A DNA stretch of 50,434 nt from the IMG/VR virus record IMGVR_UViG_3300047317_000401, positions 1 to 50,434 of that record, one strand, 5' to 3'. The notes under the pieces are model-generated. The model did no database searches. It saw only the letters and a list, made by a program, of their open reading frames with translations, and was not told the DNA's origin. This document shows, piece after piece, positions 1-50,434 of the stretch. The position numbers were made by a program, and so were the translations under genes. How positions within the stretch are numbered: the stretch's first letter is position 1; every line of letters begins with the position of its first letter. The DNA is from a virus.

Positions 1-127
1 CATGCGCATGGTGGACCTGGAGCGCCAGATTATCGCCGCGAACACACCGCCGCCCCCGCCGCCGCCCCAGGACGACCAGGACGCCCCTGAGAGCGACCAG
101 GACGCCCCTGGCGCCGATGGCGAGGCT
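1..127. repeat. Terminal direct repeat (copy 1), circular-assembly overlap
   Basis: Bases 1-127 are identical to 50308-50434, and the open frame of the CobT-like gene continues exactly across the join. A 127-base perfect overlap at contig ends is what a k=127 de Bruijn assembler leaves on a circular or circularly permuted molecule. It is therefore most likely an assembly artefact of circularity rather than a physical terminal repeat. The unique length is then about 50,307 bp. Confidence 0.95.
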
Positions 128-1366
128 CAGGACGCCCAGGACGCCCCTGAGAGCGACCAGGACGCCCCTGGCGCCGATGGCGAGGCTCAGGACGCCCGGG
201 ACGCCCCTGAGAGCGACCAGGACGCCCCTGGCGCCGATGGCGAGGCTGGCGAGGCTCAGGATGACCAGGACGCCCCTGAGAGCGACCAGGACGCCCCTGG
301 CGCCGCTGGCGAGGCTCAGGACGACCAGGACGCCCCTGGCGCCGCTGGCGAGGCTCAGGACGCCCAGGACGACCAGGACGCCCCTGAGAGCGACCAGGAC
401 GCCCCTGGCGCCGGTCACGGCGACGGTTCCGAGACTTACAGCCTCGACGACGCGCCCGAAGCCTCCGAAACCCTGGCCGAAGTCACCGAGGCTATCACCG
501 AGCGTCAGGCACCCGACGCGCCGACACCCATGGGCGGAGGCTTGCATGGGTATCGCAATGTCCTGGTGAACCTGCCGGCGCGCCTGTCCAACGACGCAAA
601 CCCGCTGGCGCATGTCCAGGCATACAATGCCGCCTTGCCGGGACGCGCCGTCTTGCATGGCCAGATTTCGCGGCTGCTTGTGTCGCCGGAACGCGTGAAC
701 GTGACACACCGCGAAACCTCTGGCCGGCTTGACCGCCGCGCGCTGGCGCGGCTTGGCACGGGCGCCATGGATGTGTTCAGCCGGAAGCAAGAGACCGCCG
801 GCATGGACACTGCCTTGCTTGTGCTGATCGACCTGTCCAGTTCCATGCGCGGCGCGGCGCACGCCATGGCCTGCGTGACCGCGTTCCACCTTGCCGCCGC
901 CGCCGATGACGCCGGCGCCAAAGTGGCCGTGTATGGTTTCATGAACCCCGATGAACCCATGGACGTGGCGACCGCCCGGATCGTTTGCTTGCTACCGTTC
1001 GGGATGCCGGTCCGGCCCAATGCTCACCGCATCATGGCCGTTGGCCCGCATGTCACGACGCCCCTGTCGCCGGCCATCCTGGGATGCGCCGAAGTGTTGC
1101 GCGACGTGGACGCCACGCGCCACGTGATGATGGTCTTGACCGATGGCGATTGCGATTATGGCAATGCTTGCGTGACCGATGCCTGCCTTGTCGCCAGGAC
1201 GTGGGGCGTTGAGGTGGTTGGCGTGGGCATGGCCGCGCCCCAGGTCGCGGCGGCTTTCCCGGACGGTCACAGCGTCAACGTCCCGACCCTGGCCGCGCTT
1301 GGCCAGACCGGGTTGGGCGTGCTGGCGCGGATGCTGGAGGAAGCCGCGCCGGATCTGGGCGCATGA
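2..1366 (+). CDS. CobT-like metallopeptidase/vWA protein, C-terminal part (gene spans the contig join)
   Basis: This is the 3' two thirds of the gene that starts at 49661; position 2 is in the same frame as 50309, and the joined gene has 670 codons. This part holds a run of seven prolines, an acidic tandem repeat (about residues 240-355), a linker, and a von Willebrand factor A domain. The metal-ion site motif DLSSS (D493, S495, S497) follows the hydrophobic strand LLVLI, and a later TDGD also fits the fold. In the known family (CobT, and the vWA partners of MoxR ATPases) the vWA domain is the metal-binding adaptor that docks with an AAA+ ring. An acidic low-complexity linker before the vWA domain is also a CobT trait. 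The upstream neighbour is the matching AAA+ ATPase. The real substrate here is unknown: cobaltochelatase activity is unlikely because no other cobalamin gene is present. The stop overlaps the next ATG (ATGA). Confidence 0.9.
   Translation: MRMVDLERQIIAANTPPPPPPPQDDQDAPESDQDAPGADGEAQDAQDAPESDQDAPGADGEAQDARDAPESDQDAPGADGEAGEAQDDQDAPESDQDAPGAAGEAQDDQDAPGAAGEAQDAQDDQDAPESDQDAPGAGHGDGSETYSLDDAPEASETLAEVTEAITERQAPDAPTPMGGGLHGYRNVLVNLPARLSNDANPLAHVQAYNAALPGRAVLHGQISRLLVSPERVNVTHRETSGRLDRRALARLGTGAMDVFSRKQETAGMDTALLVLIDLSSSMRGAAHAMACVTAFHLAAAADDAGAKVAVYGFMNPDEPMDVATARIVCLLPFGMPVRPNAHRIMAVGPHVTTPLSPAILGCAEVLRDVDATRHVMMVLTDGDCDYGNACVTDACLVARTWGVEVVGVGMAAPQVAAAFPDGHSVNVPTLAALGQTGLGVLARMLEEAAPDLGA
71..415 (+). 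repeat. In-frame tandem repeat, 60-bp unit, acidic (DAPESDQDAPG...)
   Basis: Five near-identical copies of a unit beginning gacgcccctgagagcgacc start at 80, 140, 200, 269 and 377. The intervals are 60, 60, 69 and 108 bp, and one truncated copy lies inside the last interval. Each unit encodes about 20 residues rich in D, E, Q, A and P. All spacings are multiples of three, so the frame is kept. Near identity at DNA level suggests recent slippage or unequal recombination, so copy number probably varies between isolates. Confidence 0.95.
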
Positions 1367-1518
1367 GGCGCGCCCCGCCTGACAGGCTGATTAACCGCGA
1401 CCCTGGCCCACGCGCGGCCAGGGTCGCGCGCCGTGCCATGCGCCGCGCGGCCATGGCGGCACGGGTAGCCAGGGATGGCAAGGCGCCGCCGGTCCTGGCG
1501 CCCTCGCCGAAACCCTGA
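1363..1518 (+). CDS. Small basic protein, 51 aa, unknown
   Basis: The ATG overlaps the stop of the CobT-like gene as ATGA, which suggests translational coupling and membership of the same operon. The product is rich in Arg, Ala and Pro (12 Arg in 51 residues) with no membrane segment or motif that I recognise. The overlap and direction support a gene. The low-complexity composition, which open frames in G+C-rich DNA often show, argues against it. Confidence 0.4.
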   Translation: MRRAPPDRLINRDPGPRAARVARRAMRRAAMAARVARDGKAPPVLAPSPKP

Positions 1519-1570
1519 GCCCATACCGCCGCGCCTGCCAGCGCCGCCGGTCCCATGGCCGGCGGCGTCG

Positions 1571-1864
1571 TCATGTGGGCCGCTTGCCTTCCAGATGGCG
1601 CGACCGGGTTTCCACGCTGCTTTCCGTCTGGTCCAACCGGGCGTTGAGCATGTCGAAGTTCCGCGCGATCATGGTTTCAGTCTCGCCGGCCCGCGCGTCG
1701 ATGAACGCGCGCAACGCGGTCTGGTCCGCCTTCATGTGGCGCATATCCCCCTCGATCAACGTCAACCGGTTCAACATCCGTTCCGTGGCGTTGTTCATCT
1801 TCACCATGACGCTGTCCAACGTCGCCGTGACCCTGGCGAACGCATCCCGTGTCTCATCGTCCAC
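1571..1864 (-). CDS. Hypothetical coiled-coil protein, 97 aa
   Basis: GTG start at 1864 with a G-rich stretch just upstream. The product has a helical, heptad-like pattern over most of its length (LDSVMVKMNNATERMLNRL and similar) and no transmembrane segment, which suggests an oligomeric coiled coil. It lies convergent to the CobT-like operon and is the last gene of the - strand block that includes the primase-helicase. The amino-acid pattern looks much more like a protein than the overlapping + strand frame, which is Pro/Arg/His-rich. No family was recognised. Confidence 0.6.
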   Translation of the reverse strand: MDDETRDAFARVTATLDSVMVKMNNATERMLNRLTLIEGDMRHMKADQTALRAFIDARAGETETMIARNFDMLNARLDQTESSVETRSRHLEGKRPT

Positions 1865-1911
1865 ACCCGCGCACCCCCGTTCCGTGCCTGTCGCCGGGCG
1901 CCGCCACGGCG

Positions 1912-1983
1912 AAGCGACAATGCGAAATCACCATACAACGCCCGCGTTATTAAAGCGACAATGCGAAAACGACAATGCGAAAA
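1912..1983. repeat. Three copies of (A)AGCGACAATGCGAAA(A)
   Basis: Copies lie at 1912-1927, 1952-1969 and 1969-1983; the third has ACGACAATGCGAAAA. A fourth, near-perfect copy lies at 4718-4736. All are in the same orientation and in the non-coding DNA upstream of a - strand gene start (1864 and 4596). They could be binding sites for a phage regulator or for a replication initiator. Confidence 0.75.
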
Positions 1984-2018
1984 CACCACGCCGCCGTTGT
2001 GGGACAGTTTGGGACAGC

Positions 2019-2150
2019 AATCTCAGCAGTCAGCAGTTGTTAGCGCCATCTCCTATATAGTAAACCTTATGCCGGGCTTGCTCGGTAGAAGCGTATACTT
2101 ATACACGCGCGTATTAAAGGTTTCGCTAACAACTGCTGACTGCTGAGATT
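2019..2150. repeat. 27-bp perfect inverted repeat with 78-bp spacer
   Basis: The left arm at 2019-2045 begins AATCTCAGCAGTCAG, and the right arm at 2124-2150 is its exact reverse complement. Outside a small internal loop the pairing continues with GGGACA (2011-2016) against TGTCCC (2152-2157). The structure could extrude as a cruciform or, as RNA, form a very stable hairpin at the 3' end of the primase-helicase message. Confidence 0.9.
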
Positions 2151-2157
2151 TTGTCCC

Positions 2158-4596
2158 TCAGTCAAAGCCCGCCGCGCCCCGGCGATTGGCTTGCGCGGCA
2201 TACACAGCCAACAGATCAGTGGCGGTCATGTTGTCCAGCCCGGGATCAACGTCACGTCTTGCCCAGAACCGTTGCCCCCGAGAACCCGTGGCTTTTCCGT
2301 GGTTTAGCTTACGACACCCGGCTTTCACCAGATACCGTCCCACCGTTTCCACGGAGGGAACGCGCACGCCAGGGCCAACACCTTGTCCCCCGTGGCGGAC
2401 CGCATGGGTCAATCTGTCCACGATGTCCCCGGACGTGAAGATGTCCGGCAGCGTGAGCGGGTCAGGTGGGACACGGCCCAGCGTGTCCCGCAGCCACGTC
2501 AGCACGGGACCGGCGCCACGCTCGATGAGTTCAAGTTTGTCCCGGGTCAAGGGCGCCTTGCCCAGAACCTCATCCAACATGATGCTCTCGTCCCAGTATC
2601 GGATCAGCCACTCGACCACGGCATGGGCATTGGTTTCACCCCACGGGGCCGGCGCCTCGAACCACGCGGCCAGTCTTTGGTGCCGCGCGTCGTCCCACCC
2701 GGGATCTTTCACATTGATGACCCATATGCGCCGGTCGTCCTCGGGCAAGGTCATGGGCCGGTCCTCGTTGGATGTCATCACCAGGACGAATATGTTCCTG
2801 ACGTTGATCGCCTTCATGTATTTCTCGTTGACCATGTCATGCTTGCGGCCAGGATCGCACATGCGTTTGAGGGCCGTGTATTGATCGTGGTCGGTGGTGA
2901 CGCCGCGCGTGGTGTGGCGAACCTCGGCCATCATCACGAGACGGTTCATCATCCAGGCGTTGTAGATGCCGTTGAACATGGTCTGGGACACAGTGGTCGC
3001 CCGCTCCGGTCCCAGGACCTGGATCAAGGGCGCCCAGATTTGTTCCTTGCCCGTGCCTTGCTGTCCGATCAGCAGGGGATTGTGGCCCGGTTTCACGTTC
3101 ACCGCGCCCACGGTCATGGCCATGTAGAACCGCAGGCGCCGGGCGTTCTCGGTGTCCTCGAACGTCGTGTTCCCGCAAAGCGCGTCGATCAAGGCCCACC
3201 AGTCGCTGGTCCTGACATGGGTGTCCAGATCGGGGGACGGGGCCAGCGCCAGGGTTTTCGTCGATATGTCGATCCATAGGTTCAGTCGGCTCTCGGTGCC
3301 GCCCGATAGCGTGACACAACGAAATACGCGGGGTTGCCCTGGCGCGAAGTCCCGGCCCGCGAGAATGCGCCGTCGATGCACGTTGCCCAGATACCACGTC
3401 GCCGGGGTGGGGGCCTTGGTCTTCTTGCCCTTTGGTTCCGGCAGGTAATCGCGCAGCACGGGCGCCCAACAGGCGTTGAACGCTCGCTCGCTCAGTTCTT
3501 CACCCGTGGTCAGGTTGATGAACTTTTCCTCGGGCGCCAGGTAGGCCGTGGCGTCCCAGAACTCGCGTGCCGTGTCCGGTCCCGCGTTCGGCGGCAAAGG
3601 GCTGGGGGGCACCTTCGCCGGGTCCACCGCGTCAAACCGGTTGGGGTCGAAGTCACCCAGGCCGAACAGCCCGCCGGTCATGTCGCTTATCATCTCATCG
3701 ACCCGGCGACGCACGTCTTCCGGCGAGCGTTTGTCGCAATGGCCGTGCCAGCATTTGAAACCGCCGCCCCGGAAATACACGGTCCCGGTGTCCACGGCGG
3801 TCGAGGGTGAGTGTTCATGCACCCAGGGACAGGTCACGTCCCAGCCGGTCCCCTGCGCTGTCTTGCGTGCGTTTCCCCGCACCAGACCCAGTTTACGCAT
3901 CGCTATCAGGGTGGGGTCCGCCCGGCTTTGTCCCGGCGCGACCGGGATCGGCGCGGGCGTGGTCCCCGCATCGAACGGATCAGGTTCCGGGACCGGCGGC
4001 GTGGCCGTGTCCAGCGGGGCGGGCAGTTTGGCGGGATCGTGGGTTGGCCCGCCTGAAGCGACAACGCGGCTCGCGTGGGCGGGCGTGTGTTTGGTGTTCG
4101 CCCCAAAGGGCAAACGCATGAGCCGCGTCACGCCGGCCATGCCGGGGTCCTTGCCGCCGGCCAGCGCCCGGATCGCCGCGTCGATCAGGGCGGTGGCCTG
4201 GGTGCGGTCGGTGACGGGCGGGTCCAGCACGTAGCCCCACTGTTCGTTGCCGGGCGAGGTTTCGAGCCGATAGGTGGGCTCGCCCAGGGTCGCCCGTGTC
4301 AGCGCCGGGTCCACCTTGGGTCCCACATCGTCCACCGCCAGGACGCGCAGCGCCTTGAAGTTGGCCTTGCGCCTGATGCCTGGGGTATCCATGAGCGACA
4401 CGCAGAAGTAATTGTTCCAGTCCGGGTTGAGCGTGTGGATACAGGCCCCGGCGGGTCTTGTGTTCCAGAAAGGCTTATACTTGTCGTCCTGTCCCAGCGC
4501 CGGGACCGAACAGACTTCCGCGTGTATCCAGGCGTCCCCGAAGATCATCTTCAGGAATGTTTGGATGTTGTTGACGGCGGGCGTGTTTTGAGGCAT
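2158..4596 (-). CDS. Primase-helicase (AEP/zinc-ribbon/D5-like superfamily 3 helicase)
   Basis: This 812-residue protein probably primes and unwinds phage DNA at the fork. The N-terminal third resembles archaeo-eukaryotic-type primase-polymerases of phage and plasmid replication proteins. A middle zinc-ribbon-like region has CPWVHEH followed by CWHGHCDK. The C-terminal half is a D5/P4-type helicase with the Walker A variant GQQGTGKE, then SNEDRPM and the EDDRRIWV segment typical of this group. It is the only replicative helicase candidate. Its gene lies opposite in direction to the polymerase operon and beside the candidate origin at 1865-2157. The ATG at 4596 has AGGAG about 20 nt upstream, which is far for a ribosome site, so the true start could differ slightly. 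Helicase assignment is firm; the primase part is inferred from domain order. Confidence 0.85.
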   Translation of the reverse strand: MPQNTPAVNNIQTFLKMIFGDAWIHAEVCSVPALGQDDKYKPFWNTRPAGACIHTLNPDWNNYFCVSLMDTPGIRRKANFKALRVLAVDDVGPKVDPALTRATLGEPTYRLETSPGNEQWGYVLDPPVTDRTQATALIDAAIRALAGGKDPGMAGVTRLMRLPFGANTKHTPAHASRVVASGGPTHDPAKLPAPLDTATPPVPEPDPFDAGTTPAPIPVAPGQSRADPTLIAMRKLGLVRGNARKTAQGTGWDVTCPWVHEHSPSTAVDTGTVYFRGGGFKCWHGHCDKRSPEDVRRRVDEMISDMTGGLFGLGDFDPNRFDAVDPAKVPPSPLPPNAGPDTAREFWDATAYLAPEEKFINLTTGEELSERAFNACWAPVLRDYLPEPKGKKTKAPTPATWYLGNVHRRRILAGRDFAPGQPRVFRCVTLSGGTESRLNLWIDISTKTLALAPSPDLDTHVRTSDWWALIDALCGNTTFEDTENARRLRFYMAMTVGAVNVKPGHNPLLIGQQGTGKEQIWAPLIQVLGPERATTVSQTMFNGIYNAWMMNRLVMMAEVRHTTRGVTTDHDQYTALKRMCDPGRKHDMVNEKYMKAINVRNIFVLVMTSNEDRPMTLPEDDRRIWVINVKDPGWDDARHQRLAAWFEAPAPWGETNAHAVVEWLIRYWDESIMLDEVLGKAPLTRDKLELIERGAGPVLTWLRDTLGRVPPDPLTLPDIFTSGDIVDRLTHAVRHGGQGVGPGVRVPSVETVGRYLVKAGCRKLNHGKATGSRGQRFWARRDVDPGLDNMTATDLLAVYAAQANRRGAAGFD

Positions 4597-4867
4597 GGGA
4601 TTAACGCCGGAGGGCGCTCCTTTCTGTTGGGATCAGAAGGTTTGGTCGTGTCCCGCGCGACTTGCGCGAAGCGCGGGGCACGCACCCTCCGACTCCCCAC
4701 GACACGGGTCAATACACAAAAGCGACAATGCGAAAATAAACTCTGGCCTTGCGGCGCGGCGCGCGGCGAACTAAATGTGCGTGGCTTTCCACTCGCGCGG
4801 GCTCTGTCCGCGTGGGCGGGGTATGCAGGACCGTATTCCGTCACGCAGGGGTGTGTGCCGGAACTCA
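4597..4867. other. Intergenic control region upstream of the primase-helicase
   Basis: No credible gene is seen. The region holds one AAAAGCGACAATGCGAAAA copy (4718-4736), matching the repeats at 1912-1983, next to an A+T-rich patch. This is the natural place for the - strand promoter of the primase-helicase. A TTGACC on the - strand lies just downstream of the repeat, but no good -10 follows, so no promoter is placed. Confidence 0.5.
4718..4736. promoter_or_regulatory. Fourth copy of the GCGACAATGCGAAAA motif
   Basis: The sequence AAAAGCGACAATGCGAAAA matches the repeats at 1912-1983 over 14 or more bases. It lies about 120 bp upstream of the primase-helicase start. Conservation in two separate intergenic regions, both upstream of - strand genes, points to a regulator or initiator site. 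Confidence 0.55.
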
Positions 4868-4899
4868 AACGCCCGGCGGTCGCCACACCGCCGGGCGTT
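4868..4899 (-). terminator. Strong stem-loop terminator
   Basis: A 13-bp perfect stem (AACGCCCGGCGGT, 4868-4880, pairing with 4887-4899) has a 6-nt loop. On the - strand it follows the stop of the small wHTH gene at 4918 and has a short T-run (CGTTTGAG). It would end the repressor-excisionase-integrase transcript before the primase-helicase control region. A GTTTCT on the other side may make it partly bidirectional. Confidence 0.8.
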
Positions 4900-4917
4900 T
4901 CTGCGTCCGGCCTCGGG

Positions 4918-5163
4918 TTACTCCAGGGGTGTCAGCGCCAGGATGCCGTTCGGGGTTATCTCAAGCCAGCCGGGGCGAAGCCCCTCCCTGATGTAGCCAA
5001 GCCGTTCCAGGCGCGTCAGGAGCGGCCTGGGGGTGTTTCCGGGCATCGGGATCGGCCCGTGGTCCCGCAGCCGCTCCAGGACCCTCCTGGCGTCCTTCGT
5101 GAGAGGCACCGGTCCCCAGGGCGGATCGTTCAGCGTGCGGACAGGCTCAGTCAATCTGTCCAC
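4918..5163 (-). CDS. Small winged-helix-like protein, about 81 aa
   Basis: It follows the integrase and overlaps its stop; the likely start is GTG 5163 (VDRLTEP...) or TTG 5154, and neither has a strong ribosome site. The C-terminal 60 residues read like a winged helix: TKDARRVLERLRDHG, then LLTRLERLGYIREG and WLEITPNGILAL, that is helix, recognition helix and beta wing. It is the last gene before the 4868 terminator and so belongs to the lysogeny operon. A regulator of integration or immunity is possible. The frame could be longer but only within the integrase gene, which I do not believe. Confidence 0.55.
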   Translation of the reverse strand: MDRLTEPVRTLNDPPWGPVPLTKDARRVLERLRDHGPIPMPGNTPRPLLTRLERLGYIREGLRPGWLEITPNGILALTPLE

Positions 5164-6296
5164 ATGTATTTTCGCAAAGCGTCGCGGACGACTTCGGTCT
5201 GTAAGTGTGCGTAGGTTTTCTCCAGCGTGGTGACACTGTCCCCGGTGATCCTCCCGATGATGCCCATTGGCATACCGCGCCCCCAGGCCAGCGTGACCCA
5301 GGTATGGCGGAACACGTGCGGCGTGAACCATGAAGGCATACCCAGCATGTCCCGGAAGGCGTCAAACCCGTGGCGTATCAGGCGGCAAGGGAACACCGGT
5401 CCGACCGGTTCGCCGTGGCGATCTTTCGCCGCGCGTTTCGCGGCGGTCTCCAGCACGCGCATCAATCGAGGCGGGATCGGCACATCAGCGCAGCGGCGCT
5501 TGTTCGCGGGGTTATGCCCTGGCCGGATGAAATTCATGCTTTCCTGTTTCAGGTTGATCCGGTCCCAGGTTAAATCGAGGATCGCGTCACGCCTTTGCCC
5601 CGTGGCGCTGGCGATACAAATAAACAACCCGGTTCTGAGTTTCACCGGGTCCATGGTGTCGTGGCCCCACACGGCGGCGGCGTTGAACACGGTGGTCTCT
5701 TGTTCCTTGGTGAGTGCGTTGGACCGGGGTGGGGGTGACGCCGGTTTCTTGTATTTCGGCGCGGAGTGCTTCGGGATCATACCGGTGCGCTCGGCATGGT
5801 TCAGGAGGGTCATCGCCACGCTGAGATAGTTCCGCACTGTCCCCGGCGCCCGTCCGCTGTTTCGCAGCCACGTATGCAACTCGCCCATCCGGCGCTCTTG
5901 GATGGTGTCCGCGAAGTCCGCGCCAAGGAACTCGCACAGCCGCCCCGCCGTGAGGTCGTTGGCGTCGCTGTAGCGATGCGCGCTGGTGGTCTTGTAGGCG
6001 TTCACCACGTCCTGGAATGTAACACGCGCCGCCGTCTGTTTGGGCGTTAGGCGTTGCTGTCTCCAGAACGCGAAGTTTTCTTCGGCTTCGGTCCGGTCAA
6101 GGGTGCCGCACGACATTTCGTTGGTGCGGTAGGTCGTGCCAGTGTCGCGGGTGATGACATCGGTAAATTTGATGACCCAGCGTCCCGTGGGCTTTTGCCA
6201 TAGATACGCATTGCGAACCGTCCACTCGACGGCGCTTTCGCCGGGACGGCGGGGGCTTCGGGCGGGCTTGCCGGTCTGATGTTTTTTGAGAGCCAC
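5151..6296 (-). CDS. int: Tyrosine-type integrase
   Basis: The site-specific recombinase for integration, 381 residues. I chose GTG 6296 because AGAGGA sits 10 nt upstream and because the arm-binding-like N-terminus (YLWQKPTGRW...) needs a start before residue 30. The core-binding domain covers about residues 90-180 and the catalytic domain 195-370, with Arg in ATGQRRDAIL (235/236), HVFRHTW (H327, R330) and the nucleophile Y362 in EKTYAHL. The usual LGH before the tyrosine reads TGD (D353), so the second histidine is replaced. The N-terminal 250 nt overlap the excisionase-like frame, and the stop overlaps the small wHTH gene. Order repressor-excisionase-integrase on one strand suggests co-transcription in the lysogen. 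Confidence 0.93.
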   Translation of the reverse strand: MALKKHQTGKPARSPRRPGESAVEWTVRNAYLWQKPTGRWVIKFTDVITRDTGTTYRTNEMSCGTLDRTEAEENFAFWRQQRLTPKQTAARVTFQDVVNAYKTTSAHRYSDANDLTAGRLCEFLGADFADTIQERRMGELHTWLRNSGRAPGTVRNYLSVAMTLLNHAERTGMIPKHSAPKYKKPASPPPRSNALTKEQETTVFNAAAVWGHDTMDPVKLRTGLFICIASATGQRRDAILDLTWDRINLKQESMNFIRPGHNPANKRRCADVPIPPRLMRVLETAAKRAAKDRHGEPVGPVFPCRLIRHGFDAFRDMLGMPSWFTPHVFRHTWVTLAWGRGMPMGIIGRITGDSVTTLEKTYAHLQTEVVRDALRKYMWTD

Positions 6297-6436
6297 TTTT
6301 CGATGTCCTCTTTGAGTATGAGAACCGGTCGTCCCGGCAAATACGGCAGCTTGCCGTCGCGGCGCAGCGCCTGGATCTTGGACAGCCCGCAGCGCAACAG
6401 CGTGGCGGCTTCCCGTTGCGTGAGCAATTCGATCAA
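6047..6436 (-). CDS. Excisionase-like MerR/HTH_17 DNA-binding protein
   Basis: The first 55 residues are a clear excisionase-family helix-turn-helix: LTQREAATLLRCGLSKIQAL followed by GKLPYLPGRPVLILKEDIEKWL. Such proteins bend attachment-site DNA and set recombination direction. The ATG overlaps the repressor stop (ATGA). The frame stays open to 6047, giving 129 residues, but residues 48-129 overlap the integrase start in another frame and are Pro/Ser/Lys-rich without recognisable fold. The functional unit is probably the N-terminal 55-60 residues. A frameshifted Xis-Int fusion is an alternative, but the integrase has its own ribosome site. Confidence 0.8.
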   Translation of the reverse strand: MIELLTQREAATLLRCGLSKIQALRRDGKLPYLPGRPVLILKEDIEKWLSKNIRPASPPEAPAVPAKAPSSGRFAMRIYGKSPRDAGSSNLPMSSPATLARPTAPTKCRAAPLTGPKPKKTSRSGDSNA

Positions 6437-6981
6437 ACCGGGGGCTCGTCGTCGGGGTCCGGCGCCGGGCTATTGAAGTCCGGGTCCTCGGTCCTAAGAA
6501 AGTCGAACAGCTTGATGGCGAACGCCATGTCCACGTCTTTTTCATAGGCGACATGCACGCGGCCAAACCCTTTCACGCGAAACTCGAAAGAGCCTGACGG
6601 CGTAGCGGGGTTGGCTGTTGGTTCCATGGTCCAGCCTTGTCCCGGGGAGGACCGTGCCGCCGTTGACACGGACTTGTTATGCTCGCGTTCCAGGTCCCTG
6701 GGGTCCAGGTCCAGGACCTCGGCCAGTTTCGTCACGGTCTCAGGCCGGGGATAGCCCTTGCCGGCGAGGTATTGGGTCATCCGGTCGCGGTTGCGCGCGA
6801 CCATTCTGCCCTGGGCGTTGGTCTTGGAGCCCCAAACGGCGCGGGCCACGTCGGAGGCCGACATGTGTTTCGCCGCCATGGCCTTGGTGAGGTTGTCCCG
6901 GAACTTTTCCAGTTCCGGGAGCGGTGGCGTCAGCGGCGGTGCCGACGCGGGGGTTTCGGGCTGGGTTGCTGTGTTGGGCAT
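6433..6981 (-). CDS. XRE-family repressor, candidate CI-like immunity repressor
   Basis: A 182-residue protein with a disordered Pro/Thr/Ala N-terminus (1-25), an XRE helix-turn-helix at about 28-95 (MSASDVARAVWGSK ... PETVTKLAEVLDLDP), and a C-terminal segment ending in an acidic tail. No LexA/S24 Ser-Lys autocleavage domain is seen, so induction would not be by the classic RecA-stimulated route. Position first in the integrase operon and divergent from the early replication operon is that of a lysogeny repressor. A - strand TTGACA at 7093-7098 and a palindrome at 7050-7065 lie upstream of its start. Confidence 0.75.
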   Translation of the reverse strand: MPNTATQPETPASAPPLTPPLPELEKFRDNLTKAMAAKHMSASDVARAVWGSKTNAQGRMVARNRDRMTQYLAGKGYPRPETVTKLAEVLDLDPRDLEREHNKSVSTAARSSPGQGWTMEPTANPATPSGSFEFRVKGFGRVHVAYEKDVDMAFAIKLFDFLRTEDPDFNSPAPDPDDEPPV

Positions 6982-7049
6982 GGTTTCTCGCGGTTCAAGC
7001 GGTGTGGCGGGGGTTGGCGTTGAGACGGGGTGGGACGGAGTCGGAAGCG

Positions 7050-7065
7050 ATAGGATTTTTCCTAT
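7050..7065. promoter_or_regulatory. Palindrome ATAGGATTTTTCCTAT, candidate operator
   Basis: ATAGGA and TCCTAT flank a short T-run. The site lies just downstream of the proposed - strand -10 region, at or near the transcription start, where repressor or Cro binding would block the repressor promoter. As RNA it is too short and A+T-rich for a good terminator. Confidence 0.45.
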
Positions 7066-7069
7066 GCGT

Positions 7070-7098
7070 TAAAAACAACGCCAGTGTTGGTTTGTCAA
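7070..7098 (-). promoter_or_regulatory. Candidate promoter for the repressor-integrase operon
   Basis: The - strand has a perfect TTGACA (7093-7098), followed after 17-18 nt by a T/A-rich element (TTTTTA or TTTTAA). The -10 is weak, as would suit an activated maintenance promoter. It is about 90 nt upstream of the repressor ATG. Confidence 0.4.
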
Positions 7099-7270
7099 CG
7101 TATATTCAACGCGCCGGGTTGCGCGGGATTACGGGGTGTGCCAGGGGACACCCATGTTGGGTGCCTTTGATTTTTGTGGGGTCGTTGTGGTCAAACGGGC
7201 TGGACGCGCGCCGAACGGTTCCCTACAGTCCTGAGTCCGTTGTGTGGTGAAGCCAGGGGAAGTGGCGGAA

Positions 7271-7543
7271 ATGCTGACGTTGGACGTGGCTTATGTGTTT
7301 GACCATGTGGGCGGGCCGACTGTCCTGTTGGATTTGTTGCGGCGCGGCGAACCCACCGCGACCCTCACATACCCGCAGGTGCAGATGTGGCGCCAACGGG
7401 GAACCGTGTCCGCGCCGTGGATCGTTCCCGTCCTTTATTTAATGACCCAACGTGGTCACACCCTGGGCGAACTGCTGGTCGACACCGAAGACCCTTTTGG
7501 CGTTCCAAACGTAGTCGAGGGCGTTACCGTGACGGGGGCCTGA
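7271..7543 (+). CDS. Cro-like small regulator (carph-isopro/YdaS-like)
   Basis: First gene of the early operon, 90 residues from ATG 7271, which has AGGGGAAG 8 nt upstream; the in-frame GTG 7244 is less likely. The pattern HVGGPTVLLDLL, then YPQVQMWRQRGTVSAPWIVPVL resembles small Cro/YdaS-type regulators in which a conserved Gly-Gly-Pro helix start leads into a Q-x-W recognition helix. Location, divergent from the repressor, fits a Cro role in turning to lytic growth. The function is inferred from fold-like pattern and position. Confidence 0.65.
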   Translation: MLTLDVAYVFDHVGGPTVLLDLLRRGEPTATLTYPQVQMWRQRGTVSAPWIVPVLYLMTQRGHTLGELLVDTEDPFGVPNVVEGVTVTGA

Positions 7544-7546
7544 CCG

Positions 7547-8029
7547 ATGCGGGTTCTGGGCGTGGACCCGGGGTTGGGCGGCGCGTTCGCCGTCATCGAG
7601 GAAAGCCTTGACCTTCTGATGGTCTGGGACATGCCCGTGGCCGCGTCCGGCGCCGGCACGCGCAAGGAAGTGGTCGCGCTCTACGTGGGCGACATCATCC
7701 GCGACGTGGCGCCGGACGCCTGCTTCATCGAGCGGGTCAACGCCATGCCCGGCCAGGGCGTGGCCAGTGTTTTCAGCTTCGGGCGCAGCTACGGGCTGGT
7801 GCTGGGGGCGCTTGGGGCGCTTCGGGTCCCCGTGCATCTGGTCTCGCCCGCCGACTGGAAACGTAGGATGCGCCTGGACCGGGACAAGAACAGCGCGCGG
7901 GCCATGGCGACCAGGATGTTCCCCGACGCGGGACACTATTTCACGCGGGTCCGGGACCATGACCGGGCCGAAGCCGCGCTGCTGGCATGGTTCGGGACAA
8001 AGTGGCTGTACGACGAAAAACAGGGTTGA
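7547..8029 (+). CDS. RuvC-like Holliday junction resolvase
   Basis: 160 residues with an RNase H-like fold pattern. The acidic catalytic set is visible: D7 in GVDPGLGGAFAV, E62 in CFIERV, and D137/D139 with E142 in DHDRAEAALLAW. Such phage resolvases cut four-way junctions formed by replication and recombination before packaging. It starts 3 nt after the Cro-like gene and sits with helicase, nuclease and ssDNA-binding genes, matching a recombination/resolution role. Confidence 0.85.
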   Translation: MRVLGVDPGLGGAFAVIEESLDLLMVWDMPVAASGAGTRKEVVALYVGDIIRDVAPDACFIERVNAMPGQGVASVFSFGRSYGLVLGALGALRVPVHLVSPADWKRRMRLDRDKNSARAMATRMFPDAGHYFTRVRDHDRAEAALLAWFGTKWLYDEKQG

Positions 8030-8053
8030 CTCGCCCAGCACAACGGATACTGT
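8026..8053 (+). promoter_or_regulatory. Possible internal early promoter
   Basis: TTGACT (8026-8031) and TACTGT (8048-8053) are 16 nt apart in the 80-bp gap before the helicase gene, which is one of only two sizeable gaps in the early operon. The -10 match is weak, so this is tentative. Confidence 0.3.
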
Positions 8054-8109
8054 CAGGACACGAAACCAACACGCTCTCCCGCTCTCCCCCTCCAAGGTCC
8101 GAGATTTTG

Positions 8110-8943
8110 ATGTCAAATCAAACCCATATACCGGGGCCTCGACCTTACCAACTGGAGGGCGCGCGGTTCGCGTTGGACGCGTTGTCCCCAAATCCAGAAC
8201 ACAACACAGCCAGGATCGGCCACCGCGCGGTGATGATCGCGGACGATCCCGGCCTGGGTAAGTCGCTCATGGCGATCCTCGTGGCCAAGGCATTATTCGC
8301 GCTGCGGGTCCTGACCATCGCGCCGGCCATAGGCCGCGTGTCCTGGCCTCTGGAGATCCGCAAGTTCTGGCCCGAGATGTCGCACTACACACGTGTCCCG
8401 GCGCACAACGCGTTTCCCGATAGTCTCCTGGACGACCGGATCTTCCTGATACTCAGTTACGACACGTTCAGTCACGCGGCGAGTTTACGCCGCTGGAACG
8501 GTCCTCTGCGTGAACGCGGCTGGGACCTGCTGATCCTGGATGAGGCCCACTACCTCAAGGAAGGCTCGTCCAACCGGACCAGAGCGATCTATGGGGACAG
8601 GTTCGGGCACCGAGGCATCCAGTCCACGGCGAACCGCGTGTTGTTGCTCACGGGCTCGCCCACGCCCAACCACGCGGCGGAGTTGTTCCCGCACTACCGC
8701 ACCTTCTGGCCCGACCTGTTGCTGACCCCAGAGGGCAAGCCCCTGGGACAGACGGATTTCGAGGAACGCTATACCAAATACACGGACGGCGTCTGGGGAC
8801 GCAGCATCCATGGCTCGCAGGGCCAGGAGGTCCTGCGCGAGGCGTTCGCGCCGGTCATTTTAAGGCGACGGCGCCGGGACGTGCTGGGTGAACTGCCGCC
8901 CTTGCAGGTCGAGGACGTGCCCTTGCTGGTGCGTTCGGCATGA
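8110..8943 (+). CDS. SNF2/DEAH-type helicase, N-terminal half
   Basis: 277 residues from ATG 8110, carrying only RecA-like lobe 1 of a superfamily 2 helicase. Visible motifs are the Q-like RPYQLEGARFAL, motif I DDPGLGKS (K51), motif II LDEAH (D144-H147) and motif III LLTGSPTPN. The family remodels or unwinds DNA during phage replication or recombination. The C-terminal lobe is encoded by the next gene, whose ATG overlaps this stop (ATGA), so the two products probably assemble into one enzyme. The longer upstream frame to 7987 overlaps the resolvase and is not needed. Confidence 0.88.
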   Translation: MSNQTHIPGPRPYQLEGARFALDALSPNPEHNTARIGHRAVMIADDPGLGKSLMAILVAKALFALRVLTIAPAIGRVSWPLEIRKFWPEMSHYTRVPAHNAFPDSLLDDRIFLILSYDTFSHAASLRRWNGPLRERGWDLLILDEAHYLKEGSSNRTRAIYGDRFGHRGIQSTANRVLLLTGSPTPNHAAELFPHYRTFWPDLLLTPEGKPLGQTDFEERYTKYTDGVWGRSIHGSQGQEVLREAFAPVILRRRRRDVLGELPPLQVEDVPLLVRSA

Positions 8944-9548
8944 TCGCTTCCGGCCTGTCCCAGCGGGACATCACTGACCTGTTGATGGCGGTCCCGGTGG
9001 ACGCGCTGCCTGACGTGCTGCGCGATGAGGAACTTCACCTCGCCACGCTGCGCCGGACCCTGGGCGTGGCCAAGGCCGCGCCATCGGCTGAGTGGGCCAG
9101 GGAAAAGCTGGGCACGGGCGTTGATAAAATCCTGCTTTTCGCGTGGCACACCGAGGTCATCACCACGCTGGCGGATTTGCTGCTGGACTTCAATCCCGTG
9201 ACGATCACGGGCGCCACGTCCACGGCGGAACGATCCAGAGCCGTGGACCGGTTCCAGAACGATCCCGGGACCAGGGTGTTCGTGGGACAGATCAAGGCGG
9301 CTGGGACCGCGATCACGCTCACCGCCGCCGCCCATATAGGCATCGTCGAACCCAGTTGGGTCCCCGGCGAGAACGAACAGGTCATCGCCCGCGCGTGGCG
9401 CATGGGGCAGGTCCGTCCCGTGCTGGCGAGTTTCCTTTACGTGCCTGGATCGTTGGATCAGCGGATCATGCGTGCCTTTCGCCGCAAAGCCAGCGAGTTG
9501 CTGCCCTTATACGAAGCCGAAACATCATACTCGGAAGGCGTCCCGTAA
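8940..9548 (+). CDS. SNF2-type helicase, C-terminal half
   Basis: 202 residues forming lobe 2 of a superfamily 2 helicase: FAWHTEV (motif IV), ITGATSTAERSRAVDRF, FVGQIKAAGTAITLT (motif V) and EQVIARAWRMGQ (motif VI with the arginine finger). Without lobe 1 it cannot bind ATP, so it must act with the preceding gene product. The ATGA overlap gives coupled translation. Because both junction ends look like natural protein ends, a true split gene is as likely as a sequencing frameshift. Confidence 0.88.
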   Translation: MIASGLSQRDITDLLMAVPVDALPDVLRDEELHLATLRRTLGVAKAAPSAEWAREKLGTGVDKILLFAWHTEVITTLADLLLDFNPVTITGATSTAERSRAVDRFQNDPGTRVFVGQIKAAGTAITLTAAAHIGIVEPSWVPGENEQVIARAWRMGQVRPVLASFLYVPGSLDQRIMRAFRRKASELLPLYEAETSYSEGVP

Positions 9549-10190
9549 ATGGAAGGTTTAACCGCTACGATCAGTCTCACGTTCGACCCCACCCACCCCG
9601 GCGAAGCCGGGCGGGTGCTGGACACGCTCTCGTTTTTGGCGACCGAACTGCACAAGCGGGGTGTGACCCCCGTGGTGCTGTCGCCCGATCCACCGCCGGG
9701 CGATCCCCTGGATGACCCGGATCTGGACCCCGCGCCGCCACCGCCCGACCCGGGCACCCAGACCGCGCAGGCACCGCCAAAGCGGGTCCGGGACCGCACC
9801 GCCGAACGCCGCGCCGCCAAGGAGAAGGCCGACGCCGAGGCCAAAGCCGCCCAGGCTGATGATCCTCTCCTGGGCGCCGGGGGTGGTCCCGGCACGGGCG
9901 ATCCCTTCGGGGACGACACTGATGATGACGCGCCGTTGCCGCCCGGTCCCGACGCCAAACCCGCTGAACCCGTGGAGCGTGTTCGCACCCCCAAGGAGTG
10001 CATGGACGGCAGTATCGTCCTCTTACGTCAGTGCTTCGCTCAGGGCGGCGCCGACGCGGTGAAGGCCCTTCAGAAGACCTACAAGGTGTCCAAGTTCATC
10101 GACCTGCCGTTGGATGCCGCGCCCGGATTGTGGAAGCAAAGCCTGGATCTGGCGCGGACGCTGCAAATCAAGATCCCGCCGGGGCTCTGA
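9549..10190 (+). CDS. Hypothetical protein of the replication cassette, 213 aa
   Basis: The start follows the helicase stop directly (TAAATG). The N-terminal 45 residues look folded (ISLTFDPTHPGEAGRVLDTL). A long Pro/Asp/Ala/Lys-rich middle (about 48-145) looks disordered, and the last 65 residues look helical (SIVLLRQCFAQGGADAVKAL). It lies between the split helicase and the DUF2800 nuclease, so an accessory DNA-metabolism role is reasonable but unproven. No family was recognised. Confidence 0.75.
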   Translation: MEGLTATISLTFDPTHPGEAGRVLDTLSFLATELHKRGVTPVVLSPDPPPGDPLDDPDLDPAPPPPDPGTQTAQAPPKRVRDRTAERRAAKEKADAEAKAAQADDPLLGAGGGPGTGDPFGDDTDDDAPLPPGPDAKPAEPVERVRTPKECMDGSIVLLRQCFAQGGADAVKALQKTYKVSKFIDLPLDAAPGLWKQSLDLARTLQIKIPPGL

Positions 10191-10192
10191 GC

Positions 10193-11389
10193 GTGGACGT
10201 GGCTGACCTGGGGACCCCGCTGCCGGCGCACTCGGAACTGGGCGCGTCGGGCATGGACCGGTGGTCCCACTGTCCCGGTAGCTTTGGTTTGTCCCGGCGC
10301 GAGCGCCACAAGGCTCCGACCATCCACGCGGCGACGGGCACCGTGGCGCACACCCTGATCGAACAAGCCTTCAGTATATGGGCGGCGGGCGGCAGTCCCG
10401 GGGACGGGCTGGCCGGCAGCGAAGGCGTCACGGTCGAGGTCGATGGCTACGACATCACGGTTGACGCCGACATGACCGCCGGGGTGCGCATGATGCTGGA
10501 TTACATGGACCTTCGGCGGCGCGAACTGAAGGTCACGCCTCTGGTCGAGCAAACCGTGTTCCTGGACAGCTACTTTCCCGCCAGCGAGCCGTCGCCCGTG
10601 CGCATGTTTGGCCGCTGCGACGTGCAGTTTCGCGCCGGGGACTTCGTCGAAATCGTTGACTACAAGAACGGCTCCGGCGTCCTGGTGAACGTCACCGACA
10701 ACATGCAGCTTATGTATTACGGTGCCGGGGTCCTGGCCGAACTGACCGCCCAGGGTTCGTGGCCGGCCAGGATCAGGCTGACGGTCGTGCAGCCGAACGC
10801 CCGGACGCCTGAGAAAATACGCTCCCAGGATCTGACCACGCTGGACGTGGTGATCTGGGTGGATGAGGTTCTGGTCCCGGCGGTGCGGGCCTGCGAGGAC
10901 CCGAACGCGCCCTACGCGACGGGCTCCTGGTGCAGGTTCTGTCCCGTCGCCCACGCCTGTCCCGCGCTGCTGGGCGCCGCGCGCGAAGCCGCCAGGACCC
11001 AGTTCGACGACAGCGCCGAAGCCGACACCGTTGCCGGGAGGCTGGCCCTGGCTGAGCGGGTGATCCTCTGGGCCGAAGCCATGAAGGGCTTTGGCCTGCT
11101 GCGGATCAAGGAGGGTTTGCGCGTGCCGGGCTGGGCCGAGGTCCCCACGCGCGCCATGCGCCGCTGGACCGACACCGACGCCGTCAGTCAGACCCTGACA
11201 AGCGCCGGGGTGGACGCCTGGAAAGCCGAACTGAAGTCCCCCGCCCAGATCGAGAAGCTGGTTAAAAAGGGTTCCTCGATCTGGCGCGCCGTCGAACCCT
11301 TCGTGGAGAGCAAGTCATCCGGGACCAAACTGGCCCGCGTGGGACCGGGCGATGACCTGGGCTTCGACGAAATGATGGAGCCGGTGTGA
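10193..11389 (+). CDS. DUF2800 family Cas4/RecB-like nuclease
   Basis: 398 residues from GTG 10193, two bases after the previous stop. The opening HSELGASGMDRWSHCPGSF matches the usual start of DUF2800 phage proteins. The PD-(D/E)xK nuclease core is visible as GRCDVQF (D143), EIVDYKNGSG (D156, K158) and a following NMQLMYYG. Cysteines C234, C247, C250 and C256 (CRFCPVAHAC) could hold a 4Fe-4S cluster as in Cas4 and AddB. In phages this family travels with DUF2815 and family A polymerases, as here, and is thought to process DNA ends for recombination. Its stop overlaps the next start by one base. Confidence 0.88.
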   Translation: MDVADLGTPLPAHSELGASGMDRWSHCPGSFGLSRRERHKAPTIHAATGTVAHTLIEQAFSIWAAGGSPGDGLAGSEGVTVEVDGYDITVDADMTAGVRMMLDYMDLRRRELKVTPLVEQTVFLDSYFPASEPSPVRMFGRCDVQFRAGDFVEIVDYKNGSGVLVNVTDNMQLMYYGAGVLAELTAQGSWPARIRLTVVQPNARTPEKIRSQDLTTLDVVIWVDEVLVPAVRACEDPNAPYATGSWCRFCPVAHACPALLGAAREAARTQFDDSAEADTVAGRLALAERVILWAEAMKGFGLLRIKEGLRVPGWAEVPTRAMRRWTDTDAVSQTLTSAGVDAWKAELKSPAQIEKLVKKGSSIWRAVEPFVESKSSGTKLARVGPGDDLGFDEMMEPV

Positions 11390-11592
11390 TGGACGGCGAG
11401 ATAGGCGACGACCTGGATAAGATCGTCGAACTCTTGCACGACGCCGCGCGCACGACGCGCCTGAGCGCCTGGGAGGAACAGTTCCTGGACGACCTGCGGG
11501 ACCGGGTGGTTCGTTTCGGTGAACGCACGTTCCTGTCCGACCGCCAGCGCGCCGCGCTGGGACGCATCGAGGCTAAACTTCACGGTTTGTAA
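11389..11592 (+). CDS. Small conserved-type phage protein, 67 aa
   Basis: Begins at ATG 11389, overlapping the nuclease stop (TGATG). It is mostly helical, with LSAWEEQFLDDLRDRVVRF, then LSDRQRAALGRIEAKL. This two-helix pattern is common in short phage proteins found next to replication genes, but their function is not known to me. The charged, balanced composition and tight coupling make it a convincing gene. Confidence 0.75.
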   Translation: MDGEIGDDLDKIVELLHDAARTTRLSAWEEQFLDDLRDRVVRFGERTFLSDRQRAALGRIEAKLHGL

Positions 11593-11684
11593 ATAACCCC
11601 TGGTCTTCTCCGCTCCTCCGGCCGCACCGTCTTCTCCGCGAAGCTGTCCCTACCGATCTGGAACCCTGAAATGGAGTAAGCCCC

Positions 11685-12266
11685 ATGGCTGTCCGCACGC
11701 CTATCGCTTTGCTTTCGTATCCGCATCTCTTTGTCGCCCGTCCCGCCGCGCCCGGCGCCGATCCAAGGTTCAGTTGCGCATTGCTATTTGACCAGAACGC
11801 GCAGAAGGACCCGGCGTTCCTGGAGTTGCGCAAAGCCGTGGGCGCGGCCATCGACGACATGTGGGGCGCCGGCAAGTCCCGGGACAAGGACTTCGTCCAG
11901 TCCATCCGCTCGCCCTTCAGGCGCACCCAGGCCAAGAAGACCAAAGGCTACGAGGACATGGTCGGGGGCATCTACATCCAGCCCTGGAGCAAGGACCGCC
12001 CCGGCGTGGTGGACGCGCGGCTCCAGGACATCACGGTCCCCGGCGACGTGTGGCCGGGACAGATGGCCCGCGCCACGGTCAGGCCCTTCGCTTACGATGT
12101 CTCGGGCAACAAGGGCGTGAACTTCAACCTGAACAATGTGCAAATATGTCGCATTGACGGGCCCCGCCTCGATGACCGCAAGAAGGCCAAGGACGAGTTC
12201 GACCCCTACGGCGCGGGCGAAGGCGGCTACGGTCCCGACGACGAAGACGACGACGCGCCGTTCTGA
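11685..12266 (+). CDS. DUF2815 single-stranded DNA-binding protein
   Basis: 193 residues with an ATGGAGT ribosome site upstream of ATG 11685. The body matches DUF2815 phage ssDNA-binding proteins: the start TPIALLSYPHLFVARP, the lysine-rich SPFRRTQAKKTKGYEDM, and GKVNFNLN-like strands near the end. The extreme C-terminus is DDEDDDAPF, an acidic tail with a terminal Pro-Phe like the protein-docking tip of bacterial SSB. It would coat and protect ssDNA during phage replication and may recruit host SSB partners by this tip. It shares the operon with the DUF2800 nuclease and polymerase. Confidence 0.88.
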   Translation: MAVRTPIALLSYPHLFVARPAAPGADPRFSCALLFDQNAQKDPAFLELRKAVGAAIDDMWGAGKSRDKDFVQSIRSPFRRTQAKKTKGYEDMVGGIYIQPWSKDRPGVVDARLQDITVPGDVWPGQMARATVRPFAYDVSGNKGVNFNLNNVQICRIDGPRLDDRKKAKDEFDPYGAGEGGYGPDDEDDDAPF

Positions 12267-12349
12267 TGCGCATGGGGGAGGTCATCATGGGTGTCACCGC
12301 GCTGGTCATTCTCATGTCGGTGCTGGTCTGGCTGGGGCTCACGGTATGA
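12266..12349 (+). CDS. 27-aa single-span membrane peptide
   Basis: ATG 12266 overlaps the DUF2815 stop by one base and its own stop overlaps the next ATG (ATGA at 12346-12349), so it is tightly coupled on both sides. The peptide is almost all hydrophobic after residue 8 (GVTALVILMSVLVWLGLTV), long enough for one membrane span. A GGGGGAGG sequence lies before an internal ATG at 12287. The function is unknown. Confidence 0.6.
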   Translation: MRMGEVIMGVTALVILMSVLVWLGLTV

Positions 12350-12612
12350 GCGCCGCCGAGTTCATTTTCGTCGATCTGCCCAGGCTGTCCCGGGCGATTG
12401 ACGATTTGCTGGTGGCGCATCACGGGCTGCGTCACTCGCTGGACGCCGTGAAGCGGGCTCCCGTGCCGTTCACGGTGGGCGAGGCCACGGCGATGGAAGC
12501 CTTCGGCGTCGGTTCGCCGCTGTTCCATCTATGGAACGAGTGCCGTCTGGTCGAGGCGCTGCGCGTCGCCTGGACCGGTCAGCCCTCGTCTGTTCCTTCA
12601 ATAACGGAGTAA
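12346..12612 (+). CDS. Hypothetical protein, 88 aa
   Basis: The start overlaps the stop of the membrane peptide. The product is helical, with DLPRLSRAIDDLLVAHHGL and a central VGEATAMEAFGVGSPLFHLW, and no metal or membrane motif. It is one of several short cassette proteins between the ssDNA-binding protein and ParB-like gene. I do not recognise the family. Confidence 0.7.
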   Translation: MSAAEFIFVDLPRLSRAIDDLLVAHHGLRHSLDAVKRAPVPFTVGEATAMEAFGVGSPLFHLWNECRLVEALRVAWTGQPSSVPSITE

Positions 12613-12617
12613 ACCTG

Positions 12618-13652
12618 ATGCCCGGTGCGATCAAAGATATTCCGCTTACTCAGATCCACTCAAACCCTTATCGGGACCTGGCTACCTATCCCTGGATCGA
12701 GGCCAAGGTTGAACAGTTAATGCGTTCGATTGAGGAAGTCGGGTTCTGGGAAGGGATCATAGCCCGTCCGGTTGGGGACCGGTTCGAGACCGCGTTCGGC
12801 CATCACCGGATCGAGGCCGCTCGCCGGTTGAAACTGAAAACAGTGCCCTTGATCCTGCGGTCACTGTCAGACCGGGATATGGTTCGCTTCATGGGCCGGG
12901 AGAACGGTGAGGACTATAACAGCGACTTCCTGGTCATGCTGAACACCTGGGAAGGCGCGGTCCGGTTTTTCCCGTCGATCGACGGGAAAAAGCAACCCCT
13001 TGAAATGGCTAAACTTTTAGGTTGGACGCAGCCCCATACCAAGCAGAAAACTCCAGACGGTTATATCCAGATGACGCCGTTGGCCGCTGCCTGCGCGGCG
13101 GCCTACGAGTTGGTTCGCGATAAGCATATGCAGCGAGCGGATATGCGTGGTCTGACAGTTTCAGCCGCGCGTGAAATCGTGGTCGTGGCCCGTAAAGATA
13201 TCGCGGGGTTGCAACGCGTTTCCGATATGAACCACAACTACACCGAGACAGAACTTGACGCGGCGAAAAAGATCGTTGGTAAAAGCGCCAAAAACACCGC
13301 CGATGATTATCGTAAGGGCAAACTGGCTCACAAGGATTTACGAACGGAAGTCCAACTGAACGTCTTACGGCACGCAAGACGCGACAAGCCAAAACTGCTA
13401 CCATTGTTCGCTGACTTCAGTAAAGCGGTGGTCAACAAGATCGACGGTATGCTGAATGACGACCGCGTGGCGCGGCACATAGATGAAATCGTCAAGGTGT
13501 TGCCGGAGATCACGCTGGAGGAAGATCACGCCACGATCCGGGACATCCATCACAGCCTGGGCCAGCTTACCCGGCGCGCGGACAAGGCGGTCGTGCGAAC
13601 AACACCGAGTAAAGTCGTGAAACTCAAGGCGATCACGGAGGACCGGCCATGA
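12618..13652 (+). CDS. ParB/sulfiredoxin-fold nuclease-like protein
   Basis: 344 residues from ATG 12618 with GGAG 10 nt upstream. The N-terminal ParB domain is clear: IPLTQIHSNPYRDL, EVGFWEGIIARPVG, then FGHHRIEAARRLKLKTVPL. The GRENGEDYNSD and WTQPHTKQ segments match the ParB helix-turn-helix part. No ParA is present, so plasmid-like partition is doubtful; ParB-like proteins in phages also act as CTP-dependent clamps, nucleases or regulators. Base composition is visibly lower in G+C than in neighbours and it lacks the GGGAC-rich style of the rest, which suggests later acquisition. The next gene starts inside its stop. Confidence 0.85.
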   Translation: MPGAIKDIPLTQIHSNPYRDLATYPWIEAKVEQLMRSIEEVGFWEGIIARPVGDRFETAFGHHRIEAARRLKLKTVPLILRSLSDRDMVRFMGRENGEDYNSDFLVMLNTWEGAVRFFPSIDGKKQPLEMAKLLGWTQPHTKQKTPDGYIQMTPLAAACAAAYELVRDKHMQRADMRGLTVSAAREIVVVARKDIAGLQRVSDMNHNYTETELDAAKKIVGKSAKNTADDYRKGKLAHKDLRTEVQLNVLRHARRDKPKLLPLFADFSKAVVNKIDGMLNDDRVARHIDEIVKVLPEITLEEDHATIRDIHHSLGQLTRRADKAVVRTTPSKVVKLKAITEDRP

Positions 13653-14137
13653 CCCGGGTGACTCGTAGCGCGGTGCGTCGGGATGTGGCTGGAAAAGCGG
13701 TGATTGAAGCCGCCAAGGACAGCATGATCCGATATGGCTACTACGAGCATCGGCAGGTACTGAGATCCGCCGGGGTCCTGGTGAACGCGGATGGCGTCCC
13801 GTGGGATATCGTCATGCAATGCGTGATCCAGGATCTGAAATTGAAGTTGGTCAGGGTGAACGGTGACTTCTTCAAGGACTATGTGCTGAACAAAGAGGGC
13901 AAGGCGGTTGTCCCGCGAGACGACAGCAAGATTGATCCAAACCGTTACCTCGCGGGAGCGCGCAGACCGACCGCCGGTTGCATCTCAGCGGGCGTCAACC
14001 GCTGGGGCGACGTGATCTGGGCCAAGGTCGAACACCGCCGTCGGGTTGAGCGGGGCATCGCTCGGGGCACTGAAGAATACACCGAGGCGATGAAACAAGG
14101 AGACTTGCTGGCGACCTTTGGGCTGTCCCCTCCTTAG
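13649..14137 (+). CDS. Hypothetical protein, 162 aa
   Basis: Coupled to the ParB-like gene by an ATGA overlap. It is basic at the N-terminus, with a segment (YEHRQVLRSAGVLVNADGVP) and a C-terminal helix rich in Arg and Glu. No catalytic motif is recognised. Being coupled to ParB and just upstream of the polymerase suggests a role in DNA metabolism or regulation, but nothing proves it. Confidence 0.7.
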   Translation: MTRVTRSAVRRDVAGKAVIEAAKDSMIRYGYYEHRQVLRSAGVLVNADGVPWDIVMQCVIQDLKLKLVRVNGDFFKDYVLNKEGKAVVPRDDSKIDPNRYLAGARRPTAGCISAGVNRWGDVIWAKVEHRRRVERGIARGTEEYTEAMKQGDLLATFGLSPP

Positions 14138-14140
14138 CGA

Positions 14141-16105
14141 ATGCCCGGGACACGGCTTGTCCTGGACCTGGAGACCACGAGCCTTGCCGATCTGCGCGTG
14201 GTCGGGTCCAGTGTCTACGCGAGCGATCCGTCCACCCGCGTCACGGTTTTATGTTACGCCCTTGGGCGGGGTCCCGTGCGAACCTGGACCGGCGGTCCCT
14301 GTCCTGACGATCTGCGCGCGGCGATCACGGCGGGCTGCGTGGTCGTCGCGCATAATTACCTTTTCGAACTGAACATCTGGGCGGCGGTGCTGGTCCCGCG
14401 AGGGTTCCCGCCGATCCGACTTGACCAATGGTCCTGCACCATGGCGCGTGCCCTGGTCGCCGGCCTGCCGGCCAGCCTCGAACTGGCGGGCCACGCGCTG
14501 GGGCTCGCCATCCAGAAGGACGCGTCCGCCCGGGACCTGATGCTGCGGTTCGCGAGGCCCCGGAGCCTGAACCCGTTGACGTGGTGGCACGAGACGGACC
14601 CGGCACGCTTCGCGCATTTGGTCTCCTACTGCGCTCAGGACGTGGCGGCGGAACGCGAACTGGATGGCGCGGTCCCCGAGTTGAGCCCCCGCGAGTATGA
14701 AATCTTCCTGGCCGATCACGCGATCAACCAAAGGGGTGTGCGCGTGGATCTCGCTTTGGTGGATCGGATGCGGACGCTGAGTGACGCCGAAAAGCTGCGC
14801 ATCAACGACCGGTTGAACCGGTTGACCAATGGCCAGATCACGTCCGGCGCCCAAGTGGGCAAGCTGGTCACGTGGCTGACCGACAACGACACGCCGGTCC
14901 CGATGCTGGACCCAGGCCACGGCAAGCCTCCCCGGCCCACCCTGGGCCGTGAGGCGGTCGAGGGGATGCTTGCTCGTCCCGGGCTGCCCACGCACGTCAG
15001 CGCCGTCCTGCGCTGCCGCCGGGACGTGTCTCGCTCATCGACCGCCAAGCTGACCACCATCAGGAACCGGGTCAGCCCTGACCACCGGGTCCGGGGCGGG
15101 TTCCAATATTACGGCGCCAACCGCACGGGGCGCTGGGCCGGGCGCGGCGTGCAATGGCAGAACTTTCCCAGGGGCACGATCAAGGATGTGCGAAGCGCCG
15201 TGACCCTGGTCAACGAGGGCGCGACCGTGGAGGACCTGGACCTTCTCTTTGAGGACAGCCCCATGGGTGTCCTGGCGTCGATGCTCAGATCCGTGATCGA
15301 AGCGGCACCGGGGCACATGCTGGTATCCTGCGATCTTTCCCAGATCGAAGCCCGGGTCCTGGTCTGGCTGGCCGGGCAGGACGATGTCGTCGAACTGTTC
15401 CGCCGGGACGAGGATGTCTACACCTACACGGCGAAGTCCCTGGGTTCCGACAACCGCCAGTTCGGCAAGGTCCTGGTCCTGGCGACCGGCTTCGGCATGG
15501 GACCACGGCGGTTCCGCGACACCGCCCGGACGTTCGGCGTCACGCTCACCGAGGGCGAGGCCGAGGACGCCGTCGCCGGTTGGCGCGGCCTGAACCACCA
15601 TGTCGTCCACATGTGGTGGGAAGCCCACAAGATCGCCCTGGCTGTCGCCGCCGGCCCGGTGGGTTCGGCGGTCAGCTTCCGGGGCATGGTCTTCGCCCGC
15701 CGGTCCCAGAGCCTGGACATCGTCCTGCCGAGTGGCCGGGCGCTGGTCTACCGCGAGCCCCAGGTGCGCCGGCACCCCGACCACGGGCACCTGGAGTTCG
15801 TCTACCGGGGCGTGGAGCAAGGGCGCTGGGCCTGGGTGCGGTCGTGGCCCGGAAAGTTGACGGAAAATATTGTCCAGGCCATCGCCCGCGATGTCATGGC
15901 CGAAGCGATCATCCGGGTGCATCGCCGGGGGCCTCCCCTGATCGCCACCGTGCATGACGAACTGATTTCCGAGGTCCCCGCCGCGCGGGCCGAGGACGCC
16001 CGGGACTGGCTGTCACGGGCGATGAACCGGGCACCCGTTTGGGCGCCGGGACTGCCCGTCGCCGCCGCCGCCACGATAGGCCGGCGCTACCGGAAAGACG
16101 CCTGA
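14141..16105 (+). CDS. Family A DNA polymerase with 3'-5' exonuclease
   Basis: 654 residues, the phage replicative polymerase. The exonuclease has DLETTS (D9, E11), AHNYLFE (N72; E76 where D is usual) and YCAQD (Y163, D167). The polymerase has motif A SCDLSQIEA (D398), motif B NRQFGKVLVLATGFG with R439 and K443, and motif C VHDEL (H605, D606). Aligning motif B with E. coli Pol I puts Leu447 at position 762 and Phe451 at position 766. Leu at 762 has been linked in viral surveys to slower or temperate lifestyles, which suits a phage with an integrase. There is no 5'-3' exonuclease domain, as is usual for phage polymerases. It is the last gene of the early operon. Confidence 0.95.
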   Translation: MPGTRLVLDLETTSLADLRVVGSSVYASDPSTRVTVLCYALGRGPVRTWTGGPCPDDLRAAITAGCVVVAHNYLFELNIWAAVLVPRGFPPIRLDQWSCTMARALVAGLPASLELAGHALGLAIQKDASARDLMLRFARPRSLNPLTWWHETDPARFAHLVSYCAQDVAAERELDGAVPELSPREYEIFLADHAINQRGVRVDLALVDRMRTLSDAEKLRINDRLNRLTNGQITSGAQVGKLVTWLTDNDTPVPMLDPGHGKPPRPTLGREAVEGMLARPGLPTHVSAVLRCRRDVSRSSTAKLTTIRNRVSPDHRVRGGFQYYGANRTGRWAGRGVQWQNFPRGTIKDVRSAVTLVNEGATVEDLDLLFEDSPMGVLASMLRSVIEAAPGHMLVSCDLSQIEARVLVWLAGQDDVVELFRRDEDVYTYTAKSLGSDNRQFGKVLVLATGFGMGPRRFRDTARTFGVTLTEGEAEDAVAGWRGLNHHVVHMWWEAHKIALAVAAGPVGSAVSFRGMVFARRSQSLDIVLPSGRALVYREPQVRRHPDHGHLEFVYRGVEQGRWAWVRSWPGKLTENIVQAIARDVMAEAIIRVHRRGPPLIATVHDELISEVPAARAEDARDWLSRAMNRAPVWAPGLPVAAAATIGRRYRKDA

Positions 16106-16562
16106 CGGCGCTCCGAAACAGGACAGATTTTCTTTGCACTCTTTTTTGCACTCGCTTGGTAAGGCCCGTGGCTATTGGGTTTCTCGTCCAGAAGTTAAAT
16201 TAGTGCAAAAATCCCGCACAAAATCCGATACGATAGACCCCACGAACATTAACAAGACACGCCTACCAACACACCAGGAACCTAAGGATTATCAAGGCTT
16301 TTGGCGGTTTCAACAGTAAAAACAACACACTGGAAAACCAACAGGACAGCGTTCTGCTGGAACGGTGCGATACACCAACAAATATACTGCAACATATTGG
16401 TATAACAAGTGTTTTTAGCGTGTCCCTGGACTTGTCTTGTGCAAAACCTTTGCACCGTTCCACCTGTGAAGTTTAAGACCGTTGATAAGACACGGTTAAT
16501 CCGTTGCGGTCCCAGGTTCTGAGACTGTGTTGGCTTCAGGACAAGCGGGGACGTGCGGGACT
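16106..16562. other. Convergent A+T-richer junction with TTTGCAC repeats
   Basis: 457 bp between the convergent early (+) and late (-) blocks, clearly lower in G+C than the rest. TTTGCACTC occurs at 16133-16141 and 16145-16153, AGTGCAAAAA at 16202-16211, and TGTGCAAAACCTTTGCAC at 16439-16456. GGAACGGTGC at 16359-16368 has an exact inverted partner at 16452-16461. Two small open frames here have no ribosome sites and poor protein character. An attachment site with arm-type repeats, a second origin, or terminator sequences are the options. Confidence 0.5.
16133..16456. repeat. Dispersed TTTGCAC/GTGCAAA repeats
   Basis: Five copies of the 7-mer within 325 bp, two as a 12-bp-spaced direct pair at the left end and two as a head-to-head pair (GTGCAAA-ACC-TTTGCAC) at the right end. 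This arrangement is unlike chance in G+C-rich DNA and resembles a protein-binding array. Confidence 0.65.
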
Positions 16563-19500
16563 TCAGTGGGCCTTCTTCGGCGGCTCGCCCTGGGTCTTGT
16601 ACTGGTGCCCCCGGTAGCCCAGGAGTCCGACGCCACTCGCCCCGGCGACCGCGCCGATGGCCACCTTGCCGGCGCCGGGGACGATCTTGAGCATGGGCAT
16701 CAGCACGTCATCGGTGAGCCCCAGCATCCACGAGGGCAGGCCCCCGGCGGCGGCGTTCTCCTGGCCCGACACCGACTCATCCAGCGGCGGCAGGCCCTCC
16801 AGGGGCGGCGGCGCGTAGGGGTCCTTGGGTTCCTTCTTGATCGTCGTGCCGCGCTCCCCGGCCACGCTGTCGGTGATCGCCCGCGAAACCGTGGTCGAGG
16901 TTCCCGCCACCGACATCGCCGCGAGCAACCCCGAAAGCGGTCCGCCCGCCGGGACCATGGTGGAGAGTTTGGTCAGGCCGGCGAGGAAGGCCGGTTTGGC
17001 GGTCAGTTGCCCCAGCGCCTGGACGGCGTTGTAGACCTCGGTGTTGGTGCCCACGCCGCCCTTACCGCTGATGGCGTGGCCGACGCCTTTCACGATGTCC
17101 GTCAGGTAGCGCATCTCGGTGGCGAGGTAGGGGCCTTCCATCAGCGCCGACGTATCCGACCTGTAGCGCAGGCTGGTGATCGCCTGTCCTATCGCGTCCA
17201 TGGGACCGGCCATGCCCGACGCGCTGACGGTGTTGGAGAGCAGCCAGTCGCCCAGGTCGCCGTCGTCTTCGTGCTTCTTCCACGCCGGATGGTTGAACAG
17301 GTAAGTGCGCGGGACATACATGAGCCCGGTCCCGGCCAGCAGCGCCATGCCGGCGACAGCCGTTCCCACCCAGGACTTAAAGCGCGCCGCCTCGGCCTGA
17401 AACGCGGCGCCCGTGGGGCTCGCGCCCTGGGCGATCTGGCGATCCCATTCCCGTTGCCGGACGTGCCCCGCCTTGTGCAGCACGGGCTCCATGACGTTGC
17501 GCCAGAAGCCGTAAGGGAACGCGGTCAGTTGCGCCATCATGTTCACCATGGGGTTTTGCAGCGCCCCCATGGGCTTCTCGGCGGCGGTCGGGTCCTGCGA
17601 CATGCGATTGAGCATACGGTTCGCGGCGACCTCGTAGAGCCCGCCCATCGGGTGGTTCTCGATGGCTTCGCGGGTAGGCAGATCAGGGAAGGACTCCAGG
17701 AACTTCCGCATCTCGGGCATCTGCGCGTCGTTGATGAACCAGTCGCGCAGCAAGGTCTTCGCGTCGGCCTGACGGTTAAGCTGGCTCCGGCCTTGGGCGG
17801 GGTCGGTGGCGAGCCGCAGGAGGACCTTCATGTGATCGGTCCCGGCGCCCAGGGTCGCCGCCCTGATCCAGCGCACCGCCGGGCTGAGCGCCAGTTCAAA
17901 GTAATTATGCATGAACTTTTCGATGGTGGGCGAACCCGAGTAGTCGCTGAACCGGGACGCCGACGCCGCGCCCTGGAGCCGGGACTGGGTGCCGCCGATG
18001 GCCCGCAGCACCGCCATGCGCTCGGCGGCGGTCCCGGTCCTGAGCGCCGCCGCGCCCATGTTGGTGAACGTCTTGAACAGCATCTTGGGCGAGCCGCCCG
18101 CGAGAAGCGTTCCAAAGGGCTCGCCTATGGCGCTGATCGAGGCGCCGGGCAGGGTGATGAGCGCGCCCACCGACGAGGCGAGGTTGGTGATGCGCTCCAA
18201 CGCCGGGTTGTTGCTCCGCATCGAGCGACCCGTGACGGTCTCCACGATCTTCTTGATCGGCTCGTTGAACGCGCTGTGCATTCCGCCCAGTTCGATGGCG
18301 TCGTTGACGGCTTTCTGGATGCCATGGCCGTCTTGGCCGAACAGTTCGGTGAACGCGACCTTGCGGGAGACGCCGTGGACATAGCTGGGGATCATGTCCA
18401 GGACGTTGGTGTGCATCCAGTTCCGCATGATCTGATCCGCCTCGGGCGGTAGGGTTCTCCCCTTGGTGAACTTGCTGTCCGGTCCCAGCGTATTGAAGCG
18501 CGTGGGGCTCCCCGACGCGATGGCGTCGTAGACGTTCTCGGCTTCGTGCCCGGCCAACTGGTCCCGAACGTGGTCCCGCCACAAATCATGCAGATCCTGG
18601 TTTTCCTGGACCAGTTTATCCCGCTCGGCGCGCAGCGCCGTGGGATCGTGGGTGGTCGGATTGATCGCGCCCCCGGCGGCGAGTTCTTCGTCGATGGCGG
18701 TGATCCGGCGCAGGTTGCGGGTGGTCTGGTTCATCGCGTCCCGCGCGGCGGGATCGAACAGCCCGCTGTTCCGCGTGCTGGCGTCGGTCTCCCGCCACCA
18801 TTGGTTGAGGCGGGCCACCGAGTCAGGCTGGGCGCCCAGGTCCTTGTCGAAGATGACCTGATTGAGTTTGGTCCTGTCCCGGACAAAGCCGGCGTGATCC
18901 GCGAGGATGGCCTTGTCGTTGTAGACCCGGGGGAAATACCCGCTTTTGGCGTAGGGCACGTCCATGCCGGCGGCTTTCATCCGGTCGTACTGGGCGTCCA
19001 GGACATGCGAGCGGATCGCCGCCGCCGCCCGGCGTATCTCGGGCGGTATTTGCAGCCTTGGTCCCGTGCCCGTGAGATCACGCGCGTTCTGGGGATAGGT
19101 CATTTCCCCGGTGGTCAGCGTGTGCCTGAGCATGGCGTTCTGTTCCGCCGTCAGGTAGGGGCGTTTGGTGATCCTCCCCACCAGCCCATTGTCTTTGAGT
19201 ATGTCCTCGAACTGGGATACGTCGGGGCGCTCGTAGGCGCGGGTGCGTTCCTCGTAGGTGCGCCCGATCAGGCGCCCGGAGCCCGGGTCCACGCCCAGCT
19301 TGTCCCGCAGCGCCTGGATATAGGGCCGGGCCTTGGGCGGTAGCTGGCGGATAATGCGCTCCAGATTACCAAGGGCCGAGTTCCACGTCATGGCGATGTC
19401 GTCGGCCTTGCGCACGGCGAGGCTCTTGTCCGTGGGCAGGCCCTGCTTTTCACCTTTACGCGTATCATACGTGGGCGGCGGTCTGGGCGCCTCGGGGTCG

Positions 19501-22500
19501 TGAAAGATGGCCTCGTGGTCCTTGGCGAACAGATTGGACCAACGAAGGGCGCCCAGGTCCTGGCGCAGACTGGTGAGCATACCGGGCTTCATATCCGCCG
19601 GGCGCGTCCCCCAGGGCTTCAGATCATACATTTCACTGGTGGGCGTGGCCTTGGGCTGGCTCCGGCTCAGCGTGGACGCGCGGTCGAGTTCGGTGGTTAG
19701 CTCATCGAACGCGTGGAACATGTCCAACCGGTCCATCCAGTTGGGGTAACGGTGCCTGATCTCGGCCAGGGCGCGGTCCTGGTAGGCTTTGTTCGATTTC
19801 ACCACGCCCGCCGTGTCATGCCCCGCCGCTTCCATGCGGTAGGCGGTGTAAGCCTCCCCCACGCGGGCGAAGAGTTCATGCGCTGACGCCCAATACTGAG
19901 GGTTTGGACCTCTCAGCCCGGCGGTTCGCAGGTCGGACGGCCCGATGCGCAGCCGGGACGCGCCCTTATCCAGGTTCTCGATCTCACGCCGCGCCGCCAG
20001 CGCCGCTGCTGTCGGCTGTCCCGCCGCCGTGGTCTTGCGCGCGGTCTGCTCAAGTCTGAGCCGGCGCAGCATTTCCTCGCCCCGGTTGTAGGACATGGCG
20101 TTCAGCACGCGGGCGAACGCCGACTGCACCGGGTCCTTCGGGTCCAGCGCGCCGGCCTTGGCGCTCCAGGACAGTAGCTGCTGTTTGTTCGGGTTATTGT
20201 GCAGTAAATCAGTCAAATGATCGTCGATGGCGTGCCAGTGTTCGTGCGCGTAGCTATTTGATCCGCCCGAGATGTGAATGGTTTTGTCCGCGAAACTATA
20301 GGCGCCATACCAGCTTTCGCCCCGGAAGTTCTTCGGGACCATGTGCAGGGCCAGCCGTCCATTCAGCGCGATGGTTTCCCGGGACCAGCCCAGCGCCGCC
20401 GCCATGTTGTTCATGTTTTGGTGCATATTGAGAAGCTGATCCCGCGTGACCTTGGGATCGACCTTCGGGTCCACGTCCACCTTGGCGAAGCCGTATTCAT
20501 CTTCCAGTTGCTTCGCCAGGACCCTGATCTGTTCCCCGATGGGCGCGTTGACCATGGTCTCCGGGTCGCGCCCGGAGCCGCGCAGCGCATCGTGGAAGGC
20601 TTTGCGGTATTCAGGGGTGCCGGGGCTGTAGGCGTGATCCTCGAAGGTGAGGGGGTCGCCCACCTGGGGCGTGACGACGGGTTCCAGTTCAGGCTGGGGC
20701 TTCGCCCGGGGCGGCAGCCGCTCGGGCTCGCCCGGCGCCGGGGCCTTGCGGCGGAAGCCCGCGCGGGACTCCAGGGTGCCGGGGGTTTCCTGGGCCGCCA
20801 AGGGCGCCGCCGGGGTTGTTCCGGGTGCGTTCGCTCCTTGTGCGGAAGTCTCGGGTTCCCCGGCGGTCGCGGCGGCGCGTTCCTGGTCCACCCACTTAAC
20901 GAGCCGGTCCCGCCATGTTTCGCCCGGTTTGAGCGGGTCCTTGGAGCCCGTCGAAAGGGCGTCGCGGTAGGCTTCGTCGGGCGCGTTGATCCGGTCCAGT
21001 TCGTCCAGTTTATAGGCGGGGGTGCCGGGGGTTTCGCGCGGCGTGGAGGGTGTGGACCCTGGTGACGGGGTCGGCTCCGGTGTGATCGGGATCGGTTCGG
21101 CTATCGTTCCTCTGGGTTCGGCTTGTCCCGGGACAGGTTCGCCCTGTCCCGGGACCGGCGCTGTCCCGGGTGGTTCCTCGCCGGTTACGAGCCGGCGCAG
21201 TCGCGCCCGAAGTTCAAGCCGTCGCGGCGCTGTGAGCGGTAGCGCGCCCATCTCTCGCAGGATCGCGGTAGCCGCCGCCGCGCGTTCCGGCGTTTCCGGC
21301 GTCCAAAGTCTGTCACGGCTCGCGGCGTCATCAAGGCGCACCGTATCCGCGTCGATCAGGTTGCCGTCCTTACCGAGAAAGAAACTCGACACGCTTCCGC
21401 CGCCGCTCCGCTTTTCGAGGAGAAGCGCGCCATTGACCGAAGCGGTTGGCCCGACACGAAACCTGTCCCCTGGCTCGGGACCGGTGAAGAAGCCGTTGGC
21501 CAGGGGCGCGCCGGGTTGGTGTTCGCCCGGCTCGGTTCCAGGCTCTACACCGGGGGCTGGGGGCTCCGGGGCAACAAGGGCTGGCTCGGCACCCCCCTCG
21601 CTTCGCTCGGGGGGAGGGACAGGCGGTCGAACCACGCCGGGAGCGACGCCCGGCTCAGGAGGTTGTCCGGGCCGGGGCGCATCCACGGGAACAGTTCCAA
21701 TTGGACCGGCGGTCGGCTCCATACCAGGACGGGCGGTTTCCGCGCCGGCTGGCTCACCGGTCGGGACGGCGGCGGGCGGTTCGGGAATAACAGGGGCGGC
21801 GGCGGGCTCGCCGGGACGGGGTTGGGCTGTGGTAACATCCGGGGGTGTCTCCCTTGGTGGTATGGGTGGGGGCTCAGGCGAAGGCATGGGCGTCGTGATC
21901 GGCACGGCCTCGCCCGGCGCCACGCCCTCGGGCGGGGGACGGACCAGATCGGTGAAAGGAGTGGGACGCGATGGAATGGGCGGTGGTTCTGTCGCTGGTG
22001 CTGTCGGTGGCGTCCCTTGTCCTGACGGTGGTGGCGCTGTTCCTGATCCATCGCCGCTGGTGGTAGCGCCGCCGCGCAGCCGCGTGGCGAGTTGGCTCCC
22101 GTAATGCTGGCCGTAGTGCATGACGCCCCCGGCGACACCGCCGCCGATGGCGTTCTCGATGGCGCCCTGGATCATCTCGTCAACGCTCGGCGTCGGCTGG
22201 CCCGTGATGGCGGGGTCGATCACGCCCTGTTTGATGGCGCCGGTCCCGGGACCGGTCACGGCGGCGTGGAACAGCAGGTTGCCCACCACGGATTTCACCG
22301 CGCGGAGACCGAACAAGGGCGCGGTCAGGCCCGTGAAGGCGCCAGACGCTTCGGCCACGTGATATGCCTGATTGACGGCGGCGTCGTGATCGAGGCCCTG
22401 GCGCAGCGCGTCCTCGTAAGCGGGTATCAGGCTCTGAGCGAAGTCGGTGACACTACCGCCCAGCGCGCCGCCGGCCAGTCCGCCGACGACGCCGCCGACG

Positions 22501-23033
22501 GGACCGCCCACGGCGGTTCCCGCCGCCCCGCCGCCCAGGGTGCCCAGGAACATCGAGGCCAGCGTGGGCGCGCTGTGCGTCAATCCGTAGACAATCCGTC
22601 CGCCGGGCGTGCGCTCCACTTGCGGCGGCGCCTCGGTGGCGCTGAACGCCTGCCCGGTGGCGAGTTGACGGGTCTCCCGGTTCACATCGCCCAGCGCGGC
22701 TATGCCGCTGTCCCACATCCCTTGCCGCGTGTCAGGCGGTTCCGGTGGCGCGTTGGGGTCCGGCGGCGGCGTGAAGATCGCCCCCAGATCGGTCATCGGC
22801 ATGGGCTGCGGCATGGACTGGGGTAGGGACGTGGCGGGCGCCGGGACAGGGACCGGCGTGGTCGTCGCCGGGGGCGGGTCCATCGTCCAGCCATTCGCTG
22901 ATGTGGCGGGCGCCGGGGCGGGGTTTGGCGTGGTCGCGGGAAGTGGGTCCATCGTCCAACCGCCGTTGGTCGGCGCCTCGGTGGGCGCGGGGGGCGGGTC
23001 CAGCGTCCAACCGTCCAGGGGCGGCGGCGGCAT
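16563..23033 (-). CDS. Giant internal virion/ejection protein (T7 gp16-like position), 2156 aa
   Basis: The longest gene; it starts directly after the transglycosylase stop (TGAATG). In podoviruses the protein in this position is packed inside the head and ejected to form the channel across the envelope. The N-terminus has three copies of GWT(M/L)DPxPA (residues 8-60). A long Pro/Glu/Thr-rich segment covers about 310-800, and there are Ala/Gly-rich hydrophobic stretches near 170-210 and in the last 500 residues. A HEHWH motif (H930-H934, HExxH) in SYAHEHWHAIDDH suggests a zinc-metallopeptidase domain. The lytic transglycosylase that T7 gp16 carries at its N-terminus is here the separate upstream gene. 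The role is inferred from position, size and composition. Confidence 0.8.
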   Translation of the reverse strand: MPPPPLDGWTLDPPPAPTEAPTNGGWTMDPLPATTPNPAPAPATSANGWTMDPPPATTTPVPVPAPATSLPQSMPQPMPMTDLGAIFTPPPDPNAPPEPPDTRQGMWDSGIAALGDVNRETRQLATGQAFSATEAPPQVERTPGGRIVYGLTHSAPTLASMFLGTLGGGAAGTAVGGPVGGVVGGLAGGALGGSVTDFAQSLIPAYEDALRQGLDHDAAVNQAYHVAEASGAFTGLTAPLFGLRAVKSVVGNLLFHAAVTGPGTGAIKQGVIDPAITGQPTPSVDEMIQGAIENAIGGGVAGGVMHYGQHYGSQLATRLRGGATTSGDGSGTAPPPSGQGTPPTAPATEPPPIPSRPTPFTDLVRPPPEGVAPGEAVPITTPMPSPEPPPIPPRETPPDVTTAQPRPGEPAAAPVIPEPPAAVPTGEPAGAETARPGMEPTAGPIGTVPVDAPRPGQPPEPGVAPGVVRPPVPPPERSEGGAEPALVAPEPPAPGVEPGTEPGEHQPGAPLANGFFTGPEPGDRFRVGPTASVNGALLLEKRSGGGSVSSFFLGKDGNLIDADTVRLDDAASRDRLWTPETPERAAAATAILREMGALPLTAPRRLELRARLRRLVTGEEPPGTAPVPGQGEPVPGQAEPRGTIAEPIPITPEPTPSPGSTPSTPRETPGTPAYKLDELDRINAPDEAYRDALSTGSKDPLKPGETWRDRLVKWVDQERAAATAGEPETSAQGANAPGTTPAAPLAAQETPGTLESRAGFRRKAPAPGEPERLPPRAKPQPELEPVVTPQVGDPLTFEDHAYSPGTPEYRKAFHDALRGSGRDPETMVNAPIGEQIRVLAKQLEDEYGFAKVDVDPKVDPKVTRDQLLNMHQNMNNMAAALGWSRETIALNGRLALHMVPKNFRGESWYGAYSFADKTIHISGGSNSYAHEHWHAIDDHLTDLLHNNPNKQQLLSWSAKAGALDPKDPVQSAFARVLNAMSYNRGEEMLRRLRLEQTARKTTAAGQPTAAALAARREIENLDKGASRLRIGPSDLRTAGLRGPNPQYWASAHELFARVGEAYTAYRMEAAGHDTAGVVKSNKAYQDRALAEIRHRYPNWMDRLDMFHAFDELTTELDRASTLSRSQPKATPTSEMYDLKPWGTRPADMKPGMLTSLRQDLGALRWSNLFAKDHEAIFHDPEAPRPPPTYDTRKGEKQGLPTDKSLAVRKADDIAMTWNSALGNLERIIRQLPPKARPYIQALRDKLGVDPGSGRLIGRTYEERTRAYERPDVSQFEDILKDNGLVGRITKRPYLTAEQNAMLRHTLTTGEMTYPQNARDLTGTGPRLQIPPEIRRAAAAIRSHVLDAQYDRMKAAGMDVPYAKSGYFPRVYNDKAILADHAGFVRDRTKLNQVIFDKDLGAQPDSVARLNQWWRETDASTRNSGLFDPAARDAMNQTTRNLRRITAIDEELAAGGAINPTTHDPTALRAERDKLVQENQDLHDLWRDHVRDQLAGHEAENVYDAIASGSPTRFNTLGPDSKFTKGRTLPPEADQIMRNWMHTNVLDMIPSYVHGVSRKVAFTELFGQDGHGIQKAVNDAIELGGMHSAFNEPIKKIVETVTGRSMRSNNPALERITNLASSVGALITLPGASISAIGEPFGTLLAGGSPKMLFKTFTNMGAAALRTGTAAERMAVLRAIGGTQSRLQGAASASRFSDYSGSPTIEKFMHNYFELALSPAVRWIRAATLGAGTDHMKVLLRLATDPAQGRSQLNRQADAKTLLRDWFINDAQMPEMRKFLESFPDLPTREAIENHPMGGLYEVAANRMLNRMSQDPTAAEKPMGALQNPMVNMMAQLTAFPYGFWRNVMEPVLHKAGHVRQREWDRQIAQGASPTGAAFQAEAARFKSWVGTAVAGMALLAGTGLMYVPRTYLFNHPAWKKHEDDGDLGDWLLSNTVSASGMAGPMDAIGQAITSLRYRSDTSALMEGPYLATEMRYLTDIVKGVGHAISGKGGVGTNTEVYNAVQALGQLTAKPAFLAGLTKLSTMVPAGGPLSGLLAAMSVAGTSTTVSRAITDSVAGERGTTIKKEPKDPYAPPPLEGLPPLDESVSGQENAAAGGLPSWMLGLTDDVLMPMLKIVPGAGKVAIGAVAGASGVGLLGYRGHQYKTQGEPPKKAH

Positions 23034-23588
23034 TCAGGCGAGACCCTGACCGCGCCGCGCGGCCTGGGTGAAGGCGTCCGCCAGCGACGTGGGCGCGCCC
23101 GGGGTCGGCGGCGGCAAGGACAGGGGAGGACCAGCCGGCGCCGCCGCCGCCATCAACGGTCCGGCTGGCGCGTCCGGTCCCGCTGATAGAGTTGGGCCGC
23201 CCGGCGCCGGGGGACCGCCGCCGCTGCCGCCCATGATCTTGGCGATGTAGTTTCGGGTCTCGGAGGGCAGGTTGCCCATGCCGTTCCGCGATACGTTGCC
23301 CGGTCCCCAGTTGTAGGCGGCGAGCGCGTGCGTGTAGTCGCCGCCGAACCTGTTGAGGTTCTGGCGTAGGTAGAGCGCCGCCGCCGGGATGGCCTGGGCC
23401 GGGTCCATCGGGTCGATCCCCAGGCCGCGCGCGGTGCCGGGCATGAACTGCGCGATGCCGGCGGCGCCGGACGGGTTGCGCGCGTTCGGGTTGAGCCCGC
23501 TTTCAGCCGCCAACTGGCGGCGGAATATGTCGTGATCCAGGCCGTATTTCTCGGCGGCGCCCCGGATCATGCTGTCAATATCGCTCAT
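23034..23588 (-). CDS. Virion lytic transglycosylase (SLT family)
   Basis: 184 residues. The SLT domain covers residues 1-120: YGLDHDIFRRQLAAESGLNP has the catalytic Glu of AAESGLNP, followed by GAAGIAQFMPGTARGLG and HALAAYNWGPGNV, all hallmarks of Slt-type enzymes. The rest is a Pro/Ala/Gly tail. It cleaves peptidoglycan glycan strands, probably to let the ejection proteins pass on infection, since it is coupled to the giant ejection protein. No other cell-wall hydrolase is evident in the genome, so it might also help lysis. There is no signal peptide. Confidence 0.88.
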   Translation of the reverse strand: MSDIDSMIRGAAEKYGLDHDIFRRQLAAESGLNPNARNPSGAAGIAQFMPGTARGLGIDPMDPAQAIPAAALYLRQNLNRFGGDYTHALAAYNWGPGNVSRNGMGNLPSETRNYIAKIMGGSGGGPPAPGGPTLSAGPDAPAGPLMAAAAPAGPPLSLPPPTPGAPTSLADAFTQAARRGQGLA

Positions 23589-23628
23589 GTTCGTTCGCTC
23601 CGCTCACTCACATGAGCTGCTACCGCGC

Positions 23629-25551
23629 TCATCCGCCGCCGCCCCCCGCGCCGGACGCCGCGTTTTGCAAAGGCATCAGCCAGCCACCCTGTACGACGGC
23701 CCTGACGCCGCCGGGACCGGTGGCGGTCTGACCTTCAACCGCCCCCGGCGGGGCCGGCGCCAGCGCGCCGGGTGGCATCTTCGTCGAGGCGGCGCGCGGT
23801 CCCGCTGTCTTTGGTGCCACGGTATCGGTAAGGGTCTTCGCCGTGGGCGGCGTGAAGCCGGGAGGCGCCCCGCGCGGCCCGGCGCCGGGCCATTTGAGGT
23901 TGCCCACCTTGCTCATATCGCTGTTGATGATGAGTTCGTCCGCGTTCGTCCGCCTCGGGTCTTCGGTGCCCATGTGTCTGACCCCGACACTCCTGGCGGT
24001 CGCCGGGTCGTCCAGGACACCGGCTTCGCGCATCATGTCCCAGGCTTTGGTCGCGGCGGCGGCGGGGTCGGTCTTGTAAGAAGTCGTCTCCAGCGAGCGC
24101 GTGATGCTGTCGTGCAGCGCCATGGTGTCCTGGGATGGCCGGACCGGGCCGGTGGACGTGAAAAGATGCGGTCCGCTCGGTACCGGGTAGAGGCTCTGGA
24201 AATACGCGTCGCTTTCCATCTTCATCCGGGCGTGCTGGTCCGGGTTGATCATCTGCCTCGGCGTCAGGCCCAGTTGCGCCCGCTGGTAGGCACCCATGAC
24301 CGTGTCGGCCAGGGGACTGCCGGTCTCGTCCAACGCCGCCGCGCGCGTCACCGCCTGCGCGTTCGCCTGATCGGTGGTCGCCGGTCCCACCCGCGTTCCC
24401 TCGGCGTTGCGGGCCAACCGCCAGATCGTGTGTCCCGTGGCCGGGTCCACCGACGCCACCAGCGCGCCGTCCACCTGCGAGTCGTACTTGCGGCCCAGCG
24501 CGGGGTTCGCGCGCAAACCGCCCTCGGTGGTGGTGATGACCTCGCCCTGCGGCGTGACGATGGAGATATTGTTCTTGTCGTGCGCGGCCTGCGTTGGCTC
24601 GTAGGGCGTCTGGCCCTGCGTCGTCGCCTGTCCCGTCGATGTCATGACGGGCGGCGGCGCCGCGCCGCCCGGCGGTGTCGGCGGTTGCACCGTCACGGGT
24701 TGCTGGTCGTATTGGTTTTCGGGCCGTCCCATGGCGGGGTTCTGGCGCCATATGCCCACTTTGGTTGGAATACGCGTTCCATCGGGCGCGATGACGACAA
24801 GCGGTTTCTCGTCTTCCAAGGTCTGCGTCGCCGCCGTCTGCGCTCCTGGCAGCGCCAGGGTGGTGCGGCTCTGGATGCCGGCGGTCGTGATGGCTGTCGT
24901 GGCTTGCAAGGGCGCGCTGTCCCCGGCGCCGGACAGGAACCGCTCGCCCGTGGCCTTGTCCATGGCACCAGACTGGATTTGCCCGTTGATCCAGGACGTG
25001 CCCAGGAGTTTCACCACGTTCGGGTCCATGCCCGCGCGTGCCGCCGTCGCCATGAGATAGGGCAGGTTCACCATGGGAGGGGTTGGCGAGCCGTTCGCCT
25101 GCGCCGGGGGTGCCTGTCTCACGCCGCCCCCCGGCGGCGCGGGACCCGGAGCGGCGGTCGGCGTGGCGCCGCCGGGCGCTCCCGGCGCCACGATGCTCGC
25201 CAGCGACGGGGACGACGGCGCGGCGGTGGGTTGGGGCGGCGCGCCCACGTTGGTCCCGGGAATGACCAGCCCCGGGGGCGCCTCTGGTCCCGGCGGCGCG
25301 GCTGGTCCCGGGATCGCCATGGGACCGGTGCCCGCCCCACCGCCCGTGAGTTCCTGCAAATACCGCTGCTGACCCATCTGGTCGCGGGTTTGGTAGCCCT
25401 TGATGAGCGCGTTGGCGCTTTCAGCGCCGTAGTAACCGGCCTGGGCGGCTTTAGCGGGATCACCGAACAACGATCCAAGGCTGTTCAACTTGTCGAACGA
25501 TGCGTTGCCCGTGTTGAAAAACTGAGGCATCGCGCTGGCGAACTCTGGCAT
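23629..25551 (-). CDS. Structural/internal virion protein, 640 aa
   Basis: Lies between the transglycosylase and the Q/A-rich internal proteins, in the late operon. The N-terminal 75 residues are helical (FDKLNSLGSLFGDPAKAAQAG); the next 70 are almost pure Pro/Gly/Ala. The middle looks beta-rich and globular (IAPDGTRIPTKVG, YDSQVDGALVASVDPATG), and the C-terminus again ends in Ala/Gly/Pro. No enzyme motif is seen. Internal virion or tail-knob protein is inferred from position. Confidence 0.7.
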   Translation of the reverse strand: MPEFASAMPQFFNTGNASFDKLNSLGSLFGDPAKAAQAGYYGAESANALIKGYQTRDQMGQQRYLQELTGGGAGTGPMAIPGPAAPPGPEAPPGLVIPGTNVGAPPQPTAAPSSPSLASIVAPGAPGGATPTAAPGPAPPGGGVRQAPPAQANGSPTPPMVNLPYLMATAARAGMDPNVVKLLGTSWINGQIQSGAMDKATGERFLSGAGDSAPLQATTAITTAGIQSRTTLALPGAQTAATQTLEDEKPLVVIAPDGTRIPTKVGIWRQNPAMGRPENQYDQQPVTVQPPTPPGGAAPPPVMTSTGQATTQGQTPYEPTQAAHDKNNISIVTPQGEVITTTEGGLRANPALGRKYDSQVDGALVASVDPATGHTIWRLARNAEGTRVGPATTDQANAQAVTRAAALDETGSPLADTVMGAYQRAQLGLTPRQMINPDQHARMKMESDAYFQSLYPVPSGPHLFTSTGPVRPSQDTMALHDSITRSLETTSYKTDPAAAATKAWDMMREAGVLDDPATARSVGVRHMGTEDPRRTNADELIINSDMSKVGNLKWPGAGPRGAPPGFTPPTAKTLTDTVAPKTAGPRAASTKMPPGALAPAPPGAVEGQTATGPGGVRAVVQGGWLMPLQNAASGAGGGGG

Positions 25552-25561
25552 GACTCAGGTC

Positions 25562-26662
25562 CTATGTGATCGTCGGCGGCAGGTTCATGTTGATGTTGGG
25601 ATTGTAGGGCGTCTGACCGCTGGCGCCGGGCAGGATCGCCGGGCCGTAGCGCCCGGCGGCGTAGGCGCCCAGATTACCCAGCCCGGAGTAGAGCCCGGCG
25701 ACCTGGGTTTGCCATGCCGTGTCCGCCTTGGCCTGGGCGGCGGCGTTGGCGGCGCGGGTGTCGGCGTCGGACTGGCCCAGGTTGGCGCCACCCGTGGCGT
25801 TGCTGAACCGCAATCCCGCGTAGGTGTTCTCGCCCTGGGCCTTGGCCTGGATCGCCTGATCCACCGCGCCGCCATAGTCCGTGGCGTTCCGATAGGCGAT
25901 CTGCGAGGGCAGTAAACGCACCGCCGATCCACTCGCCAGGAGTTTCGCCGCTTCTTGTTCGGGCATGATGGCGGTCCGGTTCTCGGTGATCGCCTGTCCC
26001 GTGTCCTGCAAGGGCTGACCATAGCTGGCGACTTTGGCGATGTCGGCGCCGTACTGGCGTATATTCGCCGCCGCGATCCCCATGCGCCGGGCGAGCGCCG
26101 TCTTCATGACGGGGTCGTTGGTGGACGTGGACGCGCCGGACCCGTCCGGGTTGGTGGCGACGGGACCGGTGGGACCAGGGGCCTGGGACGCGGCGAGCAG
26201 CGCCGCCGCCTGATCCTGGGCACCCTGCTGGGACCGGTCCATGCCCCCGGGCGCCGTGGTTGACTGGAGCAGTTCCTGGGCGCGTTGATCGGCGGCGACG
26301 CGTAACTGGTCAGCGGTCTGGTTCTCGGCGGTGACGGTCTGGTTCTGCCGGTCCAGCGCGCTCATCTGCGCCTGACGGGTCGCCGCCGCCTGCGTGACAC
26401 GCGCGGCGTTCTCGCGCTGGGCGGTGTCGAACTGCGCGTTGGACTGGTCCCGCGTCGCCGCCATGCGCTGGTTGAACGCCTGATTTTGCGCCTGACTGGT
26501 GGCGAGGTTCTGGTCCCGGACCGCCTGGGCCGCGCGGCTCTGCGCGGCGGACGACTGGCTCGCGCCGTAGACCGTTCCGCCCACGCCCACCGCCGCCGAA
26601 GTCGCCGCGATATAGGGCGCGGCGGCTGCCATGGCGGCGGAAATCTCCACGCCGGTACACAT
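25562..26662 (-). CDS. Internal virion protein, gp14-like, 366 aa
   Basis: Begins MCTGVEI, then a hydrophobic Ala/Gly segment (residues 11-35, AAAAPYIAATSAAVGVGG) that could insert in a membrane, then a long Gln/Ala/Asn/Arg-rich helical region to about 150. This matches small internal core proteins of short-tailed phages, the first to enter the cell envelope. The downstream paralogue-like gene starts in the same MC-x-G way. Sequence similarity to T7 gp14 is not something I can confirm by eye; position and composition are the basis. Confidence 0.7.
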   Translation of the reverse strand: MCTGVEISAAMAAAAPYIAATSAAVGVGGTVYGASQSSAAQSRAAQAVRDQNLATSQAQNQAFNQRMAATRDQSNAQFDTAQRENAARVTQAAATRQAQMSALDRQNQTVTAENQTADQLRVAADQRAQELLQSTTAPGGMDRSQQGAQDQAAALLAASQAPGPTGPVATNPDGSGASTSTNDPVMKTALARRMGIAAANIRQYGADIAKVASYGQPLQDTGQAITENRTAIMPEQEAAKLLASGSAVRLLPSQIAYRNATDYGGAVDQAIQAKAQGENTYAGLRFSNATGGANLGQSDADTRAANAAAQAKADTAWQTQVAGLYSGLGNLGAYAAGRYGPAILPGASGQTPYNPNINMNLPPTIT

Positions 26663-26674
26663 GTTCGTCGCTCC

Positions 26675-27625
26675 CTATGGTGTGCTGAGCCCGGCGCTGC
26701 TACCGCGCGGGTTGGTCCCGCCCAGGCCGGCGTTTCGGTAGGCGCCGTAAGTGTTGGATATTCCCAGCGCGTTCTGCCCGCTGGCGTAGCTGCCGACGCC
26801 GCCCAGGACGTTGGTGAAGATATTGGTCAGCGGGCTCACCGTGGGCACACCGCCCAGACTGGCGATGGTGTCGCCCGCGCTGTTCGTGACGCCCGAGATA
26901 GCTTGCCGCGTCGTGTCCAGCCCGGCGTTCACCGCCTGATCGTTCACGCCAGCGATGGGCGGGGCCACGGACTCAGCCGACGTGACCTGTCCCAGGAGGT
27001 TCTGCTTCGTGTTGGCGACCTGGGTTTTGAGCGTGTTGGTGGCGTCCGTGGCGTTCTGGGTCTGCGCCGCCGTGGCCCGTCCCGCGTCTTCCTCCAACAA
27101 GCCTTGCTGGTCCACCGCCGTCTGGGACGAGCCAAGTCCCTGCCGCGCGAGGCCAAACAGAAGCTGCTTACTGGCGAGGCCCTTCTGGTAGTTGATGTCG
27201 TCGGTGGCTTTCTTCATGTAATCAGTATTGTATTGACCAAAGTAATCCGGCGAGAAACGGGCGAACGCGTCGCTGATCTGCTGCGTGCCCTGCGCCAGGA
27301 GACCGGCGCGGCCCGTGTCGTAGTCGGACTGGCGTTTGGACTGCGCGTCAGCCTGGGCCTGGAGCGCGGCCTGCTGCGCCTTCTGATCCGCGACCTGCTG
27401 CTGGTTGAACGCGTTCTGCTGGTCCGATATCGCCTTCTGCTGGCTCAGTTGCTGGTCGGACGCATCCTGCTGCGCCATCAACTGGTATTGCGCCACCGTC
27501 CGGGCACCCCGGTCGAAATACTGTTGCGGTATCCCCGCCTCGGCCCGCTCGATGTTGTTCGACGTATCCCTGTAGTCCGCCATCGGCGGTCCACTGCTTC
27601 CACCGCCGCCATGTCCCAGACACAT
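26675..27625 (-). CDS. Internal virion protein, Q-rich, 316 aa
   Basis: I chose ATG 27625 (MCLGHGGGG) because GGAGG lies 7 nt upstream. The region from about 40-130 is extremely Gln/Ala/Asp-rich and helical (QQNAFNQQQVADQKAQQAAL), followed by a Gly/Ser/Thr-rich tail. The MCxG start is shared with the downstream gene and suggests a common processing or anchoring signal. Its first 278 nt overlap the 3' part of the GNAT-like frame in another phase, and the protein character is better in this frame. Confidence 0.75.
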   Translation of the reverse strand: MCLGHGGGGSSGPPMADYRDTSNNIERAEAGIPQQYFDRGARTVAQYQLMAQQDASDQQLSQQKAISDQQNAFNQQQVADQKAQQAALQAQADAQSKRQSDYDTGRAGLLAQGTQQISDAFARFSPDYFGQYNTDYMKKATDDINYQKGLASKQLLFGLARQGLGSSQTAVDQQGLLEEDAGRATAAQTQNATDATNTLKTQVANTKQNLLGQVTSAESVAPPIAGVNDQAVNAGLDTTRQAISGVTNSAGDTIASLGGVPTVSPLTNIFTNVLGGVGSYASGQNALGISNTYGAYRNAGLGGTNPRGSSAGLSTP

Positions 27626-28100
27626 GATCCCGCCTCCACCCCAAAGCCAGAAAGTCCTCACCGCCGCGCCCATAGCCGCGCAGCGTCCCCTCGATTTCAC
27701 CGCCCAAACTCATGATCCATTTCAGGTTCTGGGTGTTCGACGCCATGACCTGACACTCGGCGCGATGCACCCCGGATCTGAGTACGGCGGGCATCATCTC
27801 GTCCAACACATAGCGCGTGAGGGGTCTTATGACCCGGCCCCAACGATTGGTCCCGCAGCCGCAGAGCATACAAACGCCGGGGCGGATCAGCGTCGCGCCA
27901 ATCATCGCCACGGGCTCGCCGTCCGCCCAGAATGTTCGCCAAAGGTCGTTGCACGCCAGCACCATGACGTAGTCGGCCAGGGTTTTCGGGTCATCGTCCC
28001 AGCGTTGCGCGTAGATTTCCCGCGCGTCATGCTCCCGCAGGTTGGCGATGATATGGTCCACCGCCGCCCGGGTGACGGGCTCGCGCGTGACCTCGATCAT
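27348..28100 (-). CDS. GNAT-like virion-associated protein (gp13/DUF2833-like)
   Basis: ATG 28100 overlaps the stop of the tail-tube-like gene (ATGA). The first 150 residues have the GNAT-like pattern of podoviral gp13 proteins: VMVLACNDLWRTFWADGEPVAMIG, then RYVLDEMMPAVLRSG and NTQNLKWIMSLGGEIEGTLR. Such proteins are needed for assembly of the internal core although acetyltransferase activity is not established. The frame stays open for 95 more codons inside the next gene, giving an Arg/Gly/Pro-rich tail that looks like a shadow of the other frame. The functional part is probably residues 1-155. Confidence 0.75.
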   Translation of the reverse strand: MIEVTREPVTRAAVDHIIANLREHDAREIYAQRWDDDPKTLADYVMVLACNDLWRTFWADGEPVAMIGATLIRPGVCMLCGCGTNRWGRVIRPLTRYVLDEMMPAVLRSGVHRAECQVMASNTQNLKWIMSLGGEIEGTLRGYGRGGEDFLALGWRRDHVSGTWRRWKQWTADGGLQGYVEQHRAGRGGDTATVFRPGCPDGGAIPVDGAAGCVRPATEPAEGDIGPAERVQPAAGRGSEGAAGRAPGPG

Positions 28101-29509
28101 TTCGCCGATCCCTCCTGCATGTTCAGGTGGATCGCCGCCAATAATGCCGGCCCCGGCGCCTCATGGATCAGTTCCATGCCCACGTGTGTCCCGTAGCCGG
28201 CGAAAGGTATGCTCTGAAGCCCAAAGGTATTGTCCTGGACCGTGGCGACCAGTTCAAACGCATCGGTGTTATTGGGCAACATTCCCATGCTGATCGACCA
28301 CTGGCCCTGGCACATCACGTCCACGCTCTGGATGCGCTTGCGCGTCGTGGGACCGTCCATTTCCATGTGGGGGGTTCGCACCGTGACCCGGGAACTGTCG
28401 TAGGTCTGGTTATCCACGCCGCCGTAGAGATAGAGGCTCTGGTCCGGTCCCCGGCAGTAGACCCGGTTGGCGACGACGGCGAACTCCTGGACGACGAAGC
28501 CCGGCGTGAACTGCGACCATGCCGTGATGTCGCCGGCGGGGAAGTAGGATAGCGCGTAGATCGTGTCCGCGACGGACAGCCAGTAGCGCCCGGCGATGGG
28601 CTGCACGACACTTCTCGCCAGCGCGGCGGCGGCTTCGTTGGTACGGATCGCCGTCGTCATCAGCGGGTCGATGGCGCTGCCCACGTCGCTCACCGACGCC
28701 GTGTTGGTGATGGTCAGGGACTTGAGGCTGCGCACGCCCGAGTCAGACAGAAACAAAATATCGCCGGTCCCGAACTGCGTCACGGAATGCGGCGCGAGGG
28801 TGCCGATGCGGAGGACCTGTTGCAACGCGTCCAGGGTCGGGTCCGGGTCCAGGTGCCATAACTGCGTGGTCAGGCGGGCGAACACCGCCATCTTGTCGAA
28901 GAACACTTCCATCGACAGCGCGTTCTCGTTCTCCGGGTCGTTCAGCCCCACGTTGATGAACCCGGCGCCCGGGTTGGTCGTGCTGGACGGATCGTTCACC
29001 GAGGGATCGTTGACCCCGGAGAAGTTCACGTAAGGTCCCGAAGTGCGATACATCTTGGTTTTGTAGGTGCGCGCGTAGGTGCCCACGCTGGGCGCCCCGC
29101 CCACTTCGGTCACCAGGACACCGTCGTACCAGATATGACGCGACCCGTCCGCCGCCGTCCCAAGCACGTAGAACTTAAAGTTGAACGCCTCGATATCGTC
29201 GATCTTAATGGGCGTGCCGCCCGGCGGCGAGGCCAGTTCGTGCGCGACGATGACGTGCGGCGTGGTGCCCGGCGTCACGGCGCCCAGACTGACGCCGAAG
29301 ACATGCAGCGTGTCGCCCTGCCCGAAGATGGCGGCGGTGTTGGCGGGTAATGTGGTGGTCGTCACGAAGGCAAGGCGTTTCTCGATTTCACCGCCCGGCG
29401 TCAGAACGGCGTTGTCCAGGATGCGCAATGAACCACCCGGAGCGGTCAGCGCCGACTTGCGGACATCCAAACCCTCCTTGAAGTCCTGGATACTAAAAAC
29501 TTTGCCCAC
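28097..29509 (-). CDS. Tail tubular protein B-like (nozzle) protein, 470 aa
   Basis: I placed the start at GTG 29509 (VGKVFSIQDF), just after the adaptor stop; the longer frame would run inside that gene. The N-terminal FKEGLDVRKSALTAPGGSLR resembles the opening of phage nozzle and stabilisation proteins. The rest has repeated beta-rich blades (YDGVLVTEVGGAPSVGTYA, ILFLSDSGVRSLKSL, YWLSVADTIYALSYF). In short-tailed phages this protein forms the distal tube and knob. It is coupled to the GNAT-like gene. Confidence 0.78.
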   Translation of the reverse strand: MGKVFSIQDFKEGLDVRKSALTAPGGSLRILDNAVLTPGGEIEKRLAFVTTTTLPANTAAIFGQGDTLHVFGVSLGAVTPGTTPHVIVAHELASPPGGTPIKIDDIEAFNFKFYVLGTAADGSRHIWYDGVLVTEVGGAPSVGTYARTYKTKMYRTSGPYVNFSGVNDPSVNDPSSTTNPGAGFINVGLNDPENENALSMEVFFDKMAVFARLTTQLWHLDPDPTLDALQQVLRIGTLAPHSVTQFGTGDILFLSDSGVRSLKSLTITNTASVSDVGSAIDPLMTTAIRTNEAAAALARSVVQPIAGRYWLSVADTIYALSYFPAGDITAWSQFTPGFVVQEFAVVANRVYCRGPDQSLYLYGGVDNQTYDSSRVTVRTPHMEMDGPTTRKRIQSVDVMCQGQWSISMGMLPNNTDAFELVATVQDNTFGLQSIPFAGYGTHVGMELIHEAPGPALLAAIHLNMQEGSAK

Positions 29510-29513
29510 ATCG

Positions 29514-30257
29514 TCAGCCCGAACCGTAGCCCGGCGGGATGTAGTCCAGTCCCACCACACCGGTATCGAACTCGCCCATCGGCGCCCGCGCGTCCCCACC
29601 GCCGCCGCCCATCACGAAGGGCTCGCGCTTATGCGAGTACTGCCGCACGCGATGGCGCCGCATGACCTCGTTCGCCTTGGTCATCTTCAGTTGCGCGTCC
29701 TTGGCCTCGTCCCGGGCCAGGATCTCGGCGGCGCAGAACAGCACGATCAGATGATCCGGCAGGGTCGCCTGATCGGCGTCGTTTATCATGGGCGTGACGG
29801 TTTTGGTCCCGCGCATCCTGAGCCGGCCATCGTGATCCACGGTGGTCACGTCGGGGATCGGCCAGACCTCGAACATCCCGGAGTCAGCGTTGTGCATCCA
29901 GCGCCTGGGGGGCCAGGACTGATCGCCGGCCTCACTGTCGTAAAGCCGCATCTCGCGGGGACCGATGCCGTAGGTGACGTTGGAAATCCACATGTTGGAG
30001 TTGGAGATCAGCCAGAGTTTGGAGATGTCCTCAAAGGTCAGATCCACCGGGTATTGATAGTATCTTTGGCCCTGGACCATCTCGGTGTCCCGGTCCACGA
30101 TCAGTTGCGGCCAGTCGTAGTCCCGGTAAAGATCAAGCTGGGTCCTGTTCAGATAGTAGAGCAGCGTGTCTCGGTCGTTGATGCCGTGCGCGACGTTGGT
30201 GGAGTGACCCAGTTCAGCGCGCAAATCTGTCAACATGTCCCGCAGTTGCTTACCCAT
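29514..30257 (-). CDS. Head-tail adaptor / tail tubular A-like protein, 247 aa
   Basis: It has the typical opening of podoviral adaptors: a helical N-terminus (LRDMLTDLRAELGHS), then INDRDTLLYYLNRTQLDLY followed by DYDWPQLIVDRD, and a central RMRGTK-type strand region. The ring of 12 such proteins joins portal to tail nozzle. The gene overlaps the upstream zinc-finger gene by 8 nt and precedes the nozzle gene, which is the standard order. Good confidence from motif and order together. Confidence 0.85.
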   Translation of the reverse strand: MGKQLRDMLTDLRAELGHSTNVAHGINDRDTLLYYLNRTQLDLYRDYDWPQLIVDRDTEMVQGQRYYQYPVDLTFEDISKLWLISNSNMWISNVTYGIGPREMRLYDSEAGDQSWPPRRWMHNADSGMFEVWPIPDVTTVDHDGRLRMRGTKTVTPMINDADQATLPDHLIVLFCAAEILARDEAKDAQLKMTKANEVMRRHRVRQYSHKREPFVMGGGGGDARAPMGEFDTGVVGLDYIPPGYGSG

Positions 30258-30447
30258 ACTGGGCTCCCCGCTGTTGGCTCAGCCATTCACCCAGGTATCG
30301 CTGCCTTCGCGCCCGTCCGGTCCTTATGAGACCGTTATGACGCTTGCGGCATGTCTCGCCACAGAACCGCACCGTGATGCCCTTGCGCAGCCCAAGCGGC
30401 CCGCCACAGCATCGGCACTTCCCCTCCCCAATGACGGGACTAACCAC
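30250..30447 (-). CDS. Small zinc-finger protein, 65 aa
   Basis: GTG start at 30447. It has a compact CRCCGGPLGLRKG...RFCGETCRKRH, so two CxxC/CxxxC pairs that could bind one zinc, flanked by a basic C-terminus. Overlaps of 8 nt with genes on both sides support it as real. A nucleic-acid-binding or small structural role is possible. I know of no named family for it. Confidence 0.65.
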   Translation of the reverse strand: MVSPVIGEGKCRCCGGPLGLRKGITVRFCGETCRKRHNGLIRTGRARRQRYLGEWLSQQRGAQYG

Positions 30448-31144
30448 CGGTCAGGTTCAACCGGGCGGCGCGGGTCGTCCGCGCTGTCAGGTTGCCCTCG
30501 CTCTCGCGTCGCATGGCGCCGCCGGCCACGTCGGGTAAGTGATCGGCGGTCCTGGGCGCGCTGGTCCCCTCGCCCCGGATATTGTCCCGGGCGCGGAAAC
30601 TGGCCGCGTCGGGCATCTCGGGCTTGGGCGCCGCCGTGACCGCCGTGACCACGTCCACCAACCCCAGGGGGTCGTCGCCCAGGTCGTCGGCGTCGTGGCC
30701 CGCGATCTGGTCGATGCTCACGTCAGGCGGCGGCGGTTCGTCCTTGTAGGTGCTGACCACGCGCGGCATCGAGGCTGGCATGGTGAAGACATCGAGCGGC
30801 TTGAGTATGGGGTCGGGGCTGTCCGGACGGGTCGGTCCCGGGACGTGGATCGGCTCCACGCAAATGGGCAGCGAGCCGTCCGCCATGGGCAACCGGGGCC
30901 GCGCGCCCGGGAAGACCTCGGCCACCGCCTTGTCGCCATAGGTGAGTTTCAGGCGTTCCAGCACTTCGGCCTGCGTCGCGTCCCACTCGCCGACCACGTG
31001 GATATCCTGGATCGCTTCCTCGCCGTGCAGAAACTGCAGCACGATCAGTTCCGGGAAGACGATGGGCCGGCCTCGGTGCCGGACCACGACCTGTTCGGGA
31101 TCGGCGGCGAGCGCGATGGAGCATCGCAAAAGTTGGAAGTTCAT
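30440..31144 (-). CDS. Hypothetical protein downstream of the capsid gene, 234 aa
   Basis: I chose ATG 31144, which has AAGGA 9 nt upstream, over GTG 31150. The N-terminal 75 residues look folded (CSIALAADPEQVVVRHRGRP, IQDIHVVGEWDATQAEV) and may be a small alpha/beta domain. The rest is Pro/Asp-rich and probably disordered. It follows the 14-bp hairpin after the capsid gene. In this position phages often encode a capsid decoration or completion protein, but I see no direct evidence. Confidence 0.65.
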   Translation of the reverse strand: MNFQLLRCSIALAADPEQVVVRHRGRPIVFPELIVLQFLHGEEAIQDIHVVGEWDATQAEVLERLKLTYGDKAVAEVFPGARPRLPMADGSLPICVEPIHVPGPTRPDSPDPILKPLDVFTMPASMPRVVSTYKDEPPPPDVSIDQIAGHDADDLGDDPLGLVDVVTAVTAAPKPEMPDAASFRARDNIRGEGTSAPRTADHLPDVAGGAMRRESEGNLTARTTRAARLNLTGG

Positions 31145-31161
31145 GGGCACGTCCTTTAAGA

Positions 31162-31195
31162 AGTCACGATCTCGGAACTGTCCGAGATCGTGACT
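31162..31195 (-). terminator. 14-bp perfect hairpin after the capsid gene
   Basis: AGTCACGATCTCGG (31162-31175) pairs perfectly with 31182-31195 across a 6-nt loop. On the - strand it follows the capsid stop by about 20 nt and is followed by TTCTTAAAGG rather than a long T-run, so it may be a partial terminator or an RNA-processing and stability site between capsid and downstream genes. Confidence 0.65.
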
Positions 31196-31214
31196 ACTAT
31201 AGTCCAGTCCAGAT

Positions 31215-32297
31215 CTACGCTATATCATAGACCCCTGAACCATTGAGTTGCTGCGCACACATTTGTCCGGTGTGCGTCAACGATTTATACATGACGAACG
31301 TATTGTAAGGCCGCGCGGGGGTGAACCGGTGATCCCACTCGCCGTCCATTTTCATCAGGTAGATGTGCCTCGGGTCCCACCAGTAGAGGCGCTTGGTGAA
31401 GCCCAGGTCGTCCAGTGTCGGGTCGTACTCGATCATGGTCCCGCCGGGGAGTTTAAGTTGCCCCATCGAGCCGTCCTGGGTCCCGGTGAAGCCCGTCATG
31501 CTGTAGTTGCCGTTGGCGCGGAACTCGATTTCCATGGCCGAAATGAACGCGCTGCCGGCCAGGGCCTTGGAGGGCTTGCCGCCATAACGGATCAACTGGC
31601 GGTATTCCTGCTGCAAGAACTCGATCAGCGCGCCGCCGTTGGTGGCCGACGAAGTCACCGGTCCCCGGCCCCCGGCGGCGCCGAACGCCGTCGTGGCGGC
31701 GCGGTTGCGCCACCATGTATTCGTGCGCGCGAGGCCACCCGTGGTCCCGACCGCCGGGCTGTCCAGGATGATGCTCTGCATCCCGGCCAGCGCCTTGGCA
31801 TCGGCGGTCCCGTCGCCCCACAGCAGGGTGTTCATGTTGCGCGCATACTGTTCGCCAAAGTCCTCCAGCTTGTCCTGAAGCAGGTTCACCAGGACCGTCA
31901 CTTCGCGGTCGGAATGATTGCTCATGTCTGAACCATTGCCGGCGTCGTCGGTGATCGAGATGCCGTCGATCTTCAGTTCGGTGTGCGTCAGCGTGAGACC
32001 GATGTGATGCTCGCGCCACGGGAAGTTCACCCGCTTGATGTTGGCTGGCGTGTAGAAGTTCACCGTGTCGTTGTGCGTGTAGCCCACGACATGATCGTTG
32101 GTGCCGCCCGCGCCGTAATCGCCCTTCACGGCGAGGGAAATATTACCCTTGCCACCGGGGAACGACTTGCTTGACCCCTCGGCCCACTTCAGGAGGGGCT
32201 TCGCCTGGATCGACTGTTTGAAGGTGTCTCCCTTGTTGTAATAATAGTCCAAGGCGGCATTCGCGATGTTAGCTAGTTCACCGGCTGTGAAAGCCAT
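31215..32297 (-). CDS. Major capsid protein, 360 aa
   Basis: It lies directly after the scaffold gene and has a strong ribosome site (CAGGGACC upstream of ATG 32297). The sequence is typical of podoviral coat proteins: LANIANAALDYYYNKGDTF at the N-terminus, a glycine-rich loop region (SKSFPGGKGNISL), a long helix with LVNLLQDKLEDFGEQYA, and C-terminal LYWWDPRHIYLMKMDGEW. It would assemble into the HK97-fold icosahedral shell. Its place after portal and scaffold makes the call secure even without a named family. Confidence 0.88.
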   Translation of the reverse strand: MAFTAGELANIANAALDYYYNKGDTFKQSIQAKPLLKWAEGSSKSFPGGKGNISLAVKGDYGAGGTNDHVVGYTHNDTVNFYTPANIKRVNFPWREHHIGLTLTHTELKIDGISITDDAGNGSDMSNHSDREVTVLVNLLQDKLEDFGEQYARNMNTLLWGDGTADAKALAGMQSIILDSPAVGTTGGLARTNTWWRNRAATTAFGAAGGRGPVTSSATNGGALIEFLQQEYRQLIRYGGKPSKALAGSAFISAMEIEFRANGNYSMTGFTGTQDGSMGQLKLPGGTMIEYDPTLDDLGFTKRLYWWDPRHIYLMKMDGEWDHRFTPARPYNTFVMYKSLTHTGQMCAQQLNGSGVYDIA

Positions 32298-32316
32298 TTA
32301 CGTGGTCCCTGGGGGA

Positions 32317-33417
32317 TCACGACGCGCGCCTCATGTTCGACATGGCCAGAAGGACGGCGTCCTTCATGCTCGTCGGCTCGGGCATCGCGCCGTGGGATGT
32401 GCCGTTGATGCCGGACGGGGCGGGCCGGGTTGGTCGCGGGGCTGGTCGCAGCCGCGCGAACTCGCCGGTCGCTTCCGCGTACGCCTCTCGCACCAGCGCC
32501 ACCGCCTGATCGGGCGTGGTCGGCGCGCCCTTCTCTTGCAGCAGCGCCTGCGAAAACCGCCGGACAGCATTGGCTTTCAGGGAGTAGTCGGGGTCCCTCG
32601 TTCGGATGTCGTTTTCCCAGTTCGTCACGGCCATGCGGACGGCTTCGAGCGCGCGGCCCTGGTCTTCCTGGGCGCGCGAAGTCGTCTGCTCGCGTAACCG
32701 TTCCTCGCTTTGATTGGCTCGGAAGCGGGTTCGCGTGACCTCTCGCGCGGTTTCCTCGGTGATGAGCCCTTCGTCCACCTGTCGCTGCATATCCGGCGCG
32801 AGGCGCAGACCAATGGCTTCCTGAGCGGCCTGCACGTAAGGCGTGACGCCGTTGAGGAAAGCCTGATAGTCGCCTCGCCGCAGCGCGGCACCCACCCCCA
32901 GCAGCATGTTCACGTCGTCGGGGGCAAGCTGGTGTTGGTGCAAATAGCCCTGAAGCTGACGGTGTTGCTCGATCTCGGGCGTCAACGCGCTCAGGGTGGT
33001 GCGGGCTTCATCCCGTTGGGCCAGTAGCTGTTCGAACCGCCGTCGTGTCTCCGGTCGTAGCTTGCGGAGTTCGTCGGCGGTCGGGTCAGCGGCTGGTGTC
33101 GGCGGTGTATCATCCGGTTTTGGGTCCCCGGTTTCTCCCGGGGCGGTCCCAGCCGTGTCTGGTGTCGGCCCTTGTCTCGCGGCGCCATCGGTTGGTAGCG
33201 CGGGCGTTTCCTGGGTCTTGACTACCGCTCGAACCGCCTCAAGCAGTCCTTGCCGGTCAGACAGTGGGGTGTCGCCTGACGAGGGCGCGTCTTTCGCGTC
33301 CGTGGTTTGGTCGCCTGACGAGGGCGTGGTTTCTGTCGTGGTTTCAGGCGCGGGGGACGAGTCCGCGAAGCCGGCGTCTGTGTCGGTCGTTAGAGTGTGG
33401 GTGTCGTCTTCCGCCAC
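32317..33417 (-). CDS. Scaffolding protein, 366 aa
   Basis: GTG start at 33417; its ribosome site (AGGA) lies in the 3' arm of a 9-bp hairpin (33423-33446). The product has a low-complexity Asp/Thr/Pro N-terminal third, a charged helical middle (LRPETRRRFEQLLAQRDEARTT cut short here: it continues into a heptad pattern) and a short C-terminus with SMKDAVLLAMSNMRR. This acidic, helical, Pro-rich form and a place just before the capsid gene are standard for scaffolds. No protease domain is seen. Confidence 0.8.
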   Translation of the reverse strand: MAEDDTHTLTTDTDAGFADSSPAPETTTETTPSSGDQTTDAKDAPSSGDTPLSDRQGLLEAVRAVVKTQETPALPTDGAARQGPTPDTAGTAPGETGDPKPDDTPPTPAADPTADELRKLRPETRRRFEQLLAQRDEARTTLSALTPEIEQHRQLQGYLHQHQLAPDDVNMLLGVGAALRRGDYQAFLNGVTPYVQAAQEAIGLRLAPDMQRQVDEGLITEETAREVTRTRFRANQSEERLREQTTSRAQEDQGRALEAVRMAVTNWENDIRTRDPDYSLKANAVRRFSQALLQEKGAPTTPDQAVALVREAYAEATGEFARLRPAPRPTRPAPSGINGTSHGAMPEPTSMKDAVLLAMSNMRRAS

Positions 33418-33422
33418 TTACA

Positions 33423-33446
33423 CGATCCTGGCTGAAACCAGGATCG
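33423..33446 (-). promoter_or_regulatory. Hairpin covering the scaffold ribosome-binding site
   Basis: CGATCCTGG (33423-33431) pairs perfectly with CCAGGATCG (33438-33446) across CTGAAA. Read on the - strand, the 3' arm holds AGGA, 12 nt before the GTG start at 33417. Folding would hide the ribosome site, so translation of scaffold could be controlled by structure or by a bound protein. Confidence 0.5.
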
Positions 33447-33505
33447 CTTATGGGCCGTGTTTTCCGTGGTTGTCCAGGGGCAAGACCAACAAACCCAACA
33501 CGGAA

Positions 33506-33533
33506 ACGCCCGCCGGGATGATCCGGCGGGCGT
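33506..33533 (-). terminator. 11-bp G+C-rich stem-loop
   Basis: ACGCCCGCCGG (33506-33516) pairs with 33523-33533 across GATGAT; on the - strand it is followed by TTTCCG. It is a good intrinsic-terminator shape with a short T-run, placed about 90 nt before the scaffold start, so it might act as an attenuator. Confidence 0.6.
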
Positions 33534-33608
33534 CATCGGGCGTAACCGAAGGAGCAAGCGTGTAGCTACAGGCTTGCCTGAACGCCACAAACGTTCAGAC
33601 TGGTAGTG

Positions 33609-33630
33609 CCCGCCGGAAGCACCCGGCGGG
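33609..33630 (-). terminator. 8-bp G+C-rich stem-loop
   Basis: CCCGCCGG (33609-33616) pairs with CCGGCGGG (33623-33630) across AAGCAC. The arm sequence repeats that of the hairpin at 33506-33533, so the two may be duplicates. No T-run is seen on the - strand. Confidence 0.45.
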
Positions 33631-33741
33631 TGTAAGCGAGGAGAATGTGATGGTCAGACATCGCAAACTCCTGCCTCGGATAATCGTGCGTATCACGATC
33701 ACGGTCAAGATCGTGATGACGATAATCCGAAGGTAGGGCAA

Positions 33742-33769
33742 GGGCCAGCCCAGATTATCGGGCTGGCCC
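33742..33769 (-). terminator. 10-bp stem-loop after the portal operon end
   Basis: GGGCCAGCCC (33742-33751) pairs with 33760-33769 across AGATTATC. It lies just downstream, on the - strand, of the 23-codon membrane peptide that follows portal, so it probably ends or attenuates the packaging transcript. The flank after the stem is TTGCCC, a poor T-run. Confidence 0.5.
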
Positions 33770-33782
33770 GGCCCTCGGCGGA

Positions 33783-33854
33783 TCAGCCAGAGAATACGCG
33801 CAAAACCACCCAGACCCCCAACACGGCCCACATGAACAGGGCCGCGCGGATCAC
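33783..33854 (-). CDS. 23-aa single-span membrane peptide
   Basis: GTG 33854 overlaps the portal stop (GTGA), so translation would be coupled. The peptide, opening MIRAALFMWAVLGVW, is basic at the start and then nearly all hydrophobic: one short membrane span. It ends just before the 33742-33769 hairpin. Portal-linked membrane peptides are not a known family to me. Small size makes this tentative. Confidence 0.45.
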   Translation of the reverse strand: MIRAALFMWAVLGVWVVLRVFSG

Positions 33855-36325
33855 GGCGTCGGCATCCCCTGGGACGACGATCTCATGCGTGGCATGGCGC
33901 CGCCGGTCCCGGGACGATTGCCGTTACGACCGAACACCTGAAGCGGCGGGACACGCGGTCCCAGCGGGCCTTGGGTCCCGGGACCACCCGTCGCGTTGGT
34001 CATGCCCACGGGACCCTGGGCGTTCGGATCTTCGTCGGGCGCGCCCGGCCTTGGGGGTCCCTTGCCGGCGTTGTCGGGGGGACCCTCACCACCGGGACCG
34101 CCCGGGACGCCGGGCGGCTGGGACATGATCTGGTTCAGCGCCTCGATGGAGGGCACGCCCTCCGCGAAGGCATCGGTCAGGTCAATGTCGGAGCCCATGC
34201 GCTGGATGAGTTGCCGGGCCATCCACTCGGGCGAAATGCCCGGGATACGCTGCAAGATGGGCAATAGTTGCGTCATGTTCTGGATGTCCTGCTGCTTGTC
34301 GGGACCGTTGTCGGCGGTGGCTTCGACCTCCAGGTAGACATTCTTGGCGACGGTCTCGCGGTCGATCTCGGGCCACACGGCGCCGGGGCCGACGATTTCC
34401 TTGACGATCTGGGCGGACACGTTGAGCAACAGGAGCTCGCCCCCGGCGCGGGCCAAATCGGTGAGCAGGTCGTTCATGTCGTCGATGATCGAAGACGTGT
34501 CGGTGTGCTGGGCGAACTGGGCCACCGATACCTCGGTGGCGGTGGCGCCGGACGTGGTCCCCTGGTCGGCCTGATCGGAGCCCAGGACACGCAGAAGGTC
34601 CTCATAAGTGGGCGCCGTGTCGTAGACCGCCGGGTCAATCGGCGGCATCTTCAGCACCTGAAGCACGTCGTCAACCTTCTGTCCCGGCGCCAGCGCGTTG
34701 AGTTCCAGGAGCGCGTTCGCCGGGTGGGTCTTGAGTTTGTCCTTGTCCACTTCCTCCAGAATACCAGCCGCCACCACGGTCTTTGGGCGGTTAGCGCGGC
34801 GGTGTTCACGCAGTCCCTGCCGCGCGCGGTTGAGTTCAAGCTGCATGTCCCGGAGAAGATCAATGTCGGACTGCGGGAACAGCACGGTCTCGTCGTAACC
34901 CTCGTTCAGGACAAACGCGAACCAGGGATAGAACCTTTCGATCTCGGCGTCCGGCGGGCTCGGCTCCTGGAGAAAGTCCAGGTAACCGTCGCAGACGACG
35001 TAAACCAAACCATCCTTGCGATGATAGATCTCCCAGACGCAGGCGTCGCCGCCCGCCGTGTCGGTCTCGTCCCTGCCGCCGGCTTCGTAGTGCCGGACGG
35101 GCACGGTCTCGGTGGAGTTGCCGTCGCTGTCGTAAGCCGAGTAGCCCTTGCCCACGTCCACGCCGTAGACTTCCTGGATCTGATCGGGCGTCAGGATGTA
35201 TTGCTGGGCCACCCAGTCGCTGCCCAGGAAGCCCCGCAGCGTGCGGCACTTCTTGTCCGGGATGATCGCCGTGCTGTCGGGGTAATCGAAACTCAGGCCC
35301 TCCCGGACGATCAACTGGCCCTCCTGGGTCAGGCCCTGGATGGCCAGTTTCAGGCTCTCGGCGTCGGCGCTGTCGTGTTCGATTTCACCGTCCGCGAGGT
35401 CCTGGGACAGCCTCTCGATGTTAGCGAGGCGCTCACTCATGTCGGCTATCCTGGCCTCGATGGCCGGCGACATTTTCATGGCGCGCTGAAAGCCCAGCTT
35501 CACGTAGCCGACCGAAGTAATGATCGACCGTCGCACGGTCATCTTCATCATGGACTTGAAGCTGTGGACCTGTTCTTCGACGTTGTAGTCATAGAGGATC
35601 TTCAGCGTCTTCGCGAGCCGGTCCATCAACTGGTCGTATTGCTTGACCTGGGCGGCGTCCTGGATCGTCATCATGATGTTGGGCGGCGGCGGCATACCCG
35701 TTTGCGCGGCGACCTGCATCGCCTGCTGGGCCTGTTGCAGCGCCTGCTCGGAGCCGTCCCAGGTCTGCGCCATGATCTTCTCGCGGCGCTTCGCGGTGAT
35801 CGTCGGGTTGTTCGGGTAGAGTTCCGCCGTGCGCTTCAGGACGTGCCTGAGCGCGATGTTCGCCACGTAGCGTTCATCCCGCTCGCTGTCTCGGCGGCGT
35901 CGGCGGCGCCGTCTGGTTTCGGTCTCCCACTGGTCGCCGTTGACGAAGTTCATGTTGCTCCGCATCCGGTCAAAGCTGGGCTTCCAGTGGGTGCGCGCCT
36001 CGCGCACGCGGGACTGCCAGCGTTTGACCAGCGCCCGACGCGCTTCGGGCGGCTCGGGCGGGTCCCGGGAGATGAGTTTGGCGTTCGGGTTGGTGTCCTG
36101 GATCGGCGGCGTGAGCATGTCGGGACCGCCCTGGAAGGTCCCGGGACCGGGCATTCCCATTGGTCCCGGGGACGGCGGGGCGTCCATCATGCCGGCGCCG
36201 GGCAGGACCGGGGGTGGCGCCCCCATCATCCCGGGCATGGGCGCCATTCCAGGTCCCATGCCCGGGACCGGGGCGGGGGGTATACCAGGAGGGCCTGGGT
36301 TAGGGGGGAAACCGCTCCCGGACAT
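33851..36325 (-). CDS. Portal protein, 824 aa
   Basis: The dodecameric ring through which DNA enters and leaves. The body is podoviral portal-like: ALVKRWQSRVREARTHWKP, NFVNGDQWETETRRRR, RYVANIALRHVLKRTAELYP, then a long wing and helical clip region including SDQADQGTTSGATATEVSV. Both ends carry unusual low-complexity tails: residues 1-70 are almost all Pro/Gly/Met/Ala, and the last 85 are Pro/Gly/Asn-rich. It starts 3 nt after the terminase stop, the standard order. The tails could be disordered extensions into the head interior or tail. Confidence 0.88.
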   Translation of the reverse strand: MSGSGFPPNPGPPGIPPAPVPGMGPGMAPMPGMMGAPPPVLPGAGMMDAPPSPGPMGMPGPGTFQGGPDMLTPPIQDTNPNAKLISRDPPEPPEARRALVKRWQSRVREARTHWKPSFDRMRSNMNFVNGDQWETETRRRRRRRRDSERDERYVANIALRHVLKRTAELYPNNPTITAKRREKIMAQTWDGSEQALQQAQQAMQVAAQTGMPPPPNIMMTIQDAAQVKQYDQLMDRLAKTLKILYDYNVEEQVHSFKSMMKMTVRRSIITSVGYVKLGFQRAMKMSPAIEARIADMSERLANIERLSQDLADGEIEHDSADAESLKLAIQGLTQEGQLIVREGLSFDYPDSTAIIPDKKCRTLRGFLGSDWVAQQYILTPDQIQEVYGVDVGKGYSAYDSDGNSTETVPVRHYEAGGRDETDTAGGDACVWEIYHRKDGLVYVVCDGYLDFLQEPSPPDAEIERFYPWFAFVLNEGYDETVLFPQSDIDLLRDMQLELNRARQGLREHRRANRPKTVVAAGILEEVDKDKLKTHPANALLELNALAPGQKVDDVLQVLKMPPIDPAVYDTAPTYEDLLRVLGSDQADQGTTSGATATEVSVAQFAQHTDTSSIIDDMNDLLTDLARAGGELLLLNVSAQIVKEIVGPGAVWPEIDRETVAKNVYLEVEATADNGPDKQQDIQNMTQLLPILQRIPGISPEWMARQLIQRMGSDIDLTDAFAEGVPSIEALNQIMSQPPGVPGGPGGEGPPDNAGKGPPRPGAPDEDPNAQGPVGMTNATGGPGTQGPLGPRVPPLQVFGRNGNRPGTGGAMPRMRSSSQGMPTP

Positions 36326-36328
36326 CGC

Positions 36329-37897
36329 TCACCACCCTCCCGCGCCGAAGCCCTGACGCACGGACCGCTCGGCCAGATCCCGTTCATTTTTCAGCCAGCC
36401 GAACGTGCCCTCGGCGTTGTCGTCGGTCTTCGTCCGCGTGCGGCCCGCGCCGATCTGAAGCGTGAGCCCCAGGCCGACGTAGGACAGGGTGTCCACGAAA
36501 TCGTCGTGCGCGTCATAGGGGAACTTCAGCATCTGATCCCGCGCCGCCGGCCACCAGGGCGCCCGTTCGGGAAAACGCACCTTGCCCATGCTCATGCGGC
36601 CCTGGATGGACTGCGCGCGGGTCTGCTTGTCGGCTATCGGCTGCATCTCGATGATCGAACAGAACGTCTTGGTCTCCAGCATCCGCTTGCGCAGGAACGG
36701 CCCGATGCTCTTGGAGATCATGCTGCGTTCCGCCCACCAAAAGACAGGCTTGTGGGCGCGCATCATGCGCAGCATGGCCTCGACGGCTTGTTCAGCCGTC
36801 ATCTGCCGCCACAGCAGGTCCGCCAGGATCCAGATATTATCATCCTCGTCCACGCCGACGCACATCAGGCAGGTCTTGTCGCTGTCCTGCTTCATGCTGA
36901 CGGCGTGATCGCTCGCCGCGTAGACCCTGAGACTGGTGGGCAGTTCGGCTGGGCGATAGGTCTGTATCCATTTACTGCTGAAGAAGGTGCCGCCCGCCGG
37001 GCTGGGCCTGCCCTGGTAGAGTGCGCTGAAGCCACGAGCATCACGCCTTTGCAAACCCAGGAGGAAGTTCCGGCCAAAGCGGCCCGGCCATAACGGATCG
37101 CCCTCGGCGCGCTTCAGCGGGTCCTTGTGCTGGTCCACGGCCAGCGCCGGCATGTCGATGATATGCCACTCGGCGGCTTCTTCGGGGTCGTAGTAGCTGT
37201 TCGTCGGGTCGGTGAGGCGCCCGACAAGATCATCCTGGTGCCAGCGCGTCTGGATCAACAGGATGCGCCCGGTCTCGTCCATCAAACGTGAGGCGATGAC
37301 CTGGGTGAACCACGTCCAGAGCGTGTCCCGGATCGTCGGGCTGTCCGCTTCGTGGCGATCTTTGAGCGGGTCGTCGATGATCAGCACGTCGCCGCCGCGT
37401 CCCGTCGTGGTCCCGCCTCGCCCCACGAAGGCCATGATGCCCCCCTGACGGGTCTGAAGCCGATCAGACGCGAGGCTGTCCTGCTTCAGGACCACGTCGG
37501 GGAACACCTGGGCGAAGGCCGGCGTCAGCATCGTGTCCCGGACCGCGCGGCCTATGTCCTGGCCGAACTTCTCGTTGTAGGTGCCGAAGATGAGGCTCTT
37601 GGCGGGGTTCCTGCCGACGAACCACGCGGGGAACTTCTTGGACGCCAACTCGGTCTTGCCGTGTCGTGGCGGAAGCGAAATGATAAGGCGTCTGATCGTG
37701 CCCTTTTCCAGTTCCTCCAGCCCCACGCACATGATCTTGTGGAACCGCTGAGCGTCGTAACGTGAGAACTCAGGGTCCTGGGTGTAGCCCGGGACAGGCA
37801 TCATCAGGCGGGTGAACGCCAGCAGATCGTCACGCGCGTCCTTCACGGCGATCAGCCGTTTTAATACTAACTCGTAGCGGGCTTCGTCCGGGGTCAC
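36329..37897 (-). CDS. terL: Terminase large subunit
   Basis: 522 residues; the ATPase-nuclease motor for DNA packaging. Walker A is LPPRHGKTE (K81), Walker B is VLIIDDP (D175, D176), with a coupling QTRWHQDD. The RNase H-like nuclease has AASDHAVS and HDDFVDTLSYV near the C-terminus. Starts at GTG 37897, overlapping the stop of the upstream gene (GTGA). Since the genome assembles as a circle and has no obvious fixed ends, headful packaging from circularly permuted DNA is likely but not proven. Confidence 0.93.
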   Translation of the reverse strand: MTPDEARYELVLKRLIAVKDARDDLLAFTRLMMPVPGYTQDPEFSRYDAQRFHKIMCVGLEELEKGTIRRLIISLPPRHGKTELASKKFPAWFVGRNPAKSLIFGTYNEKFGQDIGRAVRDTMLTPAFAQVFPDVVLKQDSLASDRLQTRQGGIMAFVGRGGTTTGRGGDVLIIDDPLKDRHEADSPTIRDTLWTWFTQVIASRLMDETGRILLIQTRWHQDDLVGRLTDPTNSYYDPEEAAEWHIIDMPALAVDQHKDPLKRAEGDPLWPGRFGRNFLLGLQRRDARGFSALYQGRPSPAGGTFFSSKWIQTYRPAELPTSLRVYAASDHAVSMKQDSDKTCLMCVGVDEDDNIWILADLLWRQMTAEQAVEAMLRMMRAHKPVFWWAERSMISKSIGPFLRKRMLETKTFCSIIEMQPIADKQTRAQSIQGRMSMGKVRFPERAPWWPAARDQMLKFPYDAHDDFVDTLSYVGLGLTLQIGAGRTRTKTDDNAEGTFGWLKNERDLAERSVRQGFGAGGW

Positions 37898-38478
37898 GAC
37901 ATCGGTGGCCCGGCGGACGGCGCATACGGCACGGGCGGCGCGTTCAGCGGCACACCGCCGGGGGCGGGCGGCGCCAAGGGCTGACGCGGCGCCGCCCGCC
38001 GGGCGTCGGCGCCCTCCTGGATATCGCCCACGCTGGTTTTCGCGTCGGCGCCTATCTGGTCTTCTTTCTGAATGAGTTTCCCGACCGGACCTGATTTGTA
38101 AGACTCACGATGCGCATCATATAGCGCCATGAACCTGTCATATAAGGGACCGAAAGCGGGCGTTCCCTGGACCTTGTCCATCGCGGCCCGGGTCTCCTCC
38201 ATCTGACGCAGCAAATCAGCCTGCCGCGTGAGATGCGGTTGCTTCGTGGTCTCCACCGCGTTGGGGCCGACACCCTGATATACGGGCTCGTCCCCTGTAT
38301 CCGGGGACACGAGATACTGATCGCTGTCCATCATGGTGGCGCGCGGCACGGTCGCGCCTCTGGCGCCCTGCGCCAGGACATAGCCCGCCATCGGGCTCGG
38401 CCCCGGCGGCGGCGGGGGCTGTTCCGTCCCCGCCATCCGGTTCTTCACATAAGCCAGCATGTCCTGTTGATCGGCCAT
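37894..38478 (-). CDS. Protein upstream of terL, 194 aa, unknown
   Basis: Coupled to terL by a GTGA overlap. It has a Pro-rich patch at residues 19-29, a helical middle (TRQADLLRQMEETRAAMDKV) and a Pro/Ala-rich C-terminus. The position is that of a small terminase, but the sequence lacks an evident DNA-binding N-terminus, and a better small-terminase candidate lies at 47275-47568. Structural or packaging accessory protein is a fair guess only. Confidence 0.7.
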   Translation of the reverse strand: MADQQDMLAYVKNRMAGTEQPPPPPGPSPMAGYVLAQGARGATVPRATMMDSDQYLVSPDTGDEPVYQGVGPNAVETTKQPHLTRQADLLRQMEETRAAMDKVQGTPAFGPLYDRFMALYDAHRESYKSGPVGKLIQKEDQIGADAKTSVGDIQEGADARRAAPRQPLAPPAPGGVPLNAPPVPYAPSAGPPMS

Positions 38479-38479
38479 G

Positions 38480-38854
38480 TCAGGTCAGCGTGAACGTATT
38501 GGAGGTCACGACCGGCGCCACGGAAACCGTCGCCGTGGCGGTGGCGCTGCCCGGCTTCAACACGCCGCCCGCGAAAGGCGCCGTGACCCAGGCTCCGGTC
38601 CCGGGGGCGGTCCAGATGGTTTGCGCGGCCACGGTGCCCCCGCGCTGCATGAGCGCGACCCGCACCTGAAACGGCCTCTGCGTCGCCGGGTCCACGACGG
38701 CGGTCCCGGACACGGTCAACGGCGCCGCCGCCGCCTGCCCGGCAATGGTGTCGATGGCGAGGATAAGGGCGTTGCCGCTGGCCACGTACTCGCGCCATGG
38801 CTGCTTGCGCACCCGGCAGACCGCCATCGGGTGCGGCGGCGGGACGAGCGCCAT
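38480..38854 (-). CDS. Small beta-rich virion protein, 124 aa
   Basis: The start overlaps the previous stop (TGATG). It reads as beta strands separated by short turns (PLTVSGTAVVDPATQRPFQV, WTAPGTGAWVTAPFAGGVL) and ends ...TSNTFTLT. This is like small tail or decoration proteins. No motif is recognised. Confidence 0.65.
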   Translation of the reverse strand: MALVPPPHPMAVCRVRKQPWREYVASGNALILAIDTIAGQAAAAPLTVSGTAVVDPATQRPFQVRVALMQRGGTVAAQTIWTAPGTGAWVTAPFAGGVLKPGSATATATVSVAPVVTSNTFTLT

Positions 38855-39453
38855 CAGGACGGGTCCTCCCCGTGTTCGGCTTTACGCCGGCCTCGATGGT
38901 TGGACCGCGTGGCGGCCTCCACCGCCGTCACCATGTTCGACGGCGGTGCCGTGGTGGTCCCGGCGGCATTGGTGGCACTGACGACACAGACAAAGGCGAG
39001 GCCGATATCGGACTCGACCAGCGCGTGGGTCGCGGTATCGTCGCCCACGTCAACGCCCTCCGCCTGCCACTGATAAGCGTAGGTCGTGGGCTCGCCTTCC
39101 CAGTTCCCCATGGTGCAGTTCAACGCGGCACCGTCCTGCGACACATACGGCACGTCCACGTTGACCGGCGCCGTCCCGGACACCCCGTCCCCGGGCTCGG
39201 ACGGCGGGTTCAGATCCCCGGGCGTGAGGTCGCTGGTTTCCGGGTCGCGCGGGTCGGGCGGTTTGACGAAGCCGTCCTGATATTCACCGGGGTCCACCGG
39301 GGCCGCGTCGGGATCGCGCGGATCGGGCGCGGCAACGAAGCCGTCCAGGTACGCCTGGGTCTCAGGGTCCGGCTCCGGTTCCGGGGGAACCGGCGGCGGC
39401 GCGTCGGCGTGACCCACGGGCGGTTCATAAGGCGGGTTGTCGGTTTCAGACAT
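38854..39453 (-). CDS. Ig-like domain protein, 199 aa
   Basis: ATG 39453 has AAGGAG upstream. The first 100 residues are Pro/Asp/Glu-rich with two DGFV(A/K) repeat units and look disordered. Residues about 105-185 form an Ig-like domain of the type found in phage virion proteins: ALNCTMGNWEGEPTTYAYQW, VGDDTATHALVESDIG, FVCVVSATNAAG. Such domains decorate capsids or tails and often bind carbohydrate weakly. It lies between the lysis-type genes and terL. Confidence 0.78.
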   Translation of the reverse strand: MSETDNPPYEPPVGHADAPPPVPPEPEPDPETQAYLDGFVAAPDPRDPDAAPVDPGEYQDGFVKPPDPRDPETSDLTPGDLNPPSEPGDGVSGTAPVNVDVPYVSQDGAALNCTMGNWEGEPTTYAYQWQAEGVDVGDDTATHALVESDIGLAFVCVVSATNAAGTTTAPPSNMVTAVEAATRSNHRGRRKAEHGEDPS

Positions 39454-39466
39454 GACATGGACTCCT

Positions 39467-39637
39467 TCAGTCTCGCAGGATGAAGCCGAACACACGCCAG
39501 CCCATCAGGAAAAACAGCACCCACAGCAGCAGGCCGTTGTAGGACGGCCAATACGCCGCTCCGCCCGGCGTGCGGCCCCATCCCCAGAACACCAGCCAGA
39601 TCACCATCAGCACCCAGAACAGCAGTCCGATTGTCAT
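39467..39637 (-). CDS. Small two-span membrane protein, holin candidate, 56 aa
   Basis: ATG 39637 overlaps the previous stop (ATGA). Two hydrophobic segments are clear, MTIGLLFWVLMVIWLVFWGW and LLLWVLFFLMGWRVFGFIL, joined by a short polar turn. Size and topology are those of a class II holin or a small membrane lysis protein. It lies in a run of small genes between the fibres and the packaging genes, where lysis genes are common. No sequence family supports it, so holin is inference. Confidence 0.65.
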   Translation of the reverse strand: MTIGLLFWVLMVIWLVFWGWGRTPGGAAYWPSYNGLLLWVLFFLMGWRVFGFILRD

Positions 39638-39849
39638 GGTGTTCCTGTCTCCTTCGCCGGGGCCACGCTCAATATCCCGGGCATCTGTTCCCACGGGGCT
39701 CCCATGGGGAGCGGATGAGTGATGACCAGCCGCCAGACCGTGCCGTCATTGCACAGCGCGTAAAGCCGGTCCGGCGCGCTGCCGGCGGTGGACGACACGG
39801 TGATCTGGGTGATGACGCGGACCGGGATGAGAGGATCGGTCTCGCTCAT
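39634..39849 (-). CDS. Hypothetical protein, 71 aa
   Basis: ATG 39849 overlaps the stop of the upstream membrane/coiled-coil gene and its own stop overlaps the next start. It is mostly beta strands (RVITQITVSSTAGSAPDRLY, CNDGTVWRLVIT), with a short C-terminal tail. The pattern of a single blade-like repeat (xxDGTVWRL) is seen in beta-propeller-type phage proteins. Function unknown. Confidence 0.65.
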   Translation of the reverse strand: MSETDPLIPVRVITQITVSSTAGSAPDRLYALCNDGTVWRLVITHPLPMGAPWEQMPGILSVAPAKETGTP

Positions 39850-40112
39850 GGGCGTAACGCCGGGGGCGGGCACACCAGCCGCGCCTCGACCAGTTCGCGC
39901 AGGTGATCCAGTTGTTTCTCGTTGGTATCAAGCCTGAGCATGATGGTCCTCCCCGGCTCCAGGCTCGCCCGGGTGCGCTCCAGATCGACCCGCAGGGTCT
40001 CGATGTTCACGGCGAGAACGGCGAGGGCGTGCGAGTTGCTCCAGGCAATCGTCACGAGCGCGCCGAGAAGAAGCGGAGCCAGTGTCGCGACGGCTTTTAG
40101 CCAGATAGGCAT
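39846..40112 (-). CDS. Membrane-anchored coiled-coil protein, inner-membrane spanin or holin candidate, 88 aa
   Basis: It starts directly after the fibre gene stop (TGAATG). An N-terminal span (residues 5-25, LKAVATLAPLLLGALVTIAW) is followed by a periplasmic-type coiled coil (LAVNIETLRVDLERTRASLE) and a Pro-rich end. This N-in single-span plus coiled-coil form fits an inner-membrane spanin or a phage holin-like protein. No outer-membrane lipoprotein partner was found. Confidence 0.65.
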   Translation of the reverse strand: MPIWLKAVATLAPLLLGALVTIAWSNSHALAVLAVNIETLRVDLERTRASLEPGRTIMLRLDTNEKQLDHLRELVEARLVCPPPALRP

Positions 40113-41579
40113 TCACGCCAACACCATGACGCGGTTCTGCGGCGTGGCGCCGCTGATCGTGGCGACCGAGGCCCATTGCTCAAGCAATATCTGGGTGGCC
40201 ACGACCTGGGGATTGACGGTGCTGACCGCCGCCCATTGCTCGACCATGATTTGCGTGACCTGGGCTTGCGGGTTGGTCCGATACCATTCCTCAAGCGCGA
40301 CCTGGGTGGCGAGCGCGTTGGTGGGGATCGACGCGCCCGCGCCAGCGGTTAATGTGATCGCGGAAAGACCGCCCTGCGATCCAACGCCAGTGAAGCCCAC
40401 CGTCGCGCCAGACTGCGCCGATGTGTAAGTCCATCGGCCCAGGGCGAAGTAAGCGAACAAACCGTTGCTCGCGACTGTGTTTAAATCGCGCGTGCCCGTG
40501 CCAACAGCGGTGGCGGGGCCGGTGTTGTAGTTCGATCCTATAAGCACAAGACACGTATCGTTGGCGTTGGTGGTCGTTATCGTTCCGGTGATGGTCGCGC
40601 CAAAGGAGCCAAAGCTGGAGAGCACATTGGGATCAACCGGACTGACCGAACTGGCTCCGGTCAGTGTCTCGTAACCCGTCGATGCGGCGTCAATTGTCTG
40701 GCTTGATGTGATGGTGACGGTCTGGGCGGTTAACGCCGATGTGGCGTAAGCCCAGAACAGTTGCGTGGCCATGCGGAAGCCGACATTGCCCACACCAGAA
40801 CCGGGAGGCGCGGCGTTCCACGTCAGTCCCGCGCCCGCGATGGACAGCGTGGGATTTGTCGTGGTCGATGTGCTTCCGATGACCGCGCCAACGACGACAA
40901 CGCTATTGGCTGCGCTGGTCACGGCTATCGTGGTGGTCGTGCCGCTGATCGATGTGTTGGTGTTGCTCTGGTCTTTCGCAGGCGGTGTCGGCGCTCCGGT
41001 AAAGCCCGACGTGAACCCGCTGGGCACGGTGCCGGTGAACGCGGTGTCGCCGAAGTTGGCGGTGACCACTTCTCCCGACTGACCCAGCGTGATGGCGGGA
41101 TAAACCGGCAACGCGACACCGAAGTTAGGTGTCGCGATCCCACCGACACCAGTCGCTGGATTGTTGGCGACGTTGCCGTTCCAGTTACCCGCCGCGCCAA
41201 CCCGCGCCCATATGCGCTTCGCATCGATGTCAACGGCGAAACAGATAACGGTGCCGCTGGTTATGGTGCCGAAACTGACACCCGACGAACCGCCGTCAAT
41301 CCATAGCGATCCGGCCCTGATTATACCTACCGTCCCCGCGACGGCTCCGTTACCAAGACCTGACGCGGCACTGACATTCCACCAGCCGTTCGCCAGACCG
41401 ACAGTGCTGTTGATCCCGGCGAACGTGGTGCAAGTATATTCAAAATAGAACTTGCCGGTGATCTGTCGATCAGCGGTTCGCACACCCGCGTTCGCACCGG
41501 ATGCCGTGGCGGTGAGATTGCCACCCGACAGCGTGATTGCCGCCGCCTTGTCGGTCGAGGACCATGAGGTATTCGCCAT
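40113..41579 (-). CDS. Tail fibre/receptor-binding protein with SPRY-like domain, 488 aa
   Basis: ATG 41579 overlaps the previous stop by one base; the longer frame to 41609 is not needed. The N-terminal 200 residues (ITLSGGNLTATASGANAGV, ICFAVDIDAKRIWARVGAAG, VPSGFTSGF) form an SPRY/lectin-like module also found in the previous gene, so the two genes share a duplicated domain. The C-terminus has three copies of a TQ-x(3)-EEW/EQW motif (TQVALEEW, TQIMVEQW, TQILLEQW), which may form a trimerising or host-contact tip. This DNA is lower in G+C than average, as is usual for receptor-binding genes. Confidence 0.75.
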   Translation of the reverse strand: MANTSWSSTDKAAAITLSGGNLTATASGANAGVRTADRQITGKFYFEYTCTTFAGINSTVGLANGWWNVSAASGLGNGAVAGTVGIIRAGSLWIDGGSSGVSFGTITSGTVICFAVDIDAKRIWARVGAAGNWNGNVANNPATGVGGIATPNFGVALPVYPAITLGQSGEVVTANFGDTAFTGTVPSGFTSGFTGAPTPPAKDQSNTNTSISGTTTTIAVTSAANSVVVVGAVIGSTSTTTNPTLSIAGAGLTWNAAPPGSGVGNVGFRMATQLFWAYATSALTAQTVTITSSQTIDAASTGYETLTGASSVSPVDPNVLSSFGSFGATITGTITTTNANDTCLVLIGSNYNTGPATAVGTGTRDLNTVASNGLFAYFALGRWTYTSAQSGATVGFTGVGSQGGLSAITLTAGAGASIPTNALATQVALEEWYRTNPQAQVTQIMVEQWAAVSTVNPQVVATQILLEQWASVATISGATPQNRVMVLA

Positions 41580-43657
41580 CAGCTTGTCACCACTGGCCCG
41601 ATGACGCAATTATTCACGCCAACGGGTGTCCACGCCGCGCCGGTCGCGGGATCGTTAAGATCAGTACGATACGCCCATTGCCAACCGCTCGTTGTCAGCG
41701 TTAGCGGCGGCGTGCTTTGCACAGTGGTGCCGGTGGTCGTAACACCGAACCCGGAGGTAAAGCCTGACGGCACCGCTCCCACGAACGCCGACGCGCCGAA
41801 GTTAGCTATAACCGCGTCGCCAACTCCATTTTCAGAAAAGTATGGGTAGGCGGCGGTCCCGCCACCAATCGCGCCCGTGGAATAACCGCCCGTGCCGGTC
41901 GTGGGGTTCGCCGTGCCCGACCCGTTCCACTGACCCGCCGCGCCATATCTGATCCAGATCAATTTGGCTGTGAGATCGACCGCGAAACAAATTACGGTCC
42001 CGCTGTTACTGGCACCTAGCGTAGTAAGCGCGCTGTTATCCACATAGAGAAGACCGGATCGCGTGATGCCTGAAACACCAGTTTGACTATAACTATTGGC
42101 GAAAACAGCAGCGGCGGTGGCGAGGCCCACGAACGAAGCCGAGTTCAGAAAAGTCGTCGCGGTTATTTCCCAGTAAAACTTGCCGCCGCTTTGACCTCCG
42201 TTCGCGCGCACCGCCGATGTGCCCGAAGCTGTCGCGGTGAGGTTGCCGTTCGACAATGTGATGGCTGCGTCTTTGTCAACCGGGTTCCACGTCATCGGCG
42301 TGAACAAAACGGCGTTGCCGCTCCGCAGTTGCACCGCCGCCGTGCGCGATCCCGCGTCGGACTTCTGCATGTAACCGCGCGTCGTCACCGCTATGATCGA
42401 TGCCGGTGTCGAGGCGATGGATGCGATACCGTAGAAATCCGCGTCGCCGGGCGTGCTGTCGTAGACGTAGCTGGTGGTGGTGTCCTGCTGAGGTTCGTTG
42501 ACGAAGAGAAAGTTAACCGCCGGGGAAGTGGCGATGCCCACGATGAGCGGATTTTGCCCACTGCCGGTAATGGCGGGATTGTTGGTGGGAAACGTCGCAT
42601 AGGTGTCGCCGTTTCTATATAGACCAGTCGTATACGCGGTGTTTGAATTGTAATTGCCCCCGGAAGCGTCCGGGCATATCGCGATGAAATACGGAGTTCC
42701 AGCAGTTATCGAAACTGGCGTGCCAAAAGTAAGTATCGCTGTTCCGGCACCCGGCGCGCTGATCGGTGTGGCCGAACCCAAAGAGGTAGCAGGCAAGCCG
42801 GAACTGCTCGAATAAATAGCACATTTGATGTTGGCCGTCGTGGCGGAGAATATCGCGAGCGAAACACCAGTGATGGTGCCGGTCACCGGGCCGACGAATG
42901 GCGTATAGCGCGTTTGATTGGATGAAATGGTCATGGAGAGTGATGGTAACGAAGGAATTAAAGGGGCACTCGTCGGCGTCCGCGCGAACTGCGTGCTCAC
43001 ATCGCTCGCGGGCATTCTGGTATAGCAACGAATATCGCCCATCCACGCGACGGACGAGGCGTCGGAGCGCCAGAACAGGTCGTCGAACTGGTGAGACGAT
43101 ACAATGCTCGCACCCATGCCGAACTGAAGCCTGTTCGCATAGTTGTTCGTCGTGCCACCGCGCGTATTCAACGAGCCGAGAGTAAAGTCATTGCTGGTGT
43201 TACCGTTCTTGCGGACAGTGAAGCTGCCAGTGGTGTTGTTGACCACAACCTCAAACTCGTAGGCATACCACGTATTTATAACCGGAAATGCTCCGGTGTA
43301 GGTTGCCAACACCGTCCCGGCCGGCCCACCAGAAGCCAGCAGGATCGCGCCGTCAGACCTGAACACAATCGAGCATTGCGCCGTGGCCCCGTCGAGCAGT
43401 TGCAGATAACCGCCGAGCGTGGAACCTGTAATCGCCGAGATCTGGCGGAACGCGACAACGAGATGATGCACAGCATCGTTCTGGCCGCTGCTTTTAACAA
43501 GGTTGGAGTTACTGACGGCTAAGTTGACGGCCTGACTGCCAGCGAACCTACCTGCCACGAACGTCCAGGTCATACCGGCACTGCTGTCCCAATATCCATT
43601 CGCGGCATCGGCTGCCGCCGCGTAGCAATCGAACCCGTCTCCAAAAACGAAACTCAT
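41579..43657 (-). CDS. Tail fibre/receptor-binding protein with LamG-like and SPRY-like domains, 692 aa
   Basis: It starts at ATG 43657, overlapping the upstream stop by one base (TAATG). The N-terminal 200 residues resemble a concanavalin-like lectin: VSNSNLVKSSGQNDAVHHLV, TYTGAFPVINTWYAYEFEV, VRKNGNTSNDF. The middle has LamG/CBM-like strands. The SPRY-like module (about 490-670) parallels the next gene, with ICFAVDLTAKLIWIRYGAAG and VPSGFTSGFG. This suggests receptor or glycan binding at the tail tip. Low G+C relative to neighbours fits exchange among phages. Confidence 0.78.
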   Translation of the reverse strand: MSFVFGDGFDCYAAAADAANGYWDSSAGMTWTFVAGRFAGSQAVNLAVSNSNLVKSSGQNDAVHHLVVAFRQISAITGSTLGGYLQLLDGATAQCSIVFRSDGAILLASGGPAGTVLATYTGAFPVINTWYAYEFEVVVNNTTGSFTVRKNGNTSNDFTLGSLNTRGGTTNNYANRLQFGMGASIVSSHQFDDLFWRSDASSVAWMGDIRCYTRMPASDVSTQFARTPTSAPLIPSLPSLSMTISSNQTRYTPFVGPVTGTITGVSLAIFSATTANIKCAIYSSSSGLPATSLGSATPISAPGAGTAILTFGTPVSITAGTPYFIAICPDASGGNYNSNTAYTTGLYRNGDTYATFPTNNPAITGSGQNPLIVGIATSPAVNFLFVNEPQQDTTTSYVYDSTPGDADFYGIASIASTPASIIAVTTRGYMQKSDAGSRTAAVQLRSGNAVLFTPMTWNPVDKDAAITLSNGNLTATASGTSAVRANGGQSGGKFYWEITATTFLNSASFVGLATAAAVFANSYSQTGVSGITRSGLLYVDNSALTTLGASNSGTVICFAVDLTAKLIWIRYGAAGQWNGSGTANPTTGTGGYSTGAIGGGTAAYPYFSENGVGDAVIANFGASAFVGAVPSGFTSGFGVTTTGTTVQSTPPLTLTTSGWQWAYRTDLNDPATGAAWTPVGVNNCVIGPVVTS

Positions 43658-44778
43658 TACACCCTCGACGCTAAAATGGTGATACCCAGGTCGCTCAAAG
43701 TAGCGTCCTGGGTCGGCGCCAAAACCTGCAAAACGTCGCCCACGGCCAGCGATCCGCCCGCCCCGCTCAGCGTGGCCGACGTGTTCGACGCCGACGTGAT
43801 CGTCACCGAACCGATCGAGGTCGTGGTCCCGCCGCTGATCTTGTTGACGACGAACGCGGCTGACGCCGTGGCCTTGGTCGAGTCGTAGACGACGGTCCCG
43901 GCGAGACCGGAGGGGATCGTGACGGCCATGGCCATGGGGGCGTTAGCCACGGCACCCGTGCTGGGTTTTCCCGCGAAGCCGAACACGATGGGAATTTGCT
44001 GCACTTCAGTCGGAAGCTGCGCGTAGGTGACGGCGCCGCTCATGGCGGAAAGCACGGGCAACCGCGCCACGCTGAGCGTGCCGGTACTGATATTGCCGGC
44101 GTTCGTCGCGTCAATCGTGGCGCTGGGGGCGAAACTCACGCCATTGGTCTTCAGCGCGGTCGGGTTCGGATAGGTCCCGCCCAGATCGCCGCCCGCCGCG
44201 CCGGATGGCGCCGCGCCCGCGACAGTCAGGGTGCCGCCGGTCAGGGTCAGGCCCGAAAGCCCGGTCACCGCGCCGGCATTCCATTGCACGGCGAGGGTTC
44301 CACTCGCGGTAATCGGTCCCCCCGATATACCGGGACCAGTGGTCGCCACCGAGGTCACGGTCCCGGCGCCGGGGGCGGTCCCGCTGCTCGCGAGCGTCAG
44401 CCTCCCGGTGGCATCCACCGTGATACTGGCGTGGGTGTAGCTACCCGCCGTCACGCCGGAAGCGGGCAATCGGGTAGCCGAAAGCGTGCCGCTGCCTATA
44501 TTACTGGCATTGGTGGCGTCAGTGGTGGCGGACGCGGCGAAGCTGATGCCGTTGGTCTTCAGCGCGGTCGGATTTGGGTAGGTTCCGCCCAGATCGCCGC
44601 CCGCCGCGCCAGTCGGGGCGCCCCCGCCGCCGCCCGTGACTGACGTATCCAGGACCAGTTGCAGTCCGGTCGGGTTCACCGTGACGGGAACACCGGCCCA
44701 TATCTTGCCGGGCGCGACGGACGTGTCCCAGTAAAATTGCTGCGGCAACAGCGAGTTATTGGCTGGCGCGGTACTCAT
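43657..44778 (-). CDS. Tail fibre protein with duplicated [11 protein letters not shown] repeats, 373 aa
   Basis: The start overlaps the previous stop (ATGA). Two copies of a module ([18 protein letters not shown]... then [12 protein letters not shown] or [12 protein letters not shown]) lie at about residues 58-112 and 190-245, separated by a Gly/Thr/Ala-rich region. The GDLxGTYPNPT motif is a widespread tail-fibre shaft repeat. The C-terminal 110 residues are a globular beta domain ([17 protein letters not shown]). The two copies are similar enough to suggest internal duplication. Confidence 0.8.
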
Positions 44779-46796
44779 GTGAACCTCCCGGCCTCGTCAC
44801 GCGGGTGATCCGTCTCGTGCCATCCGGGCGGTGGCGTCATTATCGCGTCGATCCGCGCGTTCAGCGCCTTCACCGCGTTCACCAAGGCGGCGATGATGGT
44901 GTCGGTCGTGATCCCCAGGATCGGGTCGTCACTGGCGAGCGACCCGGGGCCGTCTTTCGCCGCCGTGCCCACCGCGATCACGGCTTCCGGCAGGACCGAC
45001 GCCAGTTGCTGGGCCGAGAAGCCGATTTCCTCCCGTTCCCGGTCCTTTCGCCGGAACCGGATCGGCTCGATCTCCAGGACCGCCGCGAGCCCCACGGTGG
45101 CGGGCTCGATATGGGTCTTGATCCGTTCGTCGGATGTGTTGACGTAATCGCCGTCGCCATACCAAGGGCCAAGCCAGTTGACGGCGCGATAGTATGGCGG
45201 CCCCGTCGTTACAACCTCGAACGTGATGAAACTCCCGACACTGAAAGCGTTCCAGGTCAGGGCGCCGGTCGCGTTCTCCCAGGTCCACAGCCAGTCATCG
45301 CTGAAAGCGAACGCCCGCGACGTGGTACTCGTCTCGTACATCTGCATGTGGCCGTCACCGACCTGGACAGCACTCGTGGCTTTCAAGGTCGCGGCGTTCA
45401 GCGCCCCGGTGACATCGGCGTTACCGTTGACGGTGAGCCCGGTCGCCGTGAGCGAACCGGTCATGCTCAGCGAACCGGTGACACTCAGGGACCCGGTGAC
45501 GATACCGGTGCCGGTGAAATGGAAGCTGTTAGCCGTCAACAGGCCGGTGGCGGTCAAAGCGCCGCCAACCGCCAGATTTCCCGTGACCGTGCCCCCGGCG
45601 GTCGCCAGATATGGCCCGCCAAGCGGTTGATGGTTATCAACGTACTGGCGTGTCGCCGCGCCCAAAGCGGTCCCGGGGTCCGCCGCCAGAACCAGGGGTC
45701 CTGTCAGGGTTCCCCCGGCATATGTCAGGTATTTCCCGTCAGCATACTGCCGGGTGACGGGCTGCAAGGGTCCCGCCGGGTCCGCCGCCAGGGTGATGGG
45801 ACCGGTCATCGTACCGCCGGTCAGCGCGAGGTAATACCCGCCATCGGTGGCGATACCCTCGACCTGGATCTGCACCACGTCCCCCGCCGCGCGGGGTTTG
45901 ACGAAGGTCACCGTATTGGCGGTCCCGGCGTAATCGTCCACCAAGGTCCGCAGCAATCCGTTGGCGAAAACCCGTAGCGTCTCCTGCGGTCCCGGATGGT
46001 AGGTCAGCAGCTTGCCGTCACGGTCCGCCCCGGTGAAAACCGTCTGCCCGGCGGCGGCGATGTACGTATAATAATAGACGATGGCCCGGGGCGGTCCCGC
46101 CGCGATGCTGGCCTCAAGCCCGGATACCAGTTCCGCCGCCTGATTGGCCCACCAGCGCGCGGACCAGTGATCGCCGGTAACCCCCTGAACAGCCAGGATG
46201 TTTGGGGGTATGGTCCACGGCATGTACTCGGCCCAGGCCATGCCCACGTCGGCATACGCCTGGGCGACGGCTTCGCTGCCGTCAGCGTGGTTGGCCGAGT
46301 TGATGGCGCTCGACGCGCTGGCCGAGGCGGCGTTCGCGCTGCCCTGAGCCGAAGTCGCCGCGCCCTGGGCCGTCGTGGCCGATGTCTGGGCGTTCGTCGC
46401 GGACTGCCCGGCGGCGGTTGAACTGCCTGACGCCAGAGACGAGTAAGTCAGCGCGGCATTGGCCGAGTTAAGCGCCTGGGTAGCATAACTTCCGGCCTGA
46501 TCTACCAGGGGTTGCACCTGATCGACGGCATCGTTGGCGATAAAGTCGAACAGTCCCGGCACAAGCTGGGGTTCTCCGACTATCCCGGTACGAAGCGTGC
46601 CATCCGTGTTGAGCGAAGTCCCAACCCAATCAAGGGTTTGGCTCTGTGTGGCGTTGCCCCGGTCAAACTCGGCGTCGAGCCTGTCACCGGGGGGCGGGGC
46701 GGTCGGGTTGGCTACCTGCCAATCGGTGAACGAGTACGCCCGTACGGGGGGTACCGGTTCAGGCGCCACGAGTTTGCCGGGCACGGAGTCGGGCAT
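44775..46796 (-). CDS. Tail fibre with intramolecular chaperone (peptidase S74) domain, 673 aa
   Basis: I chose ATG 46796 with GGGGAAAG upstream; the ORF could reach 46856 but has no ribosome site there. The N-terminus has a tail-attachment segment ([20 protein letters not shown]), followed by a long Ala/Ser/Thr heptad-like shaft (about 120-200) and a repeated beta-helix ([42 protein letters not shown]). The C-terminal 130 residues are an S74-type chaperone: [37 protein letters not shown]. This domain trimerises and then often cuts itself off. It is the first gene of the late fibre block. Confidence 0.88.
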
Positions 46797-46955
46797 ACGC
46801 TGCTTTCCCCGAGTTGGGTGCGTGTTTCGCCTGTAGGCGCTTTGTTTGCCCAACACCAGCCCTCATGCGAAGGGCGCTCAACGCGAGGTTGAGAGCACGC
46901 CCGGTGTGCTCGCGTATTCCGATTAGCCCACGGCACCCCAAAATCGTTGACCCAG

Positions 46956-47099
46956 CAGCACGAAAGTCTGCGCAAAGTCGCAACGAAAGTCCCAGCGATT
47001 TCAACTAGATGTGCCAAGCACCAGAAGCAGCGGGCGCCCAAAGGCGCTCACAGCGCGGACTGTTGCGTTTGCAGCATGAAAGTCTGAGCAATGTCAAAG
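46956..47099. repeat. Repeat array built on ACGAAAGTC
   Basis: CAGCACGAAAGTCTGCGCAA (46956-46975, continuing AGTC to 46979) recurs with 3 changes in 24 at 47072-47095. The short element (A)CGAAAGTC or GCAAAGTC occurs at 46960-46968, 46972-46979 and 46983-46991, and ATGAAAGTC at 47076-47084. Spacing of about 11-12 bp within the first cluster puts copies on one face of the helix, as expected for cooperative protein binding. Confidence 0.6.
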
Positions 47100-47142
47100 A
47101 GGTAGCCAAACCAGTGAGAGGAAAATGCGATCCGGGCGCGCA

Positions 47143-47168
47143 CCCCCCGGGGGGCGGACGCCCCGGGG
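47143..47168 (-). terminator. Very G+C-rich dyad after the small-terminase genes
   Basis: CCCCCCGGGGGG (47143-47154) is palindromic and its G-run can instead pair with CCCC at 47161-47164, giving alternative stems. It lies on the - strand about 100 nt after the stop at 47275. A T-run is missing, so this is at best a pause or processing signal. Confidence 0.35.
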
Positions 47169-47274
47169 CCGAGGGCACGCGGGACCGCGCCACGGTTCGG
47201 CATGAACTGGGACGGTCCCATACATATCAAGGGGTTACGTGTCCTGAGTGCTGAAATATCGGCACTGTTACGCC

Positions 47275-47568
47275 TTACGCCACCCGGGACCGCAGCCGGG
47301 ACAGTTCGGAGACCAGTTCCTCGCGTGTCAGTTCATCGATGGGCGTCTCGCCGGTCCTGTCCGGCTTGGCTTGATGCCTGCCGAGTAAGCCCTTGATTTC
47401 GGCCAATGTTCTGGCCGCCGATGCCCTGGCCTGCGCTCCTGCGCTGGGGTCCTGGATCAGGCCGATCAAGGCGGCTTCCACGGACACAGTATGTCCCGGG
47501 ACACTGTCCACGCGCGGGACAACGGTTGTCCCGTTGGTCCCGCGTTGTCCTGTCCCGCGCCGCTTCAT
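47275..47568 (-). CDS. Candidate small terminase subunit, 97 aa
   Basis: ATG 47568 overlaps the upstream stop (ATGA). After a basic start (MKRRGTGQRG) the core EAALIGLIQDPSAGAQARAS leading into AARTLAEIKGLLGRHQ and the ending LTREELVSELSRLR resemble the short helical phage proteins that lie next to terminase genes and are often called small terminase or its DNA-recognition part. It is 9 kb from terL in the map, with the fibres between, which is unusual. The call is from pattern, not from a firm family match. Confidence 0.55.
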   Translation of the reverse strand: MKRRGTGQRGTNGTTVVPRVDSVPGHTVSVEAALIGLIQDPSAGAQARASAARTLAEIKGLLGRHQAKPDRTGETPIDELTREELVSELSRLRSRVA

Positions 47569-47972
47569 GTCCCGCGCGCCGCGCGCCATGCCTTCGCCCA
47601 CGCCAGAGGCTCACTGTCCCGGTAATCCCATGCCAGGACCAGCGCCAGCGCCAATGGTTCGCGCGCGTCCCGTGGCAGGCTCGCCATGTCCCGCCATCGC
47701 GCGGTCCCGGTCAGGTCAGCCGGTATCAGGCCGCGCCTGTCCATGCCTTCCAGAACACGCCCCGCGACACGTCCCGGCTTGTCCCGTTGCCGCCTGCCAC
47801 TGTGAGGCCAGCATGTGGCGAGACCCCGCACCGCGACCCGCCGGCATCGCACGCACTGGCGAAGCAAGGGACTGCCGAAAGGCGTCCGATACCTAAGCAG
47901 CGCCACGATGCTGGCCGGGTTGCCCTGCCAGCCCCCGCCCCGGGACCGTGGCGCCGTGTTTGGTTCACTCAT
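47565..47972 (-). CDS. Small zinc-binding protein (HGGxR-like), 135 aa
   Basis: I chose ATG 47972, just inside the divergent gap; the longer frame to 48194 overlaps the + strand ATPase. A CVRCRRVAVRGLATCWPHSG segment (Cys-x2-Cys ... Cys-x2-His-Ser-Gly) recalls the C-x-HGG zinc motif of small phage proteins near terminases. The C-terminal half is helical (DAREPLALALVLAWDYRDS) and may bind a partner. It is coupled to the candidate small terminase. Confidence 0.6.
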   Translation of the reverse strand: MSEPNTAPRSRGGGWQGNPASIVALLRYRTPFGSPLLRQCVRCRRVAVRGLATCWPHSGRRQRDKPGRVAGRVLEGMDRRGLIPADLTGTARWRDMASLPRDAREPLALALVLAWDYRDSEPLAWAKAWRAARGT

Positions 47973-48123
47973 GGGCCGATGATGCCGGGACCGAAGAAAA
48001 ACACAAGCGGGACCCTGTTTGTTGTTGTGTTTCGCTTGCGTGGCGCTATTTAGGGCGTTGCCTTGCCTTGACTGTCCTGCACCCCACGAAACACCCCTAA
48101 CTACTGGAAAGCACGAACACCCC
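47973..48123. promoter_or_regulatory. Divergent promoter gap before the AAA+/vWA operon
   Basis: 151 bp between the - strand zinc-protein gene and the + strand ATPase. It is A/T-richer in places (GAAAAACACAAG, TTTGTTGTTGTG) and has TTGACT at about 48068 on the + strand, but no clear -10. Promoters for both directions are expected here; I cannot fix them by eye. Confidence 0.4.
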
Positions 48124-49656
48124 ATGTCTAACGCTACACCTAGCGCCGTTTGGCGCAGCGCCATGCGCGCCGCTTTGCGCGACCGGCTCGCCAATGCCGC
48201 GCCCGATGATATCGACGCTCAGGCCGCGCGCCTGAACCTCAATGGCCGGCTTATCAATAACCTCACGAAAGCCGATTTGCGCGGCTTGCTGCGGATCGTG
48301 GGGATTGATCCGATGATGCTGCACCCCTCGCATGTCCCGGGAGCCGCGCCGATGCCTGACACCGACTCGGACGATACCGACACGGACGACGCCCGGGACC
48401 TCATGACGCCGCCCGACGCCGGCGCCGTGCCTGCCAGTGATGATGATGACGCCGCTGCGATTGAAGCGACGGTCCAGGCCGTTCGCGCCGATATCATGAC
48501 CGGCGGCTTTACCGCCCTTGACCAGAGGCTCCGGGACCTCGTCATAGCCGCGCGCAAGCCGGCTGTGGTCAAAGTGGTCACGAAGACTGTCACCGTTGAA
48601 GTTGAACGCGACCAGGACACGACGACGCCGCGCGCCGCGCCAACGGATCAGACTGTCACATGGAGGCGTGCCTTTGGTGTGCGTGGCGCTCTTGGGTCTG
48701 AGACCGCGACGGTATGGGACGGCGCGCATCCCGATACACCGTGCGTCAATGATCGTTACGTCTGGCCGGCTGAAACCGCCATCGCGCTGACAGAGATCCG
48801 GCGCGGTCATAACGTCATGCTGTTTGGTCCCAAAGGCACGGGCAAGACGGAGTTCGCGCAACAAATCGCCGCGCGGCTTGGGCGTCCCTTCGTTTTAATT
48901 TCCTGTGATGCCAGCACAGACGCCGCGACCCTGGTGGGCATGACCGTGCCGGCCCGGGACGGTAAAGGCGTGTCGTTTCAACCGGGACAACTTGTCCGCG
49001 CCATTCAAACCCCTGGCGCGGTGATTTGCATTGACGAACCCTCAATCGCGCGTCCTGGCGCCTTGTTCGCGTTGCAGAATGTGTTGACAGCAAATCGGTC
49101 CCTTTACGTCCAGGAAACGGGACAGAAGATCAAGGTGGCGCCTGGGGTTATCTTTTTCGCCACCGATAACACCAGCGGCATGGGCGGAGGTTCCAGGGTT
49201 GGCTACCATGGCACCCAGGCGTTGAACGCGGCCACGTTGGACCGTTTCGGTGTGCGGATTAAGTTGGGTTGGCACGCGCCGGACGTTGAAGCCGGGATTA
49301 TCGTTTCGTATGTCCCGGGTTGCACGATTGAACTGGCCAACCTTCTGGTGCAAGCCGCGACGACGACACGCGCGGCAGCGGATGCGCAGGTCCTGACCGA
49401 GGGTTTGGGCTTGCGCCGCTTGTTCGCATGGGCAGGACTGCTCGCCGATGGCCATGATCCTGAGATCGCGTTCCGTTGCGCGGTGCAAAATTGCGTTCCC
49501 GATGGCGAACAAGAGGCTTTGCGGCAACAGTGTTTGCTCGCCGTGGACAAGAACACCGTTCGCGCCGCGTTGAACCCCGCCGCGCCGGTCCCGTCATCAT
49601 CACCCGCCGCTTCTGACTTTGACATCGTCCCGTCCACCGATGGCGAAGGGAACTGA
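48124..49656 (+). CDS. CobS/MoxR-family AAA+ ATPase
   Basis: 510 residues from ATG 48124. The N-terminal 80 residues are helical and may dock a partner (LNGRLINNLTKADLRGLLR); 85-115 is acidic. The AAA+ core begins near 215, with Walker A FGPKGTGKTEF (K241), Walker B VICIDEP (D304, E305), sensor-like FFATDNTSG and the arginine region LDRFGVRIKL. The order of core motifs and the vWA-protein gene next to it fit CobS/MoxR ATPases, which form rings that drive metal insertion or remodel protein complexes through a vWA partner. In phages such pairs are often named cobaltochelatase but the target is unknown. Stop and next ATG are 4 nt apart. Confidence 0.88.
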   Translation: MSNATPSAVWRSAMRAALRDRLANAAPDDIDAQAARLNLNGRLINNLTKADLRGLLRIVGIDPMMLHPSHVPGAAPMPDTDSDDTDTDDARDLMTPPDAGAVPASDDDDAAAIEATVQAVRADIMTGGFTALDQRLRDLVIAARKPAVVKVVTKTVTVEVERDQDTTTPRAAPTDQTVTWRRAFGVRGALGSETATVWDGAHPDTPCVNDRYVWPAETAIALTEIRRGHNVMLFGPKGTGKTEFAQQIAARLGRPFVLISCDASTDAATLVGMTVPARDGKGVSFQPGQLVRAIQTPGAVICIDEPSIARPGALFALQNVLTANRSLYVQETGQKIKVAPGVIFFATDNTSGMGGGSRVGYHGTQALNAATLDRFGVRIKLGWHAPDVEAGIIVSYVPGCTIELANLLVQAATTTRAAADAQVLTEGLGLRRLFAWAGLLADGHDPEIAFRCAVQNCVPDGEQEALRQQCLLAVDKNTVRAALNPAAPVPSSSPAASDFDIVPSTDGEGN

Positions 49657-49660
49657 GACC

Positions 49661-50434
49661 ATGGCCACGAGCACGCTTTACCTTGAAGTAACCGCCGCCG
49701 CCGCTGAAACCGCGCGAAAGATCATCGCGCAACGGAAAGGGACGAACAACCGCCGCGCGCGCGTGACCGTTGGGACCAGGGGCGGCGCCACGGCGTCCGT
49801 CCAGGTCAATGGCTCGCATGTGCTTATGAACCTGCCGACCCTGCCGGCGTCCACCGTGCTGTCACGGTCCGAGGCTGACAGGATGCTGGGTTTCATCGCC
49901 CACGAGTGTTTGCACGTGCTGCACACGGACTGGCAGTGGTGGCACCATTGCGTGCGAGCCGGCGCCCGGGTGCGGCATTGGGCGAACTGCCTTGAGGATG
50001 TCCGCATCGAGGCGAAGGAACTCCGCGCGGGGGCCTTCCCGGCTTTGCGCGGCATCCTGAGCGCCACGATGGATAGCCTGCACTACCGGGCGTTGACCGA
50101 TGCCGGCGAGGTTGGCCGGATCATTGGCGCCAGGATTGCTGACGCGCCCTATTGCGTCGCGGTCCTGGGCCGCATGGCGAACCGCTACACCGTGCCCACG
50201 GCGCGCGGCTTGCGTGGCGCGTTGCACCCTGACGTCGCGCGGCTTGTGGATCAGGCTTTGACGGAAGTTAAATCCTGCCGGTCAACGCATGACGTTTACA
50301 GTCTGGCCATGCGCATGGTGGACCTGGAGCGCCAGATTATCGCCGCGAACACACCGCCGCCCCCGCCGCCGCCCCAGGACGACCAGGACGCCCCTGAGAG
50401 CGACCAGGACGCCCCTGGCGCCGATGGCGAGGCT
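49661..50434 (+). CDS. CobT-like metallopeptidase/vWA protein, N-terminal part (continues at position 2)
   Basis: This part encodes the first 258 residues of the 670-residue protein. It carries IAHECLHVLHTDWQWW, an HExxH zinc-peptidase signature (H81, E82, H85), followed by WANCLEDVRIEAKELR, whose acidic residues could give the third zinc ligand. This metallopeptidase-like domain in front of a vWA domain is found in predicted peptidases paired with MoxR ATPases. The start is ATG 49661 with GAAGGGAAC upstream. Both domains are intact, so a zinc-dependent cleavage driven by the ATPase is possible. Whether the site is active cannot be seen. Confidence 0.9.
   Translation, partial: MATSTLYLEVTAAAAETARKIIAQRKGTNNRRARVTVGTRGGATASVQVNGSHVLMNLPTLPASTVLSRSEADRMLGFIAHECLHVLHTDWQWWHHCVRAGARVRHWANCLEDVRIEAKELRAGAFPALRGILSATMDSLHYRALTDAGEVGRIIGARIADAPYCVAVLGRMANRYTVPTARGLRGALHPDVARLVDQALTEVKSCRSTHDVYSLAMRMVDLERQIIAANTPPPPPPPQDDQDAPESDQDAPGADGEA
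50308..50434. repeat. Terminal direct repeat (copy 2), circular-assembly overlap
   Basis: Exact copy of bases 1-127. It contains the codons just before and into the first unit of the tandem acidic repeat of the CobT-like gene. Because it includes unique sequence before the repeat, the circular join itself looks sound, although the number of repeat units beyond it could be wrong. Confidence 0.95.

Follow-up and report, generated by a model that had tools for sequence, protein, structure and literature searches.

Adjacent genes coding for an AAA+ ATPase and a vWA protein have already been described in viruses. In phages and archaeal viruses such pairs were reported as cobST, the cobT product being read as a chelatase subunit and its annotation as a peptidase being called a mistake (PMC8651126). 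The same cobST reading was given for Microcystis phage Mae-Yong1326-1 (PMC9503304), which is the nearest isolate that we found. Group 2.2 jumbo phages possess a MoxR ATPase and a metallopeptidase-vWA protein, for which a role in virion assembly was proposed (PMC7824862). A haloarchaeal virus has an AAA ATPase adjoining a vWA protein (PMC7911831), and in N4-like phages gp25, located next to gp24, is a vWFA core gene (PMC4193335). Ecological surveys class viral cobS and cobT, which belong to the core genes in marine cyanophages, among the auxiliary metabolic genes for vitamin B12. The pair examined here joins this already described kind of gene pair and is not new in itself. If its conserved part is a metalloprotease site lost from true CobT, the B12 reading is likely wrong; if this is true, a machine common to phages and conjugative plasmids awaits its function.

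The stretch of DNA that we analysed (the window) is a viral record of 50,434 bp. Both its ends share an exact overlap of 127 bp, so that the assembly is a circle of 50,307 bp. The phage is temperate and podovirus-like. Integrase, repressor and primase are encoded on the minus strand (2.2-7.0 kb). The plus strand carries the early genes (7.2-16.1 kb), which code for Holliday junction resolvase, helicase, exonuclease, gp2.5-like SSB, a ParB-like protein and a family A DNA polymerase. The virion block, with terminase, portal, major head protein, internal virion proteins and tail fibres, occupies the minus strand from 16.6 to 47 kb. The ATPase and its partner form a separate plus-strand transcription unit flanked by the minus-strand virion block and the primase gene. 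On the virion side their neighbours are a tail fibre gene reaching up to 46856 and a small ORF at 47275-47601; on the other side, the primase gene (2158-4596, minus strand) lies 0.8 kb off on the circle. A scan upstream of the pair detected no promoter. The features of the locus are as follows.

48124..49656, plus strand: AAA+ ATPase gene, CobS/CbbQ/NorQ branch of MoxR, 510 aa (AAA_5, CbbQ_C, phrog_249, PDB CobS 9ujv)
48826..48849, plus strand: Walker A, GPKGTGKT, residues 235-242 with K241 (G235, G238, G240, K241 and T242 invariant in alignment A1)
49021..49038, plus strand: Walker B, VICIDE, residues 300-305 (D304 and E305 invariant in alignment A1)
49661..50434, plus strand: partner, first part, residues 1-258, N-terminal zincin-like domain and start of the linker (phrog_1576; AlphaFold2 model)
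49901..49915, plus strand: HECLH (H81-H85), catalytic-type metal site (invariant in 38 full-length relatives)
49985..50011, plus strand: NCLEDVRIE, residues 109-117, second conserved helix (E112, D113 and E117 invariant, N109 nearly invariant)
50366..50434, plus strand: acidic repeat linker, start, residues 236-258 (tandem repeat of 60-bp units)
1..127, plus strand: terminal duplicate of 50308-50434 (exact 127-bp overlap, counted once in the joined gene)
128..1366, plus strand: partner, second part, residues 259-670 and stop, remainder of the linker and vWA domain (L011 at 100%; CobT_C)
128..583, plus strand: acidic repeat linker, rest, residues 259-410 (tandem repeats; pLDDT <50 at 245-268 and 270-367)
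644..1342, plus strand: vWA domain with MIDAS, about residues 431-663 (Foldseek to NorD vWA and MDN1-MIDAS)
830..844, plus strand: MIDAS motif DLSSS, D493, S495 and S497 (invariant in 38 relatives)

A first-pass annotation of this DNA had proposed an AAA+ ATPase followed, 4 nt downstream on the same strand, by an HExxH-vWA partner, and the ORFs and motif positions confirm it. The ATPase ORF extends from an ATG at 48124 to a stop codon at 49654-49656. The partner ORF begins at 49661, is cut by the record end at 50434 and resumes at 128-1366, the two parts joining into one ORF of 670 aa. This join across the record ends is real, because locus L011, an independent contig, encodes the same 670-aa protein without interruption and at 100% identity. 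That the window is a linear fragment with a truncated partner is ruled out by the 127-bp overlap together with L011. The acidic linker falls on the assembly junction, so its repeat count should be taken with caution, and L011 agrees with it. On the joined protein, the residue numbers assigned previously (K241, H81-H85, D493) hold without exception. The range ending at 50434 covers the ATPase and the start of the partner; D493, however, lies beyond it, in the continuation.

The earlier suggestion of a MoxR/CobS-type ATPase with a zincin-like vWA partner is supported. The ATPase scores 68.4 bits with AAA_5 (cut-off 22) and 31.9 bits with CbbQ_C (cut-off 20.6), thus possessing both core and lid of the MoxR/CbbQ-NorQ group. 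Its best match is phrog_249 (157.5 bits), named 'porphyrin biosynthesis'; its phage relatives are annotated either in the same words or as cobS, and PDB CobS 9ujv is matched with 94 bits. The partner matches phrog_1576 at both ends. It carries a CobT-type vWA domain (Pfam CobT_C, PF11775, 25.2 bits, cut-off 21), and its profile reaches 121.7 bits against the C-domain of CobT 9uka and matches NorD too, more weakly. When structures were compared by Foldseek, the vWA domain resembled NorD vWA in NorQ-NorD complexes (E 2.5e-10) and MDN1-MIDAS (midasin, E 1.2e-6). The linker (residues 236-410) contains 51 D/E versus 4 K/R. Full-chain AlphaFold2 prediction gives two good domains in an unreliable arrangement (pTM 0.52), with the linker disordered. 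We regard it as highly probable that the pair is a remodelling ATPase-vWA machine.

The N-terminal domain of the partner displays a conserved HExxH with a downstream acidic residue, which is the zincin metallopeptidase motif. HExxH alone turned up in 3% of shuffles of the partner protein. The full metal site is not a product of chance, since H81, E82, H85, E112, D113 and E117, together with D493, S495 and S497 of the MIDAS, are invariant in 38 full-length relatives and dN/dS against close relatives is 0.08-0.17 for both genes, revealing purifying selection. Candidates for the third ligand of the putative zincin site are E112, D113 and E117. HExxH together with E112 is kept by 72 of the 77 non-redundant N-domains; the search patterns that yielded loci L011-L057 included HE and LED, and the conservation of these loci is therefore partly selected. 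Among 40 non-redundant partners found via the ATPase or phage annotation, unselected for the motif, 33 contain HExxH...EDxxxE. In the confident AlphaFold2 model of residues 1-235 (pLDDT 95.4, pTM 0.91), a small sheet is accompanied by helix 69-88, which bears HExxH, and helix 102-123 with the LED residues. Foldseek found no match to it in the PDB at E <0.001, sub-threshold MATCAP, DUF885, selecase and M61 zincins being mixed with unrelated helical proteins; in a viral structure library the matches are the phage CobT/vWA family.

Six of the 40 unselected partners have no HExxH, yet the pair is retained. Relatives without the motif are Pseudomonas phage hairong (L170), a Stenotrophomonas phage (L171) and loci L088, L090, L095 and L120. 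Since HExxH was lost in several lineages, the machine works there without proteolysis, so remodelling is constant and cleavage common but dispensable. These relatives, and cellular CobT functioning with its decayed domain, fit a pure remodelling chaperone whose zincin-like domain binds metal or substrate without cleaving it, which would be compatible with any of the roles considered below. We find this unlikely, given that the catalytic-type residues are all kept in 33/40 unselected and 38/38 full-length relatives. In the window phage, where the site is intact, the partner is likely an active metalloprotease. The earlier idea of a plausible ATP-driven protease is, at that strength, supported by the conserved metal site.

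Cellular CobT is homologous to the partner in the N-domain (hhalign probability 98%, E 2.8e-13). At the aligned site, 18 bona fide CobT proteins have the consensus DAxALrl...EQARxE, as opposed to the viral DHExxH...LEDxRxE, and HExxH is found there in none of the 18, all of which are alphaproteobacterial and so represent one class. As far as these alignments tell, chelatase CobT, homologous but with its site lost, is the carrier of a decayed version of the zincin-like domain. The verdict in the literature, 'mistakenly annotated as a peptidase', may then be wrong itself. As a separate observation, one CobT frame (L175) has HExxH at residue 265, outside the aligned site.

According to the cobST reading, viral CobS and CobT join host CobN and raise cobalamin for nucleotide synthesis (PMC8651126, PMC9503304). 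The nearest solved relatives of the pair are cobaltochelatase CobS and CobT, and the phage annotation cobST follows the same line. Ribonucleotide reductase large chain (class unspecified) exceeds the cut-off in 11 of 50 related viral records, and CobN is present in 5 of 16 hosts of relatives. However, the chelatase equivalog cut-offs are missed widely: the ATPase reaches 99.9 bits with TIGR01650 (CobS, cut-off 558.55), and the 670-aa partner shows no match with TIGR01651 (CobT, cut-off 759 bits). The Pfam CobT N-terminal domain (PF06213) is absent from the partner as well. A cobalamin cluster with the third chelatase subunit was looked for, and CobN/BchH (PF02514) was found in 0/50 related viral records, which may be fragments; the first-pass annotation had likewise seen no B12 genes around the pair. 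Ribonucleotide reductase occurs in none of the records of the window clade, nor was it found among the window phage proteins scanned. Relatives exist in E. coli, whose control genome is without CobN, and on IncC plasmids of Enterobacteriaceae; in hosts lacking CobN the pair cannot act as a cobaltochelatase. Succinivibrionaceae loci (L143, L145-L149, L151), which have the zincin-vWA gene and no ATPase recognised nearby, were left out of this argument. Moreover, the metalloprotease-type site is retained in viral partners and gone from the true chelatase subunit. A role in cobalamin synthesis is thus very improbable, and we are confident that the pair is not a cobaltochelatase.

Next, we examined the distribution of the pair and its genomic neighbourhood. 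Raw tblastn with the partner gave Mae-Yong1326-1 as the sole match in phages, so profile methods were needed. Both genes lie on the same strand in all 96 loci carrying both. Of 5426 complete E. coli genomes, 219 have a pair of SSU5/Cyrano type with an intact HEVAH, always in plasmid records and never on the chromosome. A plasmid survey revealed a relative in 1053 plasmids, of which 896 are classed as conjugative. On an IncC plasmid the genes run ATPase, hypothetical, ssb, bet, exo, DUF3150 and zincin-vWA; a Parasutterella locus contains ATPase, RecT, YqaJ exonuclease, DUF3150, zincin-vWA and Toprim primase. HExxH and the ED helix are intact in each of the four plasmid partners examined; three have the canonical DxSxS and the fourth, DKSVS, also fits it.

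DNA polymerase III alpha adjoins the pair in SSU5, RHEph10, hairong, BUCTxx99 and Cyrano. In P-HM1 the neighbours are gp45/gp44 (sliding clamp and loader) and gp46/gp47, in cobavirus T5S1 polymerase and primase/helicase, and in Chidiebere the pair is found near primase/DnaB. In the window's own clade it borders tail-fibre genes as well. With related phages among those counted, the pair and terminase are encoded on different strands in 25 of 26 related viral records, and the pair shares the strand of DNA polymerase A in 14 of 15. The placement outside replication and virion modules claimed at first therefore needs qualification: the pair is indeed its own transcription unit, but relatives are mostly in or beside DNA replication and recombination modules, and in the window the primase is 0.8 kb away. 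All this points to an early, DNA-related job, although early direction and DNA neighbours would fit any early function.

These data bear on the proposal that the pair is a virion assembly chaperone with a peptidase maturing structural proteins, put forward directly for the same architecture (PMC7824862; analogy with Acidianus two-tailed virus). The tail-fibre genes bordering the pair in the window and its close relatives agree with it, and N4-like phage RPP1 has some virion-protein genes near its gp24/gp25 homologues (PMC4193335). Transcription against terminase in 25/26 phages and neighbours that are mostly DNA genes speak against it. Furthermore, conjugative plasmids make no virion, and therefore virion assembly cannot be the general role of a pair that they also carry. 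We hold a virion role for improbable. From its neighbours, the substrate appears rather more probably DNA-related than virion-related.

Another possible role is that of a conflict factor serving superinfection exclusion or anti-defence, for example by cleaving a host defence protein on DNA entry. The pair is common to phages, phage-plasmids and conjugative plasmids, and the IncC cassette places it with bet and exo; repair of CRISPR breaks during conjugation by IncC and SXT/R391 is the claim made in the title of a paper cited in PMC11541004. In Klebsiella, phages and plasmids were taken up more readily once an SSU5-like plasmid had been deleted (PMC8969562), an effect not traced to the pair. 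Against this stands that PADLOC recognises no known system: its matches, to IetA and others, are at the level of Walker motifs and concern the ATPase only, with none for the partner, and the defence role suggested initially is not supported. A superinfection factor is a guess. The two genes also belong to the core set of cyanophages (PMC8651126; for cobS, PMC3037559), and the pair is spread over very diverse hosts, which fits element housekeeping better than a weapon aimed at a particular host. A role in conflict is accordingly unlikely, somewhat less so than one in virion assembly.

Our preferred explanation is an ATP-driven remodeller with a tethered putative metalloprotease, acting early on a DNA-transaction protein of the element. 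The pair is expressed as its own unit in early-gene direction, and the CobS/NorQ-like ATPase would assemble as a ring. The partner would dock on it via the C-terminal vWA domain and its MIDAS metal, as NorD does on NorQ; the structures that we modelled were single chains, and the docking is taken from the likeness to NorD/NorQ. The acidic, flexible repeat linker would tether the N-terminal zincin domain and give it reach, so that the ring may remodel or pull open the target protein and the putative zincin domain cleave it. Its target probably binds or acts on the DNA of the element (replication start, recombination or handling of incoming DNA), and the process would be neither cobalt insertion into B12 nor virion assembly. 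Taken as a whole, this explanation seems to us evenly balanced between true and false.

A broader reading can be offered tentatively, and we think it rather doubtful. Phages, phage-plasmids, conjugative plasmids and archaeal viruses would have in the pair a widespread machine of ancestral origin, an ATP-driven tethered metalloprotease that clears or remodels proteins on element DNA when this enters or starts to replicate, CobS-CobT would be its later protease-dead offshoot, and the B12 labels of viral 'cobST' would be wrong. In an unrooted ATPase tree without outgroup, cellular CobS falls inside the diversity of the elements with modest support (SH-aLRT 86-90). This position and the decay of the zincin site suggest that the chelatase motor may derive from such element pairs.

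Finally, we compared the window pair with the known systems. Aerobic cobaltochelatase CobS/CobT (9uka, 9ujv) shares the homologous ATPase, the MIDAS vWA, the acidic linker and a homologous N-domain. It differs in that the CobT N-domain is without HExxH and the LED helix residues, in far higher family scores and in working with CobN. NorQ-NorD and CbbQ-CbbO (9qh6, 9qhd) have in common an ATPase ring with a docked vWA protein, NorD vWA being the best PDB match, but those pairs activate a host metalloenzyme. The ATPase-DUF3150-VWA cassettes of IncC plasmids and Parasutterella contain the same two proteins with intact zincin motif, low-complexity acidic linker and MIDAS. In contrast to the window, they are linked to ssb-bet-exo or RecT-YqaJ plus DUF3150 and reside on conjugative plasmids or in a genome; in the window no DUF3150 is next to the pair, and exonuclease and SSB genes are about 10 kb away. 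Group 2.2 jumbo phages (PMC7824862), likened here by description, combine the AAA+ gene with an adjoining one for a vWA protein that has an N-terminal metallopeptidase domain. The window genome is, however, small, temperate and podovirus-like, and the virion role proposed for them conflicts with the strand data and the plasmid members. The phage and archaeal-virus cobST pairs show the same gene pair, order and architecture, with HExxH, LED and MIDAS in common; Mae-Yong CobS is 45.8% identical to the window ATPase over the AAA core and its CobT 37% identical to the partner over the N-domain. They differ in interpretation only: here the peptidase-type site is conserved and both proteins fall short of the chelatase families.

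The ATPase and the zincin-vWA protein were also found outside phages, in a conserved cassette:

L203 1798-9791, cassette of an IncC plasmid
L154 3404-10883, cassette of Parasutterella

At both loci it comprises the ATPase, ssb/RecT/Bet, a YqaJ or lambda-type exonuclease, DUF3150 and zincin-vWA, a Toprim primase being only sometimes included. On plasmids, DUF3150 is a likely third partner of the pair. The zincin-vWA gene is also present in Succinivibrionaceae/Ruminobacter genomes without CobN (L143, L145-L149, L151), and no CobS-like ATPase was recognised in the examined flanks of these loci; the ATPase may be encoded elsewhere or have diverged.

The linker of the partner differs in length between relatives. 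Its beginning coincides with the exact 127-bp overlap of the window termini (1-127 = 50308-50434), and 127 bp is a k-mer length typical of assemblers.

Window 128-413, within the partner gene: 60-bp tandem repeats that encode units of QDAPESDQDAPGADGEA type

Repeat number could have collapsed at the junction; L011, a contig with the gene uninterrupted, agrees with the window count.

The window phage further encodes a 2156-aa internal virion-like protein (16563-23033; weak match to LPD1, polyvalent-protein-associated) adjoined by a transglycosylase gene (23034-23588), and a ParB-like protein (12531-13652) between SSB and DNA polymerase genes, as well as an integrase.

Two phage partners have lost HExxH:

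L170 2520-4658, Pseudomonas phage hairong, reads SEIAK
L171 2460-4535, Stenotrophomonas phage BUCTxx99, reads REVST

Despite this loss, both retain the pair close to polymerase III alpha. The two losses are apparently independent events, resembling that in cellular CobT.
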